Shown one piece after another: positions 1 through 39,350 of a stretch of DNA of 39,350 nucleotides. Within the stretch, counting starts at the first letter, position 1. Each line of letters opens with the position of its first letter. Both the position numbers and the translations under genes were made by a program. Below the pieces are notes generated by a model, which did not search any database, had not been told where the DNA came from, and saw nothing but the letters and a program-made list of their open reading frames with translations. The DNA comes from a bacterium (GTDB taxonomy: Bacteria > Margulisbacteria > Marinamargulisbacteria > JABGVJ01): NCBI GenBank assembly GCA_018646105.1, contig JABGVJ010000077.1, positions 1 to 39,350 of the forward strand, given 5' to 3'.

Positions 1-179
1 TGGGCATATTTAGTATTTAATAGTAAATTTATCTTAAGGTTTTCTGCCAGATAAGCGGAAGAAAGGTTAGTAGGGACAAACATTTGGATAGCTACTAATA
101 AAATGGTAGAAATGATAGCCAGGGAGATGATGATTTCTACTAAAGTAAAGCCTGAATTTCGCTTTTTTTTAAAAAACAT
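1..179 (-). CDS. Prepilin-like protein, N-terminal part (runs off window)
   Basis: Reading the minus strand from the ATG at 177-179 gives about 59 codons before the window edge. The protein opens with a short basic leader ending in Gly, then FTLVEIIISLAII and a hydrophobic stretch. This is the class III (type IV pilin) signal with the conserved Glu at +5 after the predicted G/F cleavage site, so it should be processed by a PilD-type peptidase and enter a pilus or pseudopilus. Its start overlaps the stop of the upstream prepilin gene by 11 bp, which suggests translational coupling in one pilin operon. The C-terminal globular part that would identify the minor pilin type lies outside the window. 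Confidence 0.85.
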   Translation of the reverse strand, partial: MFFKKKRNSGFTLVEIIISLAIISTILLVAIQMFVPTNLSSAYLAENLKINLLLNTKYA

Positions 180-657
180 AACCAGTATCCGGGATAATGT
201 AAATAATTTCTTCCAGATTGGAAGAAGATTGTAAAGTTATGCTTCTGGTGATTGTGATTTGATCTTCCAGACTTTGTAGTGGAAGATCTGTTTGTGGGTC
301 TTCATATGGCGTTCCGTCTGTATTAAAAATGATTTGATTGTCTGATAGCGTGGTGCTTATAATCGCTATGTTTTTGGGAATTTGGCTGAGGTTGGTTTCA
401 GTTAAGATCCAAAGGTTTTGAGTAGTATGTTTTTCATAAATAGTATAATCAGGAAAAATGATTTTTTGAGGTAATTGTTTTTGAATAGCTAAGCTTTTAA
501 TTTTTTTGAGGTCGCTAACTAAAGTTTGTTTGGCGGCTTGAAGTTTGAAATTGGTTAGAGTTGTGTCGATGTAGATTCTAATAGATAAAGTAGCAAGTAT
601 ACCTACTATAAGGATAACGACGATAATTTCAATAAGAGTAAAGCCTTTTGATATCAT
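169..657 (-). CDS. Minor prepilin / GspH-like pseudopilin
   Basis: A 162-residue protein starting MISKG followed by FTLIEIIVVILIVGILATLS, a textbook type IV prepilin cleavage site and N-terminal helix. After residue 40 there is a Lys/Gln-rich helix (LVSDLKKIKSLAIQKQ) and a beta-rich tail, like the GspH/FimT minor pseudopilins. Family membership is seen in the sequence; the GspH assignment is inference. I chose the ATG at 657 rather than the in-frame one 24 bp upstream, because the upstream ATG lies inside the arm of a perfect palindrome (669-706) and gives an unusually hydrophobic leader. Neither start has a good Shine-Dalgarno. It follows the major-pilin-like gene and overlaps the next prepilin by 11 bp. 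Confidence 0.8.
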   Translation of the reverse strand: MISKGFTLIEIIVVILIVGILATLSIRIYIDTTLTNFKLQAAKQTLVSDLKKIKSLAIQKQLPQKIIFPDYTIYEKHTTQNLWILTETNLSQIPKNIAIISTTLSDNQIIFNTDGTPYEDPQTDLPLQSLEDQITITRSITLQSSSNLEEIIYIIPDTGYVF

Positions 658-668
658 AAATAAGTTTT

Positions 669-706
669 CAAACAATATCACCGCCGTACGGCGGTGATAT
701 TGTTTG
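669..706. repeat. Perfect 38-bp palindrome between prepilin genes
   Basis: Each 19-base arm (caaacaatatcaccgccgt and its exact reverse complement) meets with no spacer. As RNA from the pilin operon it would fold into a long hairpin immediately after the major-pilin-like gene. No U-run follows on either strand, so it is not a standard intrinsic terminator. An mRNA-stabilising, processing or attenuating element that keeps the first pilin more abundant than the downstream minor pilins is a reasonable inference. Protein binding to the palindromic DNA is the alternative. Confidence 0.8.
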
Positions 707-720
707 TAAGAGTTTAGGAA

Positions 721-1116
721 TTAATAGACGTTTCCGCTTACTTCTAAGCCATTAGCTGTCGCATAGTACCAATCCCAAGTGTTGACGCCGTAACTAGCGG
801 TAGGAGCTTGTGAGTTGGTAGTGACTGTGTTGCCATCTGTATAAGGGTTGTTAGGGATGCTTTGATCTTCGAAATAAGTAGCACTTACAGTTGCTGGCCA
901 AGCGTCATCCGGATCTGTACCGCTAACTATACTGTCAGCTTTTTGTAAAGAAACAGCGGCTTTGATAGTACCTACAGTGGATTCATAGGTTTTTTGTTTA
1001 GCGGTAGTTGTAAGATTAATATAGGCTGGAAGAGCTAGTACCGCTAGTAAACCAAGGATAGTGATAACTACGATTAATTCGATTAAGGTAAAACCTTTAG
1101 TTTGTTTTTTATGCAT
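721..1116 (-). CDS. Type IV major pilin-like / GspG-like pseudopilin
   Basis: A 131-residue prepilin: basic leader MHKKQTKG, then FTLIELIVVITILGLLAVLALPAYINL, with Glu at +5 and the helix-breaking Pro near +22 typical of major pilins. The mature part is short, with helix KQKTYESTVGTIKAAVSLQK and a C-terminal region holding PNNPYTDG and YGVNTWDWYY, resembling the small beta-sheet of GspG and of short PilA proteins. It would polymerise into the pilus or pseudopilus. A clear Shine-Dalgarno (AAGGAG, 1128-1133 on the minus strand) precedes the ATG by 11 bases, the best RBS in this operon. The 96-bp leader also holds a small hairpin (arms 1153-1158 and 1164-1169). Whether it is PilA or GspG cannot be decided here. 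Confidence 0.85.
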   Translation of the reverse strand: MHKKQTKGFTLIELIVVITILGLLAVLALPAYINLTTTAKQKTYESTVGTIKAAVSLQKADSIVSGTDPDDAWPATVSATYFEDQSIPNNPYTDGNTVTTNSQAPTASYGVNTWDWYYATANGLEVSGNVY

Positions 1117-1212
1117 TTTTTTTATTTCTCCTTATTTAAATATTTTTTTTAGAGGTTACTTTATAACCTAAATTTAATGCTCTAGTATTTTTAGAAGCCT
1201 CCTTTCACTTTT

Positions 1213-2427
1213 TTAATTCATGATTACTTGCGCCATATTCCAAATAGGCATTAATAGGCCAAATGCAAGTATAACGATAAACGCACCTATTATTATTATA
1301 AACAAAGGTTCAATATATGCAAAAATATTTTCTAAGATGTAATTTATGTCTTCGGTATATAGTTCACTTATTTTTTCTAACATAATACCTAATTTAGAGG
1401 TTTTTGTGCCTAATTCGGCCATATGACTGACGGTGCCTTTAAAAAGAAAAGTATGTTGAGTAGCTTGTCCGAGGGATTGTCCGGTTTGAATTTGAGAAAT
1501 AAGATATTCTAAATCAAACTGGTAAGTAGTATTTTTACTGGTGTTTTTTAATATTTGGAGGGTGGGGAGAACAGCAATACCACGTTGGTAGAGGATCGCA
1601 AATACTTTGCAGAATCTGGTTATAAGGTATTTTTGATAGATTTTTCCAAAGACGGGGATGTTAAGCATCAATAGGCTAAGTAATTTTTTGGTTTTAGGTA
1701 TTTTATTTAAGATAAAGATAGTTACTATAATAGTTAAGATTATTATTACTATTAAAATACGGTTATTAGTAAAAAAGTTACTGAGTGCTAGAATGATTTT
1801 GGTGGGTGTTGGGAGTTCCTGTTTTGCGTTTGCAAACATTTTGGCGAATTTGGGTATGACAAAGTTGAACATGGCAATAATTGCCAACATAGCGGCAGAA
1901 ATGACGATTAAAGGATATCTTAGAGAGTTCCAAATTTTTTGTTTTAATTGTTTTTCCCAATGCATAAGTTGATAAAGATCAGCTAAGATATCACCTAAGC
2001 TACTAGATGTTTCACCGGCTTTGATAAGCGTGACATATTCTTTGGAAAAAGTTTGAGGATAATTACTTAAACTTGTAGATAATGAGGATCCTTTTTTGAG
2101 TGAAATAATGATTTGTTCTAATATTTTACGAAGGCTTTTATCTTTGATGAGAGATAGTAAAAGTTTAAGACATTCTAGAAGCGGAATACCAGCTATAAAC
2201 AAAGTATGTAATTGTCTGGTAAAGCTGATGATTTCTTCAGGGGGAATTTTTTTTGTAAATATATGGGAGGAAAACGACATATAAAAAAGTTTTGGTTTTA
2301 CTTCTAAAATAGTGTTTTTATCATTTATTAGTTTGGATTTAGCCTCTGCTAAAGAAGACGCGGTAATATGACCGGATACGGTTTGATGCTTTTTATTAAT
2401 AACTTTGTAATAAAAATGTTTTGTCAT
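1213..2427 (-). CDS. pilC: Inner-membrane platform protein PilC/GspF
   Basis: A 404-residue protein of the T2SF family, which forms the inner-membrane platform that the PilB/GspE ATPase drives during pilus or pseudopilus assembly. The N-terminus has the short beta segment common to PilC (YYKVINKKHQTVSGHI). Two cytoplasmic T2SF domains follow, the first with FTRQLHTLFIAGIPLLECL. Membrane segments lie near residues 170-192, 222-240 and 375-395, the last in FIIIIGAFIVILAFGLLMPIW. Length matches the family. Its ATG overlaps the stop of the ATPase gene by 4 bp, so the two are probably translationally coupled. The major-pilin-like gene follows after a 96-bp gap. Confidence 0.93.
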   Translation of the reverse strand: MTKHFYYKVINKKHQTVSGHITASSLAEAKSKLINDKNTILEVKPKLFYMSFSSHIFTKKIPPEEIISFTRQLHTLFIAGIPLLECLKLLLSLIKDKSLRKILEQIIISLKKGSSLSTSLSNYPQTFSKEYVTLIKAGETSSSLGDILADLYQLMHWEKQLKQKIWNSLRYPLIVISAAMLAIIAMFNFVIPKFAKMFANAKQELPTPTKIILALSNFFTNNRILIVIIILTIIVTIFILNKIPKTKKLLSLLMLNIPVFGKIYQKYLITRFCKVFAILYQRGIAVLPTLQILKNTSKNTTYQFDLEYLISQIQTGQSLGQATQHTFLFKGTVSHMAELGTKTSKLGIMLEKISELYTEDINYILENIFAYIEPLFIIIIGAFIVILAFGLLMPIWNMAQVIMN

Positions 2428-4055
2428 ATTTTTTCTAAGAATTGCGTGACTTTTAATACTTCTTCAGGAGTAGTAATCCCTTGGTAAATTTTTTTGATAC
2501 CGTCCTGTTGCATAGTTTTTAAACCTTGTTCAATAGCTAAATTACGTAATTCAAGCGCAGAGGCTGTTTTGATAAGTATGTGTTTAAGTTTTTCGTTTAG
2601 AATTAAGAGTTCAAAAATGCCAATTCTTCCTAAATAACCACTTTTTTCACATGTTTTGCAGCCTTTGCCATAAAAATATTGTTTTTGAGGATCAAGATTT
2701 AAAAAATTTATTTCTTCCTTTGTGGGTTTGTACGGAGCTTTGCATTTGGGACATATTTGACGAACAAGTCGTTGTGCCATAACGCCAATGACGGAGGAAG
2801 ATACGAGAAATGGTTTAATGCCCATATCTATAAGGCGTATTAATGAACTTGGGGCATCATTGGTATGCAAGGTACTAAATACTAAATGTCCGGTAAGTGA
2901 AGCGCGGACTGCTAATTCTGCGGTTTCTTGATCTCTTATTTCGCCGACCATTATAATATCAGGATCCTGTCTTAACATGGAGCGTAAACCAGACGCAAAT
3001 GTGAGGCCGGCTTTTTCATTGGTTTGTACTTGCCGGACTAAGTGTAGCTGCGATTCAACAGGATCTTCTAAGGTAATGATATTTTTATTGATTTTGTTTA
3101 CCTTGTTTAGGGCAGCATATAAAGTAGTGGTTTTGCCAGATCCGGTAGGTCCTGTGACCAGGATAATACCATATGGAGCTTGAATTAGAGTTTCGAATTG
3201 AGCAAAATCTTCATCAGAAAAACCTAAATCTTTTAAGGTAAATAAATTAATACGTTTGGGGAGGAGTCTTATTACTACGTTTTCACCATGAATCATAGGT
3301 AAAGAAGATACTCTGAGCTCTAATTCCTGGTTATCAATAGTCATTCTAATATGGCCATCTTGAGGCTGACGGTTTTCTGCAATGTCCATGCCGGACATGA
3401 TTTTGATACGGGAAACTATAGATGAAAGTAGGGTGATGGGTATTTTTTTCATTTCGCTCATTTCGCCGTCGATACGGATACGGATGAGTATTTCTGTTTC
3501 CATGGGTTCGATATGGATATCGGAGGCTCTTTTGAGAACGGCTTGACTGATAATAAGATTTACGAGATTAATGATGGAAGAATCTGTCATTTGTTCTAGT
3601 TCGGTGGAAACATTGAATTTGGTATCGTCTGTGATTTTGTTAATAATATTTTTGTCTTTTTCGGCTTGAGAAACAAAGTTTTCAATAAGGTCTAACATAC
3701 CATAATGCTGATTGATAGCATTTTGAATATCTTCGGCGTCTGCATATAGAGCTTCAATTTCTATGTCTAAAGCTTTACTAATGCTATCTAAAAAAGAGAT
3801 ATTTTCCGGATCTGTAGTTGCAATAGTGAGGGTATTGCCAATTTTGAAAACAGGCATGAAAAAATATTTTTTAATAAGAGAGCCGGGAACGCTTTTGATA
3901 ATTTTATCTTCTATTAAATAGCTGGCGAGATTGATTTTGATATAAGCTGAATTAGGCTCCTCGGCTGGTATCGAGGCAACAGGAGCTGGGTTCTGGTTAG
4001 AATTTGCTGGGGGGTCATTTAAATTAGTTGTTTCTGGATTATTATTATTTTCCAT
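2424..4055 (-). CDS. pilB: Assembly ATPase PilB/GspE
   Basis: A 543-residue secretion ATPase that powers pilin addition at the inner membrane. Residues about 40-120 form a T2SSE_N (MshEN-type) domain. The RLGxxL motifs that mark c-di-GMP-binding MshEN domains are not visible. The ATPase core has Walker A GPTGSGKT (302-309), the Asp-box region ITLEDPVE, Walker B-type IIMVGEIRD (368-376) and the His-box STLHTND. A tetracysteine zinc site is present as CPKC (436-439) and CKTC (466-469), as in PilB/GspE and not in retraction ATPases. The first 35 residues are Asn/Pro-rich and probably disordered. It starts 7 bp after the receiver gene stop and has no clear Shine-Dalgarno. No PilT-like retraction ATPase is in the window. 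Confidence 0.95.
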   Translation of the reverse strand: MENNNNPETTNLNDPPANSNQNPAPVASIPAEEPNSAYIKINLASYLIEDKIIKSVPGSLIKKYFFMPVFKIGNTLTIATTDPENISFLDSISKALDIEIEALYADAEDIQNAINQHYGMLDLIENFVSQAEKDKNIINKITDDTKFNVSTELEQMTDSSIINLVNLIISQAVLKRASDIHIEPMETEILIRIRIDGEMSEMKKIPITLLSSIVSRIKIMSGMDIAENRQPQDGHIRMTIDNQELELRVSSLPMIHGENVVIRLLPKRINLFTLKDLGFSDEDFAQFETLIQAPYGIILVTGPTGSGKTTTLYAALNKVNKINKNIITLEDPVESQLHLVRQVQTNEKAGLTFASGLRSMLRQDPDIIMVGEIRDQETAELAVRASLTGHLVFSTLHTNDAPSSLIRLIDMGIKPFLVSSSVIGVMAQRLVRQICPKCKAPYKPTKEEINFLNLDPQKQYFYGKGCKTCEKSGYLGRIGIFELLILNEKLKHILIKTASALELRNLAIEQGLKTMQQDGIKKIYQGITTPEEVLKVTQFLEKI

Positions 4056-4062
4056 GTTTTTT

Positions 4063-4446
4063 TTATTTTGGTAATAATAGTTTTTTTATGTTTTCCAGAA
4101 GTTCTGGAAAAAGTTCGATGGCTGAAGATTTGACAATATAAAGTTCAGCTCCTGTTTTGTAACCTAGTTCCTGGTTTTCAGGTAAGCTACTGGCTGAAAG
4201 TAAGATAATGGGAATATTGTTGTAGTTTTCATCAAATTTGAGCATTTGACAAACTTTATACCCATCTATTACGGGCAAGATAATGTCTAAAATGATGAGA
4301 TCAGGATTTGAAGTTCTAGCTAAATTTAGCCCATCCCTTCCATTTTTAGCAGTAATTATATTATAGTCGGCTTTTTTTAGTTTTTTAGTTAGTAAAGAGA
4401 GAACTGATTCCTCGCCATCAATGATTAAGACAGTTTTTTTTTCCAT
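4063..4446 (-). CDS. Stand-alone response-regulator receiver protein
   Basis: A 127-residue single REC domain with no output domain. The phospho-acceptor is Asp54 in LIILDIILP. The acidic pocket near residue 10 reads DGEE where DDE/DEE is usual, but one Asp and two Glu remain. The switch Ser is in LLSASS and the conserved Lys is in YIVKSS. It is therefore likely phosphorylatable and acts by protein contact, as CheY- or PilG/PilH-like proteins do. It is the first gene of the minus-strand pilus operon, 7 bp before pilB, so control of the assembly motor is a natural inference. No cognate kinase lies in the window. Confidence 0.85.
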   Translation of the reverse strand: MEKKTVLIIDGEESVLSLLTKKLKKADYNIITAKNGRDGLNLARTSNPDLIILDIILPVIDGYKVCQMLKFDENYNNIPIILLSASSLPENQELGYKTGAELYIVKSSAIELFPELLENIKKLLLPK

Positions 4447-4497
4447 AATTTTTGATATTTTTTTTTCCTTTTTTGATAAGTTTGTTTAGCTTTTTCG

Positions 4498-4526
4498 ATT
4501 ATATAATATTATGAGCTTATTGTGAA
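4498..4526 (-). promoter_or_regulatory. Candidate promoter of receiver-pilB-pilC operon
   Basis: On the minus strand a -35 box TTCACA (4521-4526, five of six consensus) and a perfect -10 TATAAT (4498-4503) are separated by exactly 17 bp. Transcription would begin about 45 bases before the receiver ATG. It lies in the divergent gap between the two pilus operons. Confidence 0.55.
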
Positions 4527-4558
4527 AGGTAATATAGTTCAAACTAAAGATTTTGAAG

Positions 4559-4572
4559 TATAATGAGATTTA
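4559..4572 (+). promoter_or_regulatory. -10 box for leaderless start of the long prepilin gene
   Basis: TATAAT (4559-4564) is followed by seven bases (gagattt) and then the ATG at 4572. The expected transcription start coincides with the start codon, and there is no Shine-Dalgarno. No good -35 box is seen. Confidence 0.5.
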
Positions 4573-6983
4573 TGAAACAAAAATTTCGGCTGCGGACGCA
4601 AGATGGTTTTGCTTTGCTGAGTGTTTTAATGCTTATTTTAGTGATAGTGGTGGTCATGAGCGCGGCTGTTTTATGGATAGTAAATCAGGATGCTCTGAAT
4701 ACCAGTTTTATTAAAAATAAGGTAGCCAAAGCTATCTCAGAACTAGGGATAGAAAGAGCTTCACAGCTATTAGCGGAAGACGATGATTGGAGCGATAATG
4801 CAGGAGAAATGTATAGTGATGTATCGTATTTGGGAGGAACTTATACAGTAACGGTAAGCGAGGCTTATACCAATACGGCGAATGTATCTGCGGTAGCTAG
4901 TTATCAAGGAATCTCGAATACGCTGACTAAAACGATTCAACGCAAAATAAATGATGATGGGGTAGTAGAAGATGCTTATTATATAGATGTGGATTTGACC
5001 GGTACGTTAGTTAGTGGTGGTGATAAAGTATCTGAGATACTGCTTAATAATACACATCCTAGTAGAGATATTATTATAGATAAGATGATCGTAATTTGGG
5101 AAGAAGCAGGTGGGCCGGAAGAGGTAGAGACGATAAAGATAGATGGTACAGATAGATGGAGCGACGTTGCTGGAGCATGGTCTCCTTTAGGAGAACAATT
5201 ATCTGGAGTGCTTTATGATATTCAAGATCATACTTTGAATGCGGGAGTTATTAATAAAGAATTAATAATTGACTGGACTGATAATGTTGAAGATAAACAG
5301 TTTTTTATATATTTGATTTTTAAGGATGAGTCTTCACTAAATTTTGATTGGCAGAGTACGTGGTCTAGTATGTTACAGATAGATACTAGTAAGGCTTATC
5401 ATTATTATGAACCTGGTCTGAGTTTTGGGTATATCCGATATGTAATTTTAACTAATACTAGTGTGAGTCAAGCTCTTAATCTTGATCAATTACGTGTGGC
5501 TTGGACGGATACACCTACTAGAGATTTAAAATCTTTGTATTTTGAAAGTACGCTAGATGATGTTAGTTGGCATAACAAATGGGATTCTAGTGCTAGTTCT
5601 GGAAGTACAATTGATTTTTCTGATTATAGTCTTAATAGTGATAGTGCTTACGAATTTCGGTTCCGGTTTAATGCTGAAATGGAAGACCGTAGTATTGATT
5701 TTTCCTTTATTATGGATGACGGGTCTGAAACGCCTACAGCCACGATAGATCTGGCAGCGGTAAAACAGGCAGATTATTTGGGTTTGGTTACGACTGATGC
5801 GTTAATCGTAGGCGGAGATATGTTAGACGGGGTATTTTTGTGGAATGTACATCCAAGTGCTTATTTTGTAATTACAGCTAATATGCTAAACATTGTGGCT
5901 GAACCGGATAATGGTTTGGCTATTGCAGATATTGTTTTGGGAGGAAGTAATGTATATAGCGGATCCACTGCTCAAGGAATAGATATAGATGTTACGGATA
6001 CGGCTTTTAATAATGATGATGGAATAGCTCAAGAAATAGAGTTTGGAGCTAGTTTTACGGTTACCAATAATTTTACGGTTACGTATACTATGGACGATGA
6101 TAGTGTATCTACTAATTCGTTAGAGGCGCTTTTTTTTAAAGCAAGTGACTTTTTTTTGATTAGTACGAGTGATGCTAAGATTTATAATGAAGAAGAAATA
6201 AAACAAGTTTATTTGGGGAATGTGTCTACTAATAAGGACATAACCATTACGCAGTTGCTACTAACTTGGGATACGGAGACAGAAGAAGAAAAGATTACAA
6301 AAGTTCAGATTAATGGTAGTAATGTTTGGGCCTTTGATGGAGTGGGATTTCCGAATGGTAAACAGGATTCTGGTACTTTGTTGGATATCCAGGACTATAC
6401 TATTTCTGCTGATACAAATCCGACTTCTTTGCATAATCAGTTTTATTTTTCTAAAGATATGAATTCTAAAGATATTACTATGGAATATATTTTTGATGAT
6501 GCGACAACAATTAATGCGAAATTATTGTTAAATCCGGATAGTAGTTATTTTGTATGGGGAGATGATTTTGAAACAGGGGTCTGGAAAACAGATTGGAACA
6601 CGAGTGGTCAGGTTAGCTTGCTTAATAGTTTTTCGGAAGCTTTTTCTGGAAAATATTATATGTCAGTAGGGGTAGGGGCGGATAGTGGAATGGCGACATT
6701 AACGCTGGATTTGTCGGGACATAGTACGATGCATATTAAATTTTGGGCGCAGTATTTCACATACTATGGGTCTGGGTACACAAACTTTGAAATTTCGGAT
6801 GATAATGGTATTAGCTGGGATATATTGCAAACCTGGAGTGTAGATATGGGAGATTATGTTGCTTATGAATTTGATTTATCGAGCTATGATTTGGAAACTT
6901 ATGATGTGAAATTGAGATTTGATACATATGCTGGTTATGATCTAAATAGTTTGAGCGTAGATAATATATGCTTTTTTGAATAA
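4572..6983 (+). CDS. Very long FALL-type prepilin (PilX-like N-terminus) with repeat ectodomain
   Basis: The start at 4572 (803 residues) is preferred because the in-frame ATG at 4563 overlaps the -10 box. Numbering here follows the 4563 frame. The leader TQDG before FALLSVLMLILVIVVV (about 15-38) matches PilX-type minor prepilins, where Gly-Phe is the cleavage site. PilX proteins are usually under 250 residues; this one is more than three times longer. The ectodomain holds four divergent beta-rich modules of about 120-130 residues (about 138-272, 276-396, 400-525, 527-660). The repeat is clearest between modules one and four: SGVLYDIQDHTL versus SGTLLDIQDYTI. Residues 666-806 look like a separate jelly-roll domain (GVWKTDWNTSG, VDNICFFE). 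No retention signal follows. A tip adhesin is the inferred role; no named family is claimed for the modules. Confidence 0.75.
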   Translation: MKQKFRLRTQDGFALLSVLMLILVIVVVMSAAVLWIVNQDALNTSFIKNKVAKAISELGIERASQLLAEDDDWSDNAGEMYSDVSYLGGTYTVTVSEAYTNTANVSAVASYQGISNTLTKTIQRKINDDGVVEDAYYIDVDLTGTLVSGGDKVSEILLNNTHPSRDIIIDKMIVIWEEAGGPEEVETIKIDGTDRWSDVAGAWSPLGEQLSGVLYDIQDHTLNAGVINKELIIDWTDNVEDKQFFIYLIFKDESSLNFDWQSTWSSMLQIDTSKAYHYYEPGLSFGYIRYVILTNTSVSQALNLDQLRVAWTDTPTRDLKSLYFESTLDDVSWHNKWDSSASSGSTIDFSDYSLNSDSAYEFRFRFNAEMEDRSIDFSFIMDDGSETPTATIDLAAVKQADYLGLVTTDALIVGGDMLDGVFLWNVHPSAYFVITANMLNIVAEPDNGLAIADIVLGGSNVYSGSTAQGIDIDVTDTAFNNDDGIAQEIEFGASFTVTNNFTVTYTMDDDSVSTNSLEALFFKASDFFLISTSDAKIYNEEEIKQVYLGNVSTNKDITITQLLLTWDTETEEEKITKVQINGSNVWAFDGVGFPNGKQDSGTLLDIQDYTISADTNPTSLHNQFYFSKDMNSKDITMEYIFDDATTINAKLLLNPDSSYFVWGDDFETGVWKTDWNTSGQVSLLNSFSEAFSGKYYMSVGVGADSGMATLTLDLSGHSTMHIKFWAQYFTYYGSGYTNFEISDDNGISWDILQTWSVDMGDYVAYEFDLSSYDLETYDVKLRFDTYAGYDLNSLSVDNICFFE

Positions 6984-6993
6984 AGAAGGAGCG

Positions 6994-7536
6994 ATGAAAA
7001 GGGTGGATTATAAAAATAATAAAGGTTTTACTTTGGTAGAAATCATTATAGTGTTGTTAGTAATAGGGCTGATAGGATTGGCAGTGTATCCTGTGTTGTC
7101 TTCTGCGACAAATATTTTTTTTAATGTTAGAGATACAACTGATATTGGTGCAGATGCAGTTAATTTTTTTGAATATATGGATCAAAAAATGCAAGATAAC
7201 GCAGTAATGGTAAGTACAGGGAATTATACCTTTACTTTTAGGTCTGGTGCCGATACGTATCAGGTTTTATTGGCAGATTATCCGGGAGGTACGGCTCCTT
7301 ATGATTTGGTAATTACTAAAAATGGTGCTGGTCAAAATATTTTATTAAAAAATGTTGCTGGAAGCGGAGGCGTGCCAGCGTTTGATTTGCGTTATTTGGA
7401 TAGAGACGGAGAGATAGCTAGTGTTACAGGTAATATTAAAACTATAGAAGCTATAGTAACTTTTGCAGCGATTTATGTTGATCGAAAATTTAGTTTTGCT
7501 TGGAGTTTAGGGAAAACTATTACGGAACTCCCTTAA
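6994..7536 (+). CDS. Minor prepilin / GspJ- or PilW-like pseudopilin
   Basis: A 180-residue prepilin beginning MKRVDYKNNKG, then FTLVEIIIVLLVIGLIGLAVYPVL, with Glu at +5. The mature domain is beta-rich (YTFTFRSGADTYQVLLADY), as in minor pilins that sit at the fibre tip. An in-frame TTG at 6976 overlaps the previous gene by 8 bp, but the ATG at 6994 is preferred because AAGGAG (6986-6991) lies just before it; the 2-base spacing is tight. It follows the long prepilin gene directly, so the two tip components are likely made together. Assignment to GspJ, PilW or another type is not possible from sequence alone. Confidence 0.8.
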   Translation: MKRVDYKNNKGFTLVEIIIVLLVIGLIGLAVYPVLSSATNIFFNVRDTTDIGADAVNFFEYMDQKMQDNAVMVSTGNYTFTFRSGADTYQVLLADYPGGTAPYDLVITKNGAGQNILLKNVAGSGGVPAFDLRYLDRDGEIASVTGNIKTIEAIVTFAAIYVDRKFSFAWSLGKTITELP

Positions 7537-7547
7537 TTGATAACTTT

Positions 7548-7564
7548 TGATATAATTAAAATTA
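7548..7564 (+). promoter_or_regulatory. Extended -10 promoter for leaderless pilM
   Basis: TGATATAAT (7548-7556) is an extended -10 element; seven bases later comes the ATG at 7564. There is no Shine-Dalgarno before this ATG or before the next in-frame ATG at 7576. Confidence 0.5.
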
Positions 7565-9198
7565 TGAAAACAAAGATGAAAACAAAATTTAAGATTGGAA
7601 TTATTTTTAGGGATGGGAAAATAGTTTTTACTAAAGCCGAAAGTGGCTTAAATAACTATTGTATTTGTGCTTATATATTTTTTCCTTTTAAAGAATCTTT
7701 AACGTATTTTGAAAATTTGGATAGTGCGTTAAGTAAAATACCTTTAAGTTTTTTTCGAAATAGTGAAATAAATTTTTTATTGCCTAGTGAGCATCTTCAA
7801 TATCAAAATGCACAGTTTCCTTTATTAAATAAAAAAGAATTTAAAATTGCTTTGCAAAATCAATTAGAAGATGTGTCGGTTTATTATTGGGATTATCTAA
7901 AGATTTGCACTATCAAATTGAAAGCGGAGTTGCCGTCTACTGAAGAAGAAGAGAATGCAGAGAATAGGAATTTGCTAAGAAATAAGGTTGTGATTGTAAA
8001 AGCTGAAAAAAAAATAATTGAGCATTATATAGATATTTTTGATAGGCATAAAGTTTATGTAAATAATGTGCTTAGTGATTTGAATATTATACACAATGTT
8101 TTTTCTTTGAAATTGGCTACAGAACAGCAGGTGAAGGGGAATAAGCTTTTATTAGATTTAGATGAGTCCTCGATGAAGATTTATATTTTTGAAGATAATA
8201 AATTGTTTTTTGACAGGCATGTACAGTGTGGGTATGCGGAACTTCGAGCTGCGATGTGTAAAAAAGTACAGCTTAAAAATAAAGAAGTAGAATTTGATGC
8301 TGCGGAAGTAGAAAAAGTATTTAAGACCAAAAACATTTTTTTGGATACAGAAGATGTGAAACCACTTTTTTTTCTAGCACGACCAGTTTTAGAAAAAATG
8401 GCGATTGAAATCCAAAAGTCAATGCATTTTCACTCCAAACAAATGACTGAAAAGGTTGTTTTTAATGATATATATTTGATGGGAGATTTTAATAAAATAA
8501 CTGATATAGAAATATTTTTTAAGAATCAGTTGAATATGGATGTGCGTTTTTTTACGGTAAAACCACAGATTTTTGAAAAAACAAAAAATAAATTGGATAA
8601 ATTGCAAGAAGATAAACTTTTGATGAGTGGGGTTGTAAGTTTAGGTGGGGTCGCAAGTAAAGAACATAAATTCATACTTTTACCTAGTTTCTATGTTTTA
8701 AAAAAACAAAGAAGGTTATTAATAAAAATAATTTTGCTTTGTTTTATAGGTTGGTCTTTTTTTGCCGGTTTATTAGTGACTATTTATAGTACCTATAATA
8801 ATTATCTAGAAAAAGAAATTGTGAAAAATGAACGTGTTTTGAAAACCTTGGTGACAAAACGAAATGAGTTGAAAGGTCAGAAAAGTTTGGAAAAGCTGAA
8901 GGTACAAGCTTTTCAGTTTATGGAAAAAATAAATAAGGATAAAAAGCCTTTGGAAAATTTATTTTATTTTTTGAATCAGTTGGATATTAAAGAAGTATTT
9001 TTGACTTCAATAAATATAGATAAAACAAATAATTTTGTTTTGGAAGGTAAAGTTTTAGGTTCTAAAGCGCAGCTATTGGTCACGGATTATATAGATAGGT
9101 TGAGTAAAGCACCGTATTGCAAGAATCTTAATTTTCAAATAGAAAAAGCAACTGATAATAAGTATGCAAGTTTTGTAATTAGAGCACAATTGAAATGA
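7564..9198 (+). CDS. pilM: PilM-PilN fusion (GspL-like) inner-membrane assembly protein
   Basis: About 544 residues from the ATG at 7564. The first 380 residues are a cytoplasmic actin-like PilM/GspL domain, recognisable by LLLDLDESSMKIYIF, a following RHVQCGYAELR segment and the late LMGDFNKI loop. One membrane helix lies near residues 386-409 (LLIKIILLCFIGWSFFAGLL). After it comes a coiled-coil-prone stretch and a small periplasmic domain (DIKEVFLTSINIDKTNNFVLEGKV cut short here) typical of PilN. In most type IV pilus operons PilM and PilN are separate genes. Joining them gives the layout of T2SS GspL. It should link the secretin sub-complex to the assembly ATPase. Ser/Gly motifs of the actin fold are weakly conserved, so nucleotide binding is uncertain. 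Confidence 0.8.
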   Translation: MKTKMKTKFKIGIIFRDGKIVFTKAESGLNNYCICAYIFFPFKESLTYFENLDSALSKIPLSFFRNSEINFLLPSEHLQYQNAQFPLLNKKEFKIALQNQLEDVSVYYWDYLKICTIKLKAELPSTEEEENAENRNLLRNKVVIVKAEKKIIEHYIDIFDRHKVYVNNVLSDLNIIHNVFSLKLATEQQVKGNKLLLDLDESSMKIYIFEDNKLFFDRHVQCGYAELRAAMCKKVQLKNKEVEFDAAEVEKVFKTKNIFLDTEDVKPLFFLARPVLEKMAIEIQKSMHFHSKQMTEKVVFNDIYLMGDFNKITDIEIFFKNQLNMDVRFFTVKPQIFEKTKNKLDKLQEDKLLMSGVVSLGGVASKEHKFILLPSFYVLKKQRRLLIKIILLCFIGWSFFAGLLVTIYSTYNNYLEKEIVKNERVLKTLVTKRNELKGQKSLEKLKVQAFQFMEKINKDKKPLENLFYFLNQLDIKEVFLTSINIDKTNNFVLEGKVLGSKAQLLVTDYIDRLSKAPYCKNLNFQIEKATDNKYASFVIRAQLK

Positions 9199-9214
9199 GT
9201 TAGAGGGTAGATTA

Positions 9215-9820
9215 ATGGATTTGAATTTTATGGAAAATAATAATGATAACAACAATCATAAAAAGCGGTTTAATTTAAAGAAACAATTACGCCGTATTGA
9301 TTTACGTGTTTTTGTTTTATTATTAGTTACGTTGTTAGCGTCTTTTATATTTTTTACGGGGCGAGATTTTTTGCAATATCAAATTATTAAACAAAGTAAG
9401 TTGCAAAAAGTTTTTTCTAATAATATGAAACAGGTAGATAGAGTTTCTTCGGAGTTGCTTTTTTTTGACCAGTTAAAAGATAAAGACTTGGAAGCAAAGT
9501 TAAAACAACAGCAATTATTAGAATCTTTTGCGAGCGGTAATATTAATGTGCTTTTAAAGAAAATAGTGAAAGTATTACCTACGTATAAACTTATTTTAGT
9601 AAGTTTGACACATGGAGATATCCTGAAAATAGAAGATGATTTTTATAAAGTATCGGTGCAGATGGTTTTAAAAGGTACATATAGTAATTTAGGAGAATAC
9701 TTATTTTGTTTGGATGATTTACCTTTTTTATATCAGTTTGAGGGAGTTAATCTTAAAAGTAAGGATTTACGAGGGGAAATTTTGGAGATGAGTCTGGATT
9801 TACAAGTGTGGTATAAATAA
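9215..9820 (+). CDS. pilO: PilO/GspM-like inner-membrane protein
   Basis: A 201-residue bitopic protein. It has a basic Asn-rich cytoplasmic head (1-28), one membrane helix near 33-50 (VFVLLLVTLLASFIFF), a long coiled-coil-prone region (55-105) and a small alpha/beta periplasmic domain containing VSVQMVLKGTYSNLGEYL. That last motif is typical of PilO, where it forms part of the ferredoxin-like fold that pairs with PilN. Position directly after the PilM-PilN fusion and before the PilP-like gene supports the call. The ATG at 9215 has GAGGG (9203-9207) seven bases upstream. Confidence 0.8.
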   Translation: MDLNFMENNNDNNNHKKRFNLKKQLRRIDLRVFVLLLVTLLASFIFFTGRDFLQYQIIKQSKLQKVFSNNMKQVDRVSSELLFFDQLKDKDLEAKLKQQQLLESFASGNINVLLKKIVKVLPTYKLILVSLTHGDILKIEDDFYKVSVQMVLKGTYSNLGEYLFCLDDLPFLYQFEGVNLKSKDLRGEILEMSLDLQVWYK

Positions 9821-9825
9821 ATATA
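9809..9825 (+). promoter_or_regulatory. Possible extended -10 before leaderless pilP
   Basis: TGGTATAAA (9809-9817) and then seven bases to the ATG at 9825 repeats the spacing seen before pilM and miaB. It overlaps the last codons of pilO (Trp-Tyr-Lys-stop), so chance is a real alternative. Confidence 0.3.
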
Positions 9826-10163
9826 TGTTTAAAAAATATGTTTTGATTTTATTAGTGTTTTTATTGATGGGGCCGAGTGTTTTCGGAGCGGTAAGCCGTG
9901 TTTGGGAAAACAATCCTTTTTTTATACCTAGGGATATTTCGGCTGTGGATGAAGGTGTAATCAAGAAAACAGTGGCTAATAAAATCTTTGTTTTGCAGGG
10001 GATATGGAAACAAGGTAAGCTTTATAAAGCTATGATATCTGATAGAATTGTAACTACAGGCAGTACTTTTGTTGGATATGTGGTTTATAGTATTTCAGCT
10101 GATAAGGTGGTTTTAAAATTGGTAGAAACCGAAGTATTAGAGGTTTTGGAAATAAATGAGTAA
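9825..10163 (+). CDS. pilP: PilP/GspC homology-region-like periplasmic protein
   Basis: A 112-residue exported protein with signal peptide MFKKYVLILLVFLLMGPSVFGA. The mature part starts with a short NPFFIPRDI motif and then a single compact beta domain (FVLQGIWKQGKLYKAMIS, GSTFVGYVVYSISADKVVLK). This pattern matches the HR domain shared by PilP and GspC, which binds the N0 domain of the secretin and couples it to the inner-membrane PilN/PilO complex. PilP proteins are usually about 170 residues with a long linker; here the linker is nearly absent. There is no lipobox. The next gene, the secretin, starts inside its last codons (8-bp overlap). Confidence 0.75.
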   Translation: MFKKYVLILLVFLLMGPSVFGAVSRVWENNPFFIPRDISAVDEGVIKKTVANKIFVLQGIWKQGKLYKAMISDRIVTTGSTFVGYVVYSISADKVVLKLVETEVLEVLEINE

Positions 10164-11430
10164 TTCAATGAAAAAAATATATTTGATAGGTTTATGGCTA
10201 GTCATAGGATGTTTTTTATTTGTGGGTAACGTAAATGCTGAAGAAATTAAAGTAGTTGATAAAAAGGTTTTGTTGCAAAAAGCGTTAAAAAATTATAATA
10301 AAAATATTACGGCGAAATTTGTTAAAACAGATATTCAGACGATATTAAAATTTTTTGCAGTGGAATTTGGTTTGAATATTGTTTCTACACCAGAAGTAAT
10401 AGGTTCTTTGAGTTTTACAGTGAAAGATGTTGGGCCTTTTGATGCTTTTGATAGTGTTTTGACTGTTAATGGATATGATTGGAATTTGGAAAATAAGATT
10501 ATTAGAGTTTTTAAACAGAATCCGGTGAGAATTTTTTCTTTGAATTATGTTAAAGCTGTGGAAATAGCTTCTGCTGTGCGGAATTTGGTTTCTGAAAGTG
10601 GGAAGATAAGTATTAACCCGGAGACTAATATTTTAATTATTAAAGATGCTGCGTCTAATTTGAAGAGTATTTCGAAATTAATAAAAGATTTGGATCAACC
10701 GCCAAGACAGGTTTTAGTAGAAGTAAAGGTTTTGGAATTGCAAAAAGATTTTTCTCGGACTACAGGTATTAATCTGGCTTACGAAAGGTCCGCGGATAAT
10801 TATGTTAAAAGTAATGGGTTTGCTAGTACACCTGGAGATAGTTCTAAAGGAATGTTTGTAAAAGTTTTAAGCGGTGATTTGTCAGCAATAGTTAATGCGG
10901 TAGAGTCTAACTCTAAAGTTAATTTTTTGGCGCAACCTAAGCTTTTAGTTTTAAATCATAAAAAAGCGACGATCAATACTGGACGTAAGTTGGGGTATAA
11001 GACTTATCTGGAATCTTCAAGTGGGACTGTTTCTGAAGTGGTTAATTTTTTAAATATAGGGACAACATTGACTTTTACGCCGCATATTTCGGAAGATAAT
11101 CATATTTTAATGGAGATTAAGCCTACGATTTCTGATGGCGAAATTAATGCTAGTCAGTTGCCGGAAGAGTCTTTGACAGAAACAGAGACTTCGGTAATGG
11201 TTAGGGATGGTCAAACTATTTTGATTGGTGGTTTGATTAGAAATAAAAAGAATAAAACGGTTAATGCGGTGCCTTTTATTTCTGATGTGCCTTTTATTGG
11301 TATGTTATTTAGAAAAGACACGATTACGAATGAGAAAGTAGAAACAGTGATTTTAATTACGCCTTATATCGTAACTCCGGAAATGTTATTAGAAACAGTC
11401 CCAATGTTAGATGAATTGGAGAATCAATGA
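10156..11430 (+). CDS. pilQ: Secretin PilQ/GspD, compact form
   Basis: A 424-residue outer-membrane secretin. Signal peptide to about residue 28 (GNVNA/EE). An STN/N0-like domain spans about 50-118 (VKTDIQTILKFFAVEFGLNIV). An N1 domain spans about 124-185 (NYVKAVEIASAVRNLV, ISINPETNILIIKD). The secretin pore domain spans about 240-408 with the family motif LIGGLIRNKK and VPFISDVPFIGMLFR. It lacks the AMIN domains of proteobacterial PilQ and the extra N domains of GspD, and there is no S-domain. It would form the outer-membrane exit channel. The start at 10156 overlaps pilP; the ATG at 10168 is an alternative that still gives a complete signal peptide. The glycosyltransferase gene overlaps its stop (ATGA). 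Confidence 0.92.
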   Translation: MSNSMKKIYLIGLWLVIGCFLFVGNVNAEEIKVVDKKVLLQKALKNYNKNITAKFVKTDIQTILKFFAVEFGLNIVSTPEVIGSLSFTVKDVGPFDAFDSVLTVNGYDWNLENKIIRVFKQNPVRIFSLNYVKAVEIASAVRNLVSESGKISINPETNILIIKDAASNLKSISKLIKDLDQPPRQVLVEVKVLELQKDFSRTTGINLAYERSADNYVKSNGFASTPGDSSKGMFVKVLSGDLSAIVNAVESNSKVNFLAQPKLLVLNHKKATINTGRKLGYKTYLESSSGTVSEVVNFLNIGTTLTFTPHISEDNHILMEIKPTISDGEINASQLPEESLTETETSVMVRDGQTILIGGLIRNKKNKTVNAVPFISDVPFIGMLFRKDTITNEKVETVILITPYIVTPEMLLETVPMLDELENQ

Positions 11431-12590
11431 AAATAGCTGTTTTTACGGATACGTATCTACCTCAAATTAATGGCGTGGTGACTAGTACGGTTACTTTCGT
11501 GCGAGAATTTGAAAAAATGGGGCATGAGGTGTTGATTATTGCGCCACAGCTCAAAGGGGCAAAAGAGTCTACTTCTAAAGTTTGGCGTTTGCCAGCTTTT
11601 CCGTTTCCTTTTCAACCTGAATATAATATTGTGGCGCCAATATCCAAAGAATTAGTCACGTTTAAAAGTTTGAAAATAGATTTAATTCATGCGCAAACCC
11701 CATTTTCGATGGGGCTGTTAGCTTTATATTTTGGTAAAAGGTTTAAGATACCGGTAGTGCATACTTATCATACTTTTTTTGTGGAGTATGCTCATTATGT
11801 GCCAGTGTTGCCGCAGCGTTTGGTCAAAGAATTAGCAAAATTCAAGTGGTTTTGTAATAGTTGTGAGTATTTGGTGGTGCCAACTAAAAGAATGGCGGAA
11901 AAATTGCCGGAATATGGAATTGAAACACCTATGCAAGTGATACCTACGGGTATAGATTTGGCAGAGATTAGAAAGAGTACAGCTAAAGAAGTAAAGGAAT
12001 TTAGAGCAGTTTATGATATTGCTCCAAATAAAAAAGTTTTGATTTTTGTGGGTAGGATAGGTAAAGAAAAAAATGTTTTTTTCCTTTTAGATAGTTTTGT
12101 TAAAATTTTAAAAAAAGTACCTAATACGGTTTTATTTATTGCTGGTGATGGGCCGGAAAGAGAACATTTGGAGAGAAAAGCTAGAGAGTTAGGCGTTTTT
12201 GAAAATATTATTTTTGCCGGATACGTGGACCATCAGAAAATTTTTGTAGCTTTTAAAATGGCGGATGTTTTTGTTTTCCCATCTAAAACAGAAACTCAAG
12301 GTTTGGTGTTATTGGAAGGTTTAGCCGCAGGTACGCCAGGAGTGTGTATTGATGCTATGGGCGTGGCAGATATTTTGAAAGGAAGTAAAGGTGGGTTTTT
12401 AACCGCCGATGATTTAACCGTTTATAGTGAAAAAGTGATCGAATTACTGAACAATAAAAATGTGTATGAACAGAAAAAAACAGAAGCTTTAGACGTGGCT
12501 CAGAAATTCTGTGCGGAGGGGTTGGCGCAGAAAATGATAAAGGTTTATCAAAAAGCTATTCTAATTAAAAAAGGAGATAAAAAAAGATGA
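11427..12590 (+). CDS. GT4-family glycosyltransferase
   Basis: A 387-residue GT-B glycosyltransferase. The N-terminal acceptor domain begins MKIAVFTDTYLPQINGVVTS, with the Gly-Val loop typical of GT4 enzymes that act on lipid acceptors (diacylglycerol glucosyltransferases, phosphatidylinositol mannosyltransferases). The C-terminal donor domain has FVGRIGKEKN and the EX7E-type motif ETQGLVLLEGLAAGTPG. It probably makes a membrane glycolipid or a surface glycan. Its start overlaps the secretin stop by 4 bp, so it is co-transcribed with the pilus genes. Pilin glycosylation is possible, but the family more often acts on lipids. Confidence 0.85.
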   Translation: MKIAVFTDTYLPQINGVVTSTVTFVREFEKMGHEVLIIAPQLKGAKESTSKVWRLPAFPFPFQPEYNIVAPISKELVTFKSLKIDLIHAQTPFSMGLLALYFGKRFKIPVVHTYHTFFVEYAHYVPVLPQRLVKELAKFKWFCNSCEYLVVPTKRMAEKLPEYGIETPMQVIPTGIDLAEIRKSTAKEVKEFRAVYDIAPNKKVLIFVGRIGKEKNVFFLLDSFVKILKKVPNTVLFIAGDGPEREHLERKARELGVFENIIFAGYVDHQKIFVAFKMADVFVFPSKTETQGLVLLEGLAAGTPGVCIDAMGVADILKGSKGGFLTADDLTVYSEKVIELLNNKNVYEQKKTEALDVAQKFCAEGLAQKMIKVYQKAILIKKGDKKR

Positions 12591-13303
12591 AGGTTTCTAT
12601 AATTGTACCAGCATATAATGAGGAAAAAAGTATTGCTAAAACTTTGGCTAGTTTGCAAAAGCAAACTTATAAAGATTATGAATTATTGGTTGTGGATAAT
12701 AATAGTAAAGATAAAACCGGGGAAATTGCTAGAAAATATAGTGAAAAAGTTTTTTTGGAAACAGAAAAAGGATATATTAATGCGGTTAATAGAGGCGTAA
12801 AAGAATCAACCGGAGAAATTATAACTTTTTGTGACGCAGATTCTATTTATCCTAGTGAGTGGTTGGGGAAAGTAGTACAAGAGTTTAGTAAAGATAAAGA
12901 TGCCGTGGTAGTTTATGGTAGTGCGTCTACACACGATGCTAGTTTTTTAATGAATATGGTAAATAGTTTTTTTTATACTTTGTTTTTGAGGATATCTAGG
13001 TTATTTGGGTTAGACAATACTTCTGGTTTTAATTTTGCTTTTAAAAAAGAAGCTTTTTTGAAAGTAGGGGGCTATGACCCTAAATATAAAAAAATGAGTC
13101 CGGATATAGAGCTTGGTAAAAGATTGAAAAAAGAAGGACGGATTATATTTAATCCTAGTATTAAGGTACAGTCTTCTTTTAGACGATTTCAGGATGGTGG
13201 TACTTTTAAAACTTCCTGGATGTTTTTAAAAAGTTGGTGGGCCATGCTGATTGGGAAAACGCCAGATGTTAGTTATGATGAATATAATAAAGAAATCAGA
13301 TAA
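12587..13303 (+). CDS. GT2-family glycosyltransferase
   Basis: A 238-residue GT-A enzyme. It begins MKVSIIVPAYNEEKSIAKTL and has the nucleotide-binding VVDNNSKDKTGEIA region, the metal-binding CDADS and a C-terminal GGYDPKYKKMSPDIELGKRL segment containing the catalytic-base region. There is one hydrophobic stretch near 120-140 but no clear export signal, so it acts at the cytoplasmic face of the membrane. AAAGGAG precedes the ATG. It overlaps the preceding glycosyltransferase by 4 bp; the two probably act on the same glycan or lipid. The acceptor is unknown. Confidence 0.85.
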   Translation: MKVSIIVPAYNEEKSIAKTLASLQKQTYKDYELLVVDNNSKDKTGEIARKYSEKVFLETEKGYINAVNRGVKESTGEIITFCDADSIYPSEWLGKVVQEFSKDKDAVVVYGSASTHDASFLMNMVNSFFYTLFLRISRLFGLDNTSGFNFAFKKEAFLKVGGYDPKYKKMSPDIELGKRLKKEGRIIFNPSIKVQSSFRRFQDGGTFKTSWMFLKSWWAMLIGKTPDVSYDEYNKEIR

Positions 13304-13333
13304 AAATATTTAGTGGTAAGAAAAAGGTAGGGT

Positions 13334-14314
13334 ATGAAAAAAGTCTTTTTTTTAATTTTTTTCTTGTTGGTTTTGAGTAGCATATATGCTGCGGAAAAAC
13401 CTTTTGAAAAAGTTACTTTTGTACCTCAATGGGTGCCACAAGCACAGTTTGCCGGCTATTATGTAGCCTTGGAAAAAGGAATCTATAAGAAGTATGGTAT
13501 AGATGTTGAGATTGTCCAAGGCGGCCCCCGAGTTTCGCCAATAGAATATTTGAAAGATAAGAAAACGGATTTTGCAACTATGTGGTTGGCGTCAGCAATC
13601 CAAGAACGTGATCGTGGTGTAAAACTAGTAAATATCGCGCAAATTATTCAAAGATCATCTTTAATGTTTATAGCCAAGAGAACGAGTGGTATACAGGTGC
13701 CCGCTGATATGAATGGAAAAAAAGTGGGTATTTGGCCAGATGTTTTTAAGATTCAACCAGAAGCTTTTTTTCAAAAGTATGGATTGAAAGTTAAAAAAAT
13801 CCCACAATCTTTTTCGATTAATTTGTTTTTACATGGAGGCGTAGATGTGGTTTTGGCTATGTGGTATAACGAATACCATTTAATTTTGAATGCTGGATAT
13901 GATCCTGAAGATTTAAATACTTTTTTCTTTTATGATTACGGTTTAAATTTTCCGGAAGACGGGATTTATGTTTTGGAAGAAACGTTTAAAGCTAAACCGG
14001 AATTATGTAAAGCTTTTGTAAAAGCTTCTTTAGAAGGATGGCAGTATGCATTTGAGAATAAAAAAGAAGCTGTGAAGATCATTCTTAAATATCAGAAAAA
14101 GGCTAATATTCCTGCGAATAGTGTTCATCAGAAATGGATGTTGACGGTGATGGAAAGTATTATAAACGGCAATAAAAAGAAGCATAAATATGGTGTATTG
14201 AATAAAGAAGATTATGATAGAGTGATAAAAATTTTGAAAGAAGAAGCTTTGATAAAGAAGGTATTTGAATTTAAAGATTTTTATAAAGGGTTAGATACAT
14301 ATGTTCAGAAATAG
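13334..14314 (+). CDS. NMT1/THI5-like periplasmic binding protein (orphan)
   Basis: A 326-residue exported protein with signal peptide MKKVFFLIFFLLVLSSIYA. The fold is that of SsuA/THI5-like binding proteins: FVPQWVPQAQFAGYYVALEKG near residues 28-50 (quoted parts only), then YGIDVEIVQGGP, a KKVGIWPD segment and a C-terminal helix bundle. Members bind small molecules such as sulfonates, nitrate or pyrimidine thiamine precursors. The usual ATPase and permease genes are missing. Instead its last 14 bases overlap the start of a sensor phosphatase gene, so a role in presenting a ligand to that sensor is the best inference. Transport with components encoded elsewhere is the alternative. Its ligand cannot be predicted. 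Confidence 0.85.
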   Translation: MKKVFFLIFFLLVLSSIYAAEKPFEKVTFVPQWVPQAQFAGYYVALEKGIYKKYGIDVEIVQGGPRVSPIEYLKDKKTDFATMWLASAIQERDRGVKLVNIAQIIQRSSLMFIAKRTSGIQVPADMNGKKVGIWPDVFKIQPEAFFQKYGLKVKKIPQSFSINLFLHGGVDVVLAMWYNEYHLILNAGYDPEDLNTFFFYDYGLNFPEDGIYVLEETFKAKPELCKAFVKASLEGWQYAFENKKEAVKIILKYQKKANIPANSVHQKWMLTVMESIINGNKKKHKYGVLNKEDYDRVIKILKEEALIKKVFEFKDFYKGLDTYVQK

Positions 14315-16241
14315 AGGTTTAGCATTTAGGCTTTCTTTTTTGGTTTTGGTGAGCTGTGCTTTTATTTTTGTTTTTATTATTGGTTATAACTATATTGTTA
14401 CCAGAAAAATTTTAATTGATGATTTAAGAGAATCTGCGCAAAATAAAGCTTTTGTGGTGGCTAATGCGATAGAAAAATCTTTGTCACAAGTAGCTTCTTT
14501 TCCAGAGCATATTGCTTATTTTATGGAAAGTGAAACTGAATTTGAAGAAGAAGAGATTTTAGGGCTTTTGTCTTCTGTTTTAACTAATAATCCCAATGTT
14601 TATGGCTCGACGATTGCCTTTGCTCCTTATGCTTTTGATCAACAGAAATTATATTATGCTCCTTATTATTATCGCGATGGAGATGACATTAAGTTTAAGT
14701 ATTTGGGAGGAAGCGATTATGATTATTTTTATATGGATTGGTTTCAGATACCTCAAGAATTAGGTGTTAAAATATGGACTGATCCTTATTATGATGAAAG
14801 TGGCGGGGAAATTTTGATGGCAACAGTTTCTGTGCCTTTTTATCAAAAAAAGGGAACAGAAAAAAAATTTCTAGGTGTTATTACCGCGGATATTTCTTTG
14901 GGTTTTTTGCAAAATACAGTTACGTCTTTGCGTATAGGTAAGACAGACTATGGTTTTATTATTTCTAAAAATGGGGTTTTTATGTCTTATCCTGATAAAA
15001 ATTTTATTATGAATGAAACTATTTTTGCTGTAGCTGAATTAAAGAAAGATAAGTTGTTGCGTAAAGTTGGAAAAGCGATGATTAGAGGTGAGTATGGCTT
15101 TTCTAATATGAATAGTTTTGTACGTAATGAAAAAGGATGGTTGGTATATGTTCCATTGAGTAGCAGTGGCTGGTCTTTGGGTATTTTTATATCTAATACA
15201 GAATTGATGGCGGAAATAACAAATTTAACGGAGATTGTAATTTTAATTGGTTTGTTAGGTTTTGCTTTGCTTTTAGTCGTGATTGTTTTGATTGCTAGAT
15301 CTATAACAGGACCCATTAGAAAATTGGTGGAAAAAACCGGAAATATTTCTAAAGGAGATTTTAATTTTGAGTTAAAGCCTATTGAAAGAACAGATGAAGT
15401 AGGAAAGCTTACTAGTTCTTTTATTATGATGAGGAATTCTTTGAAAAAGTATATTAAGGAATTAAAAGCTACGACGGCTGCTAAAGAAAGAATGGAAAGT
15501 GAATTGAAAATTGCGCATGATATTCAAATGGGTATTTTGCCTAAAGCTTTTATGCCAAGTGAGAAAATGCCGTTTTCTTTATGGGCGCTATTAGAGCCAG
15601 CAAAAGAAGTGGGCGGGGATTTGTATGACTATTTTATGATAGATGAAGAGAATTTTTGTTTTGTGCTAGGGGATGTGTCTGGAAAAGGAGTTCCTGCGGC
15701 ATTGTTGATGGCTGTGACTATGACGTTGATTAAGTCTTTGGCTAAAGTCAGTAAGGATCCGGCAGACATTATGGCTAAGGTGAATGATGAATTAGCTAAG
15801 GAAAATGATGCCTGTATGTTTGTAACTACTTTTTGTGGGATATTGAATATGAAAACCGGGAAAGTGGTTTATGCTAATGCAGGGCATAATCCTCCTTTGA
15901 TGATAAAAAAAGGCCAAAAGGTAGAATATTTAAAGCTGGCGAAAGGGCCGGCGGTAGGTGTGCTGGAAAATATAGAGTATAAAAAGGAAAGTTTAATTTT
16001 AAAGCCAGGAGATGCTATTTATATGTATACCGATGGAGTTACCGAAGCTTTTAATGATCGAGATGAAGAGTTTTCGGAAAAGCGTTTGTTAGAAACGATA
16101 GAATTATATCGGGATGAAGAAGCTAAAGATTTGCTCAGAAAAACTTTGCAGGTAGTGCATGATTTTAGTCAAGGGGTTCCTCAATCGGATGATATTACGA
16201 TGTTGGTTTTAAAATATAGTGGTGGTATTATAAAAAAATGA
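14301..16241 (+). CDS. Membrane sensor PP2C phosphatase (dCACHE-HAMP-SpoIIE), RsbU-type
   Basis: A 646-residue transmembrane phosphatase. TM1 lies near 10-30. A periplasmic dCACHE domain spans about 45-285, with YMDWFQIP, WTDPYYDESGGEILMATVSV and GVITADISL. TM2 is near 308-332, a HAMP domain follows (ITGPIRKLVEKTGNISKGDF), then a short coiled coil containing IAHDIQMGILPK, the usual RsbU-type linker. The PP2C core has EVGGDLYDYF, GDVSGKGVPAALL, YTDGVTEAF and QSDDITMLVL, so all metal-binding Asp motifs are present. These enzymes dephosphorylate STAS-domain antagonists in partner-switch pathways. It is coupled by a 14-bp overlap to the binding protein upstream and by ATGA to the stand-alone sensor gene. 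No STAS or kinase partner lies nearby. Confidence 0.9.
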   Translation: MFRNRGLAFRLSFLVLVSCAFIFVFIIGYNYIVTRKILIDDLRESAQNKAFVVANAIEKSLSQVASFPEHIAYFMESETEFEEEEILGLLSSVLTNNPNVYGSTIAFAPYAFDQQKLYYAPYYYRDGDDIKFKYLGGSDYDYFYMDWFQIPQELGVKIWTDPYYDESGGEILMATVSVPFYQKKGTEKKFLGVITADISLGFLQNTVTSLRIGKTDYGFIISKNGVFMSYPDKNFIMNETIFAVAELKKDKLLRKVGKAMIRGEYGFSNMNSFVRNEKGWLVYVPLSSSGWSLGIFISNTELMAEITNLTEIVILIGLLGFALLLVVIVLIARSITGPIRKLVEKTGNISKGDFNFELKPIERTDEVGKLTSSFIMMRNSLKKYIKELKATTAAKERMESELKIAHDIQMGILPKAFMPSEKMPFSLWALLEPAKEVGGDLYDYFMIDEENFCFVLGDVSGKGVPAALLMAVTMTLIKSLAKVSKDPADIMAKVNDELAKENDACMFVTTFCGILNMKTGKVVYANAGHNPPLMIKKGQKVEYLKLAKGPAVGVLENIEYKKESLILKPGDAIYMYTDGVTEAFNDRDEEFSEKRLLETIELYRDEEAKDLLRKTLQVVHDFSQGVPQSDDITMLVLKYSGGIIKK

Positions 16242-16879
16242 AGAATTTAAACTTTATCGTTATATTATTATTTGGTTTTTTAATTATTTTTAATATTACG
16301 GGCATATATGGCGTAGATAAAAGTACAGTGATTAGAAGAGCCATAGATGCTAAGGATATTAGTGCTTTGGATAAGAAAATTTTGAAATTGACAAAAGCTG
16401 CAGCTAAGGAATGCGCGGAGGTTTTGGAGAAAGCTATTGATCAAGGAGTTCTTTCAGAGGAAGAAGTTTTTAGTACTTTGTATTTCCCTGTTTTACCATT
16501 AAGGTCTCCGCCTACATTTACGACTTTTTATGACACTTATACAGATGAGTTTATTACGCCTATTGAAGATAGATATTTAGCTAGTAGAGATGATCTTATT
16601 TTTGTGGCATTAGTGGACAAGAATGGGTATCTGCCTTCACATAATACAAAATTTTCACAGAAATTAATCGGAGATCGAGTTTTGGATCTGAAGCTTAACA
16701 GGACCAAAAGAATATTCAATGATATTACGGGTTTTTTTGCAGCTAAAAATAAAAAAGAGTTTTTATTACAGATTTATATCCGAGATACCGGAGAGATAAT
16801 GGCGGATTTATCTGTACCTGTTTTTGTTTTGGGTCGGCATTGGGGCGCAGTACGCATAGGGTATATAAGAGAGAAGTAA
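16238..16879 (+). CDS. Stand-alone periplasmic sensor domain, paralogue of next gene's input domain
   Basis: A 213-residue exported or membrane-anchored protein (hydrophobic 6-25, then IYGVDKS). It consists only of a sensor domain. Shared motifs with the next gene include VDKNGYLPSHNTKF (there LDKNSYVPAHNTKF), RTKRIFND (there RSKRIYTD) and IRDTGEIMADLSVPVF with HWGAVRIG (there YRDTGEVMWDISAPVF, HWGAFRFG). The same pattern occurs, from memory, in periplasmic parts of some chemoreceptors. It has no HAMP or output domain and ends right after the sensor fold. It may be a soluble or anchored co-receptor for its neighbours, or the remnant of a partial gene duplication; it is intact and has a good start, which favours function. 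Confidence 0.75.
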   Translation: MKNLNFIVILLFGFLIIFNITGIYGVDKSTVIRRAIDAKDISALDKKILKLTKAAAKECAEVLEKAIDQGVLSEEEVFSTLYFPVLPLRSPPTFTTFYDTYTDEFITPIEDRYLASRDDLIFVALVDKNGYLPSHNTKFSQKLIGDRVLDLKLNRTKRIFNDITGFFAAKNKKEFLLQIYIRDTGEIMADLSVPVFVLGRHWGAVRIGYIREK

Positions 16880-16881
16880 TT

Positions 16882-18585
16882 ATGTTTAAAAAATTATCGG
16901 TTCGAGTTTCTTTGCTGATTATGATTATCATAACTATAGTTATGATCGGTTTTACGGTTTTTTTGATTAAGGATCGTTCAGAAGAACTGGAAGAAATTAT
17001 TATTAATAAAGGGGTTACTTCTGCAAAAATTGGGGCTGATATTATGGAGGATGTATTAACTACAATAATTGATAATGGAATATTCACTAAAAAAGAGGTT
17101 TTTAATTTTGAGTTGGTTCCTATAGAATTGCCGAGAAAACTGACCCAAAAATATAAGAATGTTTCAGAAAAGCAACTGAACTCTATTAAAATGTATCATT
17201 ATGTTACAACTTTAGATTCGTATTTGGATAATGCGCTTGTAGAAATAGAGGATAAGTTTTTGGAGGATCCTCAAGTTGCATATGCTGCATTGCTGGATAA
17301 AAATAGTTATGTGCCTGCGCATAATACAAAATTTAATAAACCTTTAACAGGAGATTTTCTTTACGATCGGAATAACGGCAGATCAAAAAGAATATATACG
17401 GATAAGGTAGGACTTGCGGCGGTAAGGAATAAAGATAAAGATTATTTGAAACAAGTATATTATCGAGATACGGGTGAAGTGATGTGGGATATTTCGGCAC
17501 CTGTTTTTGTTAAGGGTGAGCATTGGGGCGCTTTTCGATTTGGGGTTTCTATGGAAATGACCAAAAAAGCTGTAAATGAATTGAAGTGGAAATTGATAGT
17601 TTTGATGAGTGTATTGCTGATTGTTTTGGTATTAGTAGTGAGCCAGGTTATTGCTTTTATGATGCGTCCGTTAAAAGTTTTGCATCAAGGCGTGAATAAG
17701 TTAGCTAAAGGTAATCTTTCTTTTAAACAAGAAAAATTTTCAAATGATGAAATAGGTGATTTAGGTAAGGCATTTACCAAGATGGTAAATGATTTAAAAG
17801 ACTATATAGAGAAATTAAAAACGACTACAGCTGCTAAAGAAAAGATGGAAGGCGAATTAAGAATTGCGCATGAAATTCAAATGGGGATTTTACCTAAGAT
17901 TTTTCCGCCATACCCTAAGGTTCCTTTTTTTGATTTAAAGGCGATGTTATTGCCAGCGAGAAGTGTGGGCGGAGATCTTTATGATTTTTTTATGATAGAT
18001 GAGGATAATTTTTGTTTTGTGATTGGAGATGTATCTGGTAAGGGAGTGCCTGCAGCGTTATTAATGGCGGTGACGATGACTTTGATAAAAACGTTGGCAA
18101 AAGAAGTGATGCTGCCGGAAGAAATTATGGCCAGAGTAAATAATGAAATAGCCAAGGATAATGAGTCTTGTATGTTTGTGACTACTTTTTGTGGTATTTT
18201 GAACGTAAAAACAGGTGTTGTGATCTATGCTAATGCTGGTCATAATCCGCCTTTGATAATCAGAAAAAATAAAAAAGTAGAATATTTGAAAGTAGCAAGA
18301 GGGCCAGCTGTAGGTGCGGTGGAGGATGTGACTTATCAAAGAGAAAAAATAATCTTAAAGCCAGGAGATACTATTTATATGTATACAGACGGGGTAACCG
18401 AGGCTTTTAATGATCGAGATGAAGAATTTTCAGAAAAGAGACTGTTAGAGACTGTGGAATTATATAGAGATAATAATGCTAAAGATTTGATTAGAAAAAG
18501 TTTGCAGGTAGTGCAGAATTTTAGCCAAGGAGTGGCACAATCTGACGATATTACGATGCTGGTTTTAAAATATACGGGGAAGTAA
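16882..18585 (+). CDS. Membrane sensor PP2C phosphatase (second RsbU-type copy)
   Basis: A 568-residue paralogue of the dCACHE phosphatase with a different input domain. TM1 is near 8-28, the periplasmic sensor about 30-232 (same type as the stand-alone protein before it), TM2 about 233-256, then HAMP (MRPLKVLHQGVNKLAKGNL). The linker IAHEIQMGILPK and the PP2C core (VGGDLYDFFMID, GDVSGKGVPAALL, YTDGVTEAFNDRDEEF, QSDDITMLVL) are almost identical to those of the first copy, pointing to a recent duplication of the output half. I chose the ATG at 16882; a TTG-type start 42 bp upstream would overlap the previous gene and add an unlikely tail. The stop codon lies at the edge of a palindromic repeat. 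Confidence 0.9.
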   Translation: MFKKLSVRVSLLIMIIITIVMIGFTVFLIKDRSEELEEIIINKGVTSAKIGADIMEDVLTTIIDNGIFTKKEVFNFELVPIELPRKLTQKYKNVSEKQLNSIKMYHYVTTLDSYLDNALVEIEDKFLEDPQVAYAALLDKNSYVPAHNTKFNKPLTGDFLYDRNNGRSKRIYTDKVGLAAVRNKDKDYLKQVYYRDTGEVMWDISAPVFVKGEHWGAFRFGVSMEMTKKAVNELKWKLIVLMSVLLIVLVLVVSQVIAFMMRPLKVLHQGVNKLAKGNLSFKQEKFSNDEIGDLGKAFTKMVNDLKDYIEKLKTTTAAKEKMEGELRIAHEIQMGILPKIFPPYPKVPFFDLKAMLLPARSVGGDLYDFFMIDEDNFCFVIGDVSGKGVPAALLMAVTMTLIKTLAKEVMLPEEIMARVNNEIAKDNESCMFVTTFCGILNVKTGVVIYANAGHNPPLIIRKNKKVEYLKVARGPAVGAVEDVTYQREKIILKPGDTIYMYTDGVTEAFNDRDEEFSEKRLLETVELYRDNNAKDLIRKSLQVVQNFSQGVAQSDDITMLVLKYTGK

Positions 18586-18645
18586 CACTCGTCCCTTTAG
18601 GCCTCACCCCCTAGCCCCCTCTCCATAAATGTAGAGGGGGAATAT
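18584..18645. repeat. Dispersed palindromic repeat, copy 1
   Basis: This segment contains the CTCACCCCCTA-type core and an inverted repeat with arms ccccctct (18615-18622) and agaggggg (18633-18640), loop ccataaatgt. The same hairpin and loop recur at 33449-33474. It begins with TAACACTC, which also carries the stop codon of the phosphatase gene. As RNA it could act as a weak terminator or stabiliser. It is far more GC-rich than the surrounding DNA. Confidence 0.8.
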
Positions 18646-18672
18646 TATATGGTTATTAAACCCGAGTACTTT

Positions 18673-18689
18673 TGGTATAATGGCGGTTA
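18673..18689 (+). promoter_or_regulatory. Extended -10 promoter for leaderless miaB
   Basis: TGGTATAAT (18673-18681) is a full extended -10 element. Seven bases later comes the ATG at 18689, with no Shine-Dalgarno. The -35 region (around 18653) has only partial similarity to consensus, as expected for an extended -10 promoter. Confidence 0.6.
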
Positions 18690-19999
18690 TGAAAATATAT
18701 ATTAGAACCTTTGGGTGTCAGATGAATGAAGCTGACACGGAGATTGTAAAGGCGGTTTTAAAATCCCATAATTTTGAATTTGTAGAAGAAGTAGAGGCCG
18801 CGGATGTGGTGCTTTTGAATACTTGTTCTGTACGAGAAAATGCTAATCGCAAAGTATTTGGTTATATCCATGAAATTAAAAGAATTAATAAAACTGCTTT
18901 GATGGGAGTTTTGGGGTGTATGGCCTCGGATTTGAAAAATAATTTGATTCAAGATCCTAAATTGAAAATTGATTTTATAGCAGGACCAGACAGCTATAAA
19001 AAGTTACCGCAAATTATTGAGCAGGTGATGGAAAAAGACGAAAAGTACGGGCATTTTGATTTGTCAGAGTTTGAGACATATGAAGATATTTATCCGTTGA
19101 GAAAACAAGGTGTTAACGCCTGGGTAGCGATTATGCGTGGATGTAATAATTTTTGTAGTTATTGCATTGTGCCATATACGAGAGGGAGAGAAAGAAGCCG
19201 ATCTTTGCAGAGTGTGGTGCGAGAAATAGAACAGTTGGTAGCTGATGGATATAAACAAATTACGTTATTAGGGCAAAATGTAAATTCATATAAGTATGAA
19301 GATTATAATTTTGTAGATTTATTAAAAGCAGTAAGTGATATTAAGGGGTTAAAGAGGATTCGATTTGTTTCACCGCACCCGAAAGATTTTTCTTTGGATT
19401 TGATCAAGTTGATGGCAAAAAGAGAAAATATTTGTAATGCGATACATTTGCCTTTGCAAGCGGGTAGTACCCAGGTTTTGAAACGGATGAACAGGACCTA
19501 TACTAAACAAGAGTATCTAGAGTTAGTAAACAAAATAAAAAAAATAATTCCGGAAATTGTGATAAACACAGATATTATTGTGGGATTTTGTGGTGAAACA
19601 GAAGAAGATTTTGAGGATACTTTAGAGGTAGTGAAAAAAGTTGAATTTGATTCTGCGTATATTTTTAAGTATTCGGTTAGGTCAGGAACATTTGCGGCTA
19701 AAAAATATGTGGATGATGTGAGTGAGGAAGTCAAGACTAGAAGAATTGTAAAGTTAAATGCAATACAAAAACGAATTTCTTTAAAAAAACATAAGGAACA
19801 AATAGGAAGCATCGAAGAGGTATTAATAGAACGAAAAGGAACTAAAAAATCAAAAACTGATTGGCAAGGTAGGGATGAAGGTAATAGACTCGTGATTTTT
19901 TCTGATGGGAATTATAATATAGGAGAGCTAGTGAAAGTGAAGATTGAAGAGGCTACGGCTAACGTTGTTAAGGGAGAAGGTTGTGAAGATATTTTTTAG
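18689..19999 (+). CDS. miaB: tRNA-2-methylthio-N6-isopentenyladenosine synthase MiaB
   Basis: A 436-residue radical-SAM methylthiotransferase that adds the methylthio group at C2 of i6A37 in tRNAs reading UNN codons. The N-terminal MTTase domain has Cys10 (TFGCQMNEAD), Cys46 (LLNTCSVRE) and Cys77 (LGCMA), ligands of the auxiliary 4Fe-4S cluster. The radical-SAM motif CNNFCSYC supplies Cys152, 156 and 159, followed by IVPYTRGRERSRS. A TRAM domain closes the C-terminus. NTCSVREN and RGRERSR identify MiaB rather than MtaB or RimO. An in-frame ATG nine bases upstream (18680) overlaps the -10 box, so 18689 is preferred. The WecA-like gene overlaps its 3' end. Confidence 0.95.
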   Translation: MKIYIRTFGCQMNEADTEIVKAVLKSHNFEFVEEVEAADVVLLNTCSVRENANRKVFGYIHEIKRINKTALMGVLGCMASDLKNNLIQDPKLKIDFIAGPDSYKKLPQIIEQVMEKDEKYGHFDLSEFETYEDIYPLRKQGVNAWVAIMRGCNNFCSYCIVPYTRGRERSRSLQSVVREIEQLVADGYKQITLLGQNVNSYKYEDYNFVDLLKAVSDIKGLKRIRFVSPHPKDFSLDLIKLMAKRENICNAIHLPLQAGSTQVLKRMNRTYTKQEYLELVNKIKKIIPEIVINTDIIVGFCGETEEDFEDTLEVVKKVEFDSAYIFKYSVRSGTFAAKKYVDDVSEEVKTRRIVKLNAIQKRISLKKHKEQIGSIEEVLIERKGTKKSKTDWQGRDEGNRLVIFSDGNYNIGELVKVKIEEATANVVKGEGCEDIF

Positions 20000-20921
20000 T
20001 TATTATTTTATGGTTTTTGTAGTGTCATTTTTAATTGCTTATTTTATTACGCCGGTAATTAAAAAAATGGCGTTAAGACTAGGGATTATTGATAAGCCGG
20101 CTTTAAGGAAAATTCATAAAGAACCCATGGCTCTTTTAGGTGGGGTAGCGATTTTTATTGGCTTTTTAGTGGCGGTATTGCCTTTTGTATATAAGGCAGA
20201 TAAAAGTTTTATAGGAATATTGATAGGTGGGGGCATGATTTTGGTTTTGGGTATTATTGATGATGTTTTGCATTTGGGACCCAGAATTAAGTTGGTTGGT
20301 CAGATAATGGTGGCGTTATTAGTATGTTTGTTTGGGGTTTCTATTGATTTTGTGACTAATCCTTTTGGGGGAATGATTCAGTTGGATTGGTATTTGGCTT
20401 TTCCTTTAACTATTTTGTGGATTGTGGCGATTATTAATACGATTAATTTGATTGATGGAATTGATGGTCTGGCCGCGGGAATTGTAGCGATTTCGGCTTT
20501 ATTTATTTCTATTGTGGCTATTAACACAGGCCAATATTTACCGGCGATTTTAACTTTAGCTTTATTCGGGGCAACTTTGGGTTTTTTAAAACATAATTTT
20601 TTTCCGGCACAGATTTTTATGGGTGATTCGGGGTCTATGTTTTTGGGCTATATTTTAGCTACGGTTTCTATTGTAGGTGTGCTTAAAGCTACGATTACAA
20701 TTTCTTTGGCCGTACCGATTTTGGTATTGGGAATTCCTATCACAGATACGCTGTTTGCTATTTTTAGAAGAATTAAAAATGGTAAAGAAATTTTTAAAGC
20801 GGATAATGATCATTTTCATCATCGATTATTGAGAAAAGGGTTTAGTCAAAAGCAGGTGGGGGTTTTGTGTTATATTATTACTATTCTTTTAGGTTTAGTC
20901 GCTTTTTTTATTAGCCGTTAA
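19983..20921 (+). CDS. WecA/TagO-type polyprenyl-phosphate sugar-1-phosphate transferase
   Basis: A 312-residue polytopic membrane enzyme of the MraY/WecA superfamily. It transfers a sugar-1-phosphate (usually GlcNAc-1-P) from a UDP-sugar to undecaprenyl phosphate, starting O-antigen, teichoic acid or other glycans. Motifs are GIIDDVLHLGPRIKLVGQ, the catalytic-loop NTINLIDGIDGLAAG, FMGDSGSMFLGY and the C-terminal HFHHRLL, which marks WecA/TagO and separates it from MraY. About ten membrane helices are evident. I chose the GTG at 19983 because AAGGGAGAAGG lies just upstream; an in-frame TTG at 19944 would add a charged tail. It overlaps miaB by 17 bp and is probably co-transcribed with it. Confidence 0.9.
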   Translation: MKIFFSYYFMVFVVSFLIAYFITPVIKKMALRLGIIDKPALRKIHKEPMALLGGVAIFIGFLVAVLPFVYKADKSFIGILIGGGMILVLGIIDDVLHLGPRIKLVGQIMVALLVCLFGVSIDFVTNPFGGMIQLDWYLAFPLTILWIVAIINTINLIDGIDGLAAGIVAISALFISIVAINTGQYLPAILTLALFGATLGFLKHNFFPAQIFMGDSGSMFLGYILATVSIVGVLKATITISLAVPILVLGIPITDTLFAIFRRIKNGKEIFKADNDHFHHRLLRKGFSQKQVGVLCYIITILLGLVAFFISR

Positions 20922-20935
20922 TTATCCATATATAT

Positions 20936-20953
20936 GCTATAATATTTTTCCTA
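20936..20953 (+). promoter_or_regulatory. Extended -10 promoter for leaderless mtaB
   Basis: TGCTATAAT (20935-20943, the T of TG at 20935) precedes the ATG at 20953 by nine bases, with no Shine-Dalgarno between. The transcription start would fall at or within a few bases of the start codon. Confidence 0.55.
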
Positions 20954-22320
20954 TGAATAAGATCAAAATATCATTTTTTACCCAAGGGTGTAGGTTAAAC
21001 CAGTCAGAGACGGCTTCTTTGAAAAACGGTTTTGAGGAAGCAGGGTTTAAGGTTGTGGACTTTGATGGTGATACCAATTTGGTAGTGATTAATACTTGTA
21101 CGGTAACAGAGAAGAGTGACCGGGATACACGACTTTTGATTAATAAATTTATTAAAAAAAATCCTAAAGTAAAAATTGTATTAATAGGCTGTCAGGCACA
21201 AGTTTGGAAAGAGAAATTGTTGGCATTGCCTAATGTGGTGTTGGTAGTGGGAAATGAGGAGAAGATGGATTTGGTGGGGAAGATTAAGAATATTAGGCCT
21301 CACCCCCTCCTACGCCAAGGCTTCGGAGGGCAGGCCCTAACCCCCTCTCCACAAGTGGAGAGGGGGGATTTTATACATGTGACCGAGATTAAAAAGCGAA
21401 GTTTTACGATTCCGTATGCAAGCGTGGAAAAGACACGGACTAGAGCGAACCTGAAGATTCAGGATGGGTGTGATAATTATTGTGCGTATTGCATAGTGCC
21501 TTATGCCAGGGGCCCGGTACGAAGTAGAGAGTTTGAAGATGTGTTGCGCGGCGCGCTGGAATTGGTGGTAAGTGGGGTTAAAGAGATAGTTTTGACAGGG
21601 GTGAATATTGGGAATTATGGAACTCACCCCCTAAATCCCCCTCTCTTTATTCAAAAAGAGGGGGACTTAAATTACAAATTAGAAGATGTGCTGAGAGAAT
21701 TGAGTGCGATAGAGGGGATGGGACGGATACGGATATCCTCCATTGAGTTGACTACACTTTCGGAAAAGTTGTTGGATTTGATCGCGGGGAATGAGAAATT
21801 GTGTAGGTATTTGCATATACCGCTACAGAGTGGCAATGATAGTGTGCTAAAAAGGATGGGCCGTAAATATAGTGTGCAGGAATATGCGGATTTTGTGAGG
21901 TTAGCGGTTGAGAAGGTTGATGGAATATGTATTGGTACGGATGTGATAGTAGGATTTCCGGGAGAGACAGATGCAGCGTTTCAAGAAACATATGAGTTTC
22001 TTGAAAACTCACCTTTAGCTTATTTTCATGTTTTTAGTTATTCGGATCGGGCAGGGACAAAGAGTTTTGAGATGCAGCCCAAGGTTGCTAATAATGTGAT
22101 TCAGAAGAGAAGTAAATTTTTAAGAGATTTGAGTGAAAAAAAACGCCAGGAGTTTCGTGTAAGGCAGGTAAATAAAACTGTGACGGTTTTATTTGAACAA
22201 GAGAAAAATGGGTTTTGGACCGGTTTAACAGATAATTATATACGGATGCAGCTGAAATCTGAGCAGAATTTGGAAAATAAGATGGTAGCAATGAAATTAG
22301 AGGATGTGTGCTGTATTTAA
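20953..22320 (+). CDS. mtaB: tRNA t6A37 methylthiotransferase MtaB, with two in-frame repeat insertions
   Basis: A 455-residue radical-SAM methylthiotransferase that converts t6A37 to ms2t6A37 in ANN-decoding tRNAs. MTTase cysteines are Cys13 (QGCRLNQSE), Cys49 (NTCTVTEKSDRDTR) and Cys80 (IGCQAQ). The radical-SAM site is CDNYCAYC (173, 177, 180), followed by IVPYARGPVRSR. A TRAM domain ends the protein. QGCRLN and NTCTVTEKSDRD are MtaB signatures. Two segments look foreign: residues about 115-140 (LLRQGFGGQA, then LTPSPQVERGD) and 224-238 (THPLNPPLFIQKEGD). Both are encoded by GC-rich palindromic repeats read in frame. They lie in loops outside the cluster motifs, so activity is probably kept. 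Confidence 0.93.
   Translation: MNKIKISFFTQGCRLNQSETASLKNGFEEAGFKVVDFDGDTNLVVINTCTVTEKSDRDTRLLINKFIKKNPKVKIVLIGCQAQVWKEKLLALPNVVLVVGNEEKMDLVGKIKNIRPHPLLRQGFGGQALTPSPQVERGDFIHVTEIKKRSFTIPYASVEKTRTRANLKIQDGCDNYCAYCIVPYARGPVRSREFEDVLRGALELVVSGVKEIVLTGVNIGNYGTHPLNPPLFIQKEGDLNYKLEDVLRELSAIEGMGRIRISSIELTTLSEKLLDLIAGNEKLCRYLHIPLQSGNDSVLKRMGRKYSVQEYADFVRLAVEKVDGICIGTDVIVGFPGETDAAFQETYEFLENSPLAYFHVFSYSDRAGTKSFEMQPKVANNVIQKRSKFLRDLSEKKRQEFRVRQVNKTVTVLFEQEKNGFWTGLTDNYIRMQLKSEQNLENKMVAMKLEDVCCI
21296..21374. repeat. Palindromic repeat inside mtaB, copy 2
   Basis: This is a double palindrome within coding sequence. Arms ccctcc (21305-21310) and ggaggg (21325-21330) enclose the tacgccaaggcttc core that encodes RQGFGG. 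A second, perfect inverted repeat has arms ccccctctccac (21341-21352) and gtggagaggggg (21355-21366). The reading frame stays open across both. Confidence 0.9.
21622..21668. repeat. Palindromic repeat inside mtaB, copy 3
   Basis: ACTCACCCCCTAAATCCCC is followed by arms ccccctct (21637-21644) and agaggggg (21657-21664). It matches the copy after btuD almost base for base up to the loop, and is read in frame as THPLNPPL and the following residues. Confidence 0.9.
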
Positions 22321-22338
22321 TTATACAAAGAAAGGCAT

Positions 22339-22410
22339 TATAATAAGAGAGACGTGATGAACTTTGGAGACGCGATGAGTCGCGTCTGTACGATAAATAA
22401 GGGGTAAAAA
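22339..22410 (+). repeat. glyQS leader with a second repeat type (GACGCGA palindrome)
   Basis: The 90-bp gap before glycyl-tRNA synthetase has a perfect TATAAT (22339-22344), a possible promoter without a clear -35. A palindrome follows with arms agacgcga (22368-22375) and tcgcgtct (22380-22387) and loop tgag. An imperfect half copy (gagacgtgatga) lies just before it. The hairpin ends about 20 bases before the start codon and leaves the AAGGGG RBS free. The gap is too short for a T-box riboswitch and no T-box motif is seen. Confidence 0.6.
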
Positions 22411-23718
22411 ATGGATGAACGAAAAAAATTAGAAAAAATAGTATCTTTATGTAAACAAAGAGGATTTGTTTTTCAGAGTAGTGAGATTTATGGCGGTATT
22501 AATGGGTGCTATGATTTTGGACCTTTGGGCGTAGAAGTGCTGAATAATATCAAGAATTATTGGTGGAAAACAATGACTGGGCAAGAAAATATTGTGGGGT
22601 TGGATGCTTCTATTATTATGAGCCCTAAGGTATGGGAAGCTTCGGGACATGTGAAAAGTTTTTCTGATCCTATGGTGGATTGTCGAAGTTGTAAAGCTAG
22701 GTTTCGTATAGATGATTTGGATCAGCAGAATATAGAGCAATGTCCAAAATGTGGCAAACAAGAATTGACTACACCTAAAAATTTTAATTTGATGTTTCAG
22801 ACTCATATTGGACCATCGGTAGATTCTTCTTCTGTAGCATATTTAAGGCCAGAGACGGCGCAAGGAATTTATGTAAATTTTAATAATGTGGTTAAAAGTA
22901 CCAGACAAAAAGTGCCGTTTGGCATTGCTCAGATTGGTAAAGCATTTAGAAATGAAATTAATACCAAGAATTTTTTGTTTCGAGTAAGAGAATTTGAGCA
23001 AATGGAAATGCAGTATTTTATTCCGCCTGGTACGGATGAAAAATGGTTTGAATATTGGCGGGAACAACGTATTAACTGGTATAAAGAAATAGGTATAGCT
23101 GATGAGAATTTGCAGGTGGTGGAAACTCCGGCAGAAGATCGTGCTCATTATGCTAAACGAGCAGCTGATATTGAATATAAATTCCCATTTGGGTTTCAGG
23201 AAATAGAGGGTATTCATAACCGGACAGATTATGACCTGACAAAGCATCAGAAGTTTTCTGGTAAGAAATGTGAATATTTTGATCCAATGACCCAAAAACG
23301 ATATGTTCCATATATTTTGGAAACTTCCGTAGGTGCTACCAGGCTGGCTTTTGCGGTGATTTGTGACGCGTTGCACGAAGACGAGGTGAAAGGTGAGGTC
23401 AGGACAATTTTGCGGTTTCATCCGAAGATTGCGCCTATTAAAGTAGCTATATTTCCTTTAACCAAAGGCGAGAAGGAAAAGGCTAGAAAAATTTATGAAG
23501 AATTAAATAAACAATTTAAGTGTATTTATGATGTGTCTGGCTCGATTGGGAAAAGGTATCGCAGACAAGATGAAATTGGTACTCCATATTGTGTGACTGT
23601 AGATGGTCAAAGTTTAGAGGATGGGACAGTTACGGTTCGTGACCGAGATACTATGGGGCAGGAGAGGATAGCAGGTAAAGCGTTGAAGCAGTATTTAGCT
23701 GAGAAATTAAACTTATAA
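22411..23718 (+). CDS. glyQS: Glycyl-tRNA synthetase, homodimeric type
   Basis: A 435-residue class II synthetase that charges tRNA-Gly, of the alpha2 type found in eukaryotes, archaea and many bacteria, not the alpha2beta2 GlyQ/GlyS type. It starts with the LCKQRGFVFQSSEIYGG segment and YDFGPLG. A zinc-ribbon-like insertion has CRSC and CPKC near residues 91-115. Motif 2 is FRNEINTKNFLFRVREFEQ and motif 3 lies in YILETSVGATRLAFA. The C-terminal anticodon-binding domain covers about the last 100 residues (KVAIFPLTKGEKEKA). Length fits the family. AAGGGG precedes the ATG. Confidence 0.95.
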   Translation: MDERKKLEKIVSLCKQRGFVFQSSEIYGGINGCYDFGPLGVEVLNNIKNYWWKTMTGQENIVGLDASIIMSPKVWEASGHVKSFSDPMVDCRSCKARFRIDDLDQQNIEQCPKCGKQELTTPKNFNLMFQTHIGPSVDSSSVAYLRPETAQGIYVNFNNVVKSTRQKVPFGIAQIGKAFRNEINTKNFLFRVREFEQMEMQYFIPPGTDEKWFEYWREQRINWYKEIGIADENLQVVETPAEDRAHYAKRAADIEYKFPFGFQEIEGIHNRTDYDLTKHQKFSGKKCEYFDPMTQKRYVPYILETSVGATRLAFAVICDALHEDEVKGEVRTILRFHPKIAPIKVAIFPLTKGEKEKARKIYEELNKQFKCIYDVSGSIGKRYRRQDEIGTPYCVTVDGQSLEDGTVTVRDRDTMGQERIAGKALKQYLAEKLNL

Positions 23719-23734
23719 GTTTGGAGAGTATTTG

Positions 23735-24766
23735 ATGAAAAAATATATTTGGGTGGTTGTTTTACTAGTTTGTTCTTTATGGTTGGTAGCTTGTAGTTCA
23801 AACGTGGCTACTAAAAAGAAATCTTTAGTTGAAGCAGATATTCCGGTAAAAGTAATGGCTGTGGCAAATCAAGATTTTGCAATAACAACTAAAATTAATG
23901 CTAAAACAGAATCGAATGAAGATATTATGATTAGCGCTATGAGTTCCGGTATTGTGGAATGGTTAGGTTATGAGGTTGGGGATAGGGTTAAAAGGGGTGA
24001 TATGTTGGTGCATATTGATTCTAGAATGTCTAAAGCACAATATGAGGCGGCAAAAACTAGTTTGAATACGGCTGAAAATTTTTATTTCAGACAAAAGAAA
24101 TTATATAAAAAGAGAATGATTTCTGATCAAGTTTTAGAATCGGCTAAGCTTCAGTATGATACGGCTAAGGCACAAAAAAAGATGGCTGGTATTAATTATG
24201 AAAATTCTTTTTTAGCTGCTCCGATCAAAGGATTGGTTGCACAGAAATTTGTAGATGAAAAAGAAACGGTAATGATGGGAATGCCGATCTACAATGTAAT
24301 AAATTCGGATAAAATAAAGGTAGTAGTAAAAGTATCTGAAAATGAAATTATTTATATTAAAAAGTTAAGTGAAGTACAGGTTTTGATTCCTAGTTTGAGA
24401 AAAGACTATAAAGGTTATATAGAAAGTATTGGTTTTAAAGCAGATGAAAATAAAAAGTTTCCGGTAACGATATTAATAGAGAATAAAGGTAGCAAGATTA
24501 AACCGGGTATGATGGCTGAAGCAGAGATTTTTCTGGAAAAATTTAAACAGGTAGTGGTTTTGCGTTTAGATTATATTATAGCTAAAGGAGATAAGAATTG
24601 TGTGATGGTGGTGAGTGATGGTAAAGCTATAGAAAAAGAAGTGATTTTAGGTAAAAATAATGATGGTTATGTACATATTGAAAAAGGTTTAATTAACGGA
24701 GAATTATTAATTGTAGAAGGACAAAATGAAGTTTTAGATGGGCAGGGCGTGAAAATTGTTAAGTAA
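23735..24766 (+). CDS. RND efflux adaptor (membrane fusion) lipoprotein
   Basis: A 343-residue periplasmic adaptor. The N-terminus is a lipoprotein signal, MKKYIWVVVLLVCSLWLVAC, with lipobox LVAC and Cys20 as the lipidation site. It then has the barrel-sandwich lipoyl half-motif (GIVEWLGYEVGDRVKRGDML), an alpha-hairpin (SKAQYEAAKTSLNTAENFY), the second lipoyl half (APIKGLVAQKFVDEKE) and a beta-barrel plus membrane-proximal domain (KPGMMAEAEIFLE, VIEG-like end). Such proteins connect an RND pump to an outer-membrane channel. The ATG at 23735 follows GGAGAG at good spacing; a TTG three bases earlier is less likely. It overlaps the pump gene by 11 bp. Confidence 0.9.
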   Translation: MKKYIWVVVLLVCSLWLVACSSNVATKKKSLVEADIPVKVMAVANQDFAITTKINAKTESNEDIMISAMSSGIVEWLGYEVGDRVKRGDMLVHIDSRMSKAQYEAAKTSLNTAENFYFRQKKLYKKRMISDQVLESAKLQYDTAKAQKKMAGINYENSFLAAPIKGLVAQKFVDEKETVMMGMPIYNVINSDKIKVVVKVSENEIIYIKKLSEVQVLIPSLRKDYKGYIESIGFKADENKKFPVTILIENKGSKIKPGMMAEAEIFLEKFKQVVVLRLDYIIAKGDKNCVMVVSDGKAIEKEVILGKNNDGYVHIEKGLINGELLIVEGQNEVLDGQGVKIVK

Positions 24767-27700
24767 GAAGCAACAACGTAGTTTTTTTCTTACTAATTTT
24801 GCGTTGCAAAACAAGATAACTGTTTTTGTATTAATTGCGATTATTACTTTTTTTGGGATTCTTTCTTATATTCAGTTACCAAAAGAAGATTTTCCAGAGA
24901 TTAAAATTCCATACGTATTTGTTTCTACCGTATATCCTGGTGTAGCTCCTTCTGATGTTGAAGTTTTGATAACCAAACCTATAGAAAAGCATTTGAAAAC
25001 AATAGGAAATGTACGTCATATTAGTTCTACTAGTATGGAGAGTTTTTCTTCTGTTTTTATAGAGTTTAATCCTAATATAGATTTGGATACGGCATTGCAA
25101 AAAGTGCGTGATGCGGTAAATCAAGCTAAATCAGAATTACCAGCTGATACTAATGACCCCCGAGTAGAAGAAATTTCTTTTGATCGAATTCCTATAATGA
25201 TGGTTTCTTTTTTTGGAGAAAAAGATCTTTTGGAATTAAGGAAAATAGGAGAAAAATATCAAGATAAAATTGAATCTTTGGAAGGTGTTTTAGATGTCCA
25301 ATTAATCGGAGGATTGGATCGTGAAATAAAGGTTTTGGTAGATGGTGATAAATTGGCGCATTATAATTTTTCTTTCAATGATGTTACGCGGAGTATCGCT
25401 GGAGAAAATATTAATGTTCCTGGAGGAACTATAGAAATAGGTGAAAAGAATTTTTTAGTAAGGATTCCGCAAGAATTTGATTCCGTAGAAGAGTTGTCAG
25501 GGGTGGTAATTAAATCTACTAAGGGCGATCTTATTTATTTGAAAGATGTGGCTAGAATTTTGAATGGTTTTCAAAAACAGAAAACAAAGTCTAGATATAA
25601 TTTGCAAAACAGTGTCAGTTTGTTGGTGATGAAAAAATCAGGTGAGAATATTGTAGCTTTGTCAGATAGAATTAATGCTTTGTTAAAGAATAGTAATGGC
25701 ACTATACCGCCAGGGGTGGACGTAGCGGTACTTGGTGATAGAGCAGATAATATCAGAGATATTGTGACGGAATTAACCAATACCATTATTACGGGTATGT
25801 TGTTGGTTGTTTTTATATTGTTATTTTTTCTAGGGAAAAGAAACGCCTTAATTGTAGGGGGCGCGATTCCTTTGTCTATTTTTCTTTCTTTAACTATTTT
25901 GCAGTTTATGGGTATTCGTTTGAATATGGTGGTGCTTTTTAGTTTGATTTTAGCTATAGGTATGTTGGTAGATAATGGAATTGTAATTGTAGAAAGTATT
26001 TTTAGGCATAAAGATGCGGGTAAAAGCGCGAATGAAGCAGCTAAAGATGGTACGGCAGAAGTGGCTTTACCGGTGATTACTTCGACTTTAACTACTTTAG
26101 CAGCTTTTGTGCCGATTTTGTTTTGGCCAGGGATTATGGGGGAATTTATTAAATATTTACCTTTGACTTTAATTGTGGTGTTTTTGTCTTCTTTGTTTGT
26201 GGCTTTATGTATTATACCGGTTTTGAGTGCTGTGTTTTTAAACATAGTTACTAAAAAGAAGAAAAAAAGTCTGAAAGAAAAAGAAGAAAAAGCTATTTTA
26301 AAAGGATATAAAAAACTATTAATTAGTGTTATTAGCGCAGTAGAGATTAACAAGCCTACATTTAAATGGAAGTTTGGTACGGCTTTTTGGTTTTTAGGTT
26401 CGCTTTTTTTGACGATGGTTGTAATGGGAAAAGCTAAGACTGGGATAGACTATGCTTTGAGTTTGTCTGTACAGGGAACTTTAATTAAATTTTTGGATGT
26501 TTATGGCTTAGTTTTGTTGCTGGGAATTATTGGTTTGGGGTTTTTGTCTTTTGTTTTGTGGACAGTAGGTAAACCTAGAAAAGCTAAAAGTAATTTTGTG
26601 AAGCTTTTTGTGACGGTTTATCTGTTGGTTTTAGCTGCGATTTCGATACCTTTTTTAGACGCGATAGGTAAGTTTGATGTGCCAATAGGAATGGTGCGAT
26701 TATTGGCTGGGATTATTTTACTTTTACCTATTTTGTTTATTTTCAGAGGATTGGATAAATATAGCAATGTTTCTATTAATAGAAGGATATTAATATATTC
26801 TTTTATTATTTTATTGTTAATTAGTTTTAATATGATAGGAAAATTAGACAGTGTGCTTTTCCCTAAAACTACGCCAGAAGGTTTTAAAATTAGTATAAAA
26901 CTTGCAGATGGGTATGCTCTGGAAAAAACAGATGAAATAGTAAGTAAAGTAGAGCGAAAAGTAGCAAGTTTAAGTAGTGAGGGGTATCCGATTGTAAAGC
27001 AATTTGTGACGAATGTGGGAACACAAGCGTCAGGCTTTTTTAGCTTGGACAATTCTAACTATGCGGAAATTTCGATAGATTTTTATAGTCAGGAAAAAAG
27101 AGAACAATTAGCTAAAAAAGAGTATTTATTGAAAAATCAAATAGATCCTTATGAAGTTATGGATTATATGAGAAAAGAATTGAAAAATATTTCCGGTGCT
27201 AAAATTACGATTGGGGAGAATCAATCAGGGCCGCATGTAGGTAAAGACGTGGCTTTAGAAATTAGTGGAGATGATTTTGAGATTTTGAGTGTATTAAGGG
27301 ATAAATCTCGAAAGATAATAGAAAATATTGAGGGTGTAGTAAATGTGCAGGATAATTTTAAAGAAGGCGGGACTGAAATCAGGGTTAGGATAGATAGAGA
27401 TAAAGCGGCTGTTTTAGGTTTGAATCCAATTATGATAGCAGCTACGATTAGAACAGCTATTAATGGGGAAAAAGCGACAGTGTATAGAGAAGATGAAGAA
27501 GAGATAGATGTTATTGTAAGTTTACAAAAAAAACAAGTTAATGATTTGGGATATTTGAAAAATTTAGCGATTAAAAATAGAGATGGTAAGGAAGTTAGAT
27601 TGAATCAAGTAGCTAGTTTAACGATGTCGCGTGGAATAGCGGCTGTAAATAGAATGGATTTTAAAAGAGTGATTTTAGTTGAAGGCGATATTTCTAAGCA

Positions 27701-28472
27701 ATCTGGTAAAACACCACAAGCAGTAACGATGGAAATAGAGAGGAAAATTCAAGAAGAAGGAGTTGTTTTTCCAGCTGGTTATACCTTTAAGTTTACAGGT
27801 CAACAAGAGTCTTCAGCGGAAAGTACGGCTTTTTTAGGAAAAGCTTTATGGATTGCTTTGGCTTTGATAGCTATTATTTTGGTGACACAATTTAATTCAT
27901 TGATTTTGCCCGGTATTATTATGTTTTCTGTGGCGCTTTCTTTTATCGGAGTGGTATTAGGTTTGTATTTAGCCCCATTATTCTTTAGATTAGAGCCGGA
28001 ATTAGCAAAGTTTGTGGTTTTGATAACAGGGGTAGGTGTGTTGAGCTTAGCAGGGGTAGTAGTAAATAATGCAATTGTACTTTTGGATTATATTCAGCAG
28101 TTAAGAGGACAAGGTTTAACTAAAGTAGAGGCTATTATGGAGGCTGGCGTGGTAAGGTTTAGGCCGGTAATGCTAACCGCTATTACTACTATTGTAGGTT
28201 TGTTACCGATGTCTACAGGAATATCTTTGGATTTTACAAAACGAATATTTTTGGTAGTACCGACTTTAATTATCAATGCGCCGTCTAGTGAGTTTTGGTC
28301 GCCGATGTCTGATGCGGTGATTTTTGGGCTTGCGGTAGCGACGATGTTGACCCTGATTATGGTGCCGGTATTATATTATATTTTAGATGGATTGCATTTT
28401 AATGTTCGTCTAAATTTGGTAAAAACAGGCAAAGGTTTTACAAGAGTTTTTAGAAAATTTATGGGGTCTTAG
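24756..28472 (+). CDS. RND-family efflux pump, extended with extra membrane segments
   Basis: A 1238-residue inner-membrane proton-driven exporter of the HAE1/AcrB type; usual length is 1020-1060. TM1 (TVFVLIAIITFFGILSYIQ) is followed by LPKEDFPEI, the porter domain, and TM2-TM6. TM4 reads GMLVDNGIVIVES, with Asp-Asn where AcrB has Asp-Asp. The extra length is mainly between TM6 and TM7: residues about 535-672 hold four additional hydrophobic segments (FWFLGSLFLTMVVMG, VLLLGIIGLGFLSFVL, FVTVYLLVLAAISIPFL, LLAGIILLLPILFIF). TM7 then resumes at about 676 with RRILIYSFIILLLISF and SVLFPKTTPEG. The start is a TTG inside the adaptor gene; no better start exists. No outer-membrane channel gene is near. 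Substrate unknown. Confidence 0.93.
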   Translation: MLSKKQQRSFFLTNFALQNKITVFVLIAIITFFGILSYIQLPKEDFPEIKIPYVFVSTVYPGVAPSDVEVLITKPIEKHLKTIGNVRHISSTSMESFSSVFIEFNPNIDLDTALQKVRDAVNQAKSELPADTNDPRVEEISFDRIPIMMVSFFGEKDLLELRKIGEKYQDKIESLEGVLDVQLIGGLDREIKVLVDGDKLAHYNFSFNDVTRSIAGENINVPGGTIEIGEKNFLVRIPQEFDSVEELSGVVIKSTKGDLIYLKDVARILNGFQKQKTKSRYNLQNSVSLLVMKKSGENIVALSDRINALLKNSNGTIPPGVDVAVLGDRADNIRDIVTELTNTIITGMLLVVFILLFFLGKRNALIVGGAIPLSIFLSLTILQFMGIRLNMVVLFSLILAIGMLVDNGIVIVESIFRHKDAGKSANEAAKDGTAEVALPVITSTLTTLAAFVPILFWPGIMGEFIKYLPLTLIVVFLSSLFVALCIIPVLSAVFLNIVTKKKKKSLKEKEEKAILKGYKKLLISVISAVEINKPTFKWKFGTAFWFLGSLFLTMVVMGKAKTGIDYALSLSVQGTLIKFLDVYGLVLLLGIIGLGFLSFVLWTVGKPRKAKSNFVKLFVTVYLLVLAAISIPFLDAIGKFDVPIGMVRLLAGIILLLPILFIFRGLDKYSNVSINRRILIYSFIILLLISFNMIGKLDSVLFPKTTPEGFKISIKLADGYALEKTDEIVSKVERKVASLSSEGYPIVKQFVTNVGTQASGFFSLDNSNYAEISIDFYSQEKREQLAKKEYLLKNQIDPYEVMDYMRKELKNISGAKITIGENQSGPHVGKDVALEISGDDFEILSVLRDKSRKIIENIEGVVNVQDNFKEGGTEIRVRIDRDKAAVLGLNPIMIAATIRTAINGEKATVYREDEEEIDVIVSLQKKQVNDLGYLKNLAIKNRDGKEVRLNQVASLTMSRGIAAVNRMDFKRVILVEGDISKQSGKTPQAVTMEIERKIQEEGVVFPAGYTFKFTGQQESSAESTAFLGKALWIALALIAIILVTQFNSLILPGIIMFSVALSFIGVVLGLYLAPLFFRLEPELAKFVVLITGVGVLSLAGVVVNNAIVLLDYIQQLRGQGLTKVEAIMEAGVVRFRPVMLTAITTIVGLLPMSTGISLDFTKRIFLVVPTLIINAPSSEFWSPMSDAVIFGLAVATMLTLIMVPVLYYILDGLHFNVRLNLVKTGKGFTRVFRKFMGS

Positions 28473-28492
28473 GATTTGGTCCTGAAATTTTT

Positions 28493-28526
28493 GCACCCCG
28501 TAACAAATTACGGGGTGCTTTTTTTT
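28493..28526 (+). terminator. Intrinsic terminator after the RND pump gene
   Basis: A perfect 11-bp stem (gcaccccgtaa / ttacggggtgc) with loop caaa is followed by a run of eight T on the plus strand (28519-28526). On the minus strand the hairpin is followed by only a short A/T mix, so it is mainly a plus-strand terminator. It sits between convergent genes. Confidence 0.92.
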
Positions 28527-28535
28527 GATGTTTTT

Positions 28536-29186
28536 TTAGGTGATAAGTTTTTTGACGTTTTCTAATTTTCCTAAAATTAAGAGATGATCATTTTCGACAA
28601 TAGTTTCTTCTGCTGAAGGATTTACTAAAATAGAACTATCTCTTTTGATAGATAAAATAGAGATGTCGAACTTATTTCGAAGATCGATTTCGTTTAGTTT
28701 TTTGTGAATAAACTGAGCTGGACATTTGATTTCAAAAATACTGTATTCATTAGCAAAAGGAGTTTCATCTATAAAACCTTCGTATAAAAGAGTATGAGCA
28801 ATTCTAATGGCAACATTTTTTTCTGGATAAACAATTTTACTAATACCAATTTTTTCTAAAATCATGCCATGGGTAGACGTGATCGCTTTAGCAATAATTT
28901 CTTTTACCCCTAGTTTCAAGAGTTGCATAACGGTCAAGATACTGGCTTCGATATTTTCGCCGATACTGACAATAACGGTATCTAGATTATGGAATCCTGC
29001 TTCTTTTAAGGCTTTTTCGTTGGTAGCGTCGAGGATGTAAGATTTACTAATAAAGTCGGAGATTTCTTTGACTGGATCCTCCTCTATATCACAAGCGATA
29101 ACCTCTGCTTTATTTTCGGCTAAGGTTTTAGCCATATATAAACCAAACCTGCCTATACCGATAACGCCAAAAGTTTTTCTTTTCAT
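28536..29186 (-). CDS. ktrA: Potassium uptake regulatory subunit TrkA/KtrA
   Basis: A 216-residue cytoplasmic RCK protein that gates the Trk/Ktr channel. The N-terminal RCK domain has the dinucleotide loop VIGIGRFGLYMAKTL (GxGxxG) and the acidic residue in ACDIEEDP. DTVIVSIGENIEAS is the second conserved segment of the Rossmann fold. The C-terminal RCK_C domain spans about 135-216 (EYSIFEIKCPAQF, LLILGKLENVKKL). A single RCK_N-RCK_C unit is the KtrA/KtrC layout; Escherichia-type TrkA has two. Its start overlaps the channel gene stop by 4 bp, so the two are coupled. Confidence 0.93.
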   Translation of the reverse strand: MKRKTFGVIGIGRFGLYMAKTLAENKAEVIACDIEEDPVKEISDFISKSYILDATNEKALKEAGFHNLDTVIVSIGENIEASILTVMQLLKLGVKEIIAKAITSTHGMILEKIGISKIVYPEKNVAIRIAHTLLYEGFIDETPFANEYSIFEIKCPAQFIHKKLNEIDLRNKFDISILSIKRDSSILVNPSAEETIVENDHLLILGKLENVKKLIT

Positions 29187-30583
29187 ATTATGATCCTTTC
29201 TTCCGGATATTTTAGATAAGTATTTTTTTCTTGTCTGAGAAAAGCAATAGCAAAACTAAGAATGCCAATTCTGCCTATTAACATACAGATAATGATAGTT
29301 AGTTTTCCTAAATTTGAAAAGTTGGCGGTAAGACTGAGATTGGTACTATTTCCGGTGGATAACCCAACGGTGGCGAAAGCAGAAGTTACTTCAAATAAAG
29401 AAGGTAAAAAGTCTATTTTTTCGATAATATTAAGTATGAAGGTCATCAGAAGAATACAGAAGATTGATAGTAAAATAATAGAAAAAGCTTTTTTAAGATA
29501 TTTTTCTGCTATTTTTCTTTTGAAAACAATAACATCTTCTTTTTTGTTTAAAAAAGCCCATAAGGTAAAAAAAGCAATAGCAAAAGTAACGGTTTTAATT
29601 CCTCCGCCAGTACCGCCAGGAGAAGCCCCTATAAACATAAGATTAATGATAAAAAGAAGAGATGCTGAAGAAAGAGAACTGATTTCAACGATATTAAAGC
29701 CGGCTGTACGTGCGGTGACACTGATAAAAGCAGAGTCGGTTAATTTTGTGGCTAAAGGTATGTTGGGTTGATAAGAAAATTCGGTGAAAAAAATAATAAG
29801 AGTGCCTAGAACAATTAAAAAACCGGTTATACTGAGAGTGATTTTTGTGTGAATAGAAATTTTCTTGATTTTTTTTTGGCTATATAATAGAAGTTCATTG
29901 ATGACAAAAAAACCAATACCTCCGAGAATAATGAGGATAGCCATACTGAAAATAAATAAGAACTGATGTTTAAAAGCTATAATATTGTTAGAAAAGCTAG
30001 AAAAGCCTGCGTTGTTAAAGGCAGAAACCGAGTGAAAAACACTGTGAAAGAGCGCTTTTGAAAAAGGCATTTTATAGTTTAGAAAAGTTAATAATAACGG
30101 TACGATGCCGACTAGCTCAATAAAAAAGATGATTGGTAAAATTCTTTTTAAAAAATGGGTAAGTCCATAAAAGCCTGGATAGTTCACAGCGGTTTGTAAA
30201 AGTTGACGATTTTTAAGAGTAATATTTTTGAGTCCTAAAAGAAAAAAGGTGCCAAACAGGATATAGCCAAGCCCTCCGAGCTGAATTAAACTGAGAATAA
30301 TAAGTTGTCCCCATATGGTAAAGTTTTTTGCTGTATCAACAACGATAAGTCCTGTGACGGTAGTGGCTGAAGTAGCGGTAAAGAGAGCGTTGGTTAAAGA
30401 TAAAGAGCCTTGATGAGCAAAGGGGAGAGACAACAAGATAGTACCTAGTAAAATGAGAAAAGTATAAGTACCTAAAATTATTTTTGTAGGGTGTAGAGGT
30501 TTTGTTAAAATAATTTTTTTGATTTTTTTTTGTACTTTTTGAGCGCTTACATTATGATATATTATTGATTTTATAGATTCCAA
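29183..30583 (-). CDS. ktrB: Potassium channel-like subunit TrkH/KtrB
   Basis: A 466-residue polytopic potassium translocator with four M1-P-M2 repeats. The selectivity-filter segments are visible in order: ATSATTVTGL, SAFNNAGFSS, SVTARTAGFN and SAFATVGLSTG, each with the conserved Gly. GGTGGGIKT is the intramembrane loop region after the third repeat that gates KtrB-type proteins. With KtrA it forms a cation-coupled potassium uptake system at the inner membrane. The start is a TTG at 30583 with AAGGGA upstream on the minus strand. No in-frame ATG exists before the first helix. About ten hydrophobic segments are seen. Confidence 0.93.
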   Translation of the reverse strand: MESIKSIIYHNVSAQKVQKKIKKIILTKPLHPTKIILGTYTFLILLGTILLSLPFAHQGSLSLTNALFTATSATTVTGLIVVDTAKNFTIWGQLIILSLIQLGGLGYILFGTFFLLGLKNITLKNRQLLQTAVNYPGFYGLTHFLKRILPIIFFIELVGIVPLLLTFLNYKMPFSKALFHSVFHSVSAFNNAGFSSFSNNIIAFKHQFLFIFSMAILIILGGIGFFVINELLLYSQKKIKKISIHTKITLSITGFLIVLGTLIIFFTEFSYQPNIPLATKLTDSAFISVTARTAGFNIVEISSLSSASLLFIINLMFIGASPGGTGGGIKTVTFAIAFFTLWAFLNKKEDVIVFKRKIAEKYLKKAFSIILLSIFCILLMTFILNIIEKIDFLPSLFEVTSAFATVGLSTGNSTNLSLTANFSNLGKLTIIICMLIGRIGILSFAIAFLRQEKNTYLKYPEERIII

Positions 30584-30625
30584 ATTTATGATTCCCTTAT
30601 TTTTAAGTGCGCGATTATTTTTAAT

Positions 30626-30655
30626 TTGTTATGTGTTTTAATATCTTTTATTATA
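30626..30655. promoter_or_regulatory. Overlapping divergent promoters, ktrB versus DHH gene
   Basis: On the plus strand TTGTTA (30626-30631) and TATTAT (30649-30654) are 17 bp apart. On the minus strand TATAAT occupies 30650-30655, overlapping the plus -10, with only a poor -35. The 182-bp gap has nothing else gene-like. A short hairpin (arms 30724-30730 and 30736-30742, one G-U pair) precedes the RBS of the plus gene. Confidence 0.4.
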
Positions 30656-30765
30656 AAGGTGATTAATAGAAAATAAAACTAAAGTTTTTGTTTTTTGGAT
30701 CGATAAACTATTTAAGAAGTGAGAAGTGAGGGGGGCTTACTTGAGAATAACCTAAGGAGCGGTTA

Positions 30766-31725
30766 GTGATTGATAACATACTATCTTTAGTTTCAATTTT
30801 GAAAAAAGCAGAACGTGTTTTTATTCAAACTCATAATTTTCCTGATTTTGATGCCGTGGCTAGTGCTTTTGCTATGCAGTGTTTACTGAAAAAATGTGAT
30901 GTTTCAGCTACGATTATTTATGATGGGGATATTCAAAGAGATTCTCTTAGACGGATGATTGATAAACTGAATATACATATTTTTAATTGTAGTTTGTATG
31001 ATTTACAAGAAGACGATTGTATTATTTTTGTCGATTGTAATACGGGGCAATCAAATGTTACAGCACTTCCTGGAAAAAAGGTGGCGGTGATAGATCATCA
31101 TGTTACGGAGGCATCTAAAGAAATAAATTTTGTTGATATCAGGAGTGATTATGGGGCTTGTGCTACTATTATATATACTTATTTAAAAGATATGGGCTAT
31201 GAATTAACTAAAGAGATAGCTAGTGCTCTTTTGATAGGAATTAATATGGATACGGCTGCTTTGACTAGAAATGTGACAGAAATAGATTTAGAAGCTTATC
31301 AAGAATTATATTTTTTGACTGATAAAAATTTTGTTAACGATGTGGTTTTACATTATTTGAATGTACCGGATTTACCATATTTTAAGACTGCTATGGAAAA
31401 GGTGCGTATAGATGATGGTTTGGCTTTTTGTTTTTTTGCAGATGGATGCCCACAAAATTTGTTGGGAATATTAGGAGATTTTTTTCTATCTTTGGCTGAA
31501 ATAAAATTTGTGGTATTGTGCGCTAAAAATAATAATAAAATTCAATTTTCGATTAGAAATGAAAGAGAAGATTTGAGTTCTGTAGACATATTGAAAAAAG
31601 TTTTGAAAGATATTGGTTTTGGAGGAGGGCATTTTAATATGGCTGGTGGTATAATCACGAATTTAGATTTTTTTAAAGAAGAAGAAATTCACCGTAAATT
31701 TTTAAATGAAGTTAAAAAAAAGTAA
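30766..31725 (+). CDS. nrnA: DHH-family phosphoesterase, NrnA-like
   Basis: A 319-residue DHH-DHHA1 protein, family of oligoribonuclease/pAp phosphatase NrnA. The catalytic metal motifs are HNFPDFDAVAS (near residue 23), the Asp in IIFVDCNTG, the name-giving IDHHVTE and the Asp in GINMDTAALTRN. The C-terminal DHHA1 domain contains the substrate loop GFGGGHFNMAGG. NrnA degrades 2-5 nucleotide RNAs and pAp; related proteins act on c-di-AMP or pApA, which cannot be separated here. The start is GTG with AAGGAG six bases before it. The gene is monocistronic or co-transcribed with threonine dehydratase 130 bp downstream. Confidence 0.88.
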   Translation: MIDNILSLVSILKKAERVFIQTHNFPDFDAVASAFAMQCLLKKCDVSATIIYDGDIQRDSLRRMIDKLNIHIFNCSLYDLQEDDCIIFVDCNTGQSNVTALPGKKVAVIDHHVTEASKEINFVDIRSDYGACATIIYTYLKDMGYELTKEIASALLIGINMDTAALTRNVTEIDLEAYQELYFLTDKNFVNDVVLHYLNVPDLPYFKTAMEKVRIDDGLAFCFFADGCPQNLLGILGDFFLSLAEIKFVVLCAKNNNKIQFSIRNEREDLSSVDILKKVLKDIGFGGGHFNMAGGIITNLDFFKEEEIHRKFLNEVKKK

Positions 31726-31755
31726 ATAAGATTGTATTTAAAGATGCAAATCTTA

Positions 31756-31797
31756 TGGTATAGTAATATTTGTTTTATGAGGGGTAGACGAGTATAA
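31756..31797 (+). promoter_or_regulatory. Possible promoter and tiny leader ORF before ilvA
   Basis: TGGTATAGT (31756-31764) resembles an extended -10. Thirteen bases on is a six-codon ORF, ATG at 31777, encoding MRGRRV and stop. It has no Thr/Ile codons, so it is not an obvious amino-acid attenuator peptide. The promoter is plausible; translation of the ORF is speculative. Confidence 0.3.
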
Positions 31798-31858
31798 CTG
31801 AGAACTGAAGTGGATGGCAGATCCAGATATTTTGAAACTAAAGTGAGGAAAAAAAATA

Positions 31859-33370
31859 ATGTTAGATAAGTATGTTGCCAATATTTTGAAAGCTAAAGTT
31901 TATGATGTTGCCAAGGAAACACCTTTGGAAATGGCTAATTCTTTGTCTAGAAAGTTGCATAATAAGGTTTATTTAAAAAGAGAAGATTTACAACCGGTTT
32001 TTTCTTTTAAACTTAGAGGTGCTTATAACAAAATAGCTAATTTAACAGAAGCGGAAAAAGCTAAGGGGATTATTGCTTCTTCGGCAGGGAATCATGCTCA
32101 GGGCGTAGCTTTGGGTGCAAAAAAATTAGGGTTGAAAGCGACTATTGTGATGCCGACAACGACACCTCCTATTAAAATAAATGCTGTAAAAAATTTAGGT
32201 GGGGAAGTGATATTGGAGGGAGATAGTTATGACCAAGCTTATGAGTTTGCTAGTAGATTAGCTAAAGAAAAAGATCTTACTTTTATACATCCATATGATG
32301 ATCCGATAGTAATAGCTGGGCAAGGGACGATAGGGATGGAAATTTTACATCAGCATTCTGGTGCTTTGGAGGCTATTTTTGTACCAGTTGGAGGTGGCGG
32401 GTTGATTGCTGGAATTGCGGCTTATGTGAAGTCTGTGAGGCCAGAAGTAAAAGTAATAGGGGTAGAGTCTGAAGAATCGGCTTGTTTGTATGAAGCAATG
32501 CGAGCTGGTAAAAGGGTTACTTTAAAGGAAGTTGGGATTTTTGCGGATGGAGTTGCGGTAAAAATTATTGGTAAAGAAACTTTTAAATTATGTCAAAAAT
32601 ATGTAGATGAAGTTATAAAAGTGTCTACGGACGAAATTTGTGCTGCGATTAAAGATATTTTTGATGATACGCGTTCCATAGTGGAGCCAGCGGGTGCTTT
32701 GAGTGTCGCAGGTATTAAAAAATATATAGCTAAAGAAAAAGTGAAAAATCAGCATTTAGTAGGTATTAATAGTGGCGCAAATATGAATTTTGATCGTTTA
32801 AGAAATATTGCAGAAAGAACGGAATTAGGTGAGAGGAAAGAAGCGATACTTGCCGTAACTATACCGGAAAAACCTGGTAGTTTTAAGAAATTTATTGAGG
32901 TTTTGAAAAACAGGTCAATTACGGAATTTAATTATCGATATGTAGATGTTAAAAAAGCGAATATTTTTGTGGGAATATCTTTACAAAAAGGTAGGGAAGA
33001 AAAAGAAAAGATTATTAAATATTTGCATGGTAATGGTTATGAAATAGTTGATTTAACAGACAATGAAATGGCGAAATTGCATTTAAGACATATGATCGGT
33101 GGTAAATCAGAAGAGTTAACGGATGAGAAGCTTTTTCATTTTGAGTTTCCGGAAAAACCTGGTGCTTTGTATAAATTTTTGAGTAATATGGGTGCAAAAT
33201 GGAATATAAGTTTGTTTCATTATCGAAATCATGGTGCGGCTTATGGAAGAGTTTTGGTAGGGATGCAGGTACCAAAATCAGAAACGTTAGCTTTTAAAAA
33301 GTTTTTGGAACTTTTAGGGTATCATTATACGGAAGAAACGCATAATAAGGCTTATAGGTTGTTTTTGTAA
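31859..33370 (+). CDS. ilvA: Threonine dehydratase, biosynthetic, with two ACT-like domains
   Basis: A 503-residue PLP enzyme that deaminates threonine to 2-oxobutanoate, the first step of isoleucine synthesis. PLP binds Lys51 in FSFKLRGAYNK. SSAGNHAQG (74-82) and the glycine-rich PVGGGGLIAG loop hold the cofactor phosphate. The C-terminal third is two ACT-like regulatory domains, each beginning with a PEKPG motif (IPEKPGSFKKFIEVLKN and FPEKPGALYKFLSNM), where isoleucine and valine act in the characterised enzymes. Length equals the full-size IlvA (about 510). GAGGA lies before the ATG. Other isoleucine genes are not in the window. Confidence 0.95.
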   Translation: MLDKYVANILKAKVYDVAKETPLEMANSLSRKLHNKVYLKREDLQPVFSFKLRGAYNKIANLTEAEKAKGIIASSAGNHAQGVALGAKKLGLKATIVMPTTTPPIKINAVKNLGGEVILEGDSYDQAYEFASRLAKEKDLTFIHPYDDPIVIAGQGTIGMEILHQHSGALEAIFVPVGGGGLIAGIAAYVKSVRPEVKVIGVESEESACLYEAMRAGKRVTLKEVGIFADGVAVKIIGKETFKLCQKYVDEVIKVSTDEICAAIKDIFDDTRSIVEPAGALSVAGIKKYIAKEKVKNQHLVGINSGANMNFDRLRNIAERTELGERKEAILAVTIPEKPGSFKKFIEVLKNRSITEFNYRYVDVKKANIFVGISLQKGREEKEKIIKYLHGNGYEIVDLTDNEMAKLHLRHMIGGKSEELTDEKLFHFEFPEKPGALYKFLSNMGAKWNISLFHYRNHGAAYGRVLVGMQVPKSETLAFKKFLELLGYHYTEETHNKAYRLFL

Positions 33371-33376
33371 TTTTTT

Positions 33377-33480
33377 GCTTCACCCGCAGCTTCGCTGCAA
33401 AGGTTAAGGTTAAGATTAAGGTTAAGGTTTAACACTCACCCCCTAAACCCCCCTCTCCATAAATGTAGAGGGGGAATTTT
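33377..33480. repeat. Composite repeat, copy 4 (left flank of btuFCD)
   Basis: Three parts are in order: a hairpin gcagc-ttc-gctgc (33386-33398), a run of TTAAGG-type hexamers (about 33401-33428), then TTTAACACTCACCCCCTAAA and an inverted repeat with arms ccccctct (33449-33456) and agaggggg (33467-33474). The copy at 35931-36033 has the same parts in the same order and orientation. It fills the gap between ilvA and btuF. The final hairpin followed by aatttt could stop ilvA transcription. Confidence 0.88.
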
Positions 33481-33490
33481 AAAATGTAAT

Positions 33491-33511
33491 CCCCCGAAGG
33501 GCAGAAATATA
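33491..33511 (+). promoter_or_regulatory. btuF ribosome-binding site in a repeat fragment
   Basis: CCCCCGAAGGG (33491-33501) matches the start of the small hairpin after btuB (38099-38112). Its GAAGGG lies ten bases before the GTG start of btuF and is the only Shine-Dalgarno candidate. Confidence 0.45.
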
Positions 33512-34264
33512 GTGAGAAAATATTTATTCCTTTTTATTTTTAGTGTTTTACTTTTCAATTTTATTGTGGCAAAAGAATATAAACGGATTGTTTCTATTTC
33601 CCCGGTAGTGACGGAGATTGTGTATTTATTGGAAGCACAGGATAGGTTAGTGGGGGTGACCTCTGCCTGTGATTATCCTAAAGAAGCTTTAGAGTTACCT
33701 GAAGTAGGAGACTTTACCCAGCCGAATTTGGAGAGAATTGTGGCTTTAGAACCAGACCTGGTGGTGGGAATGGGTAACGAAAATAGTGTCTATAATCAGA
33801 AATTATTAAAGATGGGAATAGAAACGAAGGTTTTGGGGTCACCAAAATCATTTGCGGAAATATATAATATAATAGACTTACTAGGTAGTATATCGGGGCA
33901 AGAAGACAAGGCAGCAACAGTGGTGGCTGATTTGAAGGCGCAGGTTGTACAGATTAAAGATGAAAGTTTAAAGATGAAAGTGAGGCCAACTGTGTTGGTG
34001 TTGATTTGGGAGAGGCCTATGATTGCGGCAGGACAGGATACTTTTATCAATGAGATGATAGAAGCGGCAGGTGGGCAAAATATGATCAGGATTAAGAAAA
34101 TACAATATCCTCATATTAGTGCGGAATTAGTGTTACATCAAAAACCGGATATTATTATACGGGGTTATGATAAAGAAGAGAGCAGCATAGACCCGGATTT
34201 GTTGATGCGATCAGGACCGAGGTTTGTAGAAGGGGTGAGGGGGATGCAAAAATTATTTTTATGA
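33512..34264 (+). CDS. btuF: Cobalamin-type periplasmic binding protein BtuF-like
   Basis: A 250-residue class III binding protein with signal peptide MRKYLFLFIFSVLLFNFIVA. Family motifs are RIVSISPVVTEIVYLL near the start of the mature protein, RLVGVTSACDYP, LERIVALEPDLVVG and the C-lobe AGGQNMIR. The fold binds cobalamin or iron chelates. The cobalamin call rests on context: btuC and btuD follow, then a cobalamin riboswitch with a BtuB receptor, then metH. The start is GTG, with the RBS in a repeat fragment. It overlaps btuC by 4 bp. It is short by roughly 20 residues compared with typical BtuF, ending soon after the last core helix. Confidence 0.88.
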   Translation: MRKYLFLFIFSVLLFNFIVAKEYKRIVSISPVVTEIVYLLEAQDRLVGVTSACDYPKEALELPEVGDFTQPNLERIVALEPDLVVGMGNENSVYNQKLLKMGIETKVLGSPKSFAEIYNIIDLLGSISGQEDKAATVVADLKAQVVQIKDESLKMKVRPTVLVLIWERPMIAAGQDTFINEMIEAAGGQNMIRIKKIQYPHISAELVLHQKPDIIIRGYDKEESSIDPDLLMRSGPRFVEGVRGMQKLFL

Positions 34265-35223
34265 AAAGATTAGTTTTATTATTAGTTTTATTATTATTAG
34301 GGATTGGTTTGGCTTTGTTTTGTGGAGCTGTAAAGATTCCTTTGAGTGATTTGGGGCATTTGACGCAGGTGCAGCAAGATATTATTTGGCAGTTGCGGTT
34401 GCCCAGGATGCTGAATGCTTTTTTGGTTGGAGGGTGTTTGGCGACTGCAGGCGCTCTTTTGCAAGGTGTATTACAGAATCCTTTGGCAGATCCATATATA
34501 CTGGGGATATCAGCAGGTGCGGGTCTAGGAGTCGCGGTTTTATTTTTATTTAATTTTTTTGTGTTTTCCGTGTTTTTACCTTTTGGGGCTTTTGGGGGCG
34601 CGGTGCTTGCAGTATTTGCGACTTATTTTATTGTGAAGCTAACACGGAATTTTTCTATTTATAATTTTATTATGGCTGGTATTATTGTGAATACTTTTTT
34701 GGCGGCAGTAACAATGCTGATAGTTTATTTTTCCAAGGAAAAGTTTATGGGGTTGATGTTTTGGTTTATGGGTAATCTGGCTAATGCGGAGTTGAATAGG
34801 GTGGTGGTGATGATTTTACTTTCTGTGTTGGTGGTTGGTTATACGATGTTTTTGGCGTATCAGCTAAACATTGTGTCTGTAGGAGATAGTGAAGCTAATG
34901 CGGTGGGGATAAATGTAGCGGGTTTGAGAAAGAAAGTGTTTTTTATAGCTTCTTTTTTGACCGGGATTGCGGTGGCCAGTGGTGGGGTGATCGGGTTTGT
35001 AGGATTAGTGATACCGCATATGGTGCGGTTATTGTTTAAGTATGATTTTAGAGTGGTAATTCCGGTTTCGTATTTATTGGGTGGGATTTTTTTGATGTAT
35101 ATGGATACAATTTCGCGGTCTTTATTTAATGGGTTTGAGCTGCCGGTAGGGATATTGACGGCATTTATAGGAGCACCGTTTTTTTTATGGTTAATGATTA
35201 CCAAAATGCGCAAATCAGCGTAA
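34261..35223 (+). CDS. btuC: Cobalamin ABC transporter permease BtuC-like
   Basis: A 320-residue FecCD-family permease with about ten membrane helices. The hallmark segment is LRLPRMLNAFLVGGCLATAG, then LLQGVLQNPLADPYILGIS and AGAGLGV. The cytoplasmic coupling region includes SEANAVGINV, followed by SGGVIGFVGLVIPHMVRLL, the loop that contacts the ATPase. It pairs with BtuD as a homodimeric pore. It is translationally coupled at both ends: ATGA overlap with btuF and a 37-bp overlap with btuD. Confidence 0.93.
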   Translation: MKRLVLLLVLLLLGIGLALFCGAVKIPLSDLGHLTQVQQDIIWQLRLPRMLNAFLVGGCLATAGALLQGVLQNPLADPYILGISAGAGLGVAVLFLFNFFVFSVFLPFGAFGGAVLAVFATYFIVKLTRNFSIYNFIMAGIIVNTFLAAVTMLIVYFSKEKFMGLMFWFMGNLANAELNRVVVMILLSVLVVGYTMFLAYQLNIVSVGDSEANAVGINVAGLRKKVFFIASFLTGIAVASGGVIGFVGLVIPHMVRLLFKYDFRVVIPVSYLLGGIFLMYMDTISRSLFNGFELPVGILTAFIGAPFFLWLMITKMRKSA

Positions 35224-35963
35224 AGAATTTATCTTATCAAGTAAACGGAAAAGCTATTCTTAGGAATATCAGCCTGGAGTTTGGGGCTGGTGAAATAGTG
35301 GGTATCCTGGGGCCTAATGGCGCGGGTAAAACCAGTTTGCTAAAGCTGATGATGCAGGAATTATCAAAGTCTGCGGGTGATGTTTATCTTCATAACACAC
35401 GATTGGAAAATTATCCTAAAAAAGAATTGGCTAAGGAGTTTACTTATGTCACGGTAGCAAAACCGCTGGATTTTAATTTCACGGTTTATGAGATAGTGGC
35501 GATGGGTAGGTACCCCTATTTAAAAATTTTTTGTTTTCTAAGTGAAAAGGATACGCTGGCTGTAGATAAGGTTATAAAAGAAACTAAGCTTCATGATTAC
35601 AAACATAATTTTTTTAATACTTTAAGTCAGGGGGAGATGCAGAGGGTGATGATTGCTAAGGCTTTGGCGCAAGACACGCGGTTTCTTTTTTTGGATGAGC
35701 CTATAGCACATCTGGATATCAAGCATCAAAAAGAGATTATAGATATTTTGCAGACTAGAAAGACTCAATATCAGCAAGGGATAGTGGTGGTATCTCATGA
35801 TATCAATTTGTTGGCTAGGATTTGTGATCGGGTGGTTTTGTTGAAGGATGGTGCTGTTTATAAGGTGGGGAAGATGGCTGAGGTGATGAATAAAGGGGAT
35901 TTGGAAAGAGTGTTTGAGACAGAGATTTTGGCCTCACCCCCGCAGCTCCGCTGCAAAGATTAA
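35187..35963 (+). CDS. btuD: Cobalamin ABC transporter ATPase BtuD-like, C-terminus made by a repeat
   Basis: A 258-residue ABC ATPase. Walker A is GPNGAGKTS, the signature is LSQGEMQR, Walker B is RFLFLDEP followed by D-loop AHLD, and the switch His is in VVSHDINLL. These place it with FecCD-coupled ATPases. The ATG at 35187 lies inside btuC and is the only start that keeps the complete first strand. The last ten codons (ASPPQLRCKD) and the stop are encoded by the GC-rich composite repeat that begins at 35931. The natural C-terminus after FETEIL is therefore replaced; the core domain is complete and probably active. Confidence 0.93.
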   Translation: MVNDYQNAQISVKNLSYQVNGKAILRNISLEFGAGEIVGILGPNGAGKTSLLKLMMQELSKSAGDVYLHNTRLENYPKKELAKEFTYVTVAKPLDFNFTVYEIVAMGRYPYLKIFCFLSEKDTLAVDKVIKETKLHDYKHNFFNTLSQGEMQRVMIAKALAQDTRFLFLDEPIAHLDIKHQKEIIDILQTRKTQYQQGIVVVSHDINLLARICDRVVLLKDGAVYKVGKMAEVMNKGDLERVFETEILASPPQLRCKD

Positions 35964-36033
35964 GGTTAATATTAAGGTTAAGGTTTAACACTCACCCCCT
36001 AAATCCCCCTCTCTATTCTATAGAGGGGGACTT
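35931..36033. repeat. Composite repeat, copy 5 (right flank of btuFCD)
   Basis: It has the same composite structure as copy 4 and the same orientation: hairpin gcagc-tcc-gctgc (35942-35954), TTAAGG-type hexamers (about 35960-35983), TTTAACACTCACCCCCTAAA, and an inverted repeat with arms near 36005-36012 and 36022-36029. It supplies the 3' end of btuD. The following bases to about 36078 are AT-rich with no recognisable feature. Confidence 0.88.
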
Positions 36034-36078
36034 AATTTACTTTTATAAATAAAATTTTTACAAAAAGTGAAATTTTTT

Positions 36079-36107
36079 TTGCTTAATTTATGGATATGTC
36101 TTAAAAT
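36079..36107 (+). promoter_or_regulatory. Candidate promoter for the riboswitch-btuB transcript
   Basis: TTGCTT (36079-36084) and TAAAAT (36102-36107) are separated by 17 bp. The predicted start near 36114 is just upstream of the riboswitch core. Confidence 0.45.
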
Positions 36108-36246
36108 ACTTTGTATCAAATTTGGGAAATGGGTTTAAACCCCAGCTGTCGCGCAACCGTGAAGTCTTCAAGACGTAGCCGGGATGCCAAAAAAAATAAA
36201 ACAAGAACCTTCCAGAGATTCGCGAACTGGTTGAAGGAGGAAAAAA
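36108..36246 (+). promoter_or_regulatory. Cobalamin riboswitch controlling btuB translation
   Basis: The core has the conserved order GGGAA (36124-36128), a GGGT...ACCCC stem, AGCTGTCGCGCAACCGTGA (36144-36162), a short stem, then AGCCGGGATGCC (36177-36188), equivalent to the consensus ending in TGCC. It is compact. Downstream, cctt/aagg and ccag/ctgg (36208-36215 with 36227-36237, bulge ttg) form a hairpin that takes part of the RBS GAAGGAGG (36233-36240). Its loop contains CGCGA (36221-36225), complementary to UCGCG (36149-36153) in the core, the kissing-loop expected when ligand binds. The mechanism would be translational repression. Confidence 0.92.
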
Positions 36247-38067
36247 ATGAAAAGTAAAGTATTTACTAGTGTGATTTTTTGTCTATTATTAATTTCCAAT
36301 ATATATGCCGAGATGATTATTAAAGTTGAGCCAATGGTGGTGACGGCTAAGAAGTATGCGTCTTCTTTGGAAGAGACTGGCAGTAATGTGCAGGTTTTTA
36401 CCAGGGAAGAATTGACTCAATTAGGAGCGGAAACCTTAAAAGAGGCTATGGATTTATCCACAAATATAGCTAGTGTTTCGGGTGGTGGAGTGACTTCTAT
36501 TTTGCAGAGAGGGTTAGCTTCTAATGCGAGTAAGGTGCTCTGGAACGGGGTTGAACTAAAGGATCCGATCACACCGCAAGGCACGCCGTATTTGGATGTA
36601 TTGAATATAAATGATCTGGAAAGGATAGAGATTATCCAGGGTGCGAGCAGTAGTTTGTATGGTTCTGGAGCTATGGGTGGAGTGATCAATTTTATTTTCC
36701 GAAAAAATGTAAGTAATGTATTTGTGAATTATGCTACGGAAAAAATGGTTACAGGGTTGAATTATAATACGTATATTTTAGATACGGATTTGCAGCTTAA
36801 TGTGAGCTCTTCATATGATAATACGCTTTCTGATTTGGTTGACACTACAGAAAAAGATGCCAAGACAGTGCAGAATATACGGCTAGGGGTGCAACGGGAT
36901 TTTGGCAGAATTAGGACAAAGGTTCTTTATGCCCGGAATTTGGGTGTGTTTGAGCTGGATAATTTTTTTAGTACAGTGGATGATCCGGATTATCAATTAA
37001 ACTCTCTGCAAAATCTTTTTTCTGTTGCGACCTCGCTTAAGGTAAGAGAAAATCTGGAGTCAACTTTGATTTATAATCTTAATTCTATAGCTAGAGACAG
37101 TGTGAATGTGGCCGATGACGTGGATGCAACAGCGACAAGTTCTGAGTATAGGGGTAGTACAAATTATGTAGATTGGCGGAATTTGTGGGAGGTAAGTTCG
37201 GATATAAACGTACTTTTTGGGGCGGATTTGCATACAGAAAACGGGTCTAGTGAATATATCACTGCTTTTTATGAAAGTACGTTTGCGAATAAAGCTCAGT
37301 CTGTGAGAGGTGCTTATACACATTTTGATTATTTGAACCCCATTCTATCTATGAATACAGGCGTGCGTTTGGAAGAGTATGGAGGTAACTATATATCTAC
37401 CTATTCTTTAAGTTTTTTTCGGGATGTCCCTTATCTGGATAGTGTTATAAAGATAAACTGGCGAACTGGTTTTAGACATCCGAGCCTTTATGAAAAGTAT
37501 GATGTGTTTAGCGGGAATGAGAATTTGGAGGCAGAAAATTCGGTTTCTAGGGAAGTGACTTTAATAAAGGGTTTGGGTAAAACTGGACAGGCTAGTGTTT
37601 CTTATTTTGATTATGATGTCACGAACAGGATAAATTATAATAGCAGTACTTGGAAATATGAAAATGTGAGTGGGTTGACCAAAAGCAAAGGGGCGAGCGT
37701 TGCTTATGCTTTGAGGTTGCCAGCTATCCTGGATTTTTTGAAAACAGAATATACCAAAACCTATGCTCATACCGAAGGTGAGAAGACTTTGCTTATACCG
37801 GAAGATAAGGTGAGTTTTAGTACGGGTTTTTCATATCAGAATTTTTTGGCTGGTTTGTCTTTGATTTATGTGGGGCAAAGGTATGATTATGGCGATGTGG
37901 AGTTGGCATCTTATTATCTGGTAAATACTAAAATGCAGTGGTTGTTTTCTGAAAATAACAGGCTGTCTTTAACGATTAATAATCTTTGGAATACTAATTA
38001 TGTAGAGCGATCCGGATATGCTACCCAAGGTAGAATTGTGAGCGTGGGATATAGTCGAGGGTTTTAA
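36247..38067 (+). CDS. btuB: TonB-dependent cobalamin receptor BtuB-like
   Basis: A 606-residue outer-membrane receptor with signal peptide to Ala21 (NIYA/E). A TonB box-like EPMVVTA lies at 28-34. The plug domain follows (VFTREELTQLGAETLKEAM, RIEIIQGASSSLYGSGAMGG), then a beta-barrel ending in aromatic Phe (VSVGYSRGF), the signature needed for barrel insertion. Length equals Escherichia BtuB (about 614). Import of B12 is supported by the riboswitch directly upstream and btuFCD before it. No TonB, ExbB or ExbD gene is in the window. AAGGAGG lies six bases before the ATG and can be hidden by the riboswitch. Confidence 0.93.
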   Translation: MKSKVFTSVIFCLLLISNIYAEMIIKVEPMVVTAKKYASSLEETGSNVQVFTREELTQLGAETLKEAMDLSTNIASVSGGGVTSILQRGLASNASKVLWNGVELKDPITPQGTPYLDVLNINDLERIEIIQGASSSLYGSGAMGGVINFIFRKNVSNVFVNYATEKMVTGLNYNTYILDTDLQLNVSSSYDNTLSDLVDTTEKDAKTVQNIRLGVQRDFGRIRTKVLYARNLGVFELDNFFSTVDDPDYQLNSLQNLFSVATSLKVRENLESTLIYNLNSIARDSVNVADDVDATATSSEYRGSTNYVDWRNLWEVSSDINVLFGADLHTENGSSEYITAFYESTFANKAQSVRGAYTHFDYLNPILSMNTGVRLEEYGGNYISTYSLSFFRDVPYLDSVIKINWRTGFRHPSLYEKYDVFSGNENLEAENSVSREVTLIKGLGKTGQASVSYFDYDVTNRINYNSSTWKYENVSGLTKSKGASVAYALRLPAILDFLKTEYTKTYAHTEGEKTLLIPEDKVSFSTGFSYQNFLAGLSLIYVGQRYDYGDVELASYYLVNTKMQWLFSENNRLSLTINNLWNTNYVERSGYATQGRIVSVGYSRGF

Positions 38068-38116
38068 CACGCACTTTTTTTTAGGCTTCACCCTCTAGCC
38101 CCCGAAGGGGGGATTT
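38065..38116. repeat. Palindromic repeat, copy 6, possible btuB terminator
   Basis: TAACAC at the btuB stop, then GGCTTCACCCTCTAGC and a hairpin ccccc-gaa-ggggg (38099-38111) followed by a T-rich tract. It belongs to the same family as the other copies, with a shorter inverted repeat. It could end btuB transcription; the following 76 bp lead to metH with no clear promoter. Confidence 0.7.
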
Positions 38117-38192
38117 ATTTCTATTTTTCAGGTTTTTATTGTATTCTTTTTTTAGAGAAGTACGTATTTAAGGCTTTTGGGAGAGGTGTGTT

Positions 38193-39350
38193 ATGTCAAA
38201 ATTAAGTGAGCTGATTAAAAATAAAGTTGTGCTGCTGGATGGCGGGATGGGGACGTCTTTGCAAAGGATGAATTTGCAGGCGGCAGATTATGGCGGAGAG
38301 AAATATCTTGGCTGCTCTGAAGCGTTGCTTCTGTATAGCCCGGAGCGCGTGCAGGAAGTGTATGAAGGATATTTTGCAGCAGGATCTGATATTATTTTGA
38401 CCAATACTTTTGGGGCGACCAGAATTGTTTTAGTGGAGTATGGGTTGGAAGAAAAAGTACACGAGATTAACAGAATTGCGGCGGCATTAGCTAAGCAAGC
38501 TGCGGAAAAATATGCTACAAAAGAAAAACCCAGATTTGTGTGCGGTATCATGGGCCCGACTTCGAAATCTCTTTCGCTGACCAAAGAAATTAATTTTACG
38601 CAAATGGCGCAGGCTTTTGAGGAACAGACTTTAGGCTTGTTGGCTGGCGGTGTGGATTATTTATTAATTGAAACGCAAATGGATACTTTGAATTTAAAAG
38701 CTGTGTATGTCGGTATACAGGCAGCTTTTAGCAAAATAGCACGTACAGTGCCGATCGCAATCTCTGTTACGATGGAAAAGACAGGCACGATGCTGGCTGG
38801 GCAAAATATTGAGGCATTATATACATCAGTGGAACATATGCAACCGCTTTATGTGGGTTTGAATTGTGCACTTGGTCCAGAGCTGATGACGGAATATGCG
38901 CAACGGTTAGCCGCAATTTCGCGATTTCCGATAGTTTTAAAACCTAATGCGGGAATGCCGGATGCAGAAGGAAAAAATGTGACTACACCAGACAGTTTTA
39001 GTAAAGAGATGCTGGTCTCAGTGGAAAATGGCTGGGTGAATTTGGTGGGCGGATGTTGTGGTACTACTTGTGACTATATTAAGCGTTTAGGGCAGTTGAT
39101 AGCAGGGAAAAAGCCTAGAGAAGTTAAAACGGAGCCTGTGTCTCAAGTTTCTGGGTTGCAGAATTTGGTTTTGGAAACAGCAAAAAGGCCATATTTGGTA
39201 GGGGAAAGAGCAAATGTGATTGGGTCACGGATATTTAAGAATTTGATTATGGCCGATAAGTTTGATGAAGCAGAAGAAGTTATTCGTAAACAGGTCAAGG
39301 CGGGTGCTCATATCCTGGATATTTGTTTGACTAATCCGGATCGGGATGAA
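38193..39350 (+). CDS. metH: Cobalamin-dependent methionine synthase MetH, N-terminal part
   Basis: The first 386 codons of a gene that runs off the window. Residues about 12-305 are the homocysteine-binding barrel: LLDGGMGTSLQ, LTNTFGATR, CGIMGPTSKSLS, and zinc-ligand cysteines Cys225 (GLNCALG) and Cys288-289 (GGCCGTT). A linker leads to the start of the pterin-binding domain at about 334 (YLVGERANVIGSR, GAHILDICLTNPDRDE). MetH methylates homocysteine using methylcobalamin and methyl-tetrahydrofolate. Its location after btuFCD-btuB links B12 import to its use. GGGAGAGG lies seven bases before the ATG. No riboswitch is seen directly upstream. Cobalamin and activation domains must lie beyond the window. 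Confidence 0.95.
   Translation, partial: MSKLSELIKNKVVLLDGGMGTSLQRMNLQAADYGGEKYLGCSEALLLYSPERVQEVYEGYFAAGSDIILTNTFGATRIVLVEYGLEEKVHEINRIAAALAKQAAEKYATKEKPRFVCGIMGPTSKSLSLTKEINFTQMAQAFEEQTLGLLAGGVDYLLIETQMDTLNLKAVYVGIQAAFSKIARTVPIAISVTMEKTGTMLAGQNIEALYTSVEHMQPLYVGLNCALGPELMTEYAQRLAAISRFPIVLKPNAGMPDAEGKNVTTPDSFSKEMLVSVENGWVNLVGGCCGTTCDYIKRLGQLIAGKKPREVKTEPVSQVSGLQNLVLETAKRPYLVGERANVIGSRIFKNLIMADKFDEAEEVIRKQVKAGAHILDICLTNPDRDE

Follow-up and report, generated by a model that had tools for sequence, protein, structure and literature searches.

mtaB and its two in-frame inserts

The window, that is, the whole stretch of 39,350 nt analysed here, corresponds to one of the 120 contigs of a genome of 1.56 Mb that is 90% complete. 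Its forward strand carries mtaB (20953..22320), encoding a tRNA t6A37 methylthiotransferase of 455 aa that is identified by a profile match to TIGR01579 (411.5 bits, passing the cut-off of 357) and by its invariant cysteines, the six Fe-S cluster ligands (C13, C49, C80, C173, C177 and C180) being all present and invariant in an alignment with 31 MtaBs. At 45-51% identity, the nearest named MtaBs belong to an unclassified bacterium (Bpl_23), Marinamargulisbacteria and two MAGs, one of Omnitrophota and one labelled Actinomycetota. Protein alignments with class relatives (27 genomes, none closer to the source genome) and with 31 further MtaBs of named genomes place two in-frame inserts that these proteins lack. 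The gaps at both sites, along with the RNA folds, bear out the first-pass annotation, which had proposed two palindromic, cleanly inserted segments in this gene.

Insert 1 (forward strand, 21295..21369; residues 115-139, RPHPLLRQGFGGQALTPSPQVERGD) adds 75 nt, or 25 codons, made up of a 45-nt type-A repeat unit (AGGCC...GGGGAT) plus 30 nt. Aligned copies delimit its head (TCACCCCC, 21300..21307), behind which come a 30-nt mini-hairpin encoding LLRQGFGGQA (21308..21337), placed in a slot recognised from other copies and from a diverged composite elsewhere in the genome, and the main hairpin (CCCCCTCTCCACAAGTGGAGAGGGGG, 21341..21366), defined by fold and aligned copies. The RNA fold of the insert (-44.8 kcal/mol, z -5.2) indicates a hairpin beyond chance, as does that of insert 2 (z -2.7). 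The latter is a type-D repeat on the same strand (21623..21664; about residues 224-238, THPLNPPLFIQKEGDL) with a net length of 42 nt, corresponding to 14 codons missing in relatives, and positions 21621-21668 recur as an identical 48-nt copy in contig C21 (L146). Removal of CTCACC...GGGGG would leave six residues between a conserved tyrosine and the next helix, which is the relatives' state. Because the inserts belong to two different sub-types (A and D), at least two independent events in mtaB are indicated, as had been supposed.

Insert 1 belongs to the linker that joins the N-terminal methylthiotransferase and radical-SAM domains, and insert 2 to one of the loops of the latter. One class relative (L127) bears a long insert of its own at the first site, unrelated to insert 1, so that this site is tolerant of length change. 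In an AlphaFold model based on a 32-sequence alignment (mean pLDDT 89.8, pTM 0.88), the only segments of at least three residues with pLDDT below 50 are 124-135 and 229-238, both within the inserts; the prediction is thus one of an intact fold from which the inserts emerge as flexible loops. Alignment and model thus agree with the earlier statement that the inserts are free of stops, sit in loops and spare the Cys ligands; to judge from its motifs, MtaB with both disordered loops probably still works as an enzyme.

A modular repeat family and its placement

Aligned copies of the repeat consist of a CTCACCC head, an optional mini-hairpin slot and a GC-rich main hairpin. The core pattern has 43 matches genome-wide at up to three mismatches, compared with one for the reversed control, with the AAAT variant additional to these, and 68 copies were catalogued in 277 kb of DNA stretches chosen around copies. 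Sub-types A, B, C, D and E have the head in common; A reads TTAGGCC followed by TCACCCCCTARCCCCCTCTCCA..., B (about 80 nt) TGTGCCC followed by TCACCCCCTARCCCCCTCTCCCG..., and D AAC followed by TCACCCCCTAAATCCCCCTCTC.... In about 12 copies a different mini-hairpin stands right behind the head, preceding or replacing the main hairpin; these include GCAGCTTCGCTGC, GGCGCTTCGCGCC, TGTCACTTCGTGACA and TGTCGCTGAGGCGACA, and the LRQGFGGQ segment of mtaB occupies the same slot. In such alignments the head looks constant and the slot interchangeable. Variable mini-hairpins after the CTCACCC head, often with CTTCG loops and cassette-like, were also seen in stretches L142, L145, L147, L149, L152, L154, L158, L159 and L163. 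The first-pass claim that both insert repeats also occur between genes in the window holds for sub-types A and D. It does not extend to the LRQGFGGQ hairpin itself, which at up to three mismatches was found in mtaB only in a search of the source genome, a diverged version of the composite being intergenic in contig C83 (L165); for LRQGFGGQ, a type of peptide that the first-pass annotation had taken to be frequent in candidate-phylum proteins, a scan of viral contigs gave no exact match.

Elsewhere on the forward strand of the window, intergenic copies comprise a type-A copy (18596..18640, from pattern match and aligned copies), a head with the GCAGCTTCGCTGC mini-hairpin followed by a type-D-like copy (33379..33474), and a short variant, TTTAGGCTTCACCCTCTAGCCCCCGAAGGGGGGAT (38080..38114). 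A further head with a GCAGCTCCGCTGC mini-hairpin overlaps a gene end and precedes a type-D copy (35933..36030). The gene concerned encodes an ABC-transporter ATPase (35187-35963), whose ASPPQLRCKD end and stop (35931-35963) are encoded by the head and mini-hairpin, and it is therefore a second gene of the window affected by the repeat, with a repeat-derived C-terminus. The window also holds paralogous sensor/phosphatase-like genes (14301-16241 and 16840-18585) with 3' parts 73-78% identical in DNA. No Rfam family was matched in the window, and inspection of aligned copies by eye revealed no U-tract straight after the type-A hairpin, as an intrinsic terminator would have.

Three of the 68 copies lie well inside genes, two in mtaB and one in an NRPS gene (L164), and nearly all others are intergenic. 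With codon-based gene calls made for this analysis and stretches selected around copies, the coding fraction is at least 71%, giving P of about 1e-31 for three of 68 under random placement; the depletion from genes is thus extreme. The NRPS copy reads RPHPLAPSPQVEKG, in the strand and frame of insert 1, and is situated in an inter-domain linker that exceeds its counterpart in LgrA (second adenylation domain) by 18 aa. As is characteristic of GTAG REPs, copies are numerous, mainly intergenic and near the 3' ends of genes, and the TAG of TTAGGCC doubles as the upstream gene's stop codon at five type-A copies. Of 52 genes next to type-A copies, 48 have the copy in sense orientation; since the strand bias of the region around is just as strong (93%), this orientation cannot separate selection from strand-specific insertion. 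The overall pattern of placement fits selection that spares harmless insertions.

Other phyla and known palindromic elements

At no more than one mismatch, a 22-bp core was found in the phylum (15 of 74 genomes, with 1-4 copies each and 38 in the source genome), in Chloroflexota (55 of 400 genomes, up to 388 copies) and in Bacteroidota (9 of 396 genomes), with zero reversed-control matches in all three scans. Plasmids of Pseudanabaena match the exact core, and those of Nostoc, Hymenobacter and others a relaxed pattern. The distribution of the core is patchy and takes in Cyanobacteria, Chloroflexota and Bacteroidota besides the source phylum, at least four phyla in all. Phage records yielded one weak, partial match and nothing more. 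Among IMG/VR contigs (L211-L242, e.g. UViG_3300042525_000913), several related ones carry many core copies, all on one strand, with roughly one in three inside a long open frame. Two Pseudanabaena galeata plasmids (L184, L185) have DNA methyltransferase genes with several in-frame repeat-like stretches each, such as PSPPSPLSQ..GRGG and SPSPSGRGAGGEG, some of which are inverted pairs. The viral contigs offered no usable empty-site alleles and the Pseudanabaena genes no usable close homologues. We found no paper on the CTCACCC head, the repeat DNA or its peptides in the open-access literature searched, although they may have been described elsewhere.

In-frame intragenic palindromes are established for RPEs and for GTAG/CGTC REPs, including genes hit repeatedly (PMC3733652), and REPs also occur inside tnpA_REP genes (PMC6006769). 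The likeness to Rickettsia palindromic elements pointed out in the first-pass annotation is sound, given the in-frame palindromes in mtaB and a function judged from its motifs; Rickettsia RPEs are likewise in-frame palindromes in working proteins, sometimes two per gene (Ogata et al. 2002, as far as recounted in PMC3733652). However, RPE-4 and RPE-6 carry a CGTC tag, at least in the account of PMC3733652, whereas the mtaB inserts do not, and intragenic copies of the CTCACCC repeat are rare (3/68). No RPE protein model was among 25 of the 26 NCBIfam matches. With GTAG REPs and REPtrons (PMC3733652) the repeat shares high-copy GC-rich hairpins at gene ends, in-frame intragenic copies, and an element whose TAG serves as stop codon, but it has a head of its own and an exchangeable mini-hairpin. 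GTAG or GTGG is absent 0-2 nt 5' of the hairpin, where CTAA/CTAG or AAAT stands on the plus strand and ATCCCC or AAGTCCCC on the other. REPs of TnpA_REP subclass 2.4 (PMC6006769) resemble it in their occurrence in Cyanobacteria, Bacteroidetes and scattered phyla and in frame-keeping insertions as predicted loops, yet their feet are GT[AG]G and they occur on either side of tnpA_REP genes, while no Y1 gene was found adjoining the CTCACCC repeat. The repeat is thus REP-like in behaviour and nevertheless departs from GTAG REPs in two defining features, having no GTAG/GTGG foot and no cognate RAYT that was found in the source genome.

Origin and meaning of the inserts

We regard it as highly probable that the mtaB inserts derive from a palindromic repeat that is REP-like and non-autonomous, as rare survivors of selection translated into disordered loops. 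This account draws on the comparison with homologues, which marks the segments as insertions, and on the repeat family, frame, depletion from genes and predicted disorder. From these we infer that the repeat is mobile, that the inserts are translated and that MtaB activity is retained. The CTCACCC family would have multiplied within the source genome, with selection removing most intragenic insertions and leaving those with a length multiple of three, an open frame and a position in a surface loop; in mtaB, translation of both inserts would give disordered loops, and the enzyme would probably still work.

The first-pass annotation had favoured an element tuned to be translatable and so entering genes harmlessly, and all three intragenic copies do share strand and frame (HPL-x-PSP/PP). 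This idea now appears very improbable and did not survive the comparison of frames: type-A and type-D units have two to three of six frames open, and dinucleotide shuffles as many or more. The frame used in mtaB contains a stop in many copies (loop CCATAA or GTGTAG) and is also closed by the commonest loops (ATAAATG, ACAAGTGT); both intragenic type-A copies have the ACAAGTGG loop, which keeps it open. Genes are, moreover, strongly avoided, and elsewhere all three open frames are in use: this is so in the viral contigs with the core, where 12 of 38 copies lie within long frames. For stretches of Chloroflexota the figure is 2 of 49, these two forming an inverted pair. That mtaB is a decaying gene in which inserts accumulate is likewise unlikely; two inserts in one gene would have only about a 0.3% chance if three intragenic copies fell at random, but the frame of 455 aa is open, conserved motifs and cysteines are present, the fold outside the inserts is confident, and the source genome has no second gene comparably similar to mtaB.

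As for how the repeat moves, it resembles published REPs in its anatomy, its overlap with stop codons, its inverted pairs and its frame-keeping insertions, so that a classical REP mobilised in trans by a RAYT (Y1 transposase), since lost or hidden in an assembly gap, is a real possibility, although short of an even chance; published REPtrons can be lost, and a profile search of the source genome, a 90% complete MAG where a gap is possible, found no Y1_Tnp. Against this stand the missing GTAG foot and the lack of association between Y1 transposases and the repeat: a Y1 transposase is present in 10 of the 16 genomes rich in the element and in 11 of the 16 free of it, Chloroflexota being among the element-rich genomes without one. 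Across 34 genomes or records, the repeat never lies within about 1.5 kb on the flanks of a Y1 gene. For MITEs, which are defined by terminal inverted repeats and a target-site duplication of a parent insertion sequence, neither a parent element nor an empty site was found. We would suggest, tentatively and with some doubt, that CTCACCC repeats may be cross-phylum modular palindromic mobile elements, in which head and main hairpin stay constant and a mini-hairpin cassette is exchanged, and that something other than a REP/IS200 Y1 transposase may spread them.

REPs lying in frame within genes, even two in one gene, have been published. Less ordinary are a core that is patchy across phyla, the absence of a GTAG or CGTC tag and of a link to a REP transposase, and the modular head and slot. 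Our results extend protein-coding palindromic insertion to a little-studied lineage, with mtaB as a clean case of a conserved enzyme bearing two repeat-derived loops that are predicted to be disordered. With the 22-bp core present in four or more phyla and the expected transposase not accompanying it, movement between phyla becomes a testable question.
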